Positions 1-64,000 of a DNA stretch of 64,000 bases are shown here, in pieces. The position numbers were made by a program, and so were the translations under genes. Below the pieces are notes generated by a model. It had not been told where the DNA came from and ran no database searches. It worked only from the letters and a program-made list of their open reading frames with translations. Each line of letters starts with the position of its first letter. Position 1 is the stretch's first letter. Source of the DNA: Methanolinea sp. (GTDB lineage: Archaea; Halobacteriota; Methanomicrobia; Methanomicrobiales; Methanospirillaceae); the NCBI GenBank assembly GCA_029907345.1, contig JARYMB010000006.1:35829-99828 (forward strand). Reading direction: 5' to 3'.

Positions 1-1169
1 TCGTCTTTCTGGAAGAGCGTGAGGAAAGAGGGGTCATTCGACGAGCCCGAGAGCGAGAAGAGGAACCGGGTCAGTTTCTCGATGGCACTCTCGCGGAACT
101 CCCCCTCCCGCATGTTCTTCTCGTGGATCTTCTCGGAAAGCTCCATCAGGTCATCGACGATTGCACCCATGTCCCTATAGAGGGACCCCCTCACCACCAT
201 CCTGTCGAAGATGCCCGGGTCGAACCAGTCTTCCGCCTCGGGAGAGTTCTTCACGCCGTCCATGAACTCCGATATCCGCGGAAGCACCTGCTGGAGGGCT
301 GCTGCCGTTCCCTTCTTCCGGGCAAATCCCGCGAGCTCCTGCCCGGCCTGGTCAAGGATCACCTGGTCGATTGCCACGCTCTGTGCCGCGGACACGGCAT
401 CACCGCAGTTATGGGCCTCGTCGATGAGGAGGATGGTCTCGGAAGGGTCGATATCGAGGTTCGCAAAAAGGGTCCTCGAAATTTCCTCGTCAAAAATGTG
501 CTGGTAATTGAGGAGGATTACGTCGGCCTTCTGTGCAGCAAGCACCATCATCTCGTAGGGGCAGACCGGGTGTGCCACGTCCTGGAGCTGGCGGGGCCAG
601 ACATCCTCGCGGAGGACCCGGTCTGCGGCAGCCCGGAGCTCCGGGGAAGGTGCCATGCGGAGCCCCGATTCGGACCGGATAAAGACCCTGCTTGCAATGA
701 AGAAGGGACAGAGGATCGGCCTTTGCGGATCCATCCTCTGTATCTGCTGCCTGATGAAGGGGTCGCGGGAGGGGACGAGGGCTCCGTTTTCAGCCCTCTG
801 GCGCATCAGGGTGGAAGAGAATGCCTTGACACCCTCGCACCGCCTGTAGACATCGCCCTCACCCGAAAGCGGGCACATCCCCCTCTTTCCAACCAGGTAT
901 GCAACACGGAGATCCCGCTTTTTCCTGCGGATGAGCGATGCCTCGCGGATGAACGTGTTCAACTGGCTCACGGTCCGGACTGCCACGAGCACCCGCCTGC
1001 CCCCGCCCCCTGCCAAAAGTGCGGCAAGAATGCTCGATTTTCCACTCCCTGTCGGGGCGTCGATGAGAGCGATGCCGCCGTCCCGGGCACACGCGGCACA
1101 GAACTCGAGCATCTCGCGCTGGTGCGGGCGGAAACCGGGGTACGGGAAGAAGTCCTCAAGACCGGTCAT
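1..1169 (-). CDS. XPD/Rad3-DinG family ATP-dependent DNA helicase (partial, runs off left edge)
   Basis: Minus-strand translation starts MTGLEDFFPYPGFRPHQREMLEF...ALIDAPTGSGKSS (Walker A) and contains ILLIDEAHNC (DEAH box) with cysteines spaced as in the XPD FeS domain. It is open to the window edge. Not listed in the ORF track. Confidence 0.88.
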   Translation of the reverse strand, partial: MTGLEDFFPYPGFRPHQREMLEFCAACARDGGIALIDAPTGSGKSSILAALLAGGGGRRVLVAVRTVSQLNTFIREASLIRRKKRDLRVAYLVGKRGMCPLSGEGDVYRRCEGVKAFSSTLMRQRAENGALVPSRDPFIRQQIQRMDPQRPILCPFFIASRVFIRSESGLRMAPSPELRAAADRVLREDVWPRQLQDVAHPVCPYEMMVLAAQKADVILLNYQHIFDEEISRTLFANLDIDPSETILLIDEAHNCGDAVSAAQSVAIDQVILDQAGQELAGFARKKGTAAALQQVLPRISEFMDGVKNSPEAEDWFDPGIFDRMVVRGSLYRDMGAIVDDLMELSEKIHEKNMREGEFRESAIEKLTRFLFSLSGSSNDPSFLTLFQKD

Positions 1170-1228
1170 TGGGAAGAAGTGTTTATCCCCTGACTCCTTT
1201 TTATTATCGGGAGGACCAACTTTTAACC

Positions 1229-2578
1229 ATGGCAATCCATCCCATCGAGTACCGGTACGGGACAGAAGAGATGCGGAGGATATGGAGCGAGGACTTCCGG
1301 TTCTCGTGCATCGTCAGGGCCGAGGTTGCGCTTGCGCAGGCACTCGCAAGGCACGGGCTCATCCCCGCACGGGCAGCCGATGCCATTGCGGCAGGGGCAG
1401 GCAGGGCCACGCTCTCCCGTGCGAAGGAGATCGAAGAGGAGATCCACCATGACATGATGGCCATCGTCAGGGCTATTGCCGAGCAGTGCGGGGAGGGGGG
1501 TGGGTACGTTCATTTCGGGGCGACCTCGAACGATATCCTGGACACCGCAACGGGCCTCCAGCTTGGGGAATCAACGGCTGTCTTCGACAGGAAACTGCGC
1601 CGCCTGCTTGCCGTTCTTTTGCGCAGGTCGGGGGAGACACGCGCACTCGTCTGTGCCGCAAGGACACATGGCCAGATTGGGGTTCCAACGACATACGGAC
1701 TTCGTTTTGCGATCTGGGCAAGCGAAATCGCCCGTCATATCGAGAGGCTCGGGCAGCTGAAACCCCGGATCGCTGTAGGGCAGCTGACAGGTGCCGTCGG
1801 GACACAGGCGGCGATCGGCGAGAAGGGGATGGAAGTGCAGGCAACAATGATGGAACTGCTCGGGCTTTCCCCTGTTGACGTGTCCAACCAGGTGATTTCG
1901 AGGGACAGGTATGCCGAGTATTTCATGTTCCTTGCCAACGTTGCAACGACCCTCGACAAGATAGGGATCGAGATCCGCACCCTGCAGCGGAGCGAGATCG
2001 GGGAGGTCGAGGAATTTTTCGGCTCTGGCCAGGTCGGGTCAAGTACAATGCCCCACAAGAGAAACCCGATCAGGAGCGAACAAGTCTGCGGGATTGCCCG
2101 TGTCGTCCGCTCCTCTGTCGACCCGGCCCTTGGGAACAACACCCTGTGGGATGAGAGGGACCTGACCAACTCATCGTGCGAACGCGTCCTTTTCCCTGAG
2201 GCAAGCATCCTTGCCGACCACATCATCAGCGTGATGACCGGCGTCCTCGACGGGCTCGTCCTGAAACCGGAACGTATACAGGCAAACCTTTCCCTCCTCC
2301 ATGGGATCAACATGGCGGAAGCAGTGATGATTGCTCTTGCGGAGAGGGGGATGGACAGGCAGGAGGCGCACGAGATTCTCCGCCGGGCAAGCATGGAGGC
2401 AATAAAACGAAATGTTTCCCTCCTCGAAGTCCTTTCGGGTAACCCGGACGTCACCGGGATCATTCCCGTCCACGAGATTCGGGCACTCCTCGACCCTGCC
2501 CGGTACATCGGCACGGCACCGGCGCAGGTCGAAAGGCTCATCAAAAAGCTGTCACCCCTCTGCAAAGAGGCCATGTGA
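1229..2578 (+). CDS. purB: adenylosuccinate lyase
   Basis: MAIHPIEYRYGTEEMRRIW... with signature GSSTMPHKRNPIRSE. ATG at 1229 is preferred over the upstream ORF extension. Confidence 0.95.
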   Translation: MAIHPIEYRYGTEEMRRIWSEDFRFSCIVRAEVALAQALARHGLIPARAADAIAAGAGRATLSRAKEIEEEIHHDMMAIVRAIAEQCGEGGGYVHFGATSNDILDTATGLQLGESTAVFDRKLRRLLAVLLRRSGETRALVCAARTHGQIGVPTTYGLRFAIWASEIARHIERLGQLKPRIAVGQLTGAVGTQAAIGEKGMEVQATMMELLGLSPVDVSNQVISRDRYAEYFMFLANVATTLDKIGIEIRTLQRSEIGEVEEFFGSGQVGSSTMPHKRNPIRSEQVCGIARVVRSSVDPALGNNTLWDERDLTNSSCERVLFPEASILADHIISVMTGVLDGLVLKPERIQANLSLLHGINMAEAVMIALAERGMDRQEAHEILRRASMEAIKRNVSLLEVLSGNPDVTGIIPVHEIRALLDPARYIGTAPAQVERLIKKLSPLCKEAM

Positions 2579-2611
2579 AAAGGTCGCAGACTGGAAAAAA
2601 AGGGGGCGTCG

Positions 2612-3295
2612 TTACTGGCCGGGTTCTGATTCCCCGGGCCTGTTGAATGTCTCCTCAAGCACGATCCGCGCGATTCCGGGAATGGCCGAGAATGTCTCCT
2701 GGATGACCCTGCTCCTCCATAGGAGCCACCTGCGGTCGTACGTGATCCCCGGTGGCAGGTGGATCGTGAGCACCCCGGAATCCAGGGAGACGTCCATGTC
2801 CCTGCCGGCGTACAGCCTGATTAAGCCCCTGACCTGCTCGACGGGTTCCGTGACGCATTCATCCACGCGGAACCGGTAGGAGGGGGTCTTTCCGGCGAGC
2901 GGGTGGTTGAAATCGATTAATACCCTGTTCCCGATGACATCAACGACCTTACCCTCGCCCTTTTCAGGGACCTTCAATGTCATGCCCTTCTTGGGTTTTT
3001 CCCTGAATGCATTCTTGTTGTATGCTTCGACACGCGACGGGTCATGCGGGCCGAATGCCTTGTCGGGTGGGATCTCGAGTTCTCCTTCCTCCCCGACCTC
3101 CCTGCCCTCGAGGGCCTCGTCGAGCCCGATGATGACGTGCTGGCTGCCGACCCTCACTGTCACAGGCCCATAGATTGCCTCGGGGTTATATATCCCCGCC
3201 TCCTTTGCGACTTCCTCGTCAGTCGTATCAAAAACAGTCCCGTCCACTCTGCCGGTATAGCTGAGCCTGATAAAATCTCCCTTCTGGATTGCCAT
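2612..3295 (-). CDS. FKBP-type peptidyl-prolyl cis-trans isomerase (SlyD-like)
   Basis: MAIQKGDFIRLSYTGRVDGTVFDTTDEE...GLDEALEGREVGEEGELEIPPDKAFG; insert-in-flap archaeal FKBP. Confidence 0.92.
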   Translation of the reverse strand: MAIQKGDFIRLSYTGRVDGTVFDTTDEEVAKEAGIYNPEAIYGPVTVRVGSQHVIIGLDEALEGREVGEEGELEIPPDKAFGPHDPSRVEAYNKNAFREKPKKGMTLKVPEKGEGKVVDVIGNRVLIDFNHPLAGKTPSYRFRVDECVTEPVEQVRGLIRLYAGRDMDVSLDSGVLTIHLPPGITYDRRWLLWRSRVIQETFSAIPGIARIVLEETFNRPGESEPGQ

Positions 3296-3516
3296 TGGTA
3301 ACACCTGGTATCCCCGGTATGCCCCCCGGCTTCGTGATACTGGGGAAAGGACCCCGCCGGGGTTGGGATTCTTAATACATTTACAAAGCGGGCAAGATAT
3401 ACTTAATCGACCGGGGCAGGTGAGAGGACCCGGGTTTTCCGGGACGCGCTTGATGCGATCATTTCCAAACCCTCATTTTATCTCGAAACCCCCCCTTAGT
3501 TTGTGGGATCGGAACC

Positions 3517-4050
3517 ATGCTCGAGGTCGAGTTGAAAGCACGGGTTGATGACCTTGGTGCCGTGAGGGAGAGGCTGCATTCCATGCAGGCGGTCTTTGAA
3601 TGTGCAGTCACGGAACGTGACGTTTACCTCAACTCGCCCTCGCGGGACTTTGGAAAGACTGACGAGGCCCTCCGTTTGCGGGAGGCCGGCGGACACTACA
3701 CCCTCACCTACAAGGGTTCGCGGAAGGCCGGGCACCCGCTCAAGGCGAGGGAGGAGATCATCTGCGGGGTCGAATCGGGCGAGACCATGGAGAAGATTCT
3801 CCTCGCACTGGGGTTCAGGCCCGTTGCAGAGGTGAGAAAACGGAGGGAGTATTACCATGTCAGAGACGCGACCGTGACACTCGATTCGGTGGAAGGTCTT
3901 GGTGAATTCGTCGAGATAGAACTGGATTCTTGTGCGGGGGTACCGCCGTCGTACCTCCTCGATCTTGCAGTCTCGCTTGGTGTAACAGGAAAACCTATCC
4001 AGGACTCCTACCTCGAACTCCTTGAAAAAAGCAGGAAAAAGGGGTTATGA
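3517..4050 (+). CDS. class IV adenylate cyclase / CYTH domain protein (CyaB-like)
   Basis: MLEVELKARVDD... (ExExK) and FVEIELD motifs of the CYTH superfamily. Confidence 0.88.
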   Translation: MLEVELKARVDDLGAVRERLHSMQAVFECAVTERDVYLNSPSRDFGKTDEALRLREAGGHYTLTYKGSRKAGHPLKAREEIICGVESGETMEKILLALGFRPVAEVRKRREYYHVRDATVTLDSVEGLGEFVEIELDSCAGVPPSYLLDLAVSLGVTGKPIQDSYLELLEKSRKKGL

Positions 4051-4061
4051 GTATCTTTTCG

Positions 4062-4715
4062 TTATACCTGGGTCAGTTCAATCCTGATTGACCTGGGCTC
4101 GTCCCCGAAGTGGAGCATGGCACACTGCCCGAGGGCTGCCATGCCCGGGTTGACGACCCTGATGCCCGATTCCTCGGCAACGCCCCTCTGTTCATGGATG
4201 TGAGCGCAGCAGACGAGGTCAAATGACGCCATGTGCTTGCGGACACTCGCGGATCCCACGTGGTTTCCTCCGGCAAGGTCGAGGATGCCCAGGGGAGGGG
4301 CATGCGATATCAGGACGTTATGGGTACGTTTCTCCATTCTGGCGACAAGCGGCGAGAGGATGTCATCGATCTGCTTGTCTGTCATCTCGAAGGGCGTGGA
4401 GAATGGTGTCGGGTTCGACCCGCCGATTCCGACAAGGGTGATGTTGCCCAGGCTAAGGGACGAGCCGTGGAGACAGACGCAGTCGGATCGCTCCAGTGCG
4501 TCCACGGTCTCCCTCGGGTCACAGTTGCCAGGGACCGCAAATGCGGGAACGTCTATCCGGTCAAAGAGGGATTCGACAGCATCCGCAGGGCCCATGTTGG
4601 TGATGTCGCCGGCTATGATGATGGCATCCGGTGCGAGATCCAGGAATGACCCGATCTTTCCGAATTCACCGTGGAGATCGGCCAGCAGAAGAACATCTCT
4701 CATGTGAATATTCAT
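4062..4715 (-). CDS. metallophosphoesterase
   Basis: DLHGEF, IAGDITNMG, GNCDPRE and SHAPP motifs of calcineurin-like phosphoesterases. Confidence 0.88.
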   Translation of the reverse strand: MNIHMRDVLLLADLHGEFGKIGSFLDLAPDAIIIAGDITNMGPADAVESLFDRIDVPAFAVPGNCDPRETVDALERSDCVCLHGSSLSLGNITLVGIGGSNPTPFSTPFEMTDKQIDDILSPLVARMEKRTHNVLISHAPPLGILDLAGGNHVGSASVRKHMASFDLVCCAHIHEQRGVAEESGIRVVNPGMAALGQCAMLHFGDEPRSIRIELTQV

Positions 4716-4727
4716 TCGAAGGGGTTT

Positions 4728-5891
4728 TTAAAAAAAACTTTTCGTCCGGTCACGCCATGTACCAGTCAGCCTCCCCTTCAGTGCAAGGTTCCCAAGCAGG
4801 CGTTCCAGCCCGGGTATGAGGGGGCGCGGGGAAAGACCGGCAAGGGGGGTACCGGGGAGAGGAATGAACCTGTGGACATGCACCCGTCCGCGCGATGCCG
4901 TCCACCGGATGACCGCTGCAGTCATCTCCTGGTCCTCTTCCGTCTCGCAGGGCAGACCGACGATGAAATCGACGACGGGCGTCAACCCTGCATCCACGAT
5001 GAGATCGATGGCCCTTTCTGCATCTTCGACCGTGTGACCCCTCTGCAGCAGCGAGAGGACGCGGTTGCTTCCTGACTGGGCGCCGAAGTGCAACCGCCTG
5101 TTACTGCAGTAGGTGGTGACAAGGTCAAGCGCCTCGTCTGTGATCCATTCAGGTCGCACTTCGCTTGGGAACGTCCCGAACCAGATTTTCTTGCCGGGAT
5201 ACCGAAGCGCGGACAGGAGGGCCCTGACCCTGTCGAGGCGGGGGTGGATCCCGTCCGAGCCATACGCCAGTGCATTGGGAGTCACGAACCGGGCATCGCG
5301 GAATTTCCGGGCCGCCCTGACGATCGCATCGATGCTCCTGTGGCGCATGGCAGGCCCGAATATCCTTGGTGTCTGGCAATAGGTGCAGGCATGGGGACAG
5401 CCCCGCGAGATCTCGATGTAGCCCTTCATCCGGGAAAAGGCAGGAAACGCATCGAGACGGACACAGGTATCCGCGCAGAAATAACCAGTCTGTGTTGCGA
5501 CACCACGTGGCGGGGGAGAGCCGTTTTCTATCGATGAGAGAAGCGCGGGAAGAGTATATTCCCCCTCCCCCACGACCACGTAATCGGCAATGGATGCGAT
5601 CTCTGCATGGCAGGCCGTTGCATGGGGCCCACCCGCGATTGTTATGCAGGGGGCACGTTTCATTTCGGGGATGAATTGGTGGGCGTTCAGTGAATTCAGA
5701 CTGTAACAGGTCACATCCCCCTGTGGCGTATCCACGGGGCGCAGGATGAACCCTTCCTTCTCGCAGGCGGCATAAAGTGCTGCGTAGGAGTTCCGGGCCG
5801 CCGGTATGTACCTCCAGCAGACGTCCATGTCCGGGGAAAATGGGGAAGGGCGGGCAGAAAAGAGCAGGGTGGGGTTCCCGTGTCCGGTCAC
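4728..5891 (-). CDS. B12-binding domain / radical SAM protein (MJ_1487-like)
   Basis: N-terminal B12-binding-like region (AGGPHATACHAEI..VVVGEGEYTLP), then ISRGCPHACTYCQTP (CxxxCxxC). Confidence 0.85.
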   Translation of the reverse strand: MTGHGNPTLLFSARPSPFSPDMDVCWRYIPAARNSYAALYAACEKEGFILRPVDTPQGDVTCYSLNSLNAHQFIPEMKRAPCITIAGGPHATACHAEIASIADYVVVGEGEYTLPALLSSIENGSPPPRGVATQTGYFCADTCVRLDAFPAFSRMKGYIEISRGCPHACTYCQTPRIFGPAMRHRSIDAIVRAARKFRDARFVTPNALAYGSDGIHPRLDRVRALLSALRYPGKKIWFGTFPSEVRPEWITDEALDLVTTYCSNRRLHFGAQSGSNRVLSLLQRGHTVEDAERAIDLIVDAGLTPVVDFIVGLPCETEEDQEMTAAVIRWTASRGRVHVHRFIPLPGTPLAGLSPRPLIPGLERLLGNLALKGRLTGTWRDRTKSFF

Positions 5892-5915
5892 CCCGGGGAA
5901 TTACCCTGCACTCTT

Positions 5916-6356
5916 TTAGCCCCTCGTCCGGTACGGGATGATCCGGTCGATGATCGTGTATGATGCGCCCGTGTTGAGGGTGACGATAACCTCCAGCCTG
6001 TCGTCTCCCCTTGTTCCCTGGAATACCACTTCAGATCCCTTTTGCGGTGCCAGGTGCTGCTCGGTCACCTTTCCATCGGAGGTGGTCACGCGGACCAAAA
6101 TGTCTTTGACTGCGACCTGGCCCTTTCCTCCCGCAAAAATGACCGTTATGGTTGCGTAGATGGGGTCTTTCTCGTTGACCTGTATCTCGACGTTCTGTCC
6201 GGGCGGCAGGGTGACAGTTGGTCCGGTTGCAAATGAACCTCCGCCAATGCCCCCCGGGCCACCACCCCCGGATGGCATCGAACGGGTTCCCGTGCACCCT
6301 GCGAATGCAATGGCCGAAACGGCAATGATGAGCAGGATAATCATTCCGGGTCTCAT
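5916..6356 (-). CDS. predicted secreted lipoprotein of unknown function
   Basis: MRPGMIILLIIAVSAIAFAGC lipobox, then Gly/Pro-rich linker. Start chosen at the signal peptide. Confidence 0.65.
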   Translation of the reverse strand: MRPGMIILLIIAVSAIAFAGCTGTRSMPSGGGGPGGIGGGSFATGPTVTLPPGQNVEIQVNEKDPIYATITVIFAGGKGQVAVKDILVRVTTSDGKVTEQHLAPQKGSEVVFQGTRGDDRLEVIVTLNTGASYTIIDRIIPYRTRG

Positions 6357-6405
6357 GGGGGAGAATTGGAACGGGAGACTCTTGAGACTATCCCTTCTTT
6401 TATGA

Positions 6406-6834
6406 CTATCCCCTCTTGGGATCTTCACCGTTCTCCAGGATTTCAACCGTGCCAAGGTCCCCGTTGACCCTGAGCAGGTCCCCTTCCCGGATCCGGGAGA
6501 GACCCCCCTCGAGCCTGTCGACAAGCGGAACCCGCCCGATGATCGCCCCGACAGCTATGATTGGTTCGGCTTCTCCATTGATCATCGCGGCCGGTGCCTT
6601 CCCATTCCGGGAAAGTGCATAAATGACATAGGACCCGACCGTCGAGCCTTTCCCGTGGGGAAACACGAGGACTCTCCCGGCGATGGACTTTCCCTCGAGG
6701 GGATGCCCCTTCTCCACGATCGTCCCGGTCTCGGGGTTCACGCCGGACAGGAACGAAATGGCTGCAGGACTGACGAGGGCCTGCCCCGTCCCGCATCCCC
6801 CCGATATCCCGCGTCCCCGGATGATCACAATCAC
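6406..6834 (-). CDS. DUF126 / aconitase X swivel domain protein (putative phosphomevalonate dehydratase small subunit)
   Basis: IIRGRGISGGCGTGQALVSPAAISFLSGVNPETGTIVEKGHPLEGKSIAGRVLVFPHGKGSTVGSYV is typical DUF126. GTG start. Confidence 0.9.
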   Translation of the reverse strand: MIVIIRGRGISGGCGTGQALVSPAAISFLSGVNPETGTIVEKGHPLEGKSIAGRVLVFPHGKGSTVGSYVIYALSRNGKAPAAMINGEAEPIIAVGAIIGRVPLVDRLEGGLSRIREGDLLRVNGDLGTVEILENGEDPKRG

Positions 6835-6872
6835 ACCACATAAATGTAGGGAAGTTCAGATATAAGTGTAGC

Positions 6873-8036
6873 ATGGAAGAAAGCGTCATCAAGAACGCCG
6901 GAACCGATACCGAGATAAAAATACAGCTGAAGATCCAGGATCTCGAATCCCAGGTCCTTGACCTGAAGGTGAGAAACGACGAGCTCCTCCGGGAGAATGC
7001 GCAACTCAAACGCGAGAACAACCAGCTCAAGCGCATGCCGCTCTTCGTTGCCGTCGTCGTCGACCTCCTGGGAAAGGGAGAAGTCTACCTCCGCCAGCAG
7101 GGGAACAACCAGGAATACCTCACCCACGTCAACGAGGAACTCTTCCGCCAGCTCAAGCCGGGGACCAAGGTCGCGGTCAACAATGCCCTCTCCATCGTGA
7201 AGATCGTCGGGTCGATATTTGATTCCCGGGTCCGTGTGATGGAACTCGAAGAGTCACCGAAAGTGACGTTCAGCCAGATCGGGGGCCTTTCAAAGGAGAT
7301 CGAGGAAGTGAGGGAGGCCGTGGAGTACCCCCTCACGAAGCCCGAGATATTCGAAAGGGTGGGAGTCGAACCACCGAAGGGCATCCTCCTCTACGGCCCC
7401 CCCGGGACTGGAAAGACACTGATAGCAAAAGCTGTGGCCCACCAGGCAAAGGCAACGTTCATCCGGATGTCGGGAAGTGAACTGGTCCACAAATACATCG
7501 GGGAGGGCGCCCAGCTCGTCCGCGAGCTCTTCGCTCTCGCACGGGAAAAGTCTCCATCCATCGTCTTCATCGACGAGATCGATGCTGTGGGGAGCACCCG
7601 GACAAACGACGGGACGTCGGGGAGTGCCGAGGTCCAGAGAACCCTGATGCAGCTCCTCGCCGAGATGGACGGTTTTGACACGAGGGGTGACGTGCGCATC
7701 ATGGCAGCCACGAACAGGGTCGACATGCTCGATCCCGCCCTCCTCCGCCCGGGAAGGTTTGACCGGGTCATCGCTATCCCCCTGCCGGACGACGGGGGAA
7801 GGCTGGAGATCCTGAAGATCCATACCCAGCGCATGGCCCTGGAAAAGGAGGTCGACCTCTCAGCCATCGTGGGTATGACGAAGGGGGCGACGGGGGCAGA
7901 ACTCCAGGCGATATGCCGCGAGGCCGGGATGAACGCCGTGCGAAGAGATGCGTCTGCAGTCTCCCAGGAAGATTTCCTGCACGCGGTAAAGAAGGTTCGA
8001 AACGAGCAGTCCCCGGACCTACGCATGTATATCTGA
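6873..8036 (+). CDS. pan: proteasome-activating nucleotidase (copy 1)
   Basis: Coiled coil, OB region, AAA+ GPPGTGKT / DEIDAVG / SRH. C-terminus ...RMYI matches HbYX. Confidence 0.93.
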   Translation: MEESVIKNAGTDTEIKIQLKIQDLESQVLDLKVRNDELLRENAQLKRENNQLKRMPLFVAVVVDLLGKGEVYLRQQGNNQEYLTHVNEELFRQLKPGTKVAVNNALSIVKIVGSIFDSRVRVMELEESPKVTFSQIGGLSKEIEEVREAVEYPLTKPEIFERVGVEPPKGILLYGPPGTGKTLIAKAVAHQAKATFIRMSGSELVHKYIGEGAQLVRELFALAREKSPSIVFIDEIDAVGSTRTNDGTSGSAEVQRTLMQLLAEMDGFDTRGDVRIMAATNRVDMLDPALLRPGRFDRVIAIPLPDDGGRLEILKIHTQRMALEKEVDLSAIVGMTKGATGAELQAICREAGMNAVRRDASAVSQEDFLHAVKKVRNEQSPDLRMYI

Positions 8037-8139
8037 TTCTTCCCTCCACCTTTTCTCCAGTCAACCCGGCAGGTGCGCCGGGGCCATCCGGGGGCATAAC
8101 CTCTTCACGGCGGCAGGATACATATCTGGCAGGTTACGT

Positions 8140-8628
8140 ATGCGGGTTGTCTTTGTCCCCAGGGAAGGAGTCGACCTCTACTCTGCTCTCCTCTCCTCAG
8201 AGACCAGCAGGGAGGCACTGCGGTTCTACCAGCCGGCAAGGACACCTGCCGGCGTCGAGGTCACGCCGGCATCACTCGGGAGCGCCCTCTCCCTCGTATC
8301 AGACCTCCGGTGGTACGTCCGCCGGTACATGCACGACGTGTTATTCGAGATCGCTCCCGGCACTTTCTGCACCGCCGATATCGCCCGGATGATCTATTAC
8401 GGCAGGGAACCGGTCCTGCAGAAAAGGTGGAAATACAGGCGCATCTACTCGTTCCGGGAAGGGAGACTGGTGAGCGATGAACCCCTGCATGCCCGCGCAG
8501 ACAGTGGAAAAAAGGTACCGGAAAAGGCAGGGGAAGGAGAGACGAGGATAGAGGTCTGGTGCACGAGGGACCAGTATCTCGCGAAAAAGGGGGGTGACCG
8601 GGAGGATTTTCCCATCACTTCTTCGTGA
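8140..8628 (+). CDS. conserved hypothetical protein
   Basis: 162 aa ORF MRVVFVPREGVDLYSALLSSETSREALRFYQPA..., with an appropriate gap to flanking genes. Confidence 0.65.
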   Translation: MRVVFVPREGVDLYSALLSSETSREALRFYQPARTPAGVEVTPASLGSALSLVSDLRWYVRRYMHDVLFEIAPGTFCTADIARMIYYGREPVLQKRWKYRRIYSFREGRLVSDEPLHARADSGKKVPEKAGEGETRIEVWCTRDQYLAKKGGDREDFPITSS

Positions 8629-8938
8629 CCTTGTCCTCCCGAAGGACCTTTTTTGCAATCAGGAAGATGACGAACGCAACAATGATGAAATAGATCAGGT
8701 CGGCGAGGAACTGTCCCCAGCTGATGATGATCGGCCCGATTGCAAGTTTCGCGGTCTGCCAGTCCCCGCCCGGGATGAAAAACGTGATGACTGGCATGAT
8801 GATATTGTCGACCAGGGACTTGACGAGCTGGTTGGCGGCAAGACCCATGATAAAGGCTATTGCGAGCCCGATGACCTTGTATTCATACAGGAAGTCCATG
8901 AATTCTTTTAACATGCTCATAGGATCACCAACCTTCAT
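8615..8938 (-). CDS. mscL: large-conductance mechanosensitive channel
   Basis: FMDFLYEYKVIGLAIAFIMGLAANQLVKSLVDNIIMPVI..., two TM segments, charged C-terminus. Confidence 0.88.
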   Translation of the reverse strand: MKVGDPMSMLKEFMDFLYEYKVIGLAIAFIMGLAANQLVKSLVDNIIMPVITFFIPGGDWQTAKLAIGPIIISWGQFLADLIYFIIVAFVIFLIAKKVLREDKVTKK

Positions 8939-9084
8939 GGAGTAGAGAAAAATATATTATTAATGTATTGGTTGGGGACGGCTGGTGTAAGACGGTGATA
9001 ACAGGGTTCTAAAGCGACGGTTGCCATTCACCCACCTGATAAGATGAGAAAATGGATCTTTCTGAAATGAAAAAGGGATATTGT

Positions 9085-10323
9085 TCAGGCAAACATGGCG
9101 CCGTAACCGGTCCTGATCATATGGCGCTCGAAATCCTGGCCTATCTTCTCGATCGCATCGATGAAATCCTCTTTCGAGACTGCCTCTCTCTCCCGCCTGA
9201 TGGCAAACATGCCGGCCTCCATGCAGATCGCTTTTAAGTCAGCCCCGTTCTTGCCTTCGGTCAGCCTTGCTATCTCCCCGAGATCCACATCCTCATCGAG
9301 GTTCATCTTCCGCGTATGGACCTTCAGGATGGCGGCCCTCCCCTGGATATCAGGGAGCGGGATCTCGATGATCCGGTCAAACCTGCCCGGGCGGAGGAGG
9401 GCCCGGTCGAGGATATCTATCCTGTTCGTTGCACCGATGATCTTGACGTCCCCCCGCCGTTCGAACCCGTCCATCCCGGCAAGGAGCTGCATCAGGGTGC
9501 GCTGGACCTCACGGTCGCCAGATGTCGTCGACTCGGTGCGGGAGGCCCCGACGGCATCGATCTCGTCGATGAAGATGATGGTCGGTGCCTTCTTCTTTGC
9601 CAGGTCAAAGAGTTCCCTGACCAGCCGTGCGCCCTCGCCGATGTATTTCTGGACGAGTTCCGAACCTACGACGCGCAGGAAATGTGCATTGGTCTCGTGG
9701 GCGACGGCACGGGCAAGCAGAGTCTTGCCCGTTCCCGGCGGTCCGTGGAGGAGAACACCCTTGGGCGGCTCTATCCCGACGCGCTCGAAGAGCTCGGGTC
9801 TCCTGAGGGGGAGCTCCACTGCCTCCCGTATCTCGTTTATCTGCGCGTCGAGACCGCCGATATCTGCATACGTCTCATCAGGACTCTCCACGACCTCCAT
9901 GCCGTAGACCTGGGCGTCGTAGCTCTCCGGAAGGATATCGATAACGGCAAGGGACTGCTGGTTGAGCGTGCACCGGACGCCCGGCTTGAGCTTCTCGGGG
10001 TCGATGCACATCGAGCTCCTGACCATGAACCTCGGGCCTGCGCTGCTCCTGACAACCACCCTCCCGTTGTCGAGCACGTCCGTGATTGTCCCGATGATAA
10101 GCGGGGGACTCCGCAACTGTTCGATCTCGCTCTTGAGTTTCCTGACCTCGCGTTCGTACCGTATCTTCTGGGTCTCGATGTAGCGCTTGTCCGACTCAAT
10201 CTGGCGGATCTGTTCCCGCAGTTCCAGGTTGCGGGTCTCCATGTGAGTGACCCTGTCGAGGAGATAGCGGTAGAGCTCCTCGGGGTTCTGGGGTTCCTGG
10301 GATTGGCGGGCACTTTCCACCAT
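9085..10323 (-). CDS. pan: proteasome-activating nucleotidase (copy 2)
   Basis: [39 protein letters not shown] coiled coil, AAA+ GPPGTGKT / DEIDAVG. C-terminus ...YGAMFA. The ORF-track start overlaps the divergent gene, so the internal ATG is used. Confidence 0.92.
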
Positions 10324-10381
10324 TTTTCTGCCTCGATTAAGTATATAGGGAAAAATGTCTATAAAGATGTTTGCGACGAGT

Positions 10382-10873
10382 ATGCAGTGCGAAATGTGCG
10401 GCGCAAAGATCCAGGGGCAATCGAAAACGGTCAGGGTGGAAGGGGCCGTGCTCGAGGTCTGTGCCCAGTGTGCCCGGTATGGTACAGAGGTTCCCAAGAT
10501 TCAAAAACCAGTCCAGCGGACCGGTACTGCCCTTCGCGCGCCGGTGGTACAGCCTGAAAAAAGGAAGAGGGATGTCTTTGACTTCATCGAGGGAGAGATC
10601 GTCGAGGACTACGGGGAGAGAATTCGCACTGCCAGGATGGAGAGGGGCTGGTCCCAGAAGGATCTTGCAATGCAGCTCAAGGAGAAGGAGCTCCTGATCA
10701 AGAAGATCGAGAAGGGAGACCTCATCCCGGAAGACGATGTCAGGAAGAAACTTGAGAAGGCATTGAACATACGCCTCATCGACTCGCCATCCGCAGAGGA
10801 GAGCGCAAGGCAGGGGGGCAGGGTCGTCCCGACCCTCGGCGATCTCATCTCCCTCAAGAAGGTCAAAAAGTGA
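10382..10873 (+). CDS. mbf1: multiprotein bridging factor 1 homologue (MBF1; zinc ribbon + HTH)
   Basis: [34 protein letters not shown], then [37 protein letters not shown]. Confidence 0.93.
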
Positions 10874-10923
10874 GCCTCCGTCTCATCAATTTTATATAGG
10901 GAGAAAGACAACTTTTCTCTCCA

Positions 10924-10971
10924 ATGCAGGGTGAGTGTTTTTTCGCCGGTGAGTGTTTTTATCTCCGCTAG
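10924..10971 (+). CDS. candidate aromatic leader peptide MQGECFFAGECFYLR*
   Basis: 15-codon ORF with F-F and F-Y codon pairs, located upstream of the aromatic amino acid operon. TATA-like tttatata at 10891-10898 would place the TSS at or very near the ATG. Confidence 0.45.
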   Translation: MQGECFFAGECFYLR

Positions 10972-10978
10972 CGACGCC

Positions 10979-11058
10979 TCTTGCATCAGCCTTAAAAGAA
11001 CTATTCTCGCGCACCCCTCCACCGGAGCCACGGCCCTGATGCGGGGTTGCACGTTTTT
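10979..11058 (+). promoter_or_regulatory. candidate transcription attenuator: antiterminator versus T-run hairpin
   Basis: TCTTGCATCAG (10979-10989) can pair with CTGATGCGGGG (11036-11046). Alternatively CGCGCACCCC (11008-11017) pairs with GGGGTTGCACG (11043-11053), immediately followed by TTTTT (11054-11058). Confidence 0.45.
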
Positions 11059-11131
11059 CGGTTATTATTGGCTTTTTAACTAGCCCATCGGCCGTTTTTT
11101 CACAAAAGATGTGCTGTATGGGCGGGAGATC

Positions 11132-11935
11132 ATGATGAGAGGAAAAGAAATTCGTCTGGAACGGATCATGGACCGGAACACCGGCAGGACGATCATCGTT
11201 CCCATGGACCACGGGGTCACAAGCGGGCCGATAGAGGGCCTGACAGACCTCGGGCGGGCCGTCGACCTTGTTGCGGAGGGGGGTGCAAACGCAGTCCTCG
11301 GCCACGTCGGGCTGTCCCTGCACGGGCACAGGAAGAGTGGCAGGGACATCGGCCTCATCCTCCACCTGTCGGCGAGCACTTCGATCGGGCCCGACCCGAA
11401 CGAAAAGGTCCTTGTCAACACCGTTACGAACGCACTCCGGATGGGTGCGGACGCCGTCTCGATCCATATCAACATCGGTGCCGACTCCGAGGCCCGGATG
11501 CTTGCCGACCTCGGCCGCACTGCAGTCGAGTGCATGGAGTGGGGAATGCCGCTCCTCGCGATGATGTACCCGAGGGGCCGGAAGATCGAGAACGAACACC
11601 ATGTCAGCCACGTGAGCCTTGCCGCACGCGTTGCAGCGGAGCTCGGGGCCGATATTGTCAAGACCGTTTACACCGGGGACCCTGACAGTTTCAGGGAAGT
11701 CACGAGGGGCTGCCCCGTCCCCGTCGTCGTCGCCGGAGGGAGCAAAACGAGTGACCTTGCCACGCTCGAGATGATCGAGGGGGCCATGGAGGGAGGGGCA
11801 GCAGGCATCTCCATCGGGAGAAACGCTTTCCAGCATCCGACACCCGACAGGTTCATCGCTGCCGCCGCGCTCATCGTGCACCAGGGACGGTCTGCCGAAG
11901 AAGCATACGAGATACTCCAGGAGAAGAGAAAATGA
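11132..11935 (+). CDS. 2-amino-3,7-dideoxy-D-threo-hept-6-ulosonate synthase / DhnA-type aldolase (copy 1)
   Basis: [20 protein letters not shown] and KTVYTGD motifs of the ADTH synthase / archaeal class I FBP aldolase family. Confidence 0.9.
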
Positions 11936-12714
11936 TTGGAAAGGAGATAAGAATCGAACGGATCATGGACCGGAACACGGGCCGGTCCGTCATCGTGCCC
12001 ATGGACCACGGGTTCACGCTGGGCCAGATAGAGGGGTTGAAGGACATGACACGCACGATCTCCGAGGTGAGCGAGGGCGGCGCAAACGCGATCGTCCTCC
12101 ACAAGGGCATCGTGAAAAGGGGTCACAGGAGGAAGGGGAGGGACATCGGGCTCATCGTTCACCTCTCGGGCAGCACCTCGCTGAACCCTGACCCAAACGA
12201 CAAGGTTCTCGTCTGCACTGTCGAGGAGGCAATCGCACTCGGGGCAGACGCAGTGTCCATCCACATCAACCTCGGTGCTCCGAACGAGTCGAGGATGCTT
12301 GAATCTGCCGGACTTATCGTGAAAGACTGCAACCGGTGGGGAATACCCCTCCTCGTGATGATCTACCCGAGGGGCAAGGGGATCAACCCCACAGCCCCCG
12401 AGACTGTCGGTCACTGCGTGAGGGTGGCAGAGGAACTTGGGGCAGACCTCATCAAGACCAACTACACGGGGGACCCGAAAACCTTCGCCGATATCGTTTC
12501 GGCCTGTTCAGTCCCGGTGTTCATTGCCGGGGGAGAGAAGGCCGGGGATCTCGAGACACTGGAGATCATCAGGGATTCCGTCCGGGCGGGGGGTGCGGGT
12601 GTCTGCGTGGGCCGGAACGCCTTCCAGAGGGAAAATCCCCGTGCTTTCGTCGAGGCACTCTGCAAAGTCGTGCACGGGGAGATGGATCCCAAAAAAGCCC
12701 TCAAGGGAGATTGA
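11932..12714 (+). CDS. 2-amino-3,7-dideoxy-D-threo-hept-6-ulosonate synthase / DhnA-type aldolase (copy 2)
   Basis: [27 protein letters not shown]; tandem paralogue with overlapping ATGA junction. Confidence 0.9.
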
Positions 12715-13701
12715 ATGAAGGAATTCTGGGTCGATGCCCGGCCCTGGAGAAAGGAGATAGCCACGGCCGCGCTCGAGTCGGGGGCCGGGACAATCGTTGC
12801 CGATTCCGCGTCAGACGTCAAAGCGCTCGCCAGGGTGAGGGTCGTTGCCCGGGACGGGGATCTCGTGCCGGGACGGGACGTCTTTGAAGTGTCGATCACG
12901 GGCAGGGAGAGCGAGGAACTGGCCGTGGAGAAGGCCCGGGAGGGTTACGTCGTCATCGATGCCGATGACTGGAAGGTGATCCCCCTCGAGAACCTCGTCG
13001 CCCGGACGGATCGGATCATCGCCCGGGTGACTTCCCCACAGGAGGCACTCCTCGCCCTCCAGGTCCTGGAAAAGGGCGTTGCGGGGGTGCTTCTCGACAC
13101 GGATGACCCGGCCGCCGTGAAGGAGACGGGAACACTGATGCATCGCGGGCAGGAGGAGGTCTCCCTTGTCCCGTTCACCATTACCGCAGTCCGACCTGCA
13201 GGCATGGGCGACCGCGTCTGCGTGGATACGTGTTCCCTCCTCTCCGAGGGCGAAGGCCTCCTTGTCGGGAACACATCATCCGCCTTCCTCCTCGTCCATG
13301 CCGAAACCCTCGAGAACCCCTACGTGGCCCCAAGGCCGTTCCGGGTCAATGCAGGGGCGGTCCATGCGTACCTCCTCTCGCCGGGGGGAAAAACATCGTA
13401 TCTCTCGGATCTCTCGGCAGGAGACAGGGTGCTTGTGGTCGATCGGGACGGTGTCGCCCGCGAGGTGACAGTCGGGCGCGTCAAGATCGAGAAGAGACCA
13501 CTCCTGCTCGTCGAGGCGGAGGCTGACGGCGTTCCCTGCAGCCTGATCCTCCAGAACGCAGAGACGATACGCCTCGTTGCGACGGATGGTTCGGCGGTCT
13601 CCGTGGTCGGTCTGTCGGCAGGCGATACCGTGATGGGATGCGTGAAGGAGGCCGGAAGGCACTTTGGAATGGCTGTCCGGGAAAGCATCGTGGAGAAGTG
13701 A
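12715..13701 (+). CDS. 3-dehydroquinate synthase II
   Basis: MKEFWVDARPWRKEIATAALESGA...; archaeal DHQ synthase II, placed directly after the ADTH synthases. Confidence 0.95.
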   Translation: MKEFWVDARPWRKEIATAALESGAGTIVADSASDVKALARVRVVARDGDLVPGRDVFEVSITGRESEELAVEKAREGYVVIDADDWKVIPLENLVARTDRIIARVTSPQEALLALQVLEKGVAGVLLDTDDPAAVKETGTLMHRGQEEVSLVPFTITAVRPAGMGDRVCVDTCSLLSEGEGLLVGNTSSAFLLVHAETLENPYVAPRPFRVNAGAVHAYLLSPGGKTSYLSDLSAGDRVLVVDRDGVAREVTVGRVKIEKRPLLLVEAEADGVPCSLILQNAETIRLVATDGSAVSVVGLSAGDTVMGCVKEAGRHFGMAVRESIVEK

Positions 13702-13707
13702 TCCCTA

Positions 13708-14532
13708 GTGAAAGTGGGAATCATCGGCGGGACCGGAAAGATGGGGACGTTCTTTGGGAATGTCTTTTCCCGGGCCGGCCACGATGTCATGGTGTCCGGG
13801 AGGAGCACAAAGACGCGTGACGTGGACATTGCGAACCAGTGCGATATCGTCATGGTATCCGTTCCCATCCGGGAGACAGTCAGGGTCATCAGGCAGGTTG
13901 CCCCCCTCCTCTCCGAGGAGCAGGTGTTCTGCGACCTGACTTCCCTGAAGGCTGCCCCGGTCCGCGCAATGCTCGAGTCCAGGGCCAGGGTGGTCGGTCT
14001 CCACCCCATGTTCGGGCCTTCGGCAGAAAGCCTCCACCGGCAGACAATCATTGCAACCCCGGCCCGGTGCGATGAAGAAACCCTCGGAAACCTCCTTGAG
14101 ATCTTCCGATCGCAGGGAGCCCGCGTCACGATCACGACTCCGGAAGAGCATGACAGGATGATGGCAGTCGTGCAGGGTCTGACGCATTACGTCACCCTCG
14201 GAATGGCCGGGACGATGCGCAGGCTGGGTATGTCGCCGGAAGACACGATGGCGTTCATGAGCCCGATCTACCAGATCGAGATGTGCCTCGTTGGCAGGTT
14301 ACTCTCGCAGGACCCGGACCTCTATGCCGATATCCTCATGCTGAACCCGGAAGTCCCGGCAGTACTGTCGGCTTGCAATGAATCGTTTGCAGGTCTCCAC
14401 GGGATCGTCACGAAGGGGGACGCAGATGAATTCAGGCGTTTTTTCCTTGAAAATTCGCGCCATTTCGGGGATTACTGCACCAGGGCCGCCGGGGAATCCG
14501 ACATGCTGATATCAGCCATGGTGAGGAGATGA
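13708..14532 (+). CDS. tyrA: prephenate dehydrogenase
   Basis: KVGIIGGTGKMGTFFGNVFSRAGHDVMVSGR, HPMFGPS; GTG start. Confidence 0.92.
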   Translation: MKVGIIGGTGKMGTFFGNVFSRAGHDVMVSGRSTKTRDVDIANQCDIVMVSVPIRETVRVIRQVAPLLSEEQVFCDLTSLKAAPVRAMLESRARVVGLHPMFGPSAESLHRQTIIATPARCDEETLGNLLEIFRSQGARVTITTPEEHDRMMAVVQGLTHYVTLGMAGTMRRLGMSPEDTMAFMSPIYQIEMCLVGRLLSQDPDLYADILMLNPEVPAVLSACNESFAGLHGIVTKGDADEFRRFFLENSRHFGDYCTRAAGESDMLISAMVRR

Positions 14533-15329
14533 AGGTCTTTGCACTGGGTCCCGAGGGGACCTTCAGCCACGAACTGGGCTGGCGCATATTCGGGGAAGCG
14601 GTCACCCTCGTCCCCACCATCCGGCGCATCTTCGAGGCTGTCGAAAAGGGTGAGGGTGATGGGATTGTCCCGCTCGAAAACAGCGAGGCCGGAGGCGTGG
14701 GAGCATCCATGGACGGATTGCTCACGTTTAAGGTCTGGATTACGGGCGAGACATGTGTCCCGGTACACCACTACCTCGTATCCCTGGGACCTCTCGCGGA
14801 AGCCCGCGTTATCTACGTCCATCCCCAGACACACGAGCAGTGCAGCGACATCATCGAGGAACTGGGGATTCCCGTTGTTCACACGCCCAGCAATGCCCAG
14901 AGCGCACGTGAACTCGTCCGTTCCGGCAGGGGGGCTGCAATCGTTCCAAAGATGACAGCCCGCCTCTATGACCTGCCTGTACAGAAGGCCTGCGTCGAGA
15001 ACAGCGATCAGAACGTGACCCGGTTCGTCACCATATCGTCCAGGCCCTATGGAGGGTCCCGATCGGTCAAGGGCAGCATCATCGTGGACCCGCGCGAGGA
15101 CAGGGCGGGTCTCCTCCACGACATCCTCGGGGTCTTCTCGAGGAAAGGGATCAACCTCACGCGCATCGAGTCCCGCCCGTCGAAGAGGGGCATCGGGAGT
15201 TACGTCTTCTTCATCGATTACCAGTTTTCGGGTGAAGGGTCGCTGGCGGCCCTTGAGGAATTGAAGGAGATGACCTGCGTCAAGGACCTGGGACGGTACC
15301 CCGTCCTGGAGGTGCCGGAATGGACGTAA
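14529..15329 (+). CDS. pheA: prephenate dehydratase (catalytic + ACT domains)
   Basis: FALGPEGTFSHELGWRIFG, GIVPLENSEAGGV, and ESRPSKRGIGSYVFFIDY in the ACT domain. Confidence 0.95.
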   Translation: MKVFALGPEGTFSHELGWRIFGEAVTLVPTIRRIFEAVEKGEGDGIVPLENSEAGGVGASMDGLLTFKVWITGETCVPVHHYLVSLGPLAEARVIYVHPQTHEQCSDIIEELGIPVVHTPSNAQSARELVRSGRGAAIVPKMTARLYDLPVQKACVENSDQNVTRFVTISSRPYGGSRSVKGSIIVDPREDRAGLLHDILGVFSRKGINLTRIESRPSKRGIGSYVFFIDYQFSGEGSLAALEELKEMTCVKDLGRYPVLEVPEWT

Positions 15330-16588
15330 CGCTCCGGAAGGCGGGGCCGCTGGACTGCACCTTCGTTGCACCCCCGTCGAAGAGTTACACGCACCGTGCC
15401 CTGATTGCAGCAGCCCTTGCAGCCGGTGAATCATATGTTGCGGATCCGCTCGTCTCGGACGACACAGCGGTGACCAGGAACGCACTCGAATCGATGGGCA
15501 TATCGATGAGAGAAGGGGAGGAAGGTCTCCTCGTATCGGGCAGGGGGGGCAGGTTTTCCTGCCCGGACGGTCTCGTTATCGATACGGGGGAGTCCGGAAC
15601 GAGCATGCGCCTCCTCTGTTCGGTCGCCCTCCTCTGCGGGCGTCCCGTGACGCTCACAGGGTCCCGGCGGATGCAGGAGAGGCCTGTTGGCCCGCTTGCC
15701 GCGGCAATCAGGGCGCTCGGCGGAAAAGTCGGGTTCCTCGCGAGGGAGGGGTACCCTCCCGTGAGGGTATCCGGGTCGCTCGATGGTGGAGAGATCGCCA
15801 TCGATGCGGGGATCAGCAGCCAGTTTGTCTCGTCGGTTCTCCTCGTCGCTCCCCTCGCCCGAAAAGACGTCACGGTCACGATCGGGGGAAACGTTGCTTC
15901 GAAGTCCTACATCGACGTGACGATCAGTGTCATGGAAGCATTCTCTGCCAGGGTGGAACGCGAGGGATACCACCGCTTCTGCGTCCCTGCAGGTCATGGA
16001 TACAGGCCATCACGGTACCGCGTCGAGGGGGACTACTCGTCGGCATCGTACTTCTTTGCACTGGCCCCCCTCTGCGGCGGCAGGGTGGTCGTGAAAAATC
16101 TCAATCCACGCTCGTGCCAGGGTGACCGCGCGTTCCTCGACTGTCTCGAACGGATGGGATGCCACGTAAAGTCAGGAGAGGACCAGGTGGAGGTATCCTC
16201 TGACGGAAACATTGACGGGATCACGGCGGACATGACCTCTTTTCCGGACACCGTGCAGACGCTCTGCATGGTTGCATCCAAGGCCAGGGGACCAACCCGG
16301 ATCCTTGGTGTCGGGCACCTCCGGTACAAGGAGAGTGATCGCCTCGCCGGGACGGCCCGCCTGCTGTCCGCGCTCGGGGCCAAGGTAAGGGTGGAGGACG
16401 ATTCGCTTACCATCATCCCCGGTCACCTGCACGGAGGAGAGATCGACCCGGGATCCGATCACCGGACCGCAATGAGTTTTGCCACCCTCGGGCTCGCGAC
16501 AGGAAATCTAAAGATTAGAAACGCGGAATGTGTCAGTAAATCGTTCCCGGGATTCTGGGAACAGCTCTCCAAGCAGGGGCTTGTATGA
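15320..16588 (+). CDS. aroA: 3-phosphoshikimate 1-carboxyvinyltransferase (EPSP synthase)
   Basis: PPSKSYTHRALIAAALA, DTGESGTSMRLL, RYKESDRL motifs. Confidence 0.96.
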   Translation: MDVTLRKAGPLDCTFVAPPSKSYTHRALIAAALAAGESYVADPLVSDDTAVTRNALESMGISMREGEEGLLVSGRGGRFSCPDGLVIDTGESGTSMRLLCSVALLCGRPVTLTGSRRMQERPVGPLAAAIRALGGKVGFLAREGYPPVRVSGSLDGGEIAIDAGISSQFVSSVLLVAPLARKDVTVTIGGNVASKSYIDVTISVMEAFSARVEREGYHRFCVPAGHGYRPSRYRVEGDYSSASYFFALAPLCGGRVVVKNLNPRSCQGDRAFLDCLERMGCHVKSGEDQVEVSSDGNIDGITADMTSFPDTVQTLCMVASKARGPTRILGVGHLRYKESDRLAGTARLLSALGAKVRVEDDSLTIIPGHLHGGEIDPGSDHRTAMSFATLGLATGNLKIRNAECVSKSFPGFWEQLSKQGLV

Positions 16589-17970
16589 AAGTCGTTTTAA
16601 TCGGTTTCCGTGGAACGGGAAAGACAGCGGCCGGTCATCTGCTGGCCCGACTCCTCGGCGTGCCTTTTTACGATACGGATGCACTCATCGAGGAGAAGGC
16701 AGGCGCGCATGTCCACGAGATATTTGGAGCAGTTGGCGAGGAGGGGTTCCGGAAGCTGGAAAGGGAGGTCATTGCCACACTCCCTGCCGGCCCGGGTGTT
16801 TTTGCAACCGGCGGGGGTGCAGTCCTATCGCCCGAGAACGTGGAACACCTGCGCAGGGGAAGAACAGTTGTCCTTCTCCAGGCAGATTCCGCAACCATCG
16901 AGAAACGCATACGGGACACCGCAAGACCGCCCCTGACCACGATGGGCCTCCGCGCCGAGATCCGGCACCTCCTTGCCGCGCGTCGCGATGCCTACCTGAG
17001 CGCTGCCGATATATGCGTTGACACGAGTGCGAGGAGTGCAAACGAGGTTGCAATACACATCAAGCGCCTCCTGGAAGAGGGCACCGTACCCGTGCAGGGA
17101 ATGGAGAAGGCTGCCCGGGCCATTGCCCGGTCAGGTATACCCGAGCGGGAGGCGGGGGAACTCCTGGGAAAGATTGGGGCCATCCGGGACAACCCGGTCC
17201 TGCGTTTTTACGGGATCGCGGGATATCCGAGCCTCCACAGCAAAAGTCCGCAGCTTTATTCGCAGCTCTTCTCCTACTTTGGGATCAACGCCCATTATGT
17301 CAGGTTCCATGACCCTTCCCTCTCGCGGATCCTAAACCTTGCCGCGGACCTTGACGCGAGGGGGCTCTCGGTCACGATCCCTTTCAAGCAGGAGGTGCTC
17401 TCCGCAGTCGACCACCCGGACGAACACTGCTCCGCGATCGGGGCAGCAAACACGGTTCTTTTCTGCGGCGGGAAAAGTTATGCCTACAACACGGACTGGA
17501 TGGGAATCCGGGACGCTCTTTTGGAGGAGAAGGGAGAAACAGCCGTCGTCCTCGGGGCAGGAGGTGCGGCTGCGGCGGCAGCATATGCCCTTCTTTCGCT
17601 CGGCATGGAGGTCACGATCCTCAACAGGACCGTGGAGAAAGCAGAGGTTCTGGCCGCGCGGTTCGGGTGTTCGTCCGGTGTACCCCGGGACTTTGACCGC
17701 ATCAGACCTTCCGTGGTCGTAAATGCGACGCCTGTCGGGATGGAGCCGGACAGCGGAAGCCCGCTCACGAGGGAGCAGCTCTTCCCGGGTATGACCGTTT
17801 TTGACCTTGTCTACACCCCGCCTGCGACCCCCCTCCTGCGGATGGCAGAAAACGCAGGTTGCCGTGTCATTCCAGGCAGGGAGATGTTCGTCCGGCAGGC
17901 CCGGGCACAGTTCCGCCACTTCACGGGGATCGATGCTCCGCTCCACATGATCCGGGAGATGATGGGGTGA
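16585..17970 (+). CDS. aroKE: bifunctional shikimate kinase (P-loop AroK type) / shikimate dehydrogenase (AroE)
   Basis: N-terminus [32 protein letters not shown]...[11 protein letters not shown]-terminal half [20 protein letters not shown]...VTIPFKQEV...[13 protein letters not shown]...FDLVYTPP. Confidence 0.93.
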
Positions 17971-18983
17971 ACACGTTCGGGAGAAACTTCCGCGTGACGA
18001 CATTCGGGGAGAGCCATGGCCCGGCCCTGGGAGCAGTCATCGACGGGTGCCCTCCCGGCGTGGAAATCTCGGAAGACGACATCAACAGGGCCCTTGAGAG
18101 GAGAAGGCCCGGCATCCATCCCTTCTCGACCCGGAGGAAGGAGGAGGACCGTGTCCGGATCCTGTCGGGGGTGTTCATGGGAAGGACGACAGGGACCCCC
18201 CTCTGTCTCCTCATCAGGAACACCGACGCCCGCTCATCCGATTACGAGGCTCTCGCAGACTTTTTCCGGCCCGGCCACGCAGATTATACGTACCAGGTCA
18301 AGTACGGCGTACGGGACTTCCGCGGCGGCGGGCGGAGTTCGGGACGCGAGACCGTGGCGAGGGTCGCAGCGGGAGCGGTGGCAGAAAAGATCCTCTCCGG
18401 GAGGGGGATTGCGATCAGGAGCAGGGTTCTTGCGGTTCACGGGGCGGTCCTGCCGGAGGACATGGAGAGAGAGATTGCCGATGCGGCCCGGTCGGGAGAC
18501 TCGGTCGGCGGTGTCATCGAGGTGACCGCAACAGGGTGCCCCGCGGGACTTGGTGACCCGGTCTTTGCAAAGCTCGATGCCCTCATCGCCATGGCCATGA
18601 TGAGCATCGGCGCGGTCAAGGGCGTGGAGATCGGTGACGGGTTTGCCGCCGCCCGGATGCGGGGAAGCGAACACAACGACCAGATGGACGGGAGCGGTTT
18701 TCTTTCCAACCATGCAGGCGGGATCCTCGGCGGAATCAGTACGGGTGCAGAGATCGTTGTGCGCATCGCGGTGAAACCGACCCCGTCGATCTTCCGGGAA
18801 CAGAGGACGATTGATACAGCGGGAAGGGAGAGGACGATCTCGGTGACCGGGCGGCACGACGCCTGCATCGTCCCGAGGATCGGCCCTGTTGCAGAGGCGA
18901 TGCTGGCTCTTGTCCTCGCGGATGCCTACCTCGGCCGGGAGATGTACCGATCGTGGGTCCCCGGCAGTATGGAAACACTATAA
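17967..18983 (+). CDS. aroC: chorismate synthase
   Basis: [33 protein letters not shown] start overlapping the aroKE stop. Confidence 0.96.
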
Positions 18984-19059
18984 CCCCCGCCGGCAAAATT
19001 GTAAGCAGGAATCCCTGCAGGAGTATATATTCATGGACCCATTGCGACAGGTGAATGGC

Positions 19060-19503
19060 ATGGAACGGCCTCAGAGGAAACCAAAAGAGAATCGTGCACA
19101 GCGTGCGGTCCTGATCATGTGTCTTGCCGCTCTTGTTTTTCTCTCGTGCGCGGGATGCGTCTCCGTGCTCACCCAGGCGGACGGAGAAAGGGGCGATACC
19201 GGCGCAGGGAACGGAACGGCCATGCGAGCAATCCTCGTCAGGCAGGACGCGGACTGGGGCATCTCCCGCGGTTGCACCTGGGAGACAGCCTTCCAGGTAT
19301 ACAACCCGGGAACTACCGAAGAGAGAAATGTTTTCCTCCACGTGGAACTCGTGAATGCGGATACGGGAGCCGTGCGTGACTCAAAGGACCTCTACCTTGG
19401 CACGATCGGTCCCGGTGAGGAGAGAGTCGTCACCCTCGAGCTCGACGGGGAGTGCCTCAGACAGTATACTGTTCGTGCCATCCCCCTTGTCCGGGCGCCG
19501 TGA
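19060..19503 (+). CDS. predicted secreted/lipoprotein, unknown function
   Basis: MERPQRKPKENRAQRAVLIMCLAALVFLSCAGCVS signal/lipobox, then a domain resembling a DUF7490-like beta sandwich. An alternative start lies at 19033. Confidence 0.65.
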   Translation: MERPQRKPKENRAQRAVLIMCLAALVFLSCAGCVSVLTQADGERGDTGAGNGTAMRAILVRQDADWGISRGCTWETAFQVYNPGTTEERNVFLHVELVNADTGAVRDSKDLYLGTIGPGEERVVTLELDGECLRQYTVRAIPLVRAP

Positions 19504-19647
19504 CACCCTTCTTCAAAGTATTAAAGAGCCCTCCGTGTGGGTGAACTCCGCCAAGGATTGCTTGCGAGATGATGAAAAGGAGTCCCTGAAGAGCCCTGCA
19601 GACGATTTTTCCGGTGCCTTCTCCTGGAAAAGCAATGCAGTGACGAA

Positions 19648-20277
19648 TCAGGGGAACATTCCCATGATCTCGCGTGCCCGCGAGAGGTGAATCTGGCCCT
19701 CCGCGGCCGGGCTCCCTGCGTGGCAGTAGATGAAGGACGATCCGAAGAAGGGTAGCATCAGCCGGATGAACGAGAAGCGGGACCCCATGATACTCGTGAT
19801 AATTGGTTTTTCCGCATGGAGGGTAAAGGAGAGGAGGGACAGGACATCCTCTTCGGATCGCGGTCCCACCACGATCTTGGGGATATCCCCGAATGCTGCG
19901 AGATCCCGTCTCATTTCCTCAAGGGATCCCGGCCCCGGCATCGACGGGGTATGGAAAGACGCAATAATCGTCTTTTTCCTGTCCCGCAGGACCGGGGCAA
20001 AGGACCGGAAGGATCCCTCCACGTCGATGAAAGTGGCATACGGGAGGCACGGCTCGATCATATCCCACCACTCTTTGGACCCTCCTGCAAACATGCCCCC
20101 CTCTGCAGCGCTCCGGACCGTGAAGATCAGCGGGACCGGGAGATCCCGAAAGACGGCCCCCGCCTCCTCCGGTGAAACGGGCCCTGTCAGGTCCAGGCGG
20201 ACCTCGATGACGTCGGCACCGGACGCGAGTGCTGCCGGGATGAACGAGGTGTCCGGGACGGAGGCAACGAATCGCAT
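19648..20277 (-). CDS. aroD: 3-dehydroquinate dehydratase, type I
   Basis: DVIEVRLDLTGP, FTVRSAAEGG, IIASFHTPS, SIMGSRFSFIR, compatible with class I DHQase. Confidence 0.92.
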   Translation of the reverse strand: MRFVASVPDTSFIPAALASGADVIEVRLDLTGPVSPEEAGAVFRDLPVPLIFTVRSAAEGGMFAGGSKEWWDMIEPCLPYATFIDVEGSFRSFAPVLRDRKKTIIASFHTPSMPGPGSLEEMRRDLAAFGDIPKIVVGPRSEEDVLSLLSFTLHAEKPIITSIMGSRFSFIRLMLPFFGSSFIYCHAGSPAAEGQIHLSRAREIMGMFP

Positions 20278-20333
20278 GATGAAATCCGTTGAAGGGCAGG
20301 AGTCTTTAACCTGACCCCTGCAGACCTCTTTTC

Positions 20334-22919
20334 ATGAGCGGGGCATGGAACGGGAAAGAGACAAGGAGGCCTCCCGAACTCCTGGCCCCGGCCGGCTCCA
20401 GGGAAGCGCTCCGGGCAGCCATTGCTGCAGGTGCCGATGCGGTTTACCTGGGGGGAAAGCGGTTCGGGGCAAGGCACTATGCTGCCAATTTTACACCCGA
20501 AGAGATGGAGGAAGCCGTGCGTGTATCCCACCTTGCCGGAGTCCGCGTCTATGTCACCGTCAACACCCTGATCAGGGAGAAAGAGCTCATTGAGGCACTG
20601 TCGTTTTTATTCGACCTCTACCGGATGGGTGTCGATGGGGTGATCATCCAGGACACAGGCCTCCTCGCCCTGGCCAGGAAAGCTGTCCCGGGCCTTGTTC
20701 TCCATGCGTCCACGCAGGCCACGATTGCCACACCGGAAGGAGCAGCATGGGCGAAAGCGGCAGGGTATTCCCGCGTCATCCTCCCGCGCGAACTGACACT
20801 TGACGAGCTGGACGGGATTCTTGCCCTCCCCCGGGAAAAGCGCCCTGAGATCGAAGTCTTCGTGCATGGTGCGCTCTGCTACTCGTATTCCGGCCAGTGT
20901 CTCCTCTCCTCACTCATCGGAGGCAGGAGCGGGAACAGGGGTATGTGTGCCCAGCCCTGCAGGAAACCATACCTGCTGGTTGAAATGGTCCCGCGCAGGG
21001 GTGACGGCAGGCAGGGAGACCGGGTCCTCAGGACCGGGGGGCGGTACCTCCTCTCGACTCGCGACCTGTGCTGCTATCAGGGACTTGACCGGCTTTTCCA
21101 ACGGGAAATTGCCGCCTTGAAGATCGAGGGCAGGATGCGGTCTCCAGCGTACGTCGCCATCGTTGTCCGGGCATACCGAAGGGCACTCGACGCCCTGCAA
21201 AAAGGAAATGCACATTACCGGCCGGAAGACGAAGAGGCAATGGCCCTTGCGTTCAGCAGGGGTTTTACAGGGGGTTTCATCCTTGGGGATCCCAACCTGA
21301 TGGGTCGGGAGGCCCCGGGGAACCGGGGACTCTTTCTTGGGACGGTACGCGCCGTCGTGCCCGGAAAGGGGCTCCTCATCAGGGCGGCGACGCAGATCCT
21401 TCCTGCTGCAGGAGACGGCATTCTCGTGGCGGCTTCCGGTGGAGAACCACGCGGGGGTTTTTCCCTGAAAGCCGGCAGCAGCAGGCGGGAGGGAGAACTC
21501 TTCATTCCGGCTTCCGGGCAGGGTGCCCGTCCGGGTGACCTCGTTTACCTCACGCGGAGAAGGTCTTTTGGGGAGATTATGAAGGATATCACGGGGGAAG
21601 GAAGGATACAGCGTCCTGTGACAGTCGATCTCGGTGTTACGATTACTACCGGTGAACCTGTCAGGTGGAAGGCGTCGGTGGTTCATCCCGCGGGGGGAAG
21701 GATCCCGATCGAGGGATCTGCAGGCGAAATTCCCGTTCCTGCACGGACGCAGCCGCTTTCCCCGGGAACAGTCCGGTCCCAGCTTGGAAAAACGGGGGAT
21801 TCGCCGTTTGCCTTTCGAGATATTTCTGTCGCGATGGGGAAAGATGCATTCCTCCCGCTCTCCTCCCTCAACAGGATCCGGAGGGAGATCCTGGACCGGT
21901 TGGAACGCGGGTGGATTGCTGCGTTCCAGCCCCATCCCGCGGAACTCGGGGCGGCCAGGTCCGCTGTCGCTGCAGTGGTGCGTGAGATGACAACGCAGCA
22001 GGCAGGATATGCCCGTGCCACGGAGGGGAACGTGCGACCCGTCATCACGGTCTACTGTGCGACACCCGGGGAACTGGAGGCAGCGTGCAGGTCAGGATGC
22101 GATGCCGTCCGCTTCGAACCTACCGCCGGGAACGGTAAGGATGACTGGGAAGGCGAGGTTCATGGGGGGGCACGCAGGTGCAGGGAGGCAGGGGTACACT
22201 TTGCCTGGATGTGGCCCCGGGTGGCACCCCCTGCGTTCGTCCGAAGAGAACTCGACCGGCTAACCGACCTCTTCTCCAGGGGAGTTGCCGGTATCATGGC
22301 TGATGAGACGGGGCTTGCTGAGGCAATCCGTGCACGCGTTCCGGGGATGGAGGTGCTCGGGGGACCCGGTCTCAATATCGTCAATTCAGAGGCAGCACTC
22401 TTTCTCCATCCACCAATCGACCGGTTCACCCTCTCGCCCGAAGTCCCGTGTGCCGATATCCCTGTTCTCATATCCAGGGCGGTGACACGGTGTCCCGGGG
22501 TTTCGTTCGAGGTGATCTGCCAGGGCAGCATCGAGGCGATGGTGAGTAGAAACAGGCTCTTACCAGACCTCCTCGGAAAGCCGGGACCCGGTCACTATGG
22601 ACTCAGGGACGAAACCGGGCGGGTTTTTCCGGTCTACGAGGACAGGTTGGGGCGGACGCGAATTCTCAATGCCGCGGAAACGACTCTCATCGACCACGTC
22701 CCGTTCCTGATCGATGCGGGTGTCCGGTCCCTTGCAATCGATGCACGGCGCAGGGGCCCTGCGTACATCCGCGAGGTTGTCCCTGCTTACAGGAAGGCAG
22801 TCGACCTCTGCCATGCCGGGGAACCTGAGCCGGAAACGCTCGAACCTCTCAAGGAGAGGATCCGGCGGGTTGCAAGGGGCGGACTGACCGAAGGCCATTT
22901 CGTGCGATCATCCTATTAA
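20334..22919 (+). CDS. U32 family peptidase / collagenase-like (DUF3656-containing)
   Basis: PELLAPAGSREALRAAIAAGADAVYLGG...EVFVHGALCYSYSGQCLLSSLIGGRSGNRGMCAQPCR signature. Confidence 0.93.
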   Translation: MSGAWNGKETRRPPELLAPAGSREALRAAIAAGADAVYLGGKRFGARHYAANFTPEEMEEAVRVSHLAGVRVYVTVNTLIREKELIEALSFLFDLYRMGVDGVIIQDTGLLALARKAVPGLVLHASTQATIATPEGAAWAKAAGYSRVILPRELTLDELDGILALPREKRPEIEVFVHGALCYSYSGQCLLSSLIGGRSGNRGMCAQPCRKPYLLVEMVPRRGDGRQGDRVLRTGGRYLLSTRDLCCYQGLDRLFQREIAALKIEGRMRSPAYVAIVVRAYRRALDALQKGNAHYRPEDEEAMALAFSRGFTGGFILGDPNLMGREAPGNRGLFLGTVRAVVPGKGLLIRAATQILPAAGDGILVAASGGEPRGGFSLKAGSSRREGELFIPASGQGARPGDLVYLTRRRSFGEIMKDITGEGRIQRPVTVDLGVTITTGEPVRWKASVVHPAGGRIPIEGSAGEIPVPARTQPLSPGTVRSQLGKTGDSPFAFRDISVAMGKDAFLPLSSLNRIRREILDRLERGWIAAFQPHPAELGAARSAVAAVVREMTTQQAGYARATEGNVRPVITVYCATPGELEAACRSGCDAVRFEPTAGNGKDDWEGEVHGGARRCREAGVHFAWMWPRVAPPAFVRRELDRLTDLFSRGVAGIMADETGLAEAIRARVPGMEVLGGPGLNIVNSEAALFLHPPIDRFTLSPEVPCADIPVLISRAVTRCPGVSFEVICQGSIEAMVSRNRLLPDLLGKPGPGHYGLRDETGRVFPVYEDRLGRTRILNAAETTLIDHVPFLIDAGVRSLAIDARRRGPAYIREVVPAYRKAVDLCHAGEPEPETLEPLKERIRRVARGGLTEGHFVRSSY

Positions 22920-22991
22920 AGGCGATGAAAGCCCGTTCAGAATATGTTTTCCCCTCCCGGTTCCATACATCCTCCCTGCAGGAGATCTCCC

Positions 22992-23660
22992 ATGTCAAAG
23001 CCTTTCATCCTCATCAACCTCAAGACATACCTGGAAGCAAGCGGCCAGCGGGCACATTCCATCGCGGGTGCAGCCCAGCAGGTCGCAGAAGAGTCCGGGG
23101 TGGAAATCGGCATCGCCCCCAGCTACATGAATATCCACCCGCTCTCCATGCACTACTCCCTTCCGGTCTACTCCCAGCACGTCGATGCGGCCCTGCCCGG
23201 TGCGAACACGGGGGCCGTCACGGTCGAGGCGATCAGGGAGGCCGGGGCTGTTGGATCACTCGTTAACCACTCGGAACGCCGCCTGACTCTTGCAGACACC
23301 GAGGCAGTCGTATCCCGGCTCAGGGAGGCAAACCTTGTCTCTGTCGTCTGCACGAACAATGTTGCGACAAGCGCCGCTGCAGCAGCCCTCGGCCCGGACT
23401 TCGTGGCTATCGAGCCGCCCGAGCTGATCGGCGGAAACGTCTCCGTATCCTCTGCCAATCCCGGCATCATCACGGGCACTGTCGAGGCGGTCAGGAGGGT
23501 CAACCCTTCCGTTCGTATCCTGACCGGGGCCGGTATCCACTCCGGCAAGTGCGTGAAGACGGCGATCGATCTCGGCACAGACGGCGTCCTCCTCGCCTCG
23601 GGCGTGGTGAAGGCCAAAGCCCCGATTGCCGTCCTGCGTGACCTCGTATCGCAGCTCTAG
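22992..23660 (+). CDS. tpiA: triose-phosphate isomerase (archaeal type)
   Basis: MSKPFILINLKTYLEASG...GSLVNHSERRL...AIEPPELIG...GAGIHSGK. Confidence 0.95.
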   Translation: MSKPFILINLKTYLEASGQRAHSIAGAAQQVAEESGVEIGIAPSYMNIHPLSMHYSLPVYSQHVDAALPGANTGAVTVEAIREAGAVGSLVNHSERRLTLADTEAVVSRLREANLVSVVCTNNVATSAAAAALGPDFVAIEPPELIGGNVSVSSANPGIITGTVEAVRRVNPSVRILTGAGIHSGKCVKTAIDLGTDGVLLASGVVKAKAPIAVLRDLVSQL

Positions 23661-24217
23661 TGGTTCCGCACGAGCGAGATTAAGTCGTGTGTCGTGATGA
23701 CGCCCGCGACCCTTCCCCCATCCATGACGAGCACGGCATGGTGGTGTTCGAGTATCCGTATCACGGTCTCGATGTCCGTGTCCCGGGGGACGGTGGGGAA
23801 CCCCGATTCCATGTAATACCTGACCTGGTCACCCGGTGCCCGGTGGGTTGCCCTGTCATTGATGGCGCTCAGGATAGCCGACTCGGAGATGCACCCGACA
23901 GGGATCCCCCCCTCGAGGACAGGGACCTGGGATATCCCGTGTTTTTCCATGATGTCTGCTGCACGGGTGATGGGGTCATCGATACCAACGCATATGACAG
24001 GGGTGTGCATGACGCGGGCCGCCGTGACCCGTGGTTTTTCCACCGCATTGAGGACATCCACGATCTTTCTCAATGTACTCACCCGCGGATCGACACTTCC
24101 CCTCTCGATCCGGGCGACCATTGACTGGCTGATCCCTGCCTTTTCTGCGAGATCTGTCTGTTTCATCCCGAGGAGTTCCCTTCTTGCCCGTATCTCTTCA
24201 GGTGTGGGGATATGCAT
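23657..24217 (-). CDS. XRE-family HTH regulator with CBS domain pair
   Basis: RRELLGMKQTDLAEKAGISQSMVARIERGSVDPRVSTLRKIV HTH, followed by two CBS repeats. Confidence 0.92.
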   Translation of the reverse strand: MHIPTPEEIRARRELLGMKQTDLAEKAGISQSMVARIERGSVDPRVSTLRKIVDVLNAVEKPRVTAARVMHTPVICVGIDDPITRAADIMEKHGISQVPVLEGGIPVGCISESAILSAINDRATHRAPGDQVRYYMESGFPTVPRDTDIETVIRILEHHHAVLVMDGGRVAGVITTHDLISLVRNH

Positions 24218-24230
24218 GGGTGGTATTACC

Positions 24231-24250
24231 CTGGTGCATACTGGTGCATA
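24231..24250 (-). promoter_or_regulatory. tandem 10-bp repeat (CTGGTGCATA x2), possible operator of the HTH-CBS gene
   Basis: ctggtgcatactggtgcata directly upstream of the start codon (cat, 24215-24217). Confidence 0.35.
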
Positions 24251-24273
24251 AATCTACTGCAGGAAAGGTATAT

Positions 24274-24632
24274 CGGAGTGGGAGGAGTAAGCCCCCTTCT
24301 GTTCGGTGCGGCATTCAGCTCATGCGCCATACCCGGGCGGGCAACTGAGCAGCCCACGTGCCCTGTTCTGGCTTGCACCCGCAGGGATTCGCCGTTTCAT
24401 CGTGTCCTGCCCTTCTGCGTCAGCGACCAGGGAAGGATCCAATCAGGGACCTCCCCCGGGTTACCCCGGAACCGGGATTCAGTCGCGTCATTGCCGGGGG
24501 CAGGCCGTGTCGTTTCTGTGCCATTGCCGTGACTCTCGCCACCCGTACTTGCGTAACGGCTGCGCGCTCAGCAGGTGGGGGGACTTTCCTCAGCGGCAGT
24601 ATCTGCCACCGTCGGCCGCACTCTCCCTCTCC
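24274..24632 (-). ncRNA. rnpB: RNase P RNA (archaeal type A)
   Basis: Minus strand contains the CR-I core GAGGAAAGTCCCC (from 24591), ACAGAAACGAC, GGGTGCAAGCC, and 3' core ACAGAAGGGGGCTTACTCC. Ends GAGTG/CACTC pair. TATA-like tatataatg upstream on the minus strand (about 24651-24659). Confidence 0.88.
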
Positions 24633-24665
24633 CTATATAATTCAGCGGCACATTATATACACCTG

Positions 24666-25226
24666 ATGGAAGTGCTCACCCCGGAAGAGGGCCGGCTCGC
24701 GGTCCAGCTCGCCCGTACCGTTCTCGAGGAGAAGATCGGGAGAAAGCACGCCGATTACCCCGCCCTCCCGCCGGTGTTTTCACAAAAGCGTGGTGTCTTT
24801 GTCACCCTGAAGAAAAGGGGAGAACTGCGGGGGTGCATCGGCTTTCCCACGCCTGTCTATCCTTTGGGCCAGGCCGTCTGCGAGGCAGCCCTGGCAGCCG
24901 CCCTCGAAGATCCGCGTTTCCCCCCGCTGCGTTCCGACGAACTTCCCGAGATCCGCATCGAGGTCACGGTCCTCTCGGTCCCGGTCCCCCTGACCTGCAG
25001 GCCGGTCGACCGTCCCCGGAATGTCATCATCGGAACCCACGGGCTGATCGTCCGGGGCATGGGACGTTCCGGGCTCCTGCTCCCGCAGGTACCCCTCGAG
25101 TGGGGCTGGGATGCAGCGGAGTTCCTTGACCACGCGTGCCAGAAGGCCGGTCTGGCGGGGGGTTGCTGGAAGGACGGAAGGGTCGAGGTCTATACGTTCG
25201 AGGGACAGATATTCGAGGAACCATAA
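24666..25226 (+). CDS. AMMECR1 domain protein
   Basis: GVFVTLKKRGELRGCIGFP...LLLPQVPLEWGWDAAEFLDHACQKAGL motif set. Confidence 0.95.
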   Translation: MEVLTPEEGRLAVQLARTVLEEKIGRKHADYPALPPVFSQKRGVFVTLKKRGELRGCIGFPTPVYPLGQAVCEAALAAALEDPRFPPLRSDELPEIRIEVTVLSVPVPLTCRPVDRPRNVIIGTHGLIVRGMGRSGLLLPQVPLEWGWDAAEFLDHACQKAGLAGGCWKDGRVEVYTFEGQIFEEP

Positions 25227-25342
25227 GAGGCCGGGTTGGCGGGCAGGGGCACTTCTGATGGGAAACGAAGGATGCAGGGAAGAGAGATACCAGGATCTCC
25301 CGGAAGGAGCAATACCTGGAAAGATTGGGGATACCGGGGAAC

Positions 25343-26788
25343 ATGGGCATTCATTTTGAAATTCTCGAAGAGGATATTGCGGGGCGTATTGGCAGGCTGA
25401 AGGCTGGGGAGCATGTCGTCCGGACCCCGATTCTCCTCCCGGTCGTCAATCCTCACCTCCAGCCGGTTCTCCCAAGGGAGATGAAAGCTCTTGGTGCCGA
25501 GGGCCTCATCACGAACGCGTACATCTTTTCGCGGAGCGAGGAATTCCGGGACCGGGCCCTTGCTTCCGGTCTCCATGACGTGCTCGGGTTCGAAGGGCTG
25601 ATTATGACAGATTCGGGGGCATTCCAGCTCTCCGTTTACGGCGACATTTCCCTTACCAACGAGGAGGTCATCCGGTTCCAGCAGGATATCGGGAGTGACA
25701 TCATCGTCCCTCTTGACATCCCCACGCCGCCGTCGGCAGACAGGGCGACCGCAGAAAGCGACCTTGCGGTCACCATGTCACGCCTCGGGGAGGCCCGTGC
25801 CTTGTGCGGGGAGAGGGGAAACGCTGCAGGCCCGGTCCAGGGGGGGCTCTTTTCCGACCTCCGCGAGAAGGCAGGGAGGGCCGTCGGTGAGATGGGTTTT
25901 TCCTTCTGTCCCATCGGTGCGGTTGTCCCCCTCATGGAATCGTACCGTTACAGGGAACTCGTGCAGGTCGTGATGGCTGCAAAAAAGGGGATTCCTTCCT
26001 CCTCCTGTGTCCACCTCTTTGGTGCAGGTCATCCGTCCATGTTCGCACTCGCAGTTGCCATGGGATGTGACGTTTTCGATTCTGCCGCCTATGCCCTGTA
26101 CGCTCGGGAGGGGCGCTATCTCACCCCTTGGGGGAGTGCTAAGATCCAGGAGATGGCAGAACTCCCCTGCGCCTGCCGGGTCTGCCGCAGCCACACTGCA
26201 GAGGAACTCCGGCAGTCGGAAGAGTCAGAGCGGCTCCTTGCCATCCATAACCTGTCGGTAAGCCTTGCCGAGATCGCACGCGTGAGGCAGGCGATCGCCG
26301 ATGGCGTGCTGTTCGAACTCGTGGACGAGCGGTGCAGGAGCCACCCCCTCCTCTTCGACGGGTACAGGGCGTTCCTCCAGCACGGCGAGTCCCTCGAAAG
26401 GAGGGACAGGGTAAGCAAGCGGAGGTTCTTCTACAGGGGACAGGAGAGCTGCCTGCGCACCGAAGTCATCCGTTACCACGCACTCCTTAAACGGCTCGAC
26501 CTCCCTTCCCGGGTGGTGATCTCCCTTGATGGAACCTGCAGGGAGGGTTTTGACCTGACACTCCTTTTCAAGCCACCTTTTGGCCCCTACCACCCTGCTC
26601 TTTCCGAGACGTTTCCGATCGGGCAGTGTGAGCTTCCCGGCTGGGACAGGGAGATGGTCTCTGCAGGATGCCGCGGTATCAGGGTGCTGATGGACACCCA
26701 CCCGGAGACGTCGGTATCTGTCGCCTGCACGCCCGAATGGCGGGATCTGCTCACGGCCGAGCTCCCCGGTGTGCAGGTGATACCGTGA
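25343..26788 (+). CDS. tgtA: tRNA-guanine(15) transglycosylase (archaeosine)
   Basis: [31 protein letters not shown]...[14 protein letters not shown]...[12 protein letters not shown] zinc site. Confidence 0.93.
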
Positions 26789-28434
26789 GCCGCTTCGAGG
26801 TTACCAGGAGGGACGGGCTTGCGCGGATTTCGCACTTTTCCATGGAGGGACGGGACATTGTCCTCCCCTCTGTCGAGGAAGCGGATGCCATCTTTCCCGG
26901 CCTTGCCGCATCGAGCCTCGAAAACGTCCCTCTCGATGCCGATCCCGGATTTGCATCCCGGTACCTTCCCGCAGGTGACACCCAGCCGGTCCGTGTCCAT
27001 CCGGCAGTGGACAGGGATGTCGGGTCGGGGACCTGCGTCATGGTTCCCTGCTGGCACACGGCCCTTGCAGACCCCCGGAAATATGTCGAGTGGCTCGTTC
27101 GGCTCAAGGAGCGCCTCCCTCCCGACATCGCTTTCTACGCGCCGGCTGCCGCCGTTCCTTCGAACATTTCGCTTCTCTGTTACACGGGTTTTGACCTCTT
27201 TGACTTCACCGCTGTTGACCTTGCGTCGGCAAGGAAACAGTTCTGCCTCCCCGGGGGTATCTTTCCGGGAGACCTCATGGAAGAAGGGGCCTGTTCCTGC
27301 CCGGGCTGCAGGGAGGGTGACCTCTTCCGGCACAACAGGGAGGCACTCCTCTGCGAGCTTGCCCTTGTCCGCATCCACATCGCGTCCTCGTCACTGCGGG
27401 ACCTCGTCGAGAGCCGGTCACGGATGGATTCAAGATACGTCTCGATCATCAGGTTCCTGGACCGGGAGAGTCATTTCCTTGAACCGCGCATTCCGGTAAC
27501 CCGGCCGGGGACTCTCCGGGCAACGAGCGGCGAGTCGCTCTTCAGGACCGAGGTCCGGCGGTTTGCTGACCGCGTCGTCAGCCGTTACATCCCGCCGGCC
27601 GCGGATGTCGCGGTCCTCCTCCCCTGCTCCGCAAAAAAGCCCTATTCACTCTCGCAGAGCCACCGGAAGTTCACGGAAGCGATCGCCGGCAGGGCACTCG
27701 AGCTCGTCGTGACATCACCGCTCGGTCTTGTTCCACGGGATCTCGAGCGCGTCTACCCGGCCGCCCACTACGATGTCCCCGTAACGGGGTACTGGGACGC
27801 GGAGGAGAAGGCCTGGGTCGCAGGCGTGATTGCGCAATTCTTCAGGAATCACCATTTCCGCCGTGTCATTGCCCACCTCGAGGGCGGAGCGCTCGAGGCT
27901 GCAAACATGGCTGCAGAGATGGCATCCCTGGACCTCGAGTGCACCACGCGCGGGGACAAGGCGACATCGCGCCCGGCGCTCAATGCCCTTTCCGGGGCCT
28001 TATCAGGGGAGAGACCAGTCACCCATGACATCGTCAGGGCAACCGCTTCTTACCAGTTCGATTCTGCCGTGGAGACGAAAGGTTTCACCACGAAGGAAAG
28101 GTTCCCCGAACTGAAAGTATTCAGGGGCAGGGAACCCCTCTTCTCGCTCGATCCCGGGACCGGGTTTCTCCGTCCGACATTCGGGGGCTGGGAACTCATT
28201 TCCCGGGGGTACCGGGTTGAGATCGATGCATTCGTCCCATCAGGCGATATCCTTGCGCCGGGTGTCATCGGTGCTGACCCCCGCATCAGGGAGGGGGACG
28301 AGGTCCTCGTGACCGGTCCTCTTGCCGTCGCCACGGGACGCGCGGCGATGCCGGGACCCGAGATGATCCGGTCCCGCAGGGGCGTCGCAGTAAAAGTGCG
28401 TAAGGTAAAGACCCCCGCCGGGAAACATGTATGA
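26785..28434 (+). CDS. arcS: archaeosine synthase ArcS (TgtA2) with PUA domain
   Basis: [19 protein letters not shown] motif, CxCxxC-like [12 protein letters not shown]-terminal PUA ([23 protein letters not shown]). GTG start overlaps the tgtA stop. Confidence 0.92.
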
Positions 28435-29321
28435 CACTGCCCCTCTCGCGGCAGGGTGAGGACGAAATCGTGGGATACCGGGTGAAGGAGGCCAGCCCGC
28501 TGGCCGAGCGCATTTACCAGATCTGGATCGAGGCGCCCCACGTGGCCCGGAATGCACGTGCAGGCCAGTTCCTCGTTATCCGGATCGACGAGAAGGGGGA
28601 GCGGATCCCCCTCACGATATCTGCCGTGGAGGGTGACCTGGTACGGGTCATATTCATGGCTGTCGGGAAGACGACGTACCAGCTTGCAACTCTCCGTCCC
28701 GGTGACGAGATAAGGGACGTTGCCGGGCCCCTCGGAAAACCGAGCGAGATTGAACATTTCGGACACTGTGTCATCGTGGGCGGAGGCGCAGGCATTGCGT
28801 GCTGCCCGATCATCGCCCGGGCTGCAAAGGCCGCTGGAAACAGGGTCACGGGAATAATCGGTGCAAGGAGCGCAGGTTTCCTCATCCTCGAGGAGGAGAT
28901 GGCGGAAACCTGCGACGAACTCTTCGTAGCAACGGATGACGGCACGAAGGGTCACCATGGGTTCGCAGCCGACGTCTTAAAACAGGTCATCGGGAAGGAG
29001 AGACCGGACCGCGTCTGGATCATCGGCCCTGCGATCATGATGAAGGTCACATCAGAAGTGACCCGCGCTGCCGGCATCCCCACGCTCGTCTCCCTCAACC
29101 CGATCATGGTGGACGGGACGGGCATGTGCGGTTCCTGCAGGGTCGTGGTGGGTGGTGAGACACGGTTTGCCTGCGTTGACGGCCCCGAATTCGATGCCCA
29201 CAAGGTGGACTTCGACACCCTGATGGCAAGGCAGAGGACTTACCTCGAGGAGGAAAAGATCGCGCTCGAGAGATTCTCCTCGCACCAGTGCAGGTGCGGC
29301 GGGAGGGGCCACCATGGGTGA
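28431..29321 (+). CDS. FAD/NAD-binding flavoprotein subunit (NfnA/SudB-like, dihydroorotate dehydrogenase electron-transfer-like)
   Basis: GQFLVIRIDEKGERIPLTISA, VGGGAGIACCPIIARA, MCGSCRVVVGGETRFACVDGPEFDAHKVDF 2Fe-2S ligands. Confidence 0.9.
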   Translation: MTLPLSRQGEDEIVGYRVKEASPLAERIYQIWIEAPHVARNARAGQFLVIRIDEKGERIPLTISAVEGDLVRVIFMAVGKTTYQLATLRPGDEIRDVAGPLGKPSEIEHFGHCVIVGGGAGIACCPIIARAAKAAGNRVTGIIGARSAGFLILEEEMAETCDELFVATDDGTKGHHGFAADVLKQVIGKERPDRVWIIGPAIMMKVTSEVTRAAGIPTLVSLNPIMVDGTGMCGSCRVVVGGETRFACVDGPEFDAHKVDFDTLMARQRTYLEEEKIALERFSSHQCRCGGRGHHG

Positions 29322-30657
29322 ACGACCGGCCGGTGAGCGTGTCAGGGACTTTTCCGAGGTGGATACGGGCCTTTCTGCCGACGAGGCGGTTGCCGAGGCA
29401 GAAAGGTGCCTCCAGTGCAGGAAACCATCGTGCGTGAAGGGCTGCCCGGTGGAAATTGACATACCTGCATTCATTGCCCGCATCGCCGAGGGGGACTTTG
29501 CGGGGGCGGCCCGGGTCATCAAGGAGAACAACCTCCTCCCGGCTATCTGCGGAAGGGTCTGTCCCCAGGAAATCCAGTGCGAGGGCCAGTGCATCCTCGG
29601 TCTCAGGGAGTCACCGGTCCGCATCGGGGAGCTCGAGCGGTTCGTCGCCGATCACGAGCGGAAACTGGGTTCCCGGCTGCCTCCGAAAGCAGAACCGACG
29701 GGAAAGAGGGTTGCAGTCGTCGGGTCGGGTCCCGCGGGACTGACGGCGGCTGCGGAGCTGGCACGCCTCGGGCATTCCGTCGTTCTTTTCGAGTCACTCC
29801 ATGAACCGGGCGGGGTTCTCATGTACGGGATCCCCGGGTTCCGCCTCCCGAAGGAGGTCGTTCGGGCAGAAATAGACCAGCTGAGGGGGATGGGCGTTAC
29901 CATCCTGACGAACCACATCGTCGGGACGAGCGTGCCGGTCAGTGAACTCCTCTCCTATGACGCAGTCTTCCTGGGGTGCGGTGCAGGGCTCCCTTACTTC
30001 ATGGGGATTCCCGGCGAAAACCTCAACGGTGTTTATTCGGCAAACGAGTTCCTCACGCGCGTGAACCTGATGCACGCGGACCGGTTCCCGGAGTTCGATA
30101 CACCCGTACGGCACGCAGGGAGGGTCGTGGTGGTCGGAGGGGGAAACGTGGCAATGGACGCGGCCCGGGTGGCCCGCCGGCTCGGCGCCAGGACGACACT
30201 TGTCTACCGGAGGAGGAAGGAAGACCTTCCTGCACGCAGGGTCGAGATCGCAAGGGCTGAGGAGGAGGGTGTCACCTTTGTCTTCTGTGCCAGCCCCGTC
30301 CGCATCCTTGGGGACCAGTGCGTCACGGGAGTCGAGTGCGAACGCATGGAGATGTGCGCAATAGACGATTCCGGGAGGCCCGAGCCGGTACCGGTTGAGG
30401 GTTCACGGTTCGTCATCGACGCGGACATGTGCATCCAGGCGATCGGCCAGGGGCCAAACCCCCTCCTCGTCAGGATGCTCCCGGGTATCGGAACTGGCCG
30501 GAAGGGGAACGTCATCGTGGACGGGGAGGGCCGGACCGATCTGGGGAAGGTCTTTGCCGCCGGTGACGTTGCCACGGGTGCCGCGACCGTGATCCTCGCG
30601 ATGGGCGGGGCAAAGAGGGCAGCGCGGGCGATTGACCGCATGCTCCGCGGCTCCTGA
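29314..30657 (+). CDS. NfnB/SudA/GltD-like FAD-dependent oxidoreductase
   Basis: AERCLQCRKPSCVKGCPVEIDIPAFI, VVGSGPAGLTAAAELARLGHSVVLFE, GGGNVAMDAARVARRLGA. Confidence 0.92.
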   Translation: MGERPAGERVRDFSEVDTGLSADEAVAEAERCLQCRKPSCVKGCPVEIDIPAFIARIAEGDFAGAARVIKENNLLPAICGRVCPQEIQCEGQCILGLRESPVRIGELERFVADHERKLGSRLPPKAEPTGKRVAVVGSGPAGLTAAAELARLGHSVVLFESLHEPGGVLMYGIPGFRLPKEVVRAEIDQLRGMGVTILTNHIVGTSVPVSELLSYDAVFLGCGAGLPYFMGIPGENLNGVYSANEFLTRVNLMHADRFPEFDTPVRHAGRVVVVGGGNVAMDAARVARRLGARTTLVYRRRKEDLPARRVEIARAEEEGVTFVFCASPVRILGDQCVTGVECERMEMCAIDDSGRPEPVPVEGSRFVIDADMCIQAIGQGPNPLLVRMLPGIGTGRKGNVIVDGEGRTDLGKVFAAGDVATGAATVILAMGGAKRAARAIDRMLRGS

Positions 30658-30767
30658 AAGGGGCGCGGTTCCATTTTTTTCACAAAAGAAACGGAAATTC
30701 TCACGTTTTCCAGTGGGACCCCGTAAGAACGACATGATTTTGGGAATGGAGAACGCAACCATATTCC

Positions 30768-31280
30768 ATGGCACTCATGGAGATTATCTGGCCGTTCTTC
30801 TTCCCGCTTGTCGGGGCTGCCGCTGCGATCGTGCATATCATGTGGAAACGTCCCGCCGGGACGGCAGTACTGGAAACGTTTCTTGCATGGCAGTTGGCAG
30901 CCGGCCTCGGTCTCTCCTATGTCTATGCGGGTTTTGGGCACCTCGTCTTTCCTGACCAGGTGGCGATGTCCATCGGGTGGCCTCCGAAAAGCCCCTTCCA
31001 GCGCGAGGTCGGGCTGTGGGACCTCTCTATTGGGGTGACGGGTCTCCTCTGTCTGAAATTCCGAGCGATGGGTTTTTGGTCGGCAACCGTGATTGCATTC
31101 GGAATATTCTCGATCGGGGCAGGCATCGGCCATGTTTACGAATTCTTTGTGCACGGGAATGCCTCCATCAACAATGCGGGTCCGGTCATGTACATGGACC
31201 TCCTGTACCCCGTCTTCCTCGGGGCACTCCTCGCGTGGTATGACCGGATGAAGAAGCGGTTGCAGACACGGCAGGTATAA
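30768..31280 (+). CDS. DUF6790-like multispanning membrane protein
   Basis: About 170 aa, four or more TM segments, conserved internal GHVYEFFVHGNASINNAGPVMYMDLLYP. Confidence 0.7.
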   Translation: MALMEIIWPFFFPLVGAAAAIVHIMWKRPAGTAVLETFLAWQLAAGLGLSYVYAGFGHLVFPDQVAMSIGWPPKSPFQREVGLWDLSIGVTGLLCLKFRAMGFWSATVIAFGIFSIGAGIGHVYEFFVHGNASINNAGPVMYMDLLYPVFLGALLAWYDRMKKRLQTRQV

Positions 31281-31348
31281 CCGCCGGAGGGGGAGGACAG
31301 GCTTAAAATGAAGAAAAGCTTGGCCGATTCCCGAAAATTGAGGAGATT

Positions 31349-31507
31349 TCACTTTCCGACAAGGGGCACATTGCAATCAGGGCAGGTCTGGTTCCTGCAC
31401 GGTGTGCCCCGTGTCTTTGGAAATTCTTTCCCGCATTTTGGGCAGATGCATGACTCAGGGGGAACACCCCTCCGCATTCTTCCCGTTCCCGGTCCACCAT
31501 TGGGCAT
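31349..31507 (-). CDS. small zinc-ribbon protein (52 aa)
   Basis: MPNGGPGTGRMRRGVPPESCICPKCGKEFPKTRGTPCRNQTCPDCNVPLVGK*; CxxC...CxxC pairs. Below the ORF-track length cutoff. Confidence 0.8.
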   Translation of the reverse strand: MPNGGPGTGRMRRGVPPESCICPKCGKEFPKTRGTPCRNQTCPDCNVPLVGK

Positions 31508-31682
31508 TTTTTCTCACCTGATCTTTTGATTGGAAGAGGATATGTTAAAGTCTTACAAAATGGTAAAATAACAAAAGAATGGTCCCCGATTGGTGATAAC
31601 TGATGAAGCCGGTGACCTTTTTTTATCCGTTGACCCCCGGCCGGTCACAAGATGGACCTGCTGACGAAAAAGAGAGATATGC

Positions 31683-32858
31683 CTATTCTCCTGCATAGCG
31701 GGAGAGCATCCCCAGGTAGACCCTCGATGCATTCACGAGTGATTCGATCGTGACGTATTCGTCGATGGCATGAAGCGTGCGGATCTCGCCGGGACCGTAT
31801 TCTACGACCGAAAAGCCCTCTTTCCGGAGATAGCGCGCATCGCTTGCCGCCCATTGCACAACGGGCCGTGCCGGTCTTCGGAATACCTTCTCTATCTCCC
31901 CAAGGAGGGTGGACACGAGGGGTGCGTCCGGTGGCGTCAGGCTCGGTTCGGCCATGTTCGTGACGGATATGTCGCCACGCGGGGCATGCTTTCTTAAGTC
32001 CCCAAGAAGAGTTTCCATATCGCATCCCCAGGGAATCCTGAGGTCGAGTTCGAGCCTGCACTGCTGTGCAACGATGTTTGCCTTCTCCCCGCCCTGTATC
32101 GTCCCGGGATTGTACATCACCCGTGTCAGGATGTCGTACGCATGGGGAATATCGAGGAGATCCCCGAGGATGGCTGCAGAGTCCTGAATCAGGCCGGAGA
32201 GCCCGGGGTTGCCGGGGTCAAACGAGACACTGTGGAGGTCTTTTACGAAATCGAGCAATGCATACGCCTCCATGATCGCGCTGACCCCTCTTTCAGGATA
32301 GAGCGATCCATGCCCCGGTTCACCGCGGAACGTGCAGCAGAGTCGCACGATACCCTTTTGTCCCACGTTTGGAGAGAGAGGAGGTGTTGGTTCTGCAATG
32401 ATGCAGTCGCAGGGAACAATTGCCTTCCTGGCAAGGAGAGTCCGTATCCCGTAAGTTCCGCTTGTCTCCTCGTCGCAGACAAAAGCCAGATCTGCCGGGA
32501 GATCACGCCCACTTTCCATCCATTCCCTGCAGGCCCAGAGGACTGCGGCACAACCTCCCTTCATGTCGGTCGTTCCCCTGCCAAAGACCTTCCCGTCGCG
32601 GATCGTTCCGCCATAGGGGTCATCCGACCACCCGTCCGGAAGCGCCGGCACGCAATCGACATGACCACAGAAGAGGAGCTTACCCTTTGGTCTCGCGGAA
32701 ACGAGGTTATGCCTGCCCCCACGCCTCCTGACGACCTTCATCCCGAGTCCGATACCAGAGCAGAAATTCCTGATGTACTCGATGACGTCGCGGGTATCAC
32801 CCGGCGGGTTCTCGCTCTTTATCTTCACGAGCGTTGCGCAGAGATCAGCTATCCCCAT
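31683..32858 (-). CDS. M20 family metallopeptidase (DapE/ArgE-like)
   Basis: LLFCGHVDCVPALPDGW, GRGTTDMKGGCAAVLWA, VCDEETSGTYG motifs. Confidence 0.9.
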   Translation of the reverse strand: MGIADLCATLVKIKSENPPGDTRDVIEYIRNFCSGIGLGMKVVRRRGGRHNLVSARPKGKLLFCGHVDCVPALPDGWSDDPYGGTIRDGKVFGRGTTDMKGGCAAVLWACREWMESGRDLPADLAFVCDEETSGTYGIRTLLARKAIVPCDCIIAEPTPPLSPNVGQKGIVRLCCTFRGEPGHGSLYPERGVSAIMEAYALLDFVKDLHSVSFDPGNPGLSGLIQDSAAILGDLLDIPHAYDILTRVMYNPGTIQGGEKANIVAQQCRLELDLRIPWGCDMETLLGDLRKHAPRGDISVTNMAEPSLTPPDAPLVSTLLGEIEKVFRRPARPVVQWAASDARYLRKEGFSVVEYGPGEIRTLHAIDEYVTIESLVNASRVYLGMLSRYAGE

Positions 32859-32885
32859 ATCTTTGCAGTTTCCCGGAACCGGAAT

Positions 32886-33395
32886 CTACCTTCGTTCCTT
32901 CATGAACTCGGCAAAGAGTCTTGAAAGCGACCCGTCCTCGCTATAGAGGCTCTTTAGGAATTCCCTGTCAAAGAACTCGTCTATCATGCGGAAGAACACG
33001 TGCGGCTTTATCACCTGCTGGGAGTCCGGATCGAGCACTATCCGGAAACTCCGGTAGGATGCAGGGTCATCGGGGTCGTAGATCCGCTGCCAGAGAGTCG
33101 GCAGGCGGGTGTACCTGTCGGGGTGGTTCTTTGCAAGCCAGGACATGAACGCGGGAAAGTGCTGGCGGTTACCCTTCTTCTCTTCATCGATCCTCCAGCG
33201 CATGTATTCCTGTGCCATGATGTTTTTCGGTGACTGGTAGGTGTAGGAGAGGATACCCAGGGTGTAGTCAATGTGGGCGAGGGCGTCGAGGAAAAAGAAA
33301 TGCAGGACAGGGTCCCACAGTGACGTATCATGCAGCACCAGGGACTTTTCATAGAGGTGCTCGAGAACTCGCACGTATTCTTCATCGGCGTTCAT
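32886..33395 (-). CDS. conserved hypothetical protein
   Basis: 169 aa ORF, plausible composition, tightly packed with the upstream and downstream minus-strand genes. Confidence 0.65.
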   Translation of the reverse strand: MNADEEYVRVLEHLYEKSLVLHDTSLWDPVLHFFFLDALAHIDYTLGILSYTYQSPKNIMAQEYMRWRIDEEKKGNRQHFPAFMSWLAKNHPDRYTRLPTLWQRIYDPDDPASYRSFRIVLDPDSQQVIKPHVFFRMIDEFFDREFLKSLYSEDGSLSRLFAEFMKERR

Positions 33396-33485
33396 GGAAA
33401 GAGATCGGGTGCCTTGCAGTAAATACCTTCCGGAAATGGCATTTTTCGGAATTGAGAGGATATATGGGGAATAATGGATTCCCTG

Positions 33486-34367
33486 TTACCGGTAGTAGGG
33501 GGCCCTCCTCCTGACCGCTTCGCGAAAGAGTTCCCCGAGTTTTTCACCCGATGCACCGCGGATATCGACCAGGTTGTCGGAGCGCAACAGGCACGGTTTC
33601 AGCTTCCCGTCGGAAGTCACGCGGAGCCTGTTGCAATAGGCACAGAACTCCGTGTTATGGAGCGGTCTGACGATCTCGACCTCCGCATTGTCAACGCAGT
33701 ATTTCCTGCGGTGGTGCATGCGGCGGGTATAAATCTCCCTTGCATTCTTTGCGAGTCTTTTCTCCAGGTCACGGAGGTCGTAATGGTGATCGCAATCGCG
33801 GAACCCGAGGAGCTCGATCAACTGGAGGACGAGGTTCCTGTTGCCCCTCACGAACCGGACAAAGTCATCAACCTCGTGATCGTTGATGTCGGAGAGGACC
33901 ACCATGTTCAGCTTGACCGGTACCAGTTTTGCATCGAGTGCAGCCTCGATTCCGGCCAGGACATCGGAAAGGCAGTCTTTACCGGCAATTTTCGTGTACG
34001 TTTCCCTGTTCAGGCTGTCGATGCTGATATTGACCCGCGAGAGCCCGGCATCCGCAAGGTCCCCTGCCATGTCTGCAAGGAGCGTTCCGTTCGTGGTCAG
34101 GGAACACTCCATCGTATCAGGGACGAGGCTGACGATTTCCGCGAGATCCTGCCTTAAGCATGGCTCGCCTCCCGTGAACTTCACGTGCCTGATCTCGAAT
34201 GTATCGGCCACGCGGAGGATCTCGGCAATCTCGCTGCTGGAAAGCTGGTCTCCGGGACGCTCCTCCCCTTCGGCATGGCAGTAGATGCACGAGAGGTTAC
34301 ACCTCGATGTCAGGCTCACCCGCAGGTTGCTGACCGGCCGGTCAAACGGGTCCTTCAGCCTCACCAT
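33486..34367 (-). CDS. moaA: GTP 3',8-cyclase (MoaA)
   Basis: MVRLKDPFDRPVSNLRVSLTSRCNLSCIYCHAEG; FCAYCNRLRVTSDGKLKPCLL. Confidence 0.94.
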   Translation of the reverse strand: MVRLKDPFDRPVSNLRVSLTSRCNLSCIYCHAEGEERPGDQLSSSEIAEILRVADTFEIRHVKFTGGEPCLRQDLAEIVSLVPDTMECSLTTNGTLLADMAGDLADAGLSRVNISIDSLNRETYTKIAGKDCLSDVLAGIEAALDAKLVPVKLNMVVLSDINDHEVDDFVRFVRGNRNLVLQLIELLGFRDCDHHYDLRDLEKRLAKNAREIYTRRMHHRRKYCVDNAEVEIVRPLHNTEFCAYCNRLRVTSDGKLKPCLLRSDNLVDIRGASGEKLGELFREAVRRRAPYYR

Positions 34368-34950
34368 GGCACTCCACGAAGTTCCTGGCAATGATGTAGA
34401 TCTCGCTGCTCCCCTTCCGGGAAGCCCGGCTCCGGAATGTCTTCACCGAGAGAAAGTGCTGCCTCACGTCGTCGAGGAGACCTGAAAAATCCTCCCCCTG
34501 GAAGGATTTCATCAGGAGGTTTCCCCCCGGTTTGAGGACGGCGCACGCAAACGAAAGCACGTCTTCTCCAAGGCCGATTGCCCTTGCCTGGTCGTAACTC
34601 CTGTTCCCGGAAAGCTTGGGGGATGCGTCGGAGAGGACGATGTTGACCGTTCCGAGGGTCGATCGTGCCTCGATACGCATCCGGGGATCCGTGATATCCC
34701 CAACGAGGGTGGTCACCCCCTCCAGCGGAGCGATGGGTGCAAGGTCGATTCCAAGGACCCTGCCCCTCGTGATACTGCGGGTGACCTGGAGCCAGCTCCC
34801 CGGGGCGGCCCCAAGGTCGAGGACGTTGTCCGTATCCCGGATGAGGTGGAACCTTTCCTGGATCTCCTTCAGCTTGTAGGCCGCCCTCGACCTGTATCCT
34901 TCGCGGATCGCCCGCACGTATGCCGAATCCCTGCCCCACTGTGAACCCAT
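34342..34950 (-). CDS. rlmE: 23S rRNA (uridine-2'-O-) methyltransferase, RrmJ/FtsJ family
   Basis: SRAAYKLKEIQERFHLI, VLDLGAAPGSWLQV, LSDASPKLSGNRSYDQ. Confidence 0.93.
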   Translation of the reverse strand: MGSQWGRDSAYVRAIREGYRSRAAYKLKEIQERFHLIRDTDNVLDLGAAPGSWLQVTRSITRGRVLGIDLAPIAPLEGVTTLVGDITDPRMRIEARSTLGTVNIVLSDASPKLSGNRSYDQARAIGLGEDVLSFACAVLKPGGNLLMKSFQGEDFSGLLDDVRQHFLSVKTFRSRASRKGSSEIYIIARNFVECHGEAEGPV

Positions 34951-35045
34951 GGCACTCCTCAATGAGCCCCGATCCTCCGTGACAAATGGAGATATTATTA
35001 AAACGTTGATGGGATAGTTATAATATTACATATTCGGGGTGTACG

Positions 35046-35789
35046 ATGTTAAAAGCAACGATTGATGCAGATATTCTCAAAGAGTCCATCGACGCCATAT
35101 CAGCCCTTGTCACGGAATGCCGGCTCCATACCGATGAAAACGGGATCTCTACCAGGGCCGTCGACACCGCCAACGTGGCCATGGTCTCCCTTTCCCTGAA
35201 GAAGGAAGCTTTTTCATCATTCGAATCCACGAAGAGCGAACTGGGCCTCGACATCGCCAAATTAAAGAATATATTTGGAATGATGGGGAAAAACGAGCCA
35301 ATCAGCCTCGAGCTCCCTGACAATGGGCAGAAACTGCGGGTCAGCTTTGAAGGATACCGCTATTCAATCACCCTGCTTGACCCCAATACAATCAGGAAGG
35401 ATCCAAACCCCCCCAGCATCGACCTGCCGGGCAGGGTGGTCCTCTCCGGAGCCGACCTCTACAACTCGATAAAAGCCGCAGCGGTCGTATCCGACAAGAT
35501 CGCCCTCGGTATCGATCCCGCACAGCAGATCTTCTACATGGCGGCCGAGGGAGACACCGACCACATCAGGAAAGAGTTTGGCAAGAACGAGGTCACGTTT
35601 TTGAAAAACGTGGAAGCCCGCTCGCTCTTCTCCCTCGATTACCTCAAAGACATGGGCAAGGTCATGAGCCGTGCAGAGGAGGTGGAGATCTCTATCGGCA
35701 TCGACCACCCTGTGAAATTTGCATTCTACATAGCCGGGGGGAAGGGGTACGTCGAATACCTGCTCGCACCCCGTATCGAGGCTGATTGA
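35046..35789 (+). CDS. pcn: DNA polymerase sliding clamp PCNA
   Basis: MLKATIDADILKESIDAISALVTECRLHTDENGISTRAVDTANVAMVSLSL... Confidence 0.96.
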   Translation: MLKATIDADILKESIDAISALVTECRLHTDENGISTRAVDTANVAMVSLSLKKEAFSSFESTKSELGLDIAKLKNIFGMMGKNEPISLELPDNGQKLRVSFEGYRYSITLLDPNTIRKDPNPPSIDLPGRVVLSGADLYNSIKAAAVVSDKIALGIDPAQQIFYMAAEGDTDHIRKEFGKNEVTFLKNVEARSLFSLDYLKDMGKVMSRAEEVEISIGIDHPVKFAFYIAGGKGYVEYLLAPRIEAD

Positions 35790-36892
35790 TGCGTGTCTCC
35801 CTGGAGACAAGAGACTTTGCAAAATACCCTTTTTTGAAAGAATCGCAGCAGTACATGCTGCGGGAAAACGAATCGCTCGAGAAGTTCCTGCAGAGGAGTG
35901 CGGGGAAGGTTGCCCTCTCCCACGCGGTGGAAAGGGTCAGGCAGGCCGTCGCTTTTACAGGCCCGACACTCCCGTCGCCTTCGGTTCCGGAACTCCCGTC
36001 GGACCAGCTGGGTGTCCGCCTGGAGATCACGTCCTTTGTCCTTGCACGCGTTCTCGTCTCGTGTGCCCGTGACCGGGCACTCATGGAAAGGCTCGCCCGT
36101 TACGAGGCACAAAGGGCGCACGCGTTCCTCCAGGCAGAGGAAGAAGAGAAGAGGATATTTCTCGCGGGAAAGATCGGGTTCCCGCTGGAGGGTCTTTTCC
36201 TGCCGGTCCCCCGCTACATCGAGCTGACGGCAGGCATGCACGAGGAGCGCTGGAGGCTCGTCAACAGGGAGGTTTCCGGGGGTAATGTATCAGTCGATCC
36301 GCTCGAATCCGAAGAACTCCTCAAGGAACAGATAAGAAAAACCCTCCTCTCGTCCCTGCCCCTCGAGGTGCCCGGATCCCTCTGCACGCTTCTTGGACCC
36401 TACGTGGCAGGAGTCCAGGAGGAGTTCCAGAAGAGAATCCTCCGGGACTTCGGAGATGTCGAGGAGTCTGCCTTTCCTCCCTGTATGCAGGCAATTCTGT
36501 CCGCTCTCTCGGGGGGAACTAATATCACCCATGCCGGCCGTTTTGCACTCACGGCGTTTCTCCACAATATCGGGATGGATACGGCAGAGATCATCCAGGT
36601 ATACTGCCGGGCCCCCGACTTTGACATATCCAAGACCCAGTACCAGGTCGAGCACATCTCCGGCAGGGGAGGGAAGGGAACGGAATACACGGCACCTTCC
36701 TGTTCGGCGATGCGGACCCTGGGCCTTTGCGTCAAGCCCGACGCCCTCTGCGAGAAGGTTGCCCACCCCCTGTCGTATTACAGGAAGAAGAAGGGGATAA
36801 CAAAGGGAGAAAAACCCGGAAAAGGGCTAGATGATGGCCCTGTTGATGGCAATCCCCGCACCGCTCATCGCAAAGATAAAGATGATGATTGA
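35789..36892 (+). CDS. priL: DNA primase large subunit PriL
   Basis: YPFLKESQQYML and C-terminal FeS domain FPPCMQAIL...VYCRAPDFD...YTAPSCSAMRTLGLC. Confidence 0.93.
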   Translation: MRVSLETRDFAKYPFLKESQQYMLRENESLEKFLQRSAGKVALSHAVERVRQAVAFTGPTLPSPSVPELPSDQLGVRLEITSFVLARVLVSCARDRALMERLARYEAQRAHAFLQAEEEEKRIFLAGKIGFPLEGLFLPVPRYIELTAGMHEERWRLVNREVSGGNVSVDPLESEELLKEQIRKTLLSSLPLEVPGSLCTLLGPYVAGVQEEFQKRILRDFGDVEESAFPPCMQAILSALSGGTNITHAGRFALTAFLHNIGMDTAEIIQVYCRAPDFDISKTQYQVEHISGRGGKGTEYTAPSCSAMRTLGLCVKPDALCEKVAHPLSYYRKKKGITKGEKPGKGLDDGPVDGNPRTAHRKDKDDD

Positions 36893-37003
36893 GAGGAGGT
36901 ATGCAATCCCAGGTGCCATAAAGGCGGGCAGAGTCAGGACGAGCGCGAGGAGGAGGAAAAAGCATACTATCGCGCAGACAATGTCAAGCAGTCGGGCATC
37001 CAT
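36827..37003 (-). CDS. small membrane protein (58 aa, two TM), antisense-overlapping the priL 3' end
   Basis: MDARLLDIVCAIVCFFLLLALVLTLPAFMAPGIAYLLSIIIFIFAMSGAGIAINRAII*. Below the ORF-track cutoff. Confidence 0.7.
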   Translation of the reverse strand: MDARLLDIVCAIVCFFLLLALVLTLPAFMAPGIAYLLSIIIFIFAMSGAGIAINRAII

Positions 37004-37098
37004 ATACGAGTACTGTTATCCCCGGGTTCATATCACTGTTCCTCCTGGGAAGAACTGGAGGGACAAAAAAATGTGGACGGTCATCATCCCGGTGGCAA

Positions 37099-37683
37099 AT
37101 GGTTTTTGCGCACGAAGGTTACAGGGATATGATCAGGATGGCCGAGCCAGAGAGGGAGGAAATCCTGCGTACGCTTGGGGATGCCGTGCAGAGGCTTGTC
37201 GAGAGAATGGACCCCATGCTCATCCCGGAAGTCGGGTCGAACATCGCTTATGCCATGGCCCGCGCGAGGTCACCGGCAGACGTGGCAGCAGTCGAAGGAA
37301 GGATTGTCCGGCTGAAGGGTCGTGCCCATGCAGTCGGCCCGGTTGCATTCGGTGCAAGTGACCACGTTGCGCGAATCGTCCTCACAGCCATGAAGTTTGA
37401 CCCGGACGTCAGGTGTGCTGCAAACATCAGGTATACCCCCGGGCTGGTTGAAGCATGCGAGGAGATGCTCCTTTCCATCTGCAGTTTTGACCGGAAATCG
37501 CAACCCCCGGGTGTGAAGACAATGGACTGGGGTGTTGCCTCGTGTTGCAGGGACGGGGTCCCGGACGTCATTTATGACAAGGGGGCGGTCGGCAAGGAGC
37601 CCATGATACGCATTCTTGGCGAAGAACCGGGGGTCGTCGTAAACAACATTCTTAAGCTCTCCGCGCGAATAAATAAAGACTGA
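37099..37683 (+). CDS. thiamine-phosphate synthase (ThiN-domain) family protein
   Basis: IPEVGSNIAYAMARARSPADVAAVEGRIVRLKGRAHAVGPVAFGASDHVARIVLTAMKFDPDVRCAANIRY; CSFDRKSQPP. Confidence 0.9.
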   Translation: MVFAHEGYRDMIRMAEPEREEILRTLGDAVQRLVERMDPMLIPEVGSNIAYAMARARSPADVAAVEGRIVRLKGRAHAVGPVAFGASDHVARIVLTAMKFDPDVRCAANIRYTPGLVEACEEMLLSICSFDRKSQPPGVKTMDWGVASCCRDGVPDVIYDKGAVGKEPMIRILGEEPGVVVNNILKLSARINKD

Positions 37684-37698
37684 AAGAGGGATGCATTC

Positions 37699-37887
37699 AT
37701 GGGAATCAAGCCCACCTACATCAAGGCAATCGGGATGGAGCTTCTCACTCACCATGGGAAGCGCTTTTCAGGGAATTTCGACGAGAATAAACAGACTGTG
37801 ACCGAAGTGACCAATATCGAGAGCAAAAGGGTCAGGAACCGGGTCGCAGGCTACATCACCAGAAAGGTAAATACCCAGAGACGGTGA
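37699..37887 (+). CDS. rps17e: 30S ribosomal protein S17e
   Basis: MGIKPTYIKAIGMELLTHHGKRFSGNFDENKQTVTEVTNIESKRVRNRVAGYITRKV. Confidence 0.96.
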   Translation: MGIKPTYIKAIGMELLTHHGKRFSGNFDENKQTVTEVTNIESKRVRNRVAGYITRKVNTQRR

Positions 37888-37900
37888 ATACCTCTCTCGT

Positions 37901-38776
37901 ATGTTCGAGGGAGTCATTCCGGCAATCATCACTCCTTTTCTGCGCAATTCGACCCTTGACCTTGACCTTGACGGTCTCCGGTCCAACATCGAGTTCCTCC
38001 TCGAGAATGGTGTGCACGGTATCGTCCCGTGCGGGTCGACGGGCGAATCGGCAACGCTGACATTCGAAGAACATGAGAAGGTCATCGAGGTTGCAATAGA
38101 CGCAGCGGGGGGCAAGGTCCCCGTCATCGCCGGCACGGGGTCCAACAATACCGCCGAGGCAATCCGGCTCACGAAGGCTGCAAAGGACATGGGGGCTGAC
38201 GGGGTACTCGTCATCAGCCCGTACTACAACAAGCCGAACAGGTCCGGCCTTGTCAAGCACTACACGGCACTTGCGGACCTGGATATCCCTGTCATCATGT
38301 ACAATGTACCGGGGAGAACCGGGCAGAACCTCTCCCCCGACCTTGTGGCGGAGCTCGCCCGCCACCCGGACATCGTGGGGATCAAGGAGGCAAGCGGCGA
38401 TATCGGGCAGATCTCCAGGATAATCGAGGCGACGCTGGACGAGGACTTCGTCGTCATTTCCGGGGATGACAACATCACGCTCCCCATCCTCGCACTCGGG
38501 GGTGCGGGAGTCATCTCGGTTGCCGCAAACGTCGAACCTGCACGCATGGTTGCCATGTTCGAGGCGTTCTGTGAGGGAGACCTCGAGGAAGCCCTTGACA
38601 TGCACTATGCCCTGTCACCCCTGTTCCGCGCCATGTTCATCGACACAAACCCGATCCCTGTCAAGAAAGCCGTGGAACTGCGCGGGATGGCAGGCGGCCC
38701 GCCGCGTCTCCCCCTCGATGAACTCGATGCAGAAAAGACGAAGAAGCTCGCGGAGGTACTCTCAACGTATGATTAA
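37901..38776 (+). CDS. dapA: 4-hydroxy-tetrahydrodipicolinate synthase
   Basis: GVIPAIITPF, GSTGESATLTFEEH, YNVPGRTG, GIKEASGD. Confidence 0.96.
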   Translation: MFEGVIPAIITPFLRNSTLDLDLDGLRSNIEFLLENGVHGIVPCGSTGESATLTFEEHEKVIEVAIDAAGGKVPVIAGTGSNNTAEAIRLTKAAKDMGADGVLVISPYYNKPNRSGLVKHYTALADLDIPVIMYNVPGRTGQNLSPDLVAELARHPDIVGIKEASGDIGQISRIIEATLDEDFVVISGDDNITLPILALGGAGVISVAANVEPARMVAMFEAFCEGDLEEALDMHYALSPLFRAMFIDTNPIPVKKAVELRGMAGGPPRLPLDELDAEKTKKLAEVLSTYD

Positions 38777-39545
38777 AGTTGTTATCTGCGGTGCCATGGG
38801 AAGGATGGGGTCGACCGTCGGACGGCTTGTTGATGCCGCACCCGACCTTGCCCTTGTCGGGGGTGTCGACCTGAAACCGGGGGAGGTATTCGGGGCACCT
38901 GTCGTTCCCGCGGGGGACATGGCCCGGCTCCTCGAAGAGAAAAAGCCAGATGTCGTCATCGATTTCACGGTGGCGCCTGCAGCAGTCAAAAACGTAACCA
39001 CCGCAGCAGCGCACGGTGCAGCTCTTGTTGTCGGGACAACGGGTTTTTCCCCCGAGCAGAAGGCAGAGATGGCCCGGGCAGTCGAGGGACACGTGCCCGC
39101 AGTGATATCCAGCAACTTCAGCATCGGGGTCAATATCTTCTGGCAGCTGGTCCGGGAGGCGGCACGTCTCCTTCCTGACTACGATATCGAGATCCTCGAG
39201 GCACACCACCGGTACAAGAAGGATGCTCCCAGCGGGACGGCAAAGACGATCATCCAGATCCTCGAGGAGGAAGTGGGTGAACGACCCAAACTCTATGGCC
39301 GCGAAGGGATGATGGAGAGGGGAAGGGAGATCGGTGTCCACGTCATCCGCGGCGGGGACATCGTCGGTGACCATGCGGTCCTCTTCGCCGGAAATTTCGA
39401 GACTATCGAGGTCTCCCACCGGGCATATGACAGGTCAGTTTTCGCCCAGGGGGCAGTGAAGGCAACCCGGTGGGTCGTTGGAAAGAAACCCGGAATTTAC
39501 AGCATGAACGACGTTCTCTCGCTCTCCACCAGCCGGTCAGAATGA
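38769..39545 (+). CDS. dapB: 4-hydroxy-tetrahydrodipicolinate reductase
   Basis: MIKVVICGAMGRMGSTV...VIDFTVAPAA...EAHHRYKKDAPSGTA. Confidence 0.96.
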   Translation: MIKVVICGAMGRMGSTVGRLVDAAPDLALVGGVDLKPGEVFGAPVVPAGDMARLLEEKKPDVVIDFTVAPAAVKNVTTAAAHGAALVVGTTGFSPEQKAEMARAVEGHVPAVISSNFSIGVNIFWQLVREAARLLPDYDIEILEAHHRYKKDAPSGTAKTIIQILEEEVGERPKLYGREGMMERGREIGVHVIRGGDIVGDHAVLFAGNFETIEVSHRAYDRSVFAQGAVKATRWVVGKKPGIYSMNDVLSLSTSRSE

Positions 39546-39602
39546 CCAAATGGAAACCTATATTTTTCATATTTTCCAAAATTAAGGCTGGAAAGTGCAA
39601 CC

Positions 39603-39776
39603 ATGACTGCCGTTGTTGACAAGGATAAATGTACCGGTTGTGAAACGTGCGTTGACGAATGCCCCGCCGCCGCGATAAGCATGAATGACGGTAAAGCAAA
39701 GGTCGACAAGGACCTCTGCGTGGACTGCGGATCCTGCGTGGATGTCTGCCCATCCGAGGCCATTCACCTTGAATAA
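39603..39776 (+). CDS. 2[4Fe-4S] ferredoxin (57 aa)
   Basis: MTAVVDKDKCTGCETCVDECPAAAISMNDGKAKVDKDLCVDCGSCVDVCPSEAIHLE*. Below the ORF-track cutoff. Confidence 0.93.
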   Translation: MTAVVDKDKCTGCETCVDECPAAAISMNDGKAKVDKDLCVDCGSCVDVCPSEAIHLE

Positions 39777-39823
39777 AAAATCAAACTCTTTAATTACTCC
39801 AATGCTCTAGCTATTTTTCACCT

Positions 39824-40840
39824 ATGATACGCGTTGGAGTGCTCGGTGCGACAGGAGCAGTAGGGCAGCGATTCGTCCAGCTCCTGGCACAGCATCCCTG
39901 GTTTGAACTTGCCGCGCTGACGGCGTCAGACAGGAGTGCAGGAAAGCGGTATGGAGAAGTCGTGAACTGGAGGCTCGATGTCCCGTTTCCGAGGGAGGTT
40001 GCTGACATCCCCATCCGCACTACCGAGACAAAGAGCCTTTCCGACGTTGATCTGGTCTTCTCGGCCCTACCTGCAGACGTTGCCGGACCGGTTGAGAATG
40101 CGTGTGCAGATGCGGGTATCGCGGTATGCAGCAATGCGAGTTCGCACCGGATGGATCCGCTCGTCCCCCTCGTGATTCCCGAAGTGAACCCTGATCATCT
40201 CGCATTGATCGATGCCCAGCGGGATGCAGGGAGAGACGGTTTCATCGTGACAAACCCCAACTGCTCGACGATTGTTATGTGCCTGTCCCTCGCTCCCCTC
40301 CGCAGATTCAGCTGGACTGATATCAGGGTTGCCACGATGCAGGCAATTTCCGGGGCAGGGTTCCAGGGAGTTCCCGCGATGGGCATCTACGATAACGTCA
40401 TCCCGTACATCGGGTCCGAAGAGGAGAAGATGGAGACCGAATCCCTCAAGATAATGGGGTCGATCGATGGAAAGGCTGTCAGGCCTGCGCCCTTCAGGGT
40501 GAGTGCCAGCTGTCACCGCGTACCGGTCCTGGACGGCCATACCATGGCGATCTGGATCGATATCAGGGAACCAGTCGAAGAGGTCAGGAAAGCATTTATG
40601 GACTTTTCCCCGCCGGTGAGCGGGCTCCCGACCCTGCCGGAAAAATCCCTGGTCCTCCTTGATGACCAGGACCGGCCCCAGCCGAGACTCGACCGTAACC
40701 GCGGGAACGGCATGACGGTGTCTGTCGGAAGGGTCAGGAAGGGTATCCGGTACGTGACCATGGGGCACAACACCATCCGTGGAGCAGCCGGAGCATCGGT
40801 GCTGAATGCCGAACTGATACACAAGAAAAAGTATCTCTGA
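39824..40840 (+). CDS. asd: aspartate-semialdehyde dehydrogenase
   Basis: [31 protein letters not shown], catalytic Cys context. Confidence 0.96.
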
Positions 40841-40856
40841 TCAGGGAGCCATCCGG

Positions 40857-41132
40857 ATGATAAAAGACAACACAGTATTCGTGGGAAACAAGCCGGTGAT
40901 GAACTACGTCCTGGCAGTCGTGACCCAGTTTAACAACGGTGCCCGGGAAGTCTCGATCAAGGCCCGCGGGAAGGCCATCTCAAGGGCGGTGGACACCGCG
41001 GAGATTGCATTGAACAGGTTTCTCGAAGGTGTGAACAAGAAACAGATTATTACCTCGACCGAGGTGATCGATACTGACAGCGGGAAAACAAACGTCTCCA
41101 GTATCGAGATAATCCTTGCTGCAACGGGATGA
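40857..41132 (+). CDS. albA: DNA-binding protein Alba
   Basis: [49 protein letters not shown]. Confidence 0.96.
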
Positions 41133-41165
41133 ACGAACCAGCCGGTTTCATCCTGCCGGCAGGAT

Positions 41166-41197
41166 AAGGGGTTTTAACAGGATTCAACCCTTTTTTT
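41166..41197 (+). terminator. hairpin plus T7, putative terminator after alba
   Basis: aaggggtt-ttaacaggattc-aaccc followed by ttttttt. Confidence 0.45.
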
Positions 41198-41409
41198 CAG
41201 GAAAAGGGATGGCACCTTCTGCCGTCCGGTATTCCGCCGGGCAACCGGGACCGCCTTTGGCAGGCACTGCCCCGGGAGCAATCATTCCTAATACAAGGAT
41301 AAAGATAATTTTTCGTTTATTTTTTCATTTACCCTTTAAACGGTTCTTTTCACACAAGGCGTGACCAGAAAAGATATTACGGGATGATCTCCATATATAC
41401 TGGTCAGAC

Positions 41410-41862
41410 ATGAGAGGGGTGACTGTCGCAATTACGGTAGGGTGTCTCCTTTTTTTTATCATTCCTGTAATTGCGGTAACTGAGGACAAGTACGGGTACA
41501 TTACCGTCAGGGACATGAACATCACCCTCGACCAGGGCAAGGCGTACATCGATATCCACTACACCCTTGATGAACCAACGAGGTTAATCGTCCTGCTGCT
41601 CGGGAAACAGGACCTGAAAAATCGTCTTTTACGCATTCTTAACTACGAAGATGCAGAATTTGTGCACATCGGGATGGATAGGGCCAGTCTCATTGTCAAG
41701 GACGTATCCTACAACTATGGAAGGGGGGTATACTGGTTTCCGGCACACAGGTTCAACATCATGATACCATCCCTCCGGGTGATCACCCCCCAGACATCGC
41801 GCTCTTTTCAGTCGACACGAGAGATACCTAATGGTATAGGGTACTTCGACAATCCCGGCTGA
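41410..41862 (+). CDS. predicted secreted protein, unknown function
   Basis: MRGVTVAITVGCLLFFIIPVIAVTEDKYGYITVRDMNITLDQGKAYIDIHYTLDEPTR; signal-peptide-like N-terminus. Confidence 0.65.
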   Translation: MRGVTVAITVGCLLFFIIPVIAVTEDKYGYITVRDMNITLDQGKAYIDIHYTLDEPTRLIVLLLGKQDLKNRLLRILNYEDAEFVHIGMDRASLIVKDVSYNYGRGVYWFPAHRFNIMIPSLRVITPQTSRSFQSTREIPNGIGYFDNPG

Positions 41863-41969
41863 AAGGTTCCCCCCATGAGTGGAAAGGAATGCCAGGTACT
41901 TCCTCCGCTCGGGCAGGTATCATGGACGAAAAGGGAGACGGGGTTATTCCCCCGGGTTGTCCTTCCTGG

Positions 41970-43088
41970 TCAGGTGATCCCGGTTTTCTTTTCCGCGGAG
42001 AGATGCTTTGAGAGATAGTACTGTATCCCTATGCCCAGGAGGGCACAGGTAAGTCCGCCCAGAGTCCCGTAGAATATGTACTCGATGGCAGTGCCGGGAT
42101 CATAGGGAAAATCCGGGATGTTGTTCATCGAGATCGCGTAGATGCATGCACCATATGCAATCAGCCCGACTGCACCGATGAAGAACGGGAACACGATCAC
42201 CTTCGCGAGACTGTCCCTGTCGTAAAAAAAGTTGTCAATGATGATTCCTATTGACGAGACGATACCCGCGAGTGCAAACCAGAGAACCGCGCCATACGTG
42301 AATATGAGAAGGTAGAGAAGAAGTCCAATCTCTGCATAATACACGAGGAGACTCATCAGTCCCATGATGATGCCGACAATGATCATCAGTATTCCCGCGA
42401 TGTAGGTGCTGAAGGAGACCTTTCCACGTGTAAGGGACGTCCGTAGTGCGGTCATAAATCCTGTGAACATCTCATCGATGCCGAGACCGCGGTAGAGGAG
42501 GTAGATTCCAATCGCTCCTACCACAGTGATAGTCGCAATCTGGGGCCTGTCCAGGAGGTACGCGATTGCCCACAGGAGCATTGCGAGTCCGACAGGGACG
42601 AGGACCAGGCGGGCAACTTTCGGATCGTTCAGGAGTTTTTTGATGATATAGTAGGTCCCTTCGAGGTTGGGTATCTGGCTGACAATGACCCTCCTGACGC
42701 TGGATACGGGAAGCCTGGACTGGACGATGGGGAGGACGAATTCGTCCTCTGCACCGTCCGTCACAACGATACAGTTCGAGACCCCCGTCCTTGCGACGAC
42801 GTCACTCAGAGATGCCGCGATTTTTCGGTCACCTTCGATCATATGCATGTGGTTCCCGGCAACGATCGCAACCTCGACGTCTTCTCCCCGGTTCCTGAGT
42901 TCGTCGTACAGTGACACCGCCTGGAATATTGCATTGATATCGGAATCCTCGGGATCCGCGAGTCCCAGCGCATTCGCAGCATGGAGGCATGCGTCACGTC
43001 CGACTACGGGACTTGCAATATTTGCCTTAAAACCGATATCATCATCGCGATCAACGGAAAGGATGAGTGTCCGCCCTTCCTGCATCAC
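41970..43088 (-). CDS. DUF373 family membrane protein
   Basis: MMQEGRTLILSVDRDDDIGFKANIASPVVGRDACLHAANALGLADPEDSDINAIFQAV, typical DUF373 N-terminus, then multiple TMs. Confidence 0.92.
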   Translation of the reverse strand: MMQEGRTLILSVDRDDDIGFKANIASPVVGRDACLHAANALGLADPEDSDINAIFQAVSLYDELRNRGEDVEVAIVAGNHMHMIEGDRKIAASLSDVVARTGVSNCIVVTDGAEDEFVLPIVQSRLPVSSVRRVIVSQIPNLEGTYYIIKKLLNDPKVARLVLVPVGLAMLLWAIAYLLDRPQIATITVVGAIGIYLLYRGLGIDEMFTGFMTALRTSLTRGKVSFSTYIAGILMIIVGIIMGLMSLLVYYAEIGLLLYLLIFTYGAVLWFALAGIVSSIGIIIDNFFYDRDSLAKVIVFPFFIGAVGLIAYGACIYAISMNNIPDFPYDPGTAIEYIFYGTLGGLTCALLGIGIQYYLSKHLSAEKKTGIT

Positions 43089-43142
43089 TATAGAAAGTGC
43101 AATATATCTATAAATAATTGCCTTTTTCCGGGAAAAAAAGGA

Positions 43143-44003
43143 TCATATGAGTTTCGAACGCTGGAGCAGCAGGATATCGTCGGTCGTGAGTTTTTCACCC
43201 GCACGGAACATCTTGAAAAGGTGCTCGGCCTCTTTTCTCACGGCTTTCTGCTCCTTTGTCACCTTCGCCTTCTTGGTCTTCTTGCGTAACCCGGAGATCA
43301 CTTTATCGTAGTCACGCAGTTCTTTCTGGCAGGCGATGAAAAATTTATGTTCGGCGTCTGCTGCCTCCTGGGCCTCGACAAAATTCTTGTGGGCTGCATC
43401 AGCCTCTTCCCGTGACTTGTCGGCTTTCCGATAGAACTCGACCATCAGATCGTGGTGTTTCTGGGCAAGTTCAGCCATTTCTGTAACCTTTGCGTGGAGT
43501 TCAGAGGCCTGCTTGCGGAGTTCCCGTGCCCGCGCAATCTTGGTTTTTATCTCCTTGTTCTGTTCAAGCTCGGCCTCCTGTTCCCGCATCGCCTCCTTCA
43601 TCTGCTTGATCTTCTCGATCAGTTCCCTTTCCTTGTCTGTCGAGAAAACCTCTGTCTGCTGCCGGAATTCAAGGTGTTCTATCTGTTTCTGGAGTTCCTT
43701 GAGGCCCCTGTTCTTGATCCCGCCATGCTCCTTCTTGAAAGCCTCGATCTCCTCGAAGAGTGCATTGGCCTCGTCATTTATCCTGTTCCTCTCGTCCTTG
43801 AGGGACTGGACTTCGTTATTGTATTTATCGCGCAGTTCCTTGTTCTTCTGGGCTTCTTCGACGTATTCCCTGGTCTGGTTATTCAGGGTATTGCGTTCCC
43901 TCGCCCACTTGCTGGCCAGTGCATTGAGTTCGTTCCGCCTGTTCTTGTGCTGTTCAGACTCGGCAAGTATCTTTTTCCGTTTCTCGATCAGTTCGTTCAA
44001 CAT
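43143..44003 (-). CDS. archaeal coiled-coil protein (COG1340-like)
   Basis: Long heptad-like coiled coil: LIEKRKKILAESEQHKNRRNELNALASKWARERNTLNNQTREYVEEAQKNKELRDKYN. Confidence 0.88.
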   Translation of the reverse strand: MLNELIEKRKKILAESEQHKNRRNELNALASKWARERNTLNNQTREYVEEAQKNKELRDKYNNEVQSLKDERNRINDEANALFEEIEAFKKEHGGIKNRGLKELQKQIEHLEFRQQTEVFSTDKERELIEKIKQMKEAMREQEAELEQNKEIKTKIARARELRKQASELHAKVTEMAELAQKHHDLMVEFYRKADKSREEADAAHKNFVEAQEAADAEHKFFIACQKELRDYDKVISGLRKKTKKAKVTKEQKAVRKEAEHLFKMFRAGEKLTTDDILLLQRSKLI

Positions 44004-44218
44004 ACCAATCCATCCTCGACCGTGCAGTCGGAATGCATTCGCCCATGATCCGGTTGATGAACAGGACGAGGGGACAGTTCAATGTGATACGGATAGGGAG
44101 ACCTTGCCCAAGTCCGGAGCATCTGGGTGGGGTAAACAGTTATCCCGGAATCGCCGACTCCGTAGAAAAAAGCGCAGAGCCGACAGGCACTGCCCTTGTT
44201 CACACAGCTCATCATCAT
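43997..44218 (-). CDS. small Cys-containing hypothetical protein, overlapping the coiled-coil gene start (ATGTTGA)
   Basis: MMSCVNKGSACRLCAFFYGVGDSGITVYPTQML...DCTVEDGLVC*; stop codon overlaps the next start. Confidence 0.45.
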   Translation of the reverse strand: MMMSCVNKGSACRLCAFFYGVGDSGITVYPTQMLRTWARSPYPYHIELSPRPVHQPDHGRMHSDCTVEDGLVC

Positions 44219-44487
44219 GTTCAACTCCCGATTCCAGAAGGGTACCCGAAAAGAACCTTCTTTCCAGCCCTTCTCCTGGTCATCCCGGATATGGATGATT
44301 TTCTATTATTTACATGATATGAATGCTATTAATGGTTTCGGGAGGAGGGAAAAGACAGCAGAAAGGCCCAAATTGCGTATCAGGATGGAGAAAATATGGG
44401 AGGGTGTTTCCCGGGTGGCCCGGGTCACCCCATTATATCTGTGCAGTTGTGTGAATCAAGGTGGTGTGTGCTTCTTCTTCGGCTTCC

Positions 44488-45645
44488 TTATCCTACCCAC
44501 TCGAGTAATGTACCTCCTGCCGTCTGGTCACGTGCCTTCCTGTTCCTGGGGAGCTGGGGTGCCTTGGGATTCCCCTTCTTCTGTTCGAGGTCTTCGAGAA
44601 TCGTCTTGTAGGAGACCCTGCTCCCCATGATCTTTCCTGTCTGGACACCGGTCATGATGGCCAGTACCCTGACCTTGCCTTCCATCTCGTTCTTGACCCG
44701 GGCCCCCCAGATGACATCTGCATGGGGGTCGAGTTCATAGGTGAGAGATGTGGCGATTTCCTCTGCGTCCTGCAGTGTCAGGTCGCCGCCACCCGTAATG
44801 TGGATCAGGCTTCCGGTGGCACCACGGTAGTCGATGTCGAGCATGGGGTTGCTCAGGCACTCGCGGACAACGCTCTCGCTCTTGTTCTGCTGCTTGCTTT
44901 CCCCGACCAGCATCACCGCGACACCTCCCTTACTCATGATTGCCCTGACATCGGCGTAGTCAATGTTAATCAGCGATGGCTGAGTGATCGTCTCGCTGAT
45001 TCCTTTCACCGTTTCACCGATGAGCTGGTCCATCACTGAGAACGCCTGGCCGAGCGGGAGGTTGGGCACAAAATTTTTGAGCCTGTTGTTGTCGAGGACG
45101 ATCACCGAGTCAGCGGCAGATGCAAGGGCTTCGAGCCCCTCCTCTGCACGGATGAGGCGTGCCTTCTCGACCTGGAAAGGATAGCTGACCATTCCTACAA
45201 CGATGGCGCCCTGTTCCTTTGCAATCTGGGCTACAACGGGCGCAGACCCGGTCCCGGTCCCACCACCCATTCCAGCGGTGATGAAACAGAGGTCGGCGTT
45301 CTCGAGGAGGGCCTCGAGCGTGGGCCGGGCCATCTCGGCGGCCCTCTTACCCACGTCGGGGTACCCCCCTGCGCCGAGTCCTTTCGTCAGTGACTTGCCG
45401 ATCAGGACTCTCTTGTCAGCCTGGATCATGTCCAGGTGCTGCTTGTCGGTGTTGATGGCAATGGTCTCGGCGCCTGAAACACCCATGTGGTGCAGCCTGT
45501 TGATGGTGTTGTTCCCTGCGCCACCGCAGCCAATGATCACGATACGGGGTTGCCCTATAAAATCGTCATCCGCTGAATTTGAGGTTTTTGTCATTTCCTT
45601 TTCAATTTCAGCGTTTTTCAGGGCTTCGTTGATGATACTCTGCAT
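44488..45645 (-). CDS. ftsZ: cell division protein FtsZ
   Basis: [17 protein letters not shown], tubulin signature [13 protein letters not shown]. Confidence 0.96.
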
Positions 45646-45657
45646 TGTTGACCCTCC

Positions 45658-45834
45658 TTAAACCTTGAATGAAACCTGGTCACTCTCCTGCAATACCCGC
45701 CCGCCCCGCTGTTCGATCAGCTGGCGAACCGCAGCCCGGACTGCTTCAGAGACCGTGGGAAACTCCCCTATCGCCACCATCTGCTCAAGCATCTCTATCT
45801 GCTGGTCTGGCAATCTGAGGGTGATCCGATTCAT
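45658..45834 (-). CDS. cdrS: ribbon-helix-helix (CopG-type, CdrS-like) regulator, 58 aa, upstream of ftsZ
   Basis: [58 protein letters not shown]. Below the ORF-track cutoff; 12 bp upstream of ftsZ. Confidence 0.88.
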
Positions 45835-45849
45835 TCATTTCACCTAATA

Positions 45850-45890
45850 TGACATTTGTCTGACATTTGTCAGACATTTGTCTGTCATTT
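45850..45890 (-). promoter_or_regulatory. 11-bp-period repeat array (TGACATTTGTC), candidate RHH operator
   Basis: tgacatttgtc / tgacatttgtc / agacatttgtc / tgtcattt at 45850, 45861, 45872 and 45883. Confidence 0.65.
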
Positions 45891-46041
45891 AGCGTTCTTA
45901 TGTCTGACTATGCAGATGAATCCTACTTATACTAAAAAGTATATAAACTTTTTCATCTCGATCCGACATGAATAGCACTGCTGGCATTTCCTTTATGTTT
46001 TTTCTGCACCCACGAGTTTATAGAATCCTTTGGGTTTTTCA

Positions 46042-47040
46042 ATGAAAGGACAGGACGTTGAAAAGGTTATTCACGGAGGTACGGTCATCAGGGCCAGGAA
46101 AGAGACAGGCGCACGTATCATCGATTTTTCTGCGAGCATCAATCCTTACCCCCCGGAACTCACCCTTTCCCTTTCACGCGAAGACCTTTCAGACTATCCC
46201 GATGACACCTATACAGAGCTGAAAGAAACGATAGCGACACGTTTTGGGATATCTCCCGATGAGATCACCCTTGGGAACGGATCAATTGAGGTCATAAGGA
46301 CATTTTGTCATTGCGTACTCTCGCCCGGTGACAGTGTCGCGATCCCATCTCCCACGTTTGGGGAATACGAGTATTCTTCCCGGCTTGCCGGAGCAATCCC
46401 TGGCAGGGGCGCACGTGCAAAGGTCACGTTTCTCTGCAATCCCAATAATCCGACAGGGCATCTCCGGACGAGGGACGATGTTCTCTCGTTTCTCGATGAG
46501 TGTGCAGAATCCGAATCCATCCTCTTCCTCGATGAGGCTTTCATCGAGATCTCGGATGACCCTGCCCAGAGCCTTGCCGGAACCATCCACCCGCACCTCT
46601 TTGTCCTCCGCTCTCTTACAAAGAGCTTTGCAGTTCCGGGTATCAGGTTCGGGTATGGAATCGGGCACCCTGACCTTATTTCCCGCCTCGAGGCGTTTCG
46701 ACCTCCATGGAACGTGAGCACTGTTGCAGAAAAGATTGCGCTTGAAGCCTTTGCGCGTTATGACGAACTTGTCACATCGGGAAAGAAGATCGCGGAGGAG
46801 AGAGCGTGGCTCTGTTCTGCCCTCCGGGATCTTCCTGTCAAGATCGAACCGTCGCGAGCAAACTTTCTCCTCATCCATACCGGGCGGGACGTAAAGGATC
46901 TCTGCACCTGCCTTCTCCGGAAAGGGGTCCTTGTCAGGGACTGCCATTCTTTCGGGTTACCGGAATCAATACGGGTCGCAGTCCGGACGCGGGAGGAAAA
47001 CGTCGTCCTTGTGGAGGCACTATCGGAATGTATGCACTGA
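46042..47040 (+). CDS. class I/II aminotransferase, CobD/HisC-like (threonine-phosphate decarboxylase)
   Basis: IHGGTVIRARKETGARIIDFSASINPYPPE (CobD-like), FLCNPNNPTG, SLTKSFAVPGIRFGY; directly upstream of cobY. Confidence 0.87.
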   Translation: MKGQDVEKVIHGGTVIRARKETGARIIDFSASINPYPPELTLSLSREDLSDYPDDTYTELKETIATRFGISPDEITLGNGSIEVIRTFCHCVLSPGDSVAIPSPTFGEYEYSSRLAGAIPGRGARAKVTFLCNPNNPTGHLRTRDDVLSFLDECAESESILFLDEAFIEISDDPAQSLAGTIHPHLFVLRSLTKSFAVPGIRFGYGIGHPDLISRLEAFRPPWNVSTVAEKIALEAFARYDELVTSGKKIAEERAWLCSALRDLPVKIEPSRANFLLIHTGRDVKDLCTCLLRKGVLVRDCHSFGLPESIRVAVRTREENVVLVEALSECMH

Positions 47041-47633
47041 TCCTTGCGGGAGGAATGGGAAGCCGCCTGGGTCTGGGCGAGAAGGCCCTCGTGACTGTCA
47101 GGGGAGTGCCCATGATTAGGCGGGTTGCTGATGCCTTCGTGCAGGCAGGGTGCGATGTTGTGGCTGTTCTTTCGCCAAGGACTCCTTATACCCGGAACTG
47201 GTGCAGGGCAAACGGAATTTTCCACTACGTGGCGGAAGGGAGGGGTTACATGGAGGATATCATCGAGGCGGTCACTGCACTTGAGATATCGTCACCGGTT
47301 TTCACCTGCGGAACAGACCTGCCCCTCCTTTCCGATGATATTGTGAAAGACCTCATGGACAGGTATACGGCGTGCGGAATGGACGCCCTTTCCACGTGGG
47401 TCCCCATGGCGCTTGCGGAAGAACATGGCTACCAGCCCCCCTGCATCGGGATGGTATCTGGCATAGAAGCGTGCCCCGCGGGAATCAACATCCTGCGTGG
47501 AGACATGATCGCATCTCCCCAGGAAGAGGAGCGCATTCTTGTAGCGGATGCCCGCCTTGCATGCCATGTCAATACCAAAAATACACTCGGAATCGCCGAA
47601 AGGCTCATCTCTCAATCTCTCCGGTCCTCCTGA
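47028..47633 (+). CDS. cobY: GTP:adenosylcobinamide-phosphate guanylyltransferase
   Basis: MYALILAGGMGSRLGLGEKALVTVRGVPMIRRV; archaeal NTP-transferase, cobalamin context. Confidence 0.88.
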   Translation: MYALILAGGMGSRLGLGEKALVTVRGVPMIRRVADAFVQAGCDVVAVLSPRTPYTRNWCRANGIFHYVAEGRGYMEDIIEAVTALEISSPVFTCGTDLPLLSDDIVKDLMDRYTACGMDALSTWVPMALAEEHGYQPPCIGMVSGIEACPAGINILRGDMIASPQEEERILVADARLACHVNTKNTLGIAERLISQSLRSS

Positions 47634-47733
47634 TTCCCTCTTCCCCTGTCCCACCCTCTCCCACAGTTTTTCCGATATTTTTCGTCAATTTCACGGGAAA
47701 ATCATAAAATGATTCCTGACCAAGTACACGTAT

Positions 47734-48972
47734 ATGCAGGTATCGCGGGAAGTGGAACTCGAGGGGCATATCATCGATTCAGGGATCATGACCCGTGTTT
47801 TTGACACCATCATGGATATGGGGGGTAACTTCGAGATCATCGTTTTTGATGTCGGAAAGAAGAAGACCGATCCCAGCTATGCCCACCTGAAGGTGAACGC
47901 CGATACCGAGGAGAACCTGAATGCCATCCTCTCAGAGATCCACAGGTACGGAGCCCGCCTGCTCGAGATTCGAGACGTTGTCACGGTCCCTGCAGAAGGA
48001 GACCGCGTCGTCCCCAAGGGGTTTTATTCAACGACCCACCACCCGACTTTCGTAAAGTATGCGGGGGAATGGATACCCGTCCGGCATATCGAGATGGACT
48101 GCCTGATCGTGATTGACCCGGAAAAAAAGACCGCACTGTGCACCCCCATCTCGAAGCTGAAGAAAGGAGATCTCGTTGTCGTCGGGGAAGAGGGAGTCAG
48201 GGTAAGTCCTCCCGAGAGGCCCCGCAACGTTTCCACCTTCGAGTTCATGCACGGGACGGTCTCGCCCGAGAGACCGAGCGAGACGATCATCGCGCGGATA
48301 GCCCGGGAGATTATCGAGGTTAAGAGGCGAGGAGGAAAAATTGCCCTCGTCGGAGGCCCTGCAATCATCCACACGGGTGCTGCAGGGGCGCTCGCACGAA
48401 TCATCCGGAACGGGTATATCGATGTCCTCTTTGCGGGAAATGCCCTCGCGACGCATGATATCGAGTACAACCTCTTCGGAACATCACTTGGAATGGATCT
48501 CTCTACCGGAAAACCCGTCACAGGTGGTCACAAGAACCACCTCTACGCAATATCGGAGGTAATTCGGGCGGGCTCCATCGCGGCCGCTGTCGAGAAAGGC
48601 ATCATTACGGGGGGCATTATGTACGAATGTGTCCGGCGTGGTATCCCGTTTGTCCTTGCGGGCTCCATTCGCGACGACGGCCCGCTCCCGGACGTTATCA
48701 CGGATGCAATGGCTGCACAGGACCGCATGAGGGAGCACATCAGGGACTGCAGCATGGTCCTCATGGTGGCAACACTCCTCCATTCAGTCGCTGTCGGGAA
48801 TTTCCTGCCATCCTATGTCAAGACGATATGCGTGGACATCAACCCCTCGTCTGTCACAAAGCTCATGGACAGGGGGACGATGCAGGCAATCGGCGTTGTG
48901 AGTGATGCCGGGACCTTCTTTCCCCTCCTGGAAAAGCAGCTGGAATTGCAGAGCGGGAAAATTACCGGGTAA
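47734..48972 (+). CDS. TIGR00300-type archaeal ornithine cyclodeaminase-like protein
   Basis: MQVSREVELEGHIIDSGIMTRVFDTIMDMGGNFEIIVFDVGKKKTDPSYA, typical of the MMP1218-like family. Confidence 0.88.
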   Translation: MQVSREVELEGHIIDSGIMTRVFDTIMDMGGNFEIIVFDVGKKKTDPSYAHLKVNADTEENLNAILSEIHRYGARLLEIRDVVTVPAEGDRVVPKGFYSTTHHPTFVKYAGEWIPVRHIEMDCLIVIDPEKKTALCTPISKLKKGDLVVVGEEGVRVSPPERPRNVSTFEFMHGTVSPERPSETIIARIAREIIEVKRRGGKIALVGGPAIIHTGAAGALARIIRNGYIDVLFAGNALATHDIEYNLFGTSLGMDLSTGKPVTGGHKNHLYAISEVIRAGSIAAAVEKGIITGGIMYECVRRGIPFVLAGSIRDDGPLPDVITDAMAAQDRMREHIRDCSMVLMVATLLHSVAVGNFLPSYVKTICVDINPSSVTKLMDRGTMQAIGVVSDAGTFFPLLEKQLELQSGKITG

Positions 48973-49987
48973 GTGGCATGCAGTAAGGGCGCTCGTTTTC
49001 AAGCACGAACTCCCATTCTCTCTTGCACGTGCAATCCATCTCGAGGAGCGCCTCCAGCAGGCCCCTGTCCCCGGAGAGAGAGTAATCACGGATCCCCTGG
49101 AGGATGGGACGGTCGCACGTTCCGCAGTTGTGTGCACCCCTCGTCCTCCCGCCAGCCAGGGGGTCACACAGGACGTGCCGTTCTGCACGCAAGAGGATGG
49201 AGAGGATACTCCAGAGGTAGGGAGGGCGGAACTCTCCCCGTTTCCAGTAATATTCAAGTTCCGTGCCCTTCTGGACTGAACATGGATTGAGGGAAATCAA
49301 ATCTGCGATTCCCTGGAGGGCTCCTATGGAAGAGACCATGTCCTCTACCGACTCACGCTCTGTCAGGAAGGGGGGTTTTACAAGGAGGTATGCCTTGACA
49401 CCTGCCCCTGCGGACCGCGCCGCTTGGGAGGCCTGGAGAAAATCATTCCAGGTAAAGCCCTTGTTGATGCATTTTTCCCTGATATAGTCGTTGCTGGTCT
49501 CAAGGCCCATCGCAACATAGAGGGGGATGTCATGGCTGCCGTCGTCAATGATCTCGCGGAACGATGCAACCCGGTCGGGGATCACGAACTCCGGCCGCGT
49601 CTCGGCTATGACTACCTTTCCCCTGACCATGGACCCGATGGAATCCCTTGCAGCCTCGGGAATCTCCACCGGGTCAAAAAAGCTTCCCGAAGTATAGATC
49701 TTGACACAATCGATTTTTTCCATGGGAAAACGATCTTTGAGCCAAGAGACCTGGGCCAGTAAAATTCCTGCCAGATCTCTCTCTCCTGCCGCACCGAGTC
49801 TGACGTGCCGGAAACTGCACATGCGGCACCGGTTCCAGCTGCACCCCCCGGTCTTGAAAATGACAGTGAGCGTTGAGAGAACCCTGCTGCCAATCCGGTC
49901 TGTTCCGGTCCATGCCGCATAGGGCCTTGCATCGTTCAATTCCCCGGTCACGTGGATAGTATATGGAGCCCCTCCCCTATTTGACAT
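48962..49987 (-). CDS. raSEA: archaeosine biosynthesis radical SAM protein RaSEA
   Basis: RVLSTLTVIFKTGGCSWNRCRMCSFRHVR (CxxxxCxxC variant) and VKIYTSGSFFDPVEIP, ELP3-like radical SAM. Confidence 0.87.
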   Translation of the reverse strand: MSNRGGAPYTIHVTGELNDARPYAAWTGTDRIGSRVLSTLTVIFKTGGCSWNRCRMCSFRHVRLGAAGERDLAGILLAQVSWLKDRFPMEKIDCVKIYTSGSFFDPVEIPEAARDSIGSMVRGKVVIAETRPEFVIPDRVASFREIIDDGSHDIPLYVAMGLETSNDYIREKCINKGFTWNDFLQASQAARSAGAGVKAYLLVKPPFLTERESVEDMVSSIGALQGIADLISLNPCSVQKGTELEYYWKRGEFRPPYLWSILSILLRAERHVLCDPLAGGRTRGAHNCGTCDRPILQGIRDYSLSGDRGLLEALLEMDCTCKREWEFVLENERPYCMPLTR

Positions 49988-50207
49988 TCCCGTTCCATGT
50001 ATTTTTTCTCTCCTCGAACCTTGTCAGATTCAAGGAGAATATTGCGAATCTGCCATTTCCCGGGACAGCAAACAGGGATATACCAGAAGACTATTCAATT
50101 CTCCGGACGCATAATTGAAAAAGTACCCTGTCTCCGGGAATCGAATATCCGGATATCATCCAGGGAATCCGGAGACGACCACACACGGAAAGGAAGTGTG
50201 CCGAAGA

Positions 50208-51317
50208 ATGAGTCGCATGAATACGGGACCCTCACCACGATCCATTGTGGCCATTGCCATCCTTTTACTGGTCTGTACAGGCCTCGTATCGGCATATGAG
50301 CTGAGCATCTATGCACCCGCGACGATACAGAAGGGCAAACCGCTCGTCGTGAACGGGACTTCCAACATTCCTGCAGGGATCTCGGTGGATATCGTCCTCT
50401 CGCGGTCGGAATATACAACAGAAGAGGTTGCCCGAAAGACGGTCACGCTCCAGTCAAACAAGGAATTTTCCGTTGTATTTGATACAAAAGACCTCCAGAA
50501 GGGCCAGTACAAGGTGGAAGTCCCCAGTATCCAGGGGTATGCATTCCTGGGAGGATCGGTCACGCTACGGATTGTCCAGGTAGTAGACAGGTCCGACGAG
50601 GTGATAATCAAGTCCATGCGGACGCAGGAGATGGATGGCACCCTCGAGATTGCAGGGATTACCCCCAAAAATCCCAATTCCGGTGTGCAGGTCGAGGTCG
50701 TCGGGCCCGGGGACGAGGTTGTTTTCGGACCGCAGTACATCTCAACATCCTCTGATGGATCCTTTTCCCTCAACGTTCCCATCACAAAGGCAGGCAGTTA
50801 TGAAGTGAGCATCACTGACAGCAAAGGATTCATCGGAACATACCCGTTCACCGTGAACGAAAGAGTGGAGACTGTTGTCACTCCAGCAACCAAACCCGCT
50901 AACCTGGCCGCAATCACTGCAACGGCACAGGCAAGTGCCGAAAAACCTGCTTATTTTGTCATCACAGGGCCAAAGGGAAAGGTGAATGTCTCGACATCCA
51001 CAGGGATTGACTGGGTCATCGAGTATGCAGACCAGAGGGGAACCGTCCAGAAGGTTAACTCCAGGGGCCAGGTTGAACCTGAAGAAATTGCCGTTGACGT
51101 ATCCGGGGACGCACTCTTTCTCAAGGTGTATCCTTACCGCCTCTCCGATAAGGGGGATGTGACTGTATTTGTCGAGGGGGCGGAGAGGATAGGGGTAGCA
51201 ACCGAGTTTCCTCCCGTCTTTGCACCGACAGCAACCCCGACGACGAAGTCTCCGTTACCGCTCGTGCTTGCAGTAATTGCATTTGTCCTTATGGCTCTCG
51301 GGAAAAGATACCGCTAG
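50208..51317 (+). CDS. secreted/surface protein with Ig-like repeats and C-terminal TM anchor
   Basis: Signal peptide SIVAIAILLLVCTGLVSA; VFAPTATPTTKSPLPLVLAVIAFVLMALGKRYR tail. Confidence 0.82.
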   Translation: MSRMNTGPSPRSIVAIAILLLVCTGLVSAYELSIYAPATIQKGKPLVVNGTSNIPAGISVDIVLSRSEYTTEEVARKTVTLQSNKEFSVVFDTKDLQKGQYKVEVPSIQGYAFLGGSVTLRIVQVVDRSDEVIIKSMRTQEMDGTLEIAGITPKNPNSGVQVEVVGPGDEVVFGPQYISTSSDGSFSLNVPITKAGSYEVSITDSKGFIGTYPFTVNERVETVVTPATKPANLAAITATAQASAEKPAYFVITGPKGKVNVSTSTGIDWVIEYADQRGTVQKVNSRGQVEPEEIAVDVSGDALFLKVYPYRLSDKGDVTVFVEGAERIGVATEFPPVFAPTATPTTKSPLPLVLAVIAFVLMALGKRYR

Positions 51318-51455
51318 TCTCCCCCTTTTCCAGGAATACAGGACCTGGTGCTGTTTTCCTGCGGGGAAGCAGCATGACATGAATCAGGACGGTTGCCGGG
51401 GGATTAACCGGACGGGTTAGGTTTTTGATGGCCCAAAACCCATAATTATTGACGG

Positions 51456-51540
51456 GCCGGGGTAGTCTAGTCCGGAAAGGCGGTGGCCTTGAAAGCCACT
51501 GGTGCCTGGCACCTCAAGAGTTCAAATCTCTTCCCCGGCG
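51456..51540 (+). tRNA. tRNA-Ser (UGA)
   Basis: gccgggg...ccccggc acceptor, anticodon loop cTTGAaa with TGA, long variable arm, T-loop ttcaaat. Confidence 0.93.
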
Positions 51541-51738
51541 TCTGTTCCAAGAGTTCAAATTCCGGGGCTGGCACAGATGGAAGTATCGGTGCCTGCGATA
51601 CTATCCAGTCACAGTTTACCGGTATATTTCGAAATAGATCTCTCCGGTACGGGTTCTTCATTCCATGACACCTTTTCGTGAAAATTTCCTACAGACCATC
51701 ACCTGTGCATTTATCTTATTACCCCTTCCATTCCTGAC

Positions 51739-52569
51739 ATGAGTGACATGGAGAGCGATCTGAAGCGAGGGATGGTCGCATGGTGCAGGAGACAGGAGAT
51801 ACCCCTGATGGGAGTAGCCGATACCACGCGGTGGCAGACCCCGCCTTTTGAGCCCTGGATGCCGCAGGATTTTTTCCCGCAGTCAATATTCCCGGGGACA
51901 AAGTCAGTTGTGGTCATCGGTCTTCCCGTGCACCTCCCGGTCATCGAGACGACACCATCCATCTTCTACCATGAGCATTATAACACCCTGAACCGCCTCC
52001 TGGACCAGTTTACGTACCTGATTGCAGAGCGGCTCAACAACGCGGGTTATCCATCGTTTTCACTTCCCCGTGACGGGTACGGGAGCATCGAGGTCCTCCG
52101 CGAATTGCCTGTTGCCTTCTTCTCGCACCGGCACGCGGCATTCCTTGCGGGTCTTGGGACCTTTGGACTGAATAACATGGTGCTCACACAAAGGTACGGC
52201 CCGAGGGTGCGGTTCTCGTCGGTCTTTACTGCTGCCGATCTTCCACCCGATCCCCTGATGAAAAAAGACCTCTGCACCCGGTGTCACCGGTGCGTGGAGA
52301 TGTGCCCGGTAGGCGCGCTTCCAAAAGACCCTTACCCGCAGGGAATTACCAGGAAGAAAGCCTGCACTGAATATAGTGCTGCATTGTTCCGGAGGCATGC
52401 ATCTCCCTGCGGGGTCTGCATCAAGGTCTGCCCCGTGGGCGAGGATCGGCAGCACTTTGGCAGGACTGATCCCGATATCTATTCCGGGCAATCCGAGGAC
52501 ACGGCCCTTGCGCGTGCATGGGCCCATGTACGCACGTATGGTGTAAAGAGTGCCAGGAAAGAGCTATGA
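51739..52569 (+). CDS. 4Fe-4S double cluster protein, epoxyqueuosine reductase (QueG)-like
   Basis: GLGTFGLNNMVLTQRYGPRVRFSSVFT, CTRCHRCVEMCPVGAL, CGVCIKVCPVG. Confidence 0.88.
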   Translation: MSDMESDLKRGMVAWCRRQEIPLMGVADTTRWQTPPFEPWMPQDFFPQSIFPGTKSVVVIGLPVHLPVIETTPSIFYHEHYNTLNRLLDQFTYLIAERLNNAGYPSFSLPRDGYGSIEVLRELPVAFFSHRHAAFLAGLGTFGLNNMVLTQRYGPRVRFSSVFTAADLPPDPLMKKDLCTRCHRCVEMCPVGALPKDPYPQGITRKKACTEYSAALFRRHASPCGVCIKVCPVGEDRQHFGRTDPDIYSGQSEDTALARAWAHVRTYGVKSARKEL

Positions 52570-52667
52570 GGACGGTGGTAACTTCCTCGTACCTGTCAAC
52601 GTGGAGGTTTCCTGTGATCAGATTTTATCATGGTAAAAGAACAACAGATCTCCGGGAGGTGTCTGGG

Positions 52668-52898
52668 ATGTGTATTGCTGTTCCTGCAGAGGTAATCGAG
52701 ATCAGGGAAGGAAATATCGGCCTTGTGGACTACGGGGATCTGCAGCACGAAGTCCGCCTCGACCTCGTGGACGTCAAAGTCGGTGACTTTGTCCTGGTTC
52801 ACGTTGGATTTGCCATCCAGAAGATGTCGCGCGAAGAGGGACTCAAGACCCGCGAGATCTTCCGCCAGGTGTATGCCGCGATGCAGGAATCCGACTGA
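52668..52898 (+). CDS. hypC: HypC/HupF family hydrogenase assembly chaperone
   Basis: MCIAVPAEVIEIREGNIGLVDYGDLQHEVRLDLVDVKVGDFVLVHVGFAIQKM. Confidence 0.95.
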   Translation: MCIAVPAEVIEIREGNIGLVDYGDLQHEVRLDLVDVKVGDFVLVHVGFAIQKMSREEGLKTREIFRQVYAAMQESD

Positions 52899-52980
52899 AT
52901 ATCCGACTGAAATGGATAACCCTTCCCTCATTTTTCAAATCATGTCCCTTTACATGGGAATAGGGAAACAAGTTTTTTCC

Positions 52981-53235
52981 CCTCTTTGTCATTTTAAGTG
53001 GGTAAGTCAACCTCTTCATCATTTGGAAGGACAGTTACATGCAGGCATTCCAACATTTTTCAGATTTCAATTGGTTTTTCCAAAGAAGATATTGCGACTT
53101 TCCATGAAGTCATCGCGAAACCGCCGCCGGGGCGCACCTTTTAGGGGCGGCGGGACCATCCTCAACTGGGGGTGCGGGGGGCGATGCAGTTCCCCCTTGA
53201 ATTGTTCACTAACCTGCTCACAACAGCAAAGAGCC
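52981..53235 (+). repeat. dispersed intergenic element, copy 1 (structured RNA or MITE-like)
   Basis: Ends CTCTTTG (52982-52988) / CAAAGAG (53227-53233). Shares with copy 2 a core of about 70 nt: TTGGTTT...AAAGAAGA...GCGACTTTCCATGAA..ATCG.GAAACCGCCGCCGGGGCGCACCTT. Confidence 0.75.
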
Positions 53236-53318
53236 ACCTAACATAACGTATCGGGGCAATATGCTTATCTTCTTCGACAGAGAAAATAAAAAGAGATAAT
53301 GGAGAGGACGTGTTAAAA

Positions 53319-53498
53319 ATGGACAAAACAGGCGTAGCGAGTCTCATCGCCGGTATTATTCTCCTGGTTCTGGGAGCATATGGTGTATGGGTATTCCTGC
53401 CGGAAGTAATTCTGTTTTTGAAGGGCGTTATCGGAATACTCGCAATCCTGATTGGGATTTTCCTTGTCATCTTCGGAGTAATACTGATAAAGGATTGA
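53319..53498 (+). CDS. small two-TM membrane protein
   Basis: MDKTGVASLIAGIILLVLGAYGVWVFLPEVILFLKGVIGILAILIGIFLVIFGVILIKD. Confidence 0.7.
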   Translation: MDKTGVASLIAGIILLVLGAYGVWVFLPEVILFLKGVIGILAILIGIFLVIFGVILIKD

Positions 53499-53642
53499 AA
53501 CCAATTTTCTTGAAAGGCAATGCCCTTTTCCAAAGGCATTTAATTGAAAAAGGAATATTTCTTCCCGGAACGGGAAACGAAACGGACCCGGGGAGGGTGA
53601 AAATCTCCCGGGTATTGTGTATCCCTCCAGATCGGTGGTTGC

Positions 53643-54533
53643 ATGGATAGAATGAAAGTCCTGGTGGTGCTCCTTGTCATCTCCCTCTCTGGGAACGTAT
53701 TCTTCCTCGTCACAGGTGGAAACAACCCCGTATCAGAGAGGATTAGCCAATCCATCCTGTATGCATACCACCAGGCATTCCCCCCTCTGGACAACGAAAC
53801 CCTTTCGCTGACGGAAAACGAGAGCAACCAGACCTTTAACACTACTGAGGCCGTTCAACCGGGTGGTGAAAAGGAGTTCACTACCCGTGACATTCTCCTC
53901 ATGCTCGAGAAGAACGAGATCTCCGACGAGGAAATCCTGCAGATGCTCCTCTCCCTGGAGAACGAAACAATCCCTGCAGAAGAACAGGAAGTCAATGTAA
54001 CCCCGACACCAGACCCGAACGCCTGGAAGGTGTACGAGAGCTCGAAATGGCATTTTTCCGTTCCCTACCCACCATCCTGGACAGTGAAGGAAGGGACCTC
54101 GGCGAGCTCTGTGGTCACCATTACTGCACCCATCGAGACAACATGCAGTGGTGAAACCAAGCAGTGTTACCAGTATGTTGCATCACTCTCCGTATCGATC
54201 GATACCAATCCGGGGACGGGGGGTCTGGAAGAGTACTTCAACAAGAAGATAGCGTCGCTCCAGCGGCAGCTTGCAATCACCGCAACCAGTAAAAGTGCGA
54301 CAACGTATGTATCGGGTGAAAGGGCATACTGGATCGAATACTATACCAGGGATTCACGAGGGAACCCATCGAAGCGCTACATGCAATATTTTGCACTCCT
54401 CGACAAGAAGGTCTACATCCTTACCTATTCCGGCCCCTATTCAACGAATGAGAATGTATATTCACGCAACAAGGGAGATGTCCAGAAGATGATAGAAGGG
54501 TTCACCGTTAAAAGGGAGTACGTGGTAGTATAA
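53643..54533 (+). CDS. secreted PsbP-like domain protein
   Basis: N-terminal TM/signal; WHFSVPYPPSWTVKEGTSASSVVTITAP and later WIEYYTR...YFALLDKKVYILTYS, PsbP/PsaD-like pattern. Confidence 0.7.
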   Translation: MDRMKVLVVLLVISLSGNVFFLVTGGNNPVSERISQSILYAYHQAFPPLDNETLSLTENESNQTFNTTEAVQPGGEKEFTTRDILLMLEKNEISDEEILQMLLSLENETIPAEEQEVNVTPTPDPNAWKVYESSKWHFSVPYPPSWTVKEGTSASSVVTITAPIETTCSGETKQCYQYVASLSVSIDTNPGTGGLEEYFNKKIASLQRQLAITATSKSATTYVSGERAYWIEYYTRDSRGNPSKRYMQYFALLDKKVYILTYSGPYSTNENVYSRNKGDVQKMIEGFTVKREYVVV

Positions 54534-54769
54534 CGACGAGGATGGAGATTCGTCCGAATTTCCTGGTTAATGTTCATTTTTATGAATCATTCATATCTTT
54601 TTCACTATGAAATGGAGCCGGGAAAAAACCTGGTTGGTGGAAATACCTTATTGAATAGGGATCTTTCCCGAATAAAACTGTCATGGGAATTCACTGCTGT
54701 CCGGGTAGAAAACAGGTTGTAATTGAACCGATCGAGAAAATAAAATTTTTACCGGAGAAATGGAAAAAT

Positions 54770-55024
54770 TTAGAACTTTTCCACGTCTTCGGCCTTAATG
54801 GTCTTTCTGCCTTCGGAAGCTGCTGCATTGGCTGCTTTTCTGGCAACTTCAGCGATGTATTTTTCAGTCCTGGCAACGATTGCCCTCGTGCCATCCATGC
54901 TAATCCTCTCGGCACCACTGTTCTTGGCAATCCTGACCACTGGTGCGATGGGGAGGTCAAACGAGCTGCTCTTGGTTGACTTTGCCTTCTTCTTTACAGG
55001 TGCTTTCTTGACAGCTTTTGGCAT
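54770..55024 (-). CDS. archaeal histone with Lys-rich N-terminal extension
   Basis: MPKAVKKAPVKKKAKSTKSSSFDLPIAPVVRIAKNSGAERISMDGTRAIVARTEKYIAEVARKAANAAASEGRKTIKAEDVEKF. Confidence 0.93.
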   Translation of the reverse strand: MPKAVKKAPVKKKAKSTKSSSFDLPIAPVVRIAKNSGAERISMDGTRAIVARTEKYIAEVARKAANAAASEGRKTIKAEDVEKF

Positions 55025-55233
55025 AAACACGTGCCTCAAAAAACCATTGAGATAGAAGTATTTAAATATAATTGATCCCACCAGTTCAAAACCCGATTAT
55101 ATCAATCCCGGAAAAGAACCGTGCCTCCCCAGCGGGAATACTAAAAGACCGTGGTAACGATTATTCCCTGCGGGATAAAAAACTCCGTAGTTGGTTGTTA
55201 TGACAAATTCACACCAAAAAGGGTTCTTCCAGG

Positions 55234-55884
55234 TCAGCTGATCCCCACGACAACGTGGTGCAGTGTATCGACAGTTGCCCGAAGTGCCCTGCCGGCATCA
55301 CGCATGTGGTGGTACACTTCCCTTTTCTTCATGGCTCCCATGGGATCCTTCGTCTGGAAGAGCCGGGCCATGCTGTCGATATAGATATCGTCAATGGAAT
55401 GCATGGCCTGCCTTGCAGAACGGATCCGCCTCTCGATGGTTTTTGGGTCTGAGCCGATTGCAGTGACCCCTGCAGCCATACATCTCGTGCCCTTGAGGAG
55501 TTCATATGCCATCTGCACGATGGGAGTATCGGGTTCGACTCCGAAAGCAAACATCTCCCGGGCTGTCTCATAGGAGTAATTCACGATATAATCCATCTGG
55601 CGTGACAGGGTGTAAATGTCCTGGCGGTCGAAGGGTGTCGAGAATGAATCCATGAGTTTTTCTTCCATCTCGTAACGCATCTCGTCCACCGTTGCAGCCA
55701 TGACACGGAGTTCCGCCGGATCTCCGGCGGGCTTGGCCCCAAGCCAACGGACAAAGGATTCAACGCATTCAACGGTTTTTTCGGCCTGTTCTGCAAGCAT
55801 TGCCTCAAAATCGTATTCCACGGGGAAAATCATCTGGAATAATCCCTTCTTCTTCACTTTTTTGATAAAGGTCTCTTCTTTCAT
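55234..55884 (-). CDS. DUF47/PhoU-like protein (TIGR00153)
   Basis: MKEETFIKKVKKKGLFQMIFPVEYDFEAMLAEQAEKTVECVESF; adjacent to the PiT transporter. Confidence 0.88.
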   Translation of the reverse strand: MKEETFIKKVKKKGLFQMIFPVEYDFEAMLAEQAEKTVECVESFVRWLGAKPAGDPAELRVMAATVDEMRYEMEEKLMDSFSTPFDRQDIYTLSRQMDYIVNYSYETAREMFAFGVEPDTPIVQMAYELLKGTRCMAAGVTAIGSDPKTIERRIRSARQAMHSIDDIYIDSMARLFQTKDPMGAMKKREVYHHMRDAGRALRATVDTLHHVVVGIS

Positions 55885-55888
55885 GGTA

Positions 55889-56914
55889 TCACCTCATGAA
55901 TGAGAAGAGCAGTGATCCTATGCCAAATGCAACAACGATGGTCGCAGGGATGGTCAGGACCATCACCGTGACGATTTCCCTGCCCACGTGCCACCGGACT
56001 TTTTTTGGATTTTCGGCAGCACCTACCCCGATTACCGATGCGGATATGATGTGGCTCGACGATACGGGGGCCCCGGCCAGGGTGGAAACAGCGAGGATTG
56101 CACCCGAAGATACCTGGGAATCGAAGGAATGGACGGGCTCTATCCTGAATATCCTTCGTCCCAGCGTTGTCATGATGCGCCACCCGCCAAGAAGTGTGCC
56201 TGTTCCGATAAGTGCCGCACAGAGGACCCGGGCCCAGAGGGGGACAGAGAAAACCGGGACGAGGCCTGAATAAAAGAGGACGAGGGCAATAATTCCAAGC
56301 TGTTTCTGGGAATCATTCGCACCATTGGAAAAAGCCATGAGTGCCGTGGAGCACCAGTTCAGGCGGACAAATATCCTGTTCACTCTCCGTTTTGCATTCC
56401 GGAGAGCCAGACGGGAAAGAGACCGCATCAAGTACCCACCTGCAAGACCAAGGAGAACTGATACCACGAGGAATATAATCACCCCGGATACTCCCGACAT
56501 CCGGGGTGAAGGAGAAAGCAGGTCGGTGATGCCCCAGTTGATACCTGCAGGCCCGCCGTGTGCCAGTCCGGCACCGATAAGGCCACCGATGAGACCATGC
56601 GTGGAGGATGACGGCAGGCCCCGCCACCATGTTACGATATTCCATGCTGTTGCCGCGAGAATTCCGGAGAGGATGACAGGGACCATCTCCGGGCCGCCTC
56701 TATCGGTCAGAAAACCGGAAATCGTGAGAGCGACCGCAGTCCCGCCAAGAATGGCTCCAATCACGTTGCAAAGAGCGACAAAGATGATCCCCTGCCGGGG
56801 GGTTGCCGACCGGGAGGCGATGAAAGTGGCGGCGACTGTGCTTGCGTCCTGGAATCCGTTTGTAAAGCAAAAAGCAAGGGATATGAGTATGGTGAGTATG
56901 ACAGCCTCGTACAT
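55889..56914 (-). CDS. pitA: PiT family inorganic phosphate transporter
   Basis: FTNGFQDASTVAA and FSNGANDSQKQLG signature repeats; LPSSSTHGLIGGLIGAG. Confidence 0.93.
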   Translation of the reverse strand: MYEAVILTILISLAFCFTNGFQDASTVAATFIASRSATPRQGIIFVALCNVIGAILGGTAVALTISGFLTDRGGPEMVPVILSGILAATAWNIVTWWRGLPSSSTHGLIGGLIGAGLAHGGPAGINWGITDLLSPSPRMSGVSGVIIFLVVSVLLGLAGGYLMRSLSRLALRNAKRRVNRIFVRLNWCSTALMAFSNGANDSQKQLGIIALVLFYSGLVPVFSVPLWARVLCAALIGTGTLLGGWRIMTTLGRRIFRIEPVHSFDSQVSSGAILAVSTLAGAPVSSSHIISASVIGVGAAENPKKVRWHVGREIVTVMVLTIPATIVVAFGIGSLLFSFMR

Positions 56915-57096
56915 ACCGGGTTTCTCTCAAATCGTTTTTCCCGGGGAGATCCGTTCCTGTTACATCAGAGGATTAACCCTTTTTCCAGGGAGATAGATCC
57001 ACCCGGTTGCTGCCTCCGTTAGATTAATAGAGTGCCTGACGAACCATAACAGTAGTGTTTCCTGATACTTTTCACCATTTCCCCGGGGGTATTAAA

Positions 57097-57342
57097 ATGC
57101 GCCTGAGACTGAAGGATGAAATGGAGTATGCCATCTGGAAGATTACAGGGCTCTCTATCCCTTACAACGAGAATGTTATACCCTGCCTTGCACAGAAGAT
57201 TGCACTGGAAACGGGAGAAGACCCTGGAGAGGTCAGCATGAAACTGTCGGCCCGGATCAAGGAGATTATCTGGGAAGATATCTCGAACCATTACAGGGTA
57301 AGAGAAAGCCGGAATGAAGTATTTGAACCCGCATACAAGTGA
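57097..57342 (+). CDS. hypothetical protein
   Basis: 81 aa MRLRLKDEMEYAIWKITGLSIPYNENVIPCLAQKIALETGEDPGEVSMKLSARIKEIIW... Confidence 0.6.
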   Translation: MRLRLKDEMEYAIWKITGLSIPYNENVIPCLAQKIALETGEDPGEVSMKLSARIKEIIWEDISNHYRVRESRNEVFEPAYK

Positions 57343-57434
57343 ACAGGGTTCCCGGCACCATACGCACAATTCTGATTAGGGAAAAAATATATCGACTCCG
57401 GTCGAACGTAGAAGCATTGTTCCGGGGTAGAACC

Positions 57435-57935
57435 ATGAAAAAAATACGTGGTTGTGCATTGTACCTATACATGACCGCACTCCTTGCAGGCCTCATTTTC
57501 CTGGGCGGGTGCATGCAATTCCAGGGCACCACCCCTCCCGGCAATACCATCCCCGTGCAGGCAACTCCGACGCCGGTCGTCGCTCTCCCCGGGGGAAATC
57601 CGTTCATCGGGACATGGCAGCATTTTGGGATTATCGGGACAAACAGGATAGCAATCCGGTTCGATTTTCTCGCGAATAATACAGGAAGGTTCGATCTCGT
57701 CGCACCGGACCTCGATCCACCCTTCACGAAATCCATGGTTTTTTCGTGGGAGTCTGATGGTGAGCGGCTTTGGCTCGGCTCTTCAAACGAGAAACAACAC
57801 CTGGACATCCGGCACGATGCCGGGTCCGACCTCCTGAAGGTCACTGCCGATAACGAATCGGGTCTTTTCATCGGTGAGGATTTCGTTCCGGGACCGTTCT
57901 ACTGGGAGTTTACGCGCGTACAGGACCAGAGCTGA
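57435..57935 (+). CDS. predicted lipoprotein
   Basis: MKKIRGCALYLYMTALLAGLIFLGGCMQFQG lipobox; lipocalin-like GTWQHFG..NRIAIRFDFLANNTGRFD. Confidence 0.75.
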   Translation: MKKIRGCALYLYMTALLAGLIFLGGCMQFQGTTPPGNTIPVQATPTPVVALPGGNPFIGTWQHFGIIGTNRIAIRFDFLANNTGRFDLVAPDLDPPFTKSMVFSWESDGERLWLGSSNEKQHLDIRHDAGSDLLKVTADNESGLFIGEDFVPGPFYWEFTRVQDQS

Positions 57936-58105
57936 TATCCAACACCAACGCCTTTTCTTTCACGGGAAGGAGTTGGAATGCGGGGATAACGGGTTCCCAT
58001 GTAGGCTGACTTTGTTTCTCTCCAAATGCCGTCGAACCGGAATTTTTTAACGGTCAGAAAGGATTGCACATGAACTGCTTTTTGAACCGGATGACAGAAA
58101 GGGAA

Positions 58106-58180
58106 TGCTGCTATGGGGATTCGAACCCCAGTCGCGGGCGTGAGAGGCCCGCATGATTGGCCGGACTACACTATAGCAGC
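58106..58180 (-). tRNA. tRNA-Glu (CUC)
   Basis: Reverse complement GCTGCTATAGTGTAGTCCGGCCAATCATGCGGGCCTCTCACGCCCGCGACTGGGGTTCGAATCCCCATAGCAGCA. Confidence 0.95.
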
Positions 58181-58366
58181 AACTGCCTGATTAAATGAGT
58201 CTTGGAGGCACATAAAATTGTTGTTGGCTTCTGTCCGCCCTGGCATTGATAACATGTGATAACAGTCCCCTCCCTTGTTTTTACAGCAGACGGCCGATTT
58301 TTCCCATCTTCGCGTCGGACCCACAGTTATATCTCTGCCATACAGCCACTGATATAGGAAAGGCGG

Positions 58367-59479
58367 ATGGCGGGACTGGAAGAACAGATCAGGGAACTTG
58401 AAGAGGAACTGCAGAGGACGCCCTACAACAAGGCGACGTCCAAGCACATCGGGAGGCTGAAGGCGAAAATTGCCCGCTTAAAAGACGAGGCAGTCTCCCG
58501 CGCGATGCGTGCCGGGGGCGGAAGCGAGGGGTACTCTGTCAGGAAATCAGGTGATGCAACTGTTGTACTTGTCGGTTTCCCGTCGACCGGGAAGAGCACG
58601 CTCCTCAATGTCCTGACAGGAACAAAGAGCGAGGTCGGGGCATATGCCTTCACGACCGTCTCGGTCGTCCCCGGGGCCCTCGAACACCGCGGTGCACGGA
58701 TCCAGATCCTCGATATCCCGGGCCTTATTGCGGGTGCAGCGATGGGAAAGGGGAGGGGCAAGGAAGTTATCGGGGTTGTCAGGAGCGCCGATCTCATCGT
58801 CATCCTCGTGGACATCTACAACGCCTCTCACGTCGATGTCCTCCTGTCGGAACTGTACGATGCAGGAATCCGCATCAACCGCCCCAAACCCGACATCACC
58901 ATCAGGAAGACGGCATCGGGCGGTGTGAGAATGAACCATGTCGGTGTCCTGGATCTCGATATCGAGGAGATACGGGCCATCCTGTCCGAGCACAGGATGG
59001 TGAATGCCGATGTCCTGATCAGGGGAAACGCAACGCAGGAGGATATCATCGATGCGATGCTCGGGAACCGGGTCTATATCCCTGCATTCGTTGCAGTCAA
59101 CAAGGTCGATCTCGTCGACGAAGCGACACGGGAAGCGATCAGGAACGATATTTCCCAAAGATTCGGGTCCCCACCCATCCTCATCTCTGCCCATACCGGT
59201 TACCACATGGAGGAATTCAAGGACTGGATTTTCGATACACTGGGGTTCATGCGGGTCTTTCTCAAACCCCAGAGCGGGGCTGCCGACCTCGAGGAACCCC
59301 TCATCATCAGGTCGGGGAGCACGGTCGGTGACGTGTGCCGCCGGTTGCACCGCGACTTCGTGGAGCGTTTCCGGTATGCGCGGGTCTGGGGAGAGTCTGT
59401 CAAGCATCCCGGCCAGAGGGTCGGCCTGTCCCACAAGTTAAAGGAAGGCGACCTGCTCTCCATCATCATAGAACATTAG
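58367..59479 (+). CDS. DRG-family GTP-binding protein with TGS domain
   Basis: VVLVGFPSTGKSTLLNVLTGTKSEVGAYAFTT, ILDIPGLIAGAAMGKGRGKEV, NKVDLVD, C-terminal TGS. Confidence 0.95.
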   Translation: MAGLEEQIRELEEELQRTPYNKATSKHIGRLKAKIARLKDEAVSRAMRAGGGSEGYSVRKSGDATVVLVGFPSTGKSTLLNVLTGTKSEVGAYAFTTVSVVPGALEHRGARIQILDIPGLIAGAAMGKGRGKEVIGVVRSADLIVILVDIYNASHVDVLLSELYDAGIRINRPKPDITIRKTASGGVRMNHVGVLDLDIEEIRAILSEHRMVNADVLIRGNATQEDIIDAMLGNRVYIPAFVAVNKVDLVDEATREAIRNDISQRFGSPPILISAHTGYHMEEFKDWIFDTLGFMRVFLKPQSGAADLEEPLIIRSGSTVGDVCRRLHRDFVERFRYARVWGESVKHPGQRVGLSHKLKEGDLLSIIIEH

Positions 59480-59602
59480 GAATGGTTCTGCCCGGGACAA
59501 AAATCGTCCCGGTGGCGGTTTTTCAGGAACAGGGCTGGATCAGGGGTGATGATTCTTCCTTTGACCAGCCGGGGTGTCACTGCAGGAAACGCAACTCACA
59601 AG

Positions 59603-59839
59603 TTGGCTCTTCGTCACATTAAAATGGGTAAGTTGCATGTGTGCACTACAGCCTTTTTTTGTCTTAATTTGGTTTATTTAAAGAAGAAACGGCGACTTTC
59701 CATGAATTTATCGTGAAACCGCCGCCGGGGCGCACCTTATTTTGGGGGAGGGGCGGGGGGACCAGCCTCATGCGGGGGTGCGGGGCGAGGCAGCCCCAAT
59801 TTGATGCTTCACTACCCAAATGGATTAGCGAAGAGCCAA
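59603..59839 (+). repeat. dispersed intergenic element, copy 2 (structured RNA or MITE-like)
   Basis: 11-bp perfect inverted ends TTGGCTCTTCG (59603-59613) / CGAAGAGCCAA (59829-59839); core shared with copy 1. Confidence 0.75.
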
Positions 59840-59883
59840 AAATTTTACTTTTCCGCCTGAAATTGCAAAAATGGTTTTCCAGT

Positions 59884-60399
59884 TCATTGCTTCAGTGCAC
59901 GGACGATCGCGGCGGCAAATTCCGCTGCGGCAGCCGGGCCATTTGCCGTGATAAGGTTCCCGTCGATCACCACGGGACTACCTGTGAGCTTTGCCCCGCC
60001 CTTTTGCATCTCTTTGGTGGAGGACGGGCTCTCGTAACAGGTCGCCGATTTACCCTTCAGAATACCCGCATGCGCCAGCACCACGGGCGAGAGGCATATT
60101 GCTGCGACCAGCCTGTTGTTTTTGGAAAAGTATTTCACGAGCTGTTCCAGCATGTCATTGTTCCACAGGTGGACAGGGGATCCTGTTCCCCCGATGATGA
60201 CGATCCCGGCATAATCGGAAGGTTCCACCTCCTCGAGCGAGAGTGAAGCAGTCGCCCGGGCACCGAGCATACCCCTGCACTGTCCCCTCCGCGTGGAGGC
60301 GATATCCCATGTGATGCCGGATTTTTCAAATGCCTCGAGGGGCTTTGCGAGTTCCTCGTCCCTGAAATTCTCCGGAGGGATCACGACAAGGACTTTCAT
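59884..60399 (-). CDS. DJ-1/PfpI family protein
   Basis: MKVLVVIPPENFRDEELAKPLEAFEKSGITWDIAST; VAAICLSPVVLAHAGILKGKSATCY nucleophile-elbow-like motif. Confidence 0.9.
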   Translation of the reverse strand: MKVLVVIPPENFRDEELAKPLEAFEKSGITWDIASTRRGQCRGMLGARATASLSLEEVEPSDYAGIVIIGGTGSPVHLWNNDMLEQLVKYFSKNNRLVAAICLSPVVLAHAGILKGKSATCYESPSSTKEMQKGGAKLTGSPVVIDGNLITANGPAAAAEFAAAIVRALKQ

Positions 60400-60590
60400 A
60401 GATGTAAAAAAACTCTCTCGGCAGTAATAAGGGTATTGCCGGGATGAAAAGATGATACCCTGTGCGTGCCACCGGTGGCATGAAGGCTGGTTTTTGAGAG
60501 AAAACCGGCCCCTCAATGGTCATTATTTCCTGATGCGTGATGAGACGGGTCAGCTGGCCTTCCCCATAGCGGGCCGCTTTTTCCCGTTGG

Positions 60591-61754
60591 TTACGTTCGA
60601 ACTTTGGCCAGGGCTTCGCGGAGTACAGAATGGGGCGCAATCGTCTTGATAGCGGTACCGCTGAAATGGGCCCGTGATGCTTCGTATCCCCTGTCCCTGA
60701 GGGACTGGATTACCTCGTCGATCGGGGGAGGGGATACGTGGAAATGGCGGGCCAGACGATGGTAGTCGTAATGGTAGGGGATATCAAGTTCGTTTCGGCA
60801 CGTTTGCACCAGTTTTTGGAGTTCTCCGCCCAGCCGGAACCCGCTTGGAGGGATGGACTCATGGAGAAGGTCCAGGATGTCCCCGTCCTGGAGATGCCCT
60901 GTCCAGAGTGGACCGACAGGTACAAGCGCAATCCTGCAATACGGGCATTCCTCCCCGGATGGCAGGATCCCGGTAGTATGGGTCCGGAATATGCAGGATG
61001 GGCACTGGAGGATGTATCCCATCACGCCAAGGGATCTGTCTGCCATTCGGGCTCCTCGAAGGAGGCGCACGTGGACACGACAGTAGTGCTCCCGCGAATA
61101 GGAAAAGAGGGGTTCGATTCCCCGGTCATACCTGGCAGCTGCCCTCGCGATAAATCCAAGGAGGATCCGGAGTCCGGTCTCTGCATGGTACTCGTTGTTC
61201 AGTGCGATTGCAAAATACCGTCGAATCCCGGCATTCCTGTGTGCACCGCAGAGGGGTGCCGTGTCTGTTGCAGTTACGAAGAGGAACCTGCCACACCCCT
61301 TCAGAGCCGAATCGATGAAAGGTGCGGGGCTGCCGAAAGGGTCGATATCAACGGTCTCAAAGACCCTTCCGGAGAGGAGACAGTTTGCGTCGGCAGAGAC
61401 AACCTCGACGGGAACACCGAGAATCTCACTATTCCTGCGGATGAGGGCGGCTGCCTGCGGGTCGCGGTCGTTGATAGTGACAGGGACTCCGCACTCCTTT
61501 GCGATGCGGAGTCCCCTGACACCTGTTGCACCCATCGCATCGAGATAACGGGAGACAGGGAGGGCTTTTGAGAGGAGCACCGTTGCATCCCGTGCAAGTT
61601 CCATACGGGGGTTGTAGAACACCGGTGCCGATCCGGGAGGGAAAGGGTGGAAAGGGTCGGTAGCGGGGACTAAAAACTTTACTCGTCCTTCCTCTGCCCA
61701 AACATACTCCATAGCGGGAGAATGTGGCGGTTCGACACGCTTATACCTTCTCAT
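60591..61754 (-). CDS. trm1: tRNA (guanine26-N2)-dimethyltransferase Trm1
   Basis: FYNPRMELARDATVLL, DAMGATGVRGLRIA, DIDPFGSPAPFIDSAL, TATDTAPLCG. Confidence 0.94.
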   Translation of the reverse strand: MRRYKRVEPPHSPAMEYVWAEEGRVKFLVPATDPFHPFPPGSAPVFYNPRMELARDATVLLSKALPVSRYLDAMGATGVRGLRIAKECGVPVTINDRDPQAAALIRRNSEILGVPVEVVSADANCLLSGRVFETVDIDPFGSPAPFIDSALKGCGRFLFVTATDTAPLCGAHRNAGIRRYFAIALNNEYHAETGLRILLGFIARAAARYDRGIEPLFSYSREHYCRVHVRLLRGARMADRSLGVMGYILQCPSCIFRTHTTGILPSGEECPYCRIALVPVGPLWTGHLQDGDILDLLHESIPPSGFRLGGELQKLVQTCRNELDIPYHYDYHRLARHFHVSPPPIDEVIQSLRDRGYEASRAHFSGTAIKTIAPHSVLREALAKVRT

Positions 61755-61772
61755 CGGCAATGAGTTATGGCA

Positions 61773-61847
61773 GGGCGTGTGGCCTAGTCTGGACAGGGCG
61801 GCAGCCTCCTAAGCTGTAGGTCGGGGGTTCAAATCCCTCCACGCCCG
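61773..61847 (+). tRNA. tRNA-Arg (CCU)
   Basis: GGGCGTGTGGCCTAGTCTGGACAGGGCGGCAGCCTCCTAAGCTGTAGGTCGGGGGTTCAAATCCCTCCACGCCCG. Confidence 0.95.
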
Positions 61848-61917
61848 TTCTTTTCCGCACTTTTGTAACGTTTTTCCCGGGAAGGATACCTTTTTTCCTG
61901 ACAGGACAACAACAGGT

Positions 61918-62778
61918 ATGCAGGAGGAGTGTCCCATCTTTCCCGGTCCCGGTTATATTCAGGTCATCCGCCCTGTCAATGCCGTCCTCGCAGGCCTGGC
62001 CGGAATCGTCGGGTACCTGATGGCGACGGGTACCCTCGTCCCCGGGGTCATATGGATCTTCCTTGTCGTTTTCTTCGTTACCGCGGGGGGTAACGCCATC
62101 AATGATTACTGCGACGTGGAGATCGACCGCATCAACCGGCCGGGACGTCCCATTCCTTCCGGGGCGGCAGACAGGGATACAGTACTGGTCTATTCCGCGA
62201 TCCTTTTCCTGTGTGGTCTCGCCGTCTCGTTCACGACAAACCCCCTCTGCGTGGCAATCGCGGCCTTCAATACATTCCTCCTCGTCTGGTACGCAATCAG
62301 CCTGAAGCGGACTCCCGGGGCTGGAAACATAGCAATCTCGTACCTGACGGCCTCGATATTCGTCTTCGGGGCTGCCTTTGCAGGTGCCGGTGCAGCCCTG
62401 AAAGTCGTTCCCATTGCCCTTGTCACCTTCTTTGCCATGCTCGCCCGCGAACTCTGGAAGGATGCCGAGGACGTTATGGGTGACGCGGCAGGCGGGGCGT
62501 TGACACTTCCCGTTCGGATCGGGGTATACCCCGTCATCCGGCTGGGATTCGTGTTCCTTGTGGCCGCGATTTGTGCAAGCCTCGTCCCCTTTCTCTGGTG
62601 GGGAACGCCCTACCTTGCGGGAATCGCCGTCGTGGACCTTCTCGTCTTCTGGACCGCCTTCAGGGCACTCTCCTGCCGGACACCCGGGTGCCTGAAGGAG
62701 ACCAGGGCTACGACACACGTCAAGTACGCCATGTTTACGTCACTCGTGGTGTTCTCCCTCGCGGCCCTCTTCCTGTGA
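61918..62778 (+). CDS. UbiA-family prenyltransferase (geranylgeranylglycerol-phosphate geranylgeranyltransferase)
   Basis: IRPVNAVLAGLAGIVGYL, GGNAINDYCDVEIDRINRPGRPIPSG, RELWKDAEDVMGD. Confidence 0.9.
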   Translation: MQEECPIFPGPGYIQVIRPVNAVLAGLAGIVGYLMATGTLVPGVIWIFLVVFFVTAGGNAINDYCDVEIDRINRPGRPIPSGAADRDTVLVYSAILFLCGLAVSFTTNPLCVAIAAFNTFLLVWYAISLKRTPGAGNIAISYLTASIFVFGAAFAGAGAALKVVPIALVTFFAMLARELWKDAEDVMGDAAGGALTLPVRIGVYPVIRLGFVFLVAAICASLVPFLWWGTPYLAGIAVVDLLVFWTAFRALSCRTPGCLKETRATTHVKYAMFTSLVVFSLAALFL

Positions 62779-63489
62779 AGGAGTGGAAGAAAAAAGGGCT
62801 TCTGAAGCCTCATGGGGTATCCTTGCGGGGTCGACACCCAGCGACGCCACCTCCATGACCTTCTCCCAGTCGACACTCGTCTCCACGCACCCGTCTTTCT
62901 GCGTGACGACTCCCATCGAGACAAGACCCATCTTATCGGACATCTCGAGACCGTCCTTGACTTCGGCGAGGCATCCGACACCGATGATGGCTCTCGGGCG
63001 GTATGCCCGGACCATGCGCTTGATGAAAGAGGATCCGGGCACGATGAAGACACGGTAGCCCATGGCCGAGAGGATCTTCCTCCAGTACCCAAGACTGCAT
63101 GACCCGCAGCTTCTGCAGGCGAGACCTTCGGGCGAGAGGTGGGCAGGACACCTGGATGAACGCAGGCACTGGGGAAAGAAGATCGCCCTCTCTTCCGGCG
63201 GGATCTCTGCGAAGCTCTGCTTGTGCATGGTATTGTGCAGGGTGATGAAGAACGTGAGAACCTCGCTGTCTTCGAGACCGAAGAGGCGGAAGAATGCCTT
63301 TGCCAACCCTTCGACGAGGACCATGCCGGCCTTGACAAAACGGGGTAAGATGAGTCTTCCCGTATTGATGGAGAGGATGGATATCCATACGAGCAGGAGG
63401 GAGAAGACGAGGAGGCCGAAGAGAATGATGAGGGTGATCTCGCCCACGAGGAAGATGATACCTTCAAGGGTCACAGGTGCAAAAACCAT
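62740..63489 (-). CDS. DUF116 domain protein
   Basis: IFFPQCLRSSRCPAHLSPEGLACRSCGSCSLGYWRK...RAIIGVGCLAEVKDGLEMSDKMG. Confidence 0.93.
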   Translation of the reverse strand: MVFAPVTLEGIIFLVGEITLIILFGLLVFSLLLVWISILSINTGRLILPRFVKAGMVLVEGLAKAFFRLFGLEDSEVLTFFITLHNTMHKQSFAEIPPEERAIFFPQCLRSSRCPAHLSPEGLACRSCGSCSLGYWRKILSAMGYRVFIVPGSSFIKRMVRAYRPRAIIGVGCLAEVKDGLEMSDKMGLVSMGVVTQKDGCVETSVDWEKVMEVASLGVDPARIPHEASEALFSSTPSQEEGREGEHHE

Positions 63490-63493
63490 TGCA

Positions 63494-64000
63494 TTACACC
63501 GGATTCCTGGATATTAATGCTTTTTTAAGGGCCATCCAGTCGGGGGGCGGATGAAAGACGCCGATATCCGTGATGAATGCAGTGACCAGATCGTGGGGAG
63601 TGATATCAAAGGCGTAATTCTTTACCGCCACCCCATCGGGAACCACGGTAGCCCTCCCGCATGATGCCACCTCTTCCCTTGCCCTTTCCTCGATGACAAC
63701 GTCCCGGGCAGCATGGATGGGATCGAACGTGGTGACAGGTGCAGCAACATAGAACGGGATATCGTGGTACCGGGCACAGACCGCGTGCATGTATGTCCCC
63801 ACCTTGTTGAAAACAGCATCCCGCGTGATCCGGTCAGCCCCGACGATGACGAGGTCGACCTCGTGACGCTGCATCAGGAAGGCAGCCTCGGAGTCGGGGA
63901 TGACGGTGACAGGGATGCCGTCCCTCCGGAGTTCCCATGCCGTCAGGCGGGCGCCCTGGAGGAGCGGGCGGGTCTCGCACGCGATGACAGAAACCTGCTT
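63494..64000 (-). CDS. mtnA: S-methyl-5-thioribose-1-phosphate isomerase / aIF-2B-like (partial, runs off right edge)
   Basis: VIACETRPLLQGARLTAWELRRDGIPVTVIPDSEAAFLMQRHEVDLVIVGADRITRDAVFNKVGTYMHAVCARYHDIPFYVAAP...NYAFDITPHDLVTAFITDIG. Confidence 0.9.
   Translation of the reverse strand, partial: KQVSVIACETRPLLQGARLTAWELRRDGIPVTVIPDSEAAFLMQRHEVDLVIVGADRITRDAVFNKVGTYMHAVCARYHDIPFYVAAPVTTFDPIHAARDVVIEERAREEVASCGRATVVPDGVAVKNYAFDITPHDLVTAFITDIGVFHPPPDWMALKKALISRNPV

Follow-up and report, generated by a model that had tools for sequence, protein, structure and literature searches.

A probable ISL3-family MITE in an archaeal genome and a G/C-rich palindrome that recurs in several types of mobile elements

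The window, i.e., the whole stretch of 64,000 nucleotides of Methanolinea sp. analyzed here, contains two gaps, one next to hypC and the other between the genes of a DRG GTPase and a DJ-1-like protein, in which the initial annotation had noticed homologous non-coding sequence in the same orientation. The alignment of 52981-53235 with 59605-59837 bears this out (74% identity over 190 bp, E 7e-28), and the approximately nine differences in about 70 nt that had been counted by eye are exactly nine, in the stretches beginning at 53071 and 59669. The annotation was also right that neither gap is spanned by a plausible protein: the sole long frame (52723-53241) is an out-of-frame overlap of hypC. 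The limits proposed initially were near-exact: copy 1 ends at 53235, as given, and its terminal repeat begins at 52980, while copy 2 had to be corrected from 59603-59839 to 59605-59837. Not noticed initially were the inverted repeats at the termini, some 30 additional genomic copies and, in copy 1, a second sequence resembling the left end (52980-53009), which precedes 53010. The coordinates of the features are given in Table 1.

Table 1. Features of the two homologous intergenic elements and other features of the window
Feature	Coordinates	Strand	Evidence
Copy 1, very probably an old ISL3-type MITE	52980..53235	+	alignment of ~30 copies, own-genome search
Outer left terminal repeat CCCTCTTTGTCATTTTAAGTGGGTAAGT, copy 1	52980..53007	+	own-genome matches
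Inner left end ACCTCTTCATCATTTGGAAG, copy 1, aligned to the left ends of the remaining copies	53010..53029	+	alignment
H1 module GAAA-CCGCCGCCGGGGCGCACCTTTTAGGGGCGGCGG-NNNN-ATCC, copy 1	53117..53163 (palindrome 53121-53153)	+	also found in further genera and types of element
H2, second G/C-rich hairpin, degraded in copy 1	53172..53200	+	fold
Right terminal inverted repeat, copy 1, ending GCAAAGAGCC	53211..53235	+	alignment, duplication analysis
Copy 2, putative ISL3-type MITE between the DRG GTPase and DJ-1-like genes	59605..59837	+	alignment
H1 module, copy 2, 3' arm changed by an insertion and a substitution	59719..59760	+	alignment
Archaeal RNase P RNA	24276-24631	minus	Rfam, 182.5 bits
Archaeal histone-like small gene	54770-55081	minus	103 aa ORF
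Three tRNA genes	51456-51540, 58106-58180, 61773-61847		Rfam

The search for further copies, suggested at the outset, was performed in the organism's own genome (1.86 Mb, 61 contigs) and returned 37 matches, which correspond to about 30 separate copies (E 1e-31 to 1e-9); two more were found in later searches. The best copies are 224 bp long, and five of them are mutually 99-100% identical. The element is therefore multicopy and short, and it carries no gene. From left to right it consists of a left end, an A/T-rich stretch, a G/C-rich core with a hairpin designated H1, a second G/C-rich hairpin (H2) and a right end ...TTACCCACTCAGATTAGCGAAGAGCC. In the aligned copies the left end reads [C/G]CCTCTTC[G/A]TCATTTTAAGTGGGTAAGT, although MAFFT aligns the decayed copies with some uncertainty towards the ends. 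The right end, which reads GGCTCTTCGCTAATCTGAGTGGGTAA inward, repeats the left one in inverted and imperfect form; the repeats are about 26 bp long and share CTCTTCG and AGTGGGTAA. Copy 2 has the ends GGCTCTTCG...CGAAGAGCC. Copy 1, with its left end doubled, occupies about 256 bp, of which 53010-53235 are the standard element, and its outer left repeat is 96% identical over 27 bp to the end of an ISL3 insertion sequence of the same genome (locus L031, 429-455). Such a tandem doubling of the left end was observed in one more copy (L018). Copy 1 is an old copy, the second end of which probably came from another insertion or from recombination. No intact target duplication was found for copy 1 or copy 2.

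As for the other copies, perfect 8-bp direct repeats (e.g., TTCAATCT, ATCAAAGC, AAATCTTC, AAAAAATT) flank eight of them in one exact register, and three more have matches at seven of eight positions in the same register; random draws from the same flanks gave chance expectations per site of 4.5e-5 for 8/8 and 6.5e-4 for at least 7/8. An empty site was found for the copy L013, which in its own genome has GTTAATTT on each side of the element: the close relative G003 has a single GTTAATTC within the uninterrupted ...AGGTTAATTCTGCCC... The orthologous gap of G003 also lacks copy 2, the adjoining GTPase gene being 99% identical. Copy 1 is likewise absent from the corresponding gap of that genome, the remainder of which is not alignable, and for the copy L011 the match of the flank in G003 ends about 200 bp before the insertion point. 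The target duplications together with the empty site indicate that the element is a DNA transposon.

The only match to the ISL3 transposase (PF01610) in the genome is located at the start of contig C59, where it is cut by the assembly. The downstream end of this insertion sequence, read inward, is CCCTCTTCGTCATTTTAAGTGGGTAAGTTGAA, and the copies match it at 93-100% identity over their first 27-33 bp, the young ones at 96-100% over about 30 bp; a second end of an insertion sequence begins contig C36 (L029) and is 98.8% identical over 81 bp. No complete ISL3 element is present among the 61 contigs of this assembly, which contain its fragments only, while the relative G023 possesses a complete one with the ends GGCTCTTCGTCAGTTTGAGTGGGTA / GGCTCTTCGTCGTTTCAAGTGGGTAAGT and an 8-bp duplication TCCAGATT. 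Since both the ends of the element and the 8-bp duplications around several of its copies match those of ISL3 insertion sequences, the sequence in the window is very probably an ageing copy of an ISL3-family MITE. Thus, of the two explanations offered in the initial annotation, that of a small non-autonomous mobile element is upheld by the terminal inverted repeats, the 8-bp target duplications, the empty site and the matching ISL3 insertion sequence, and the match with an IS family removes, by the reasoning of that annotation, the novelty of the element itself.

We presume, judging from the shared ends, that complete insertion sequences at other genomic sites encode the ISL3 transposase that recognizes the terminal repeats of the MITE and moves it in trans. 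The autonomous ISL3 partner would carry the ends CCCTCTTCGTC/GGCTCTTCG. Insertion occurs mostly at A/T-rich intergenic sites, with duplication of 8 bp. The MITE resembles the ISL3 insertion sequences (the full one of G023 and the fragment in its own genome) in the ends GGCTCTTCGTC...GTGGGTAAGT and in the 8-bp duplication; unlike them, it lacks a transposase gene, and its interior, which is unrelated to theirs, should therefore be of other origin. Resemblance to the partner in the ends alone is frequent among archaeal MITEs (PMC3852290). The same study describes a MITE of ISMac21 (ISL3 family) in Methanosarcina acetivorans, 179 bp long and present in six copies, with inverted repeats of 22 bp and direct repeats of 7 bp (PMC3852290, Table 4). 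It likewise has ISL3 ends, lacks genes and resides in a methanogen, but, by its description, differs from the element discussed here, which is 224 bp long, occurs in about 30 copies, produces 8-bp duplications and contains H1 inside. A target duplication of 8 bp is also shared with the ISL3-type transposon Tn7546, which has the inverted repeat GGGTCTTCGGA (PMC9782665). The phage and plasmid collections yielded no match, and no report of the H1 palindrome or of MITEs in these archaea was found in the literature library searched. The kind of element is already known, and this particular ISL3 MITE is a routine and apparently undescribed one, useful for annotation and as a mark of recent movement between sister species.

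The H1 palindrome would matter more than the MITE itself. This conserved palindrome of 31 bases, with its flanks (T)GAW-CCGCCGC[C/G]GGGGCG(N)CCCTTCGGGGGCGGCGG-NNNN-ATC, is the best-preserved part of the decayed copies: the mean identities to a young copy, taken over 17 decayed copies from the same genome, are 0.87 and 0.79 for the H1 halves versus 0.45-0.75 elsewhere, a difference that is partly a selection effect of similarity-based searching. Of 199 genomes of the class, 58 contain the core, and all but one of these (57) belong to the window's own family; a model of H1 alone matched 26 of 397 genomes of the phylum, 24 of them in the own family and the remaining two each in a different family of the order. 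Judging from gene content and genome sizes, these organisms are probably methanogens of the order Methanomicrobiales.

Within these genomes H1 is carried by elements of different kinds. ISL3-type MITEs with H1 occur in several genera. In G008 it is contained in a 299-bp MITE with the ends GGGTATAGTG, which is present in four identical copies at different sites (L153-L156, with ends GGGTATAGTGACA...). One group of IS256-type (Mutator-type) elements (PF00872, E 2e-105) bears H1 in its 3' tail; in G008, G010, and G011 the palindrome lies antisense to the transposase match, 28-37 bp beyond it. The same context was found in G028, and G026 has adjacent matches. An archaeal histone-like gene of G011 is apparently interrupted at its 3' end by the H1-bearing element of this type (L068, contig C23, ~1-370), which apparently replaces its last codons. 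These elements share with the MITE the same H1 downstream of, in their case, a transposase gene; they differ from it in the transposase family and in the ends (GGTAGTGTAAGGAA), and most relatives of the H1-bearing IS256-type element lack H1. Further carriers are the approximately 250-bp repeats of G152, which have ATGAAAATCG close to either end, and intergenic clusters in G024, where H1 accompanies another palindrome. Altogether, grouping of 141 modules by their flanks gave several unrelated families and many singletons. In G019 the flanks of the intact H1 are almost all unrelated, and ISL3-like ends are present in only some cases. In most genomes the sequence type of H1 tracks the host genus more than the carrier: nearly all modules of genus g5, including one in an ISL3-type MITE, read CCGCCGCGGGGGC, while outside this genus they mostly read CCGCCGCCGGGGC. 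Exceptions are G001, G004, and an IS256-type element of G010.

The same short sequence in elements of different transposase families, kept amid the decay of its carriers, suggests either a small mobile unit or a host function exploited by transposons; H1 may bind a host factor, act as a barrier at the level of RNA or transcription, or be a mobile unit. Of these we tentatively favor a recognition site of a DNA- or RNA-binding host factor or a barrier of transcription or RNA against read-through. Our more specific proposal is tentative and, in our own estimate, has less than an even chance of being correct: H1 would be a host-tuned module taken up independently by transposons of several unrelated kinds within one archaeal family and kept because a host factor acts on it.

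A narrower reading, in which H1 is a transcription terminator or insulator shielding mobile elements from read-through transcription, seems to us rather unlikely, even if it ranks first among the alternatives. The position of H1 shortly behind the transposase match, antisense to it, in one IS256-type group and the very stable G/C stem agree with such a function, as does the location of the copies, which lie mostly between genes, the neighboring genes (predicted by a simple ORF rule) being convergent in 21 cases versus divergent in eight. This excess of convergent pairs is, however, also expected from selection against promoter damage, if insertions near promoters are lost, and the orientation of the copies relative to genes has no clear bias (16 on the same strand versus 11). 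Moreover, in the flanks of many copies the stem is followed on neither strand by a T-tract, the sequence NNNN-ATC standing there instead, which disfavors an intrinsic terminator, and a terminator would not need so exact a sequence.

Bacterial REP/BIME palindromes, which are moved by RAYT (Y1) transposases, are similar to H1 in being short, abundant, intergenic, and at times clustered with other palindromes. If H1 were such a palindrome, spread by its own RAYT-type Y1 transposase and present in mobile elements by chance, its conserved 5' TGAW and 3' ATC, the BIME-like clusters of G024 and the multitude of element contexts would be accounted for. Yet the Y1_Tnp domain (PF01797) was found in none of the 18 genomes searched, the high-copy ones included, while five control genomes were positive; in addition, H1 resides within DDE-type elements, and it was never seen with a target duplication of its own. 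We consider this origin of H1 improbable, REP elements fitting the palindrome poorly in view of the lack of Y1 transposases in the genomes tested, just as intrinsic terminators do in view of the missing T-tract.

The other explanation offered initially for the whole element was a dispersed, uncharacterized family of structured non-coding RNA that acts as RNA. In its favor, the fold of an entire young element is far more stable than that of shuffled sequences (z -6.2), and in H2 most pairs are retained, with some two-sided changes. The inverted ends account in part, however, for the fold of the young copy, and the core of the window copy hardly exceeds the expectation from chance (z -1.4). Screening against Rfam, which had been recommended as a check, left the element unmatched at both gathering and relaxed thresholds. 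RNAalifold predicted for 43 core sequences a structure of only five pairs with a covariation term of -0.22 kcal/mol. When the H1+H2 structure was imposed by name, 87% of the cells were paired; the pairs of H1 are nearly invariant, being kept because its sequence does not vary, and the two-sided changes, which fall mostly in H2, were equally frequent in a control with the partner columns slid. What is conserved is thus the primary sequence. The complementary segments reported for copy 1 do exist (CCGCCGCC at 53121-53128 and GGCGGCGG at 53146-53153), but the pseudoknot built on them is not supported, as its 3' arm is broken in copy 2 (GGGGCGGGGGG) and there are no compensatory changes in its favor. 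Given that the target duplications and the empty site point to a DNA transposon, we regard a functional RNA family as very improbable. Chance similarity or convergence of low-complexity sequence, which the G/C-rich core might bring to mind, is ruled out for practical purposes by the alignments, i.e., by the E-values across the approximately 30 copies, the exact identity of 31 nt in different genera and the extension of the homology into the A/T-rich flanks and ends.

Some other palindromes were observed in the same surroundings. The loci L109-L123 of G152 and L171 of G024 represent extensive families of palindromic, G/C-rich repeats between genes, some of them in tandem with a spacing of about 165-280 bp, which include palindromes other than H1 (CCCCGCCTCAGGGCCCCTCCGGGGCACGGCGGGG; CTCCCGGGGCTTCGCCCCGCCGCTGCGGCG). 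The IS256-type relatives of the H1-bearing elements, L232-L235 (G144, G194, G191, and G124), have at the corresponding 3' position different G/C-rich hairpins, such as GGGGGAGGGACAAGCCTCCCCC, as though this site were regularly occupied by a hairpin.
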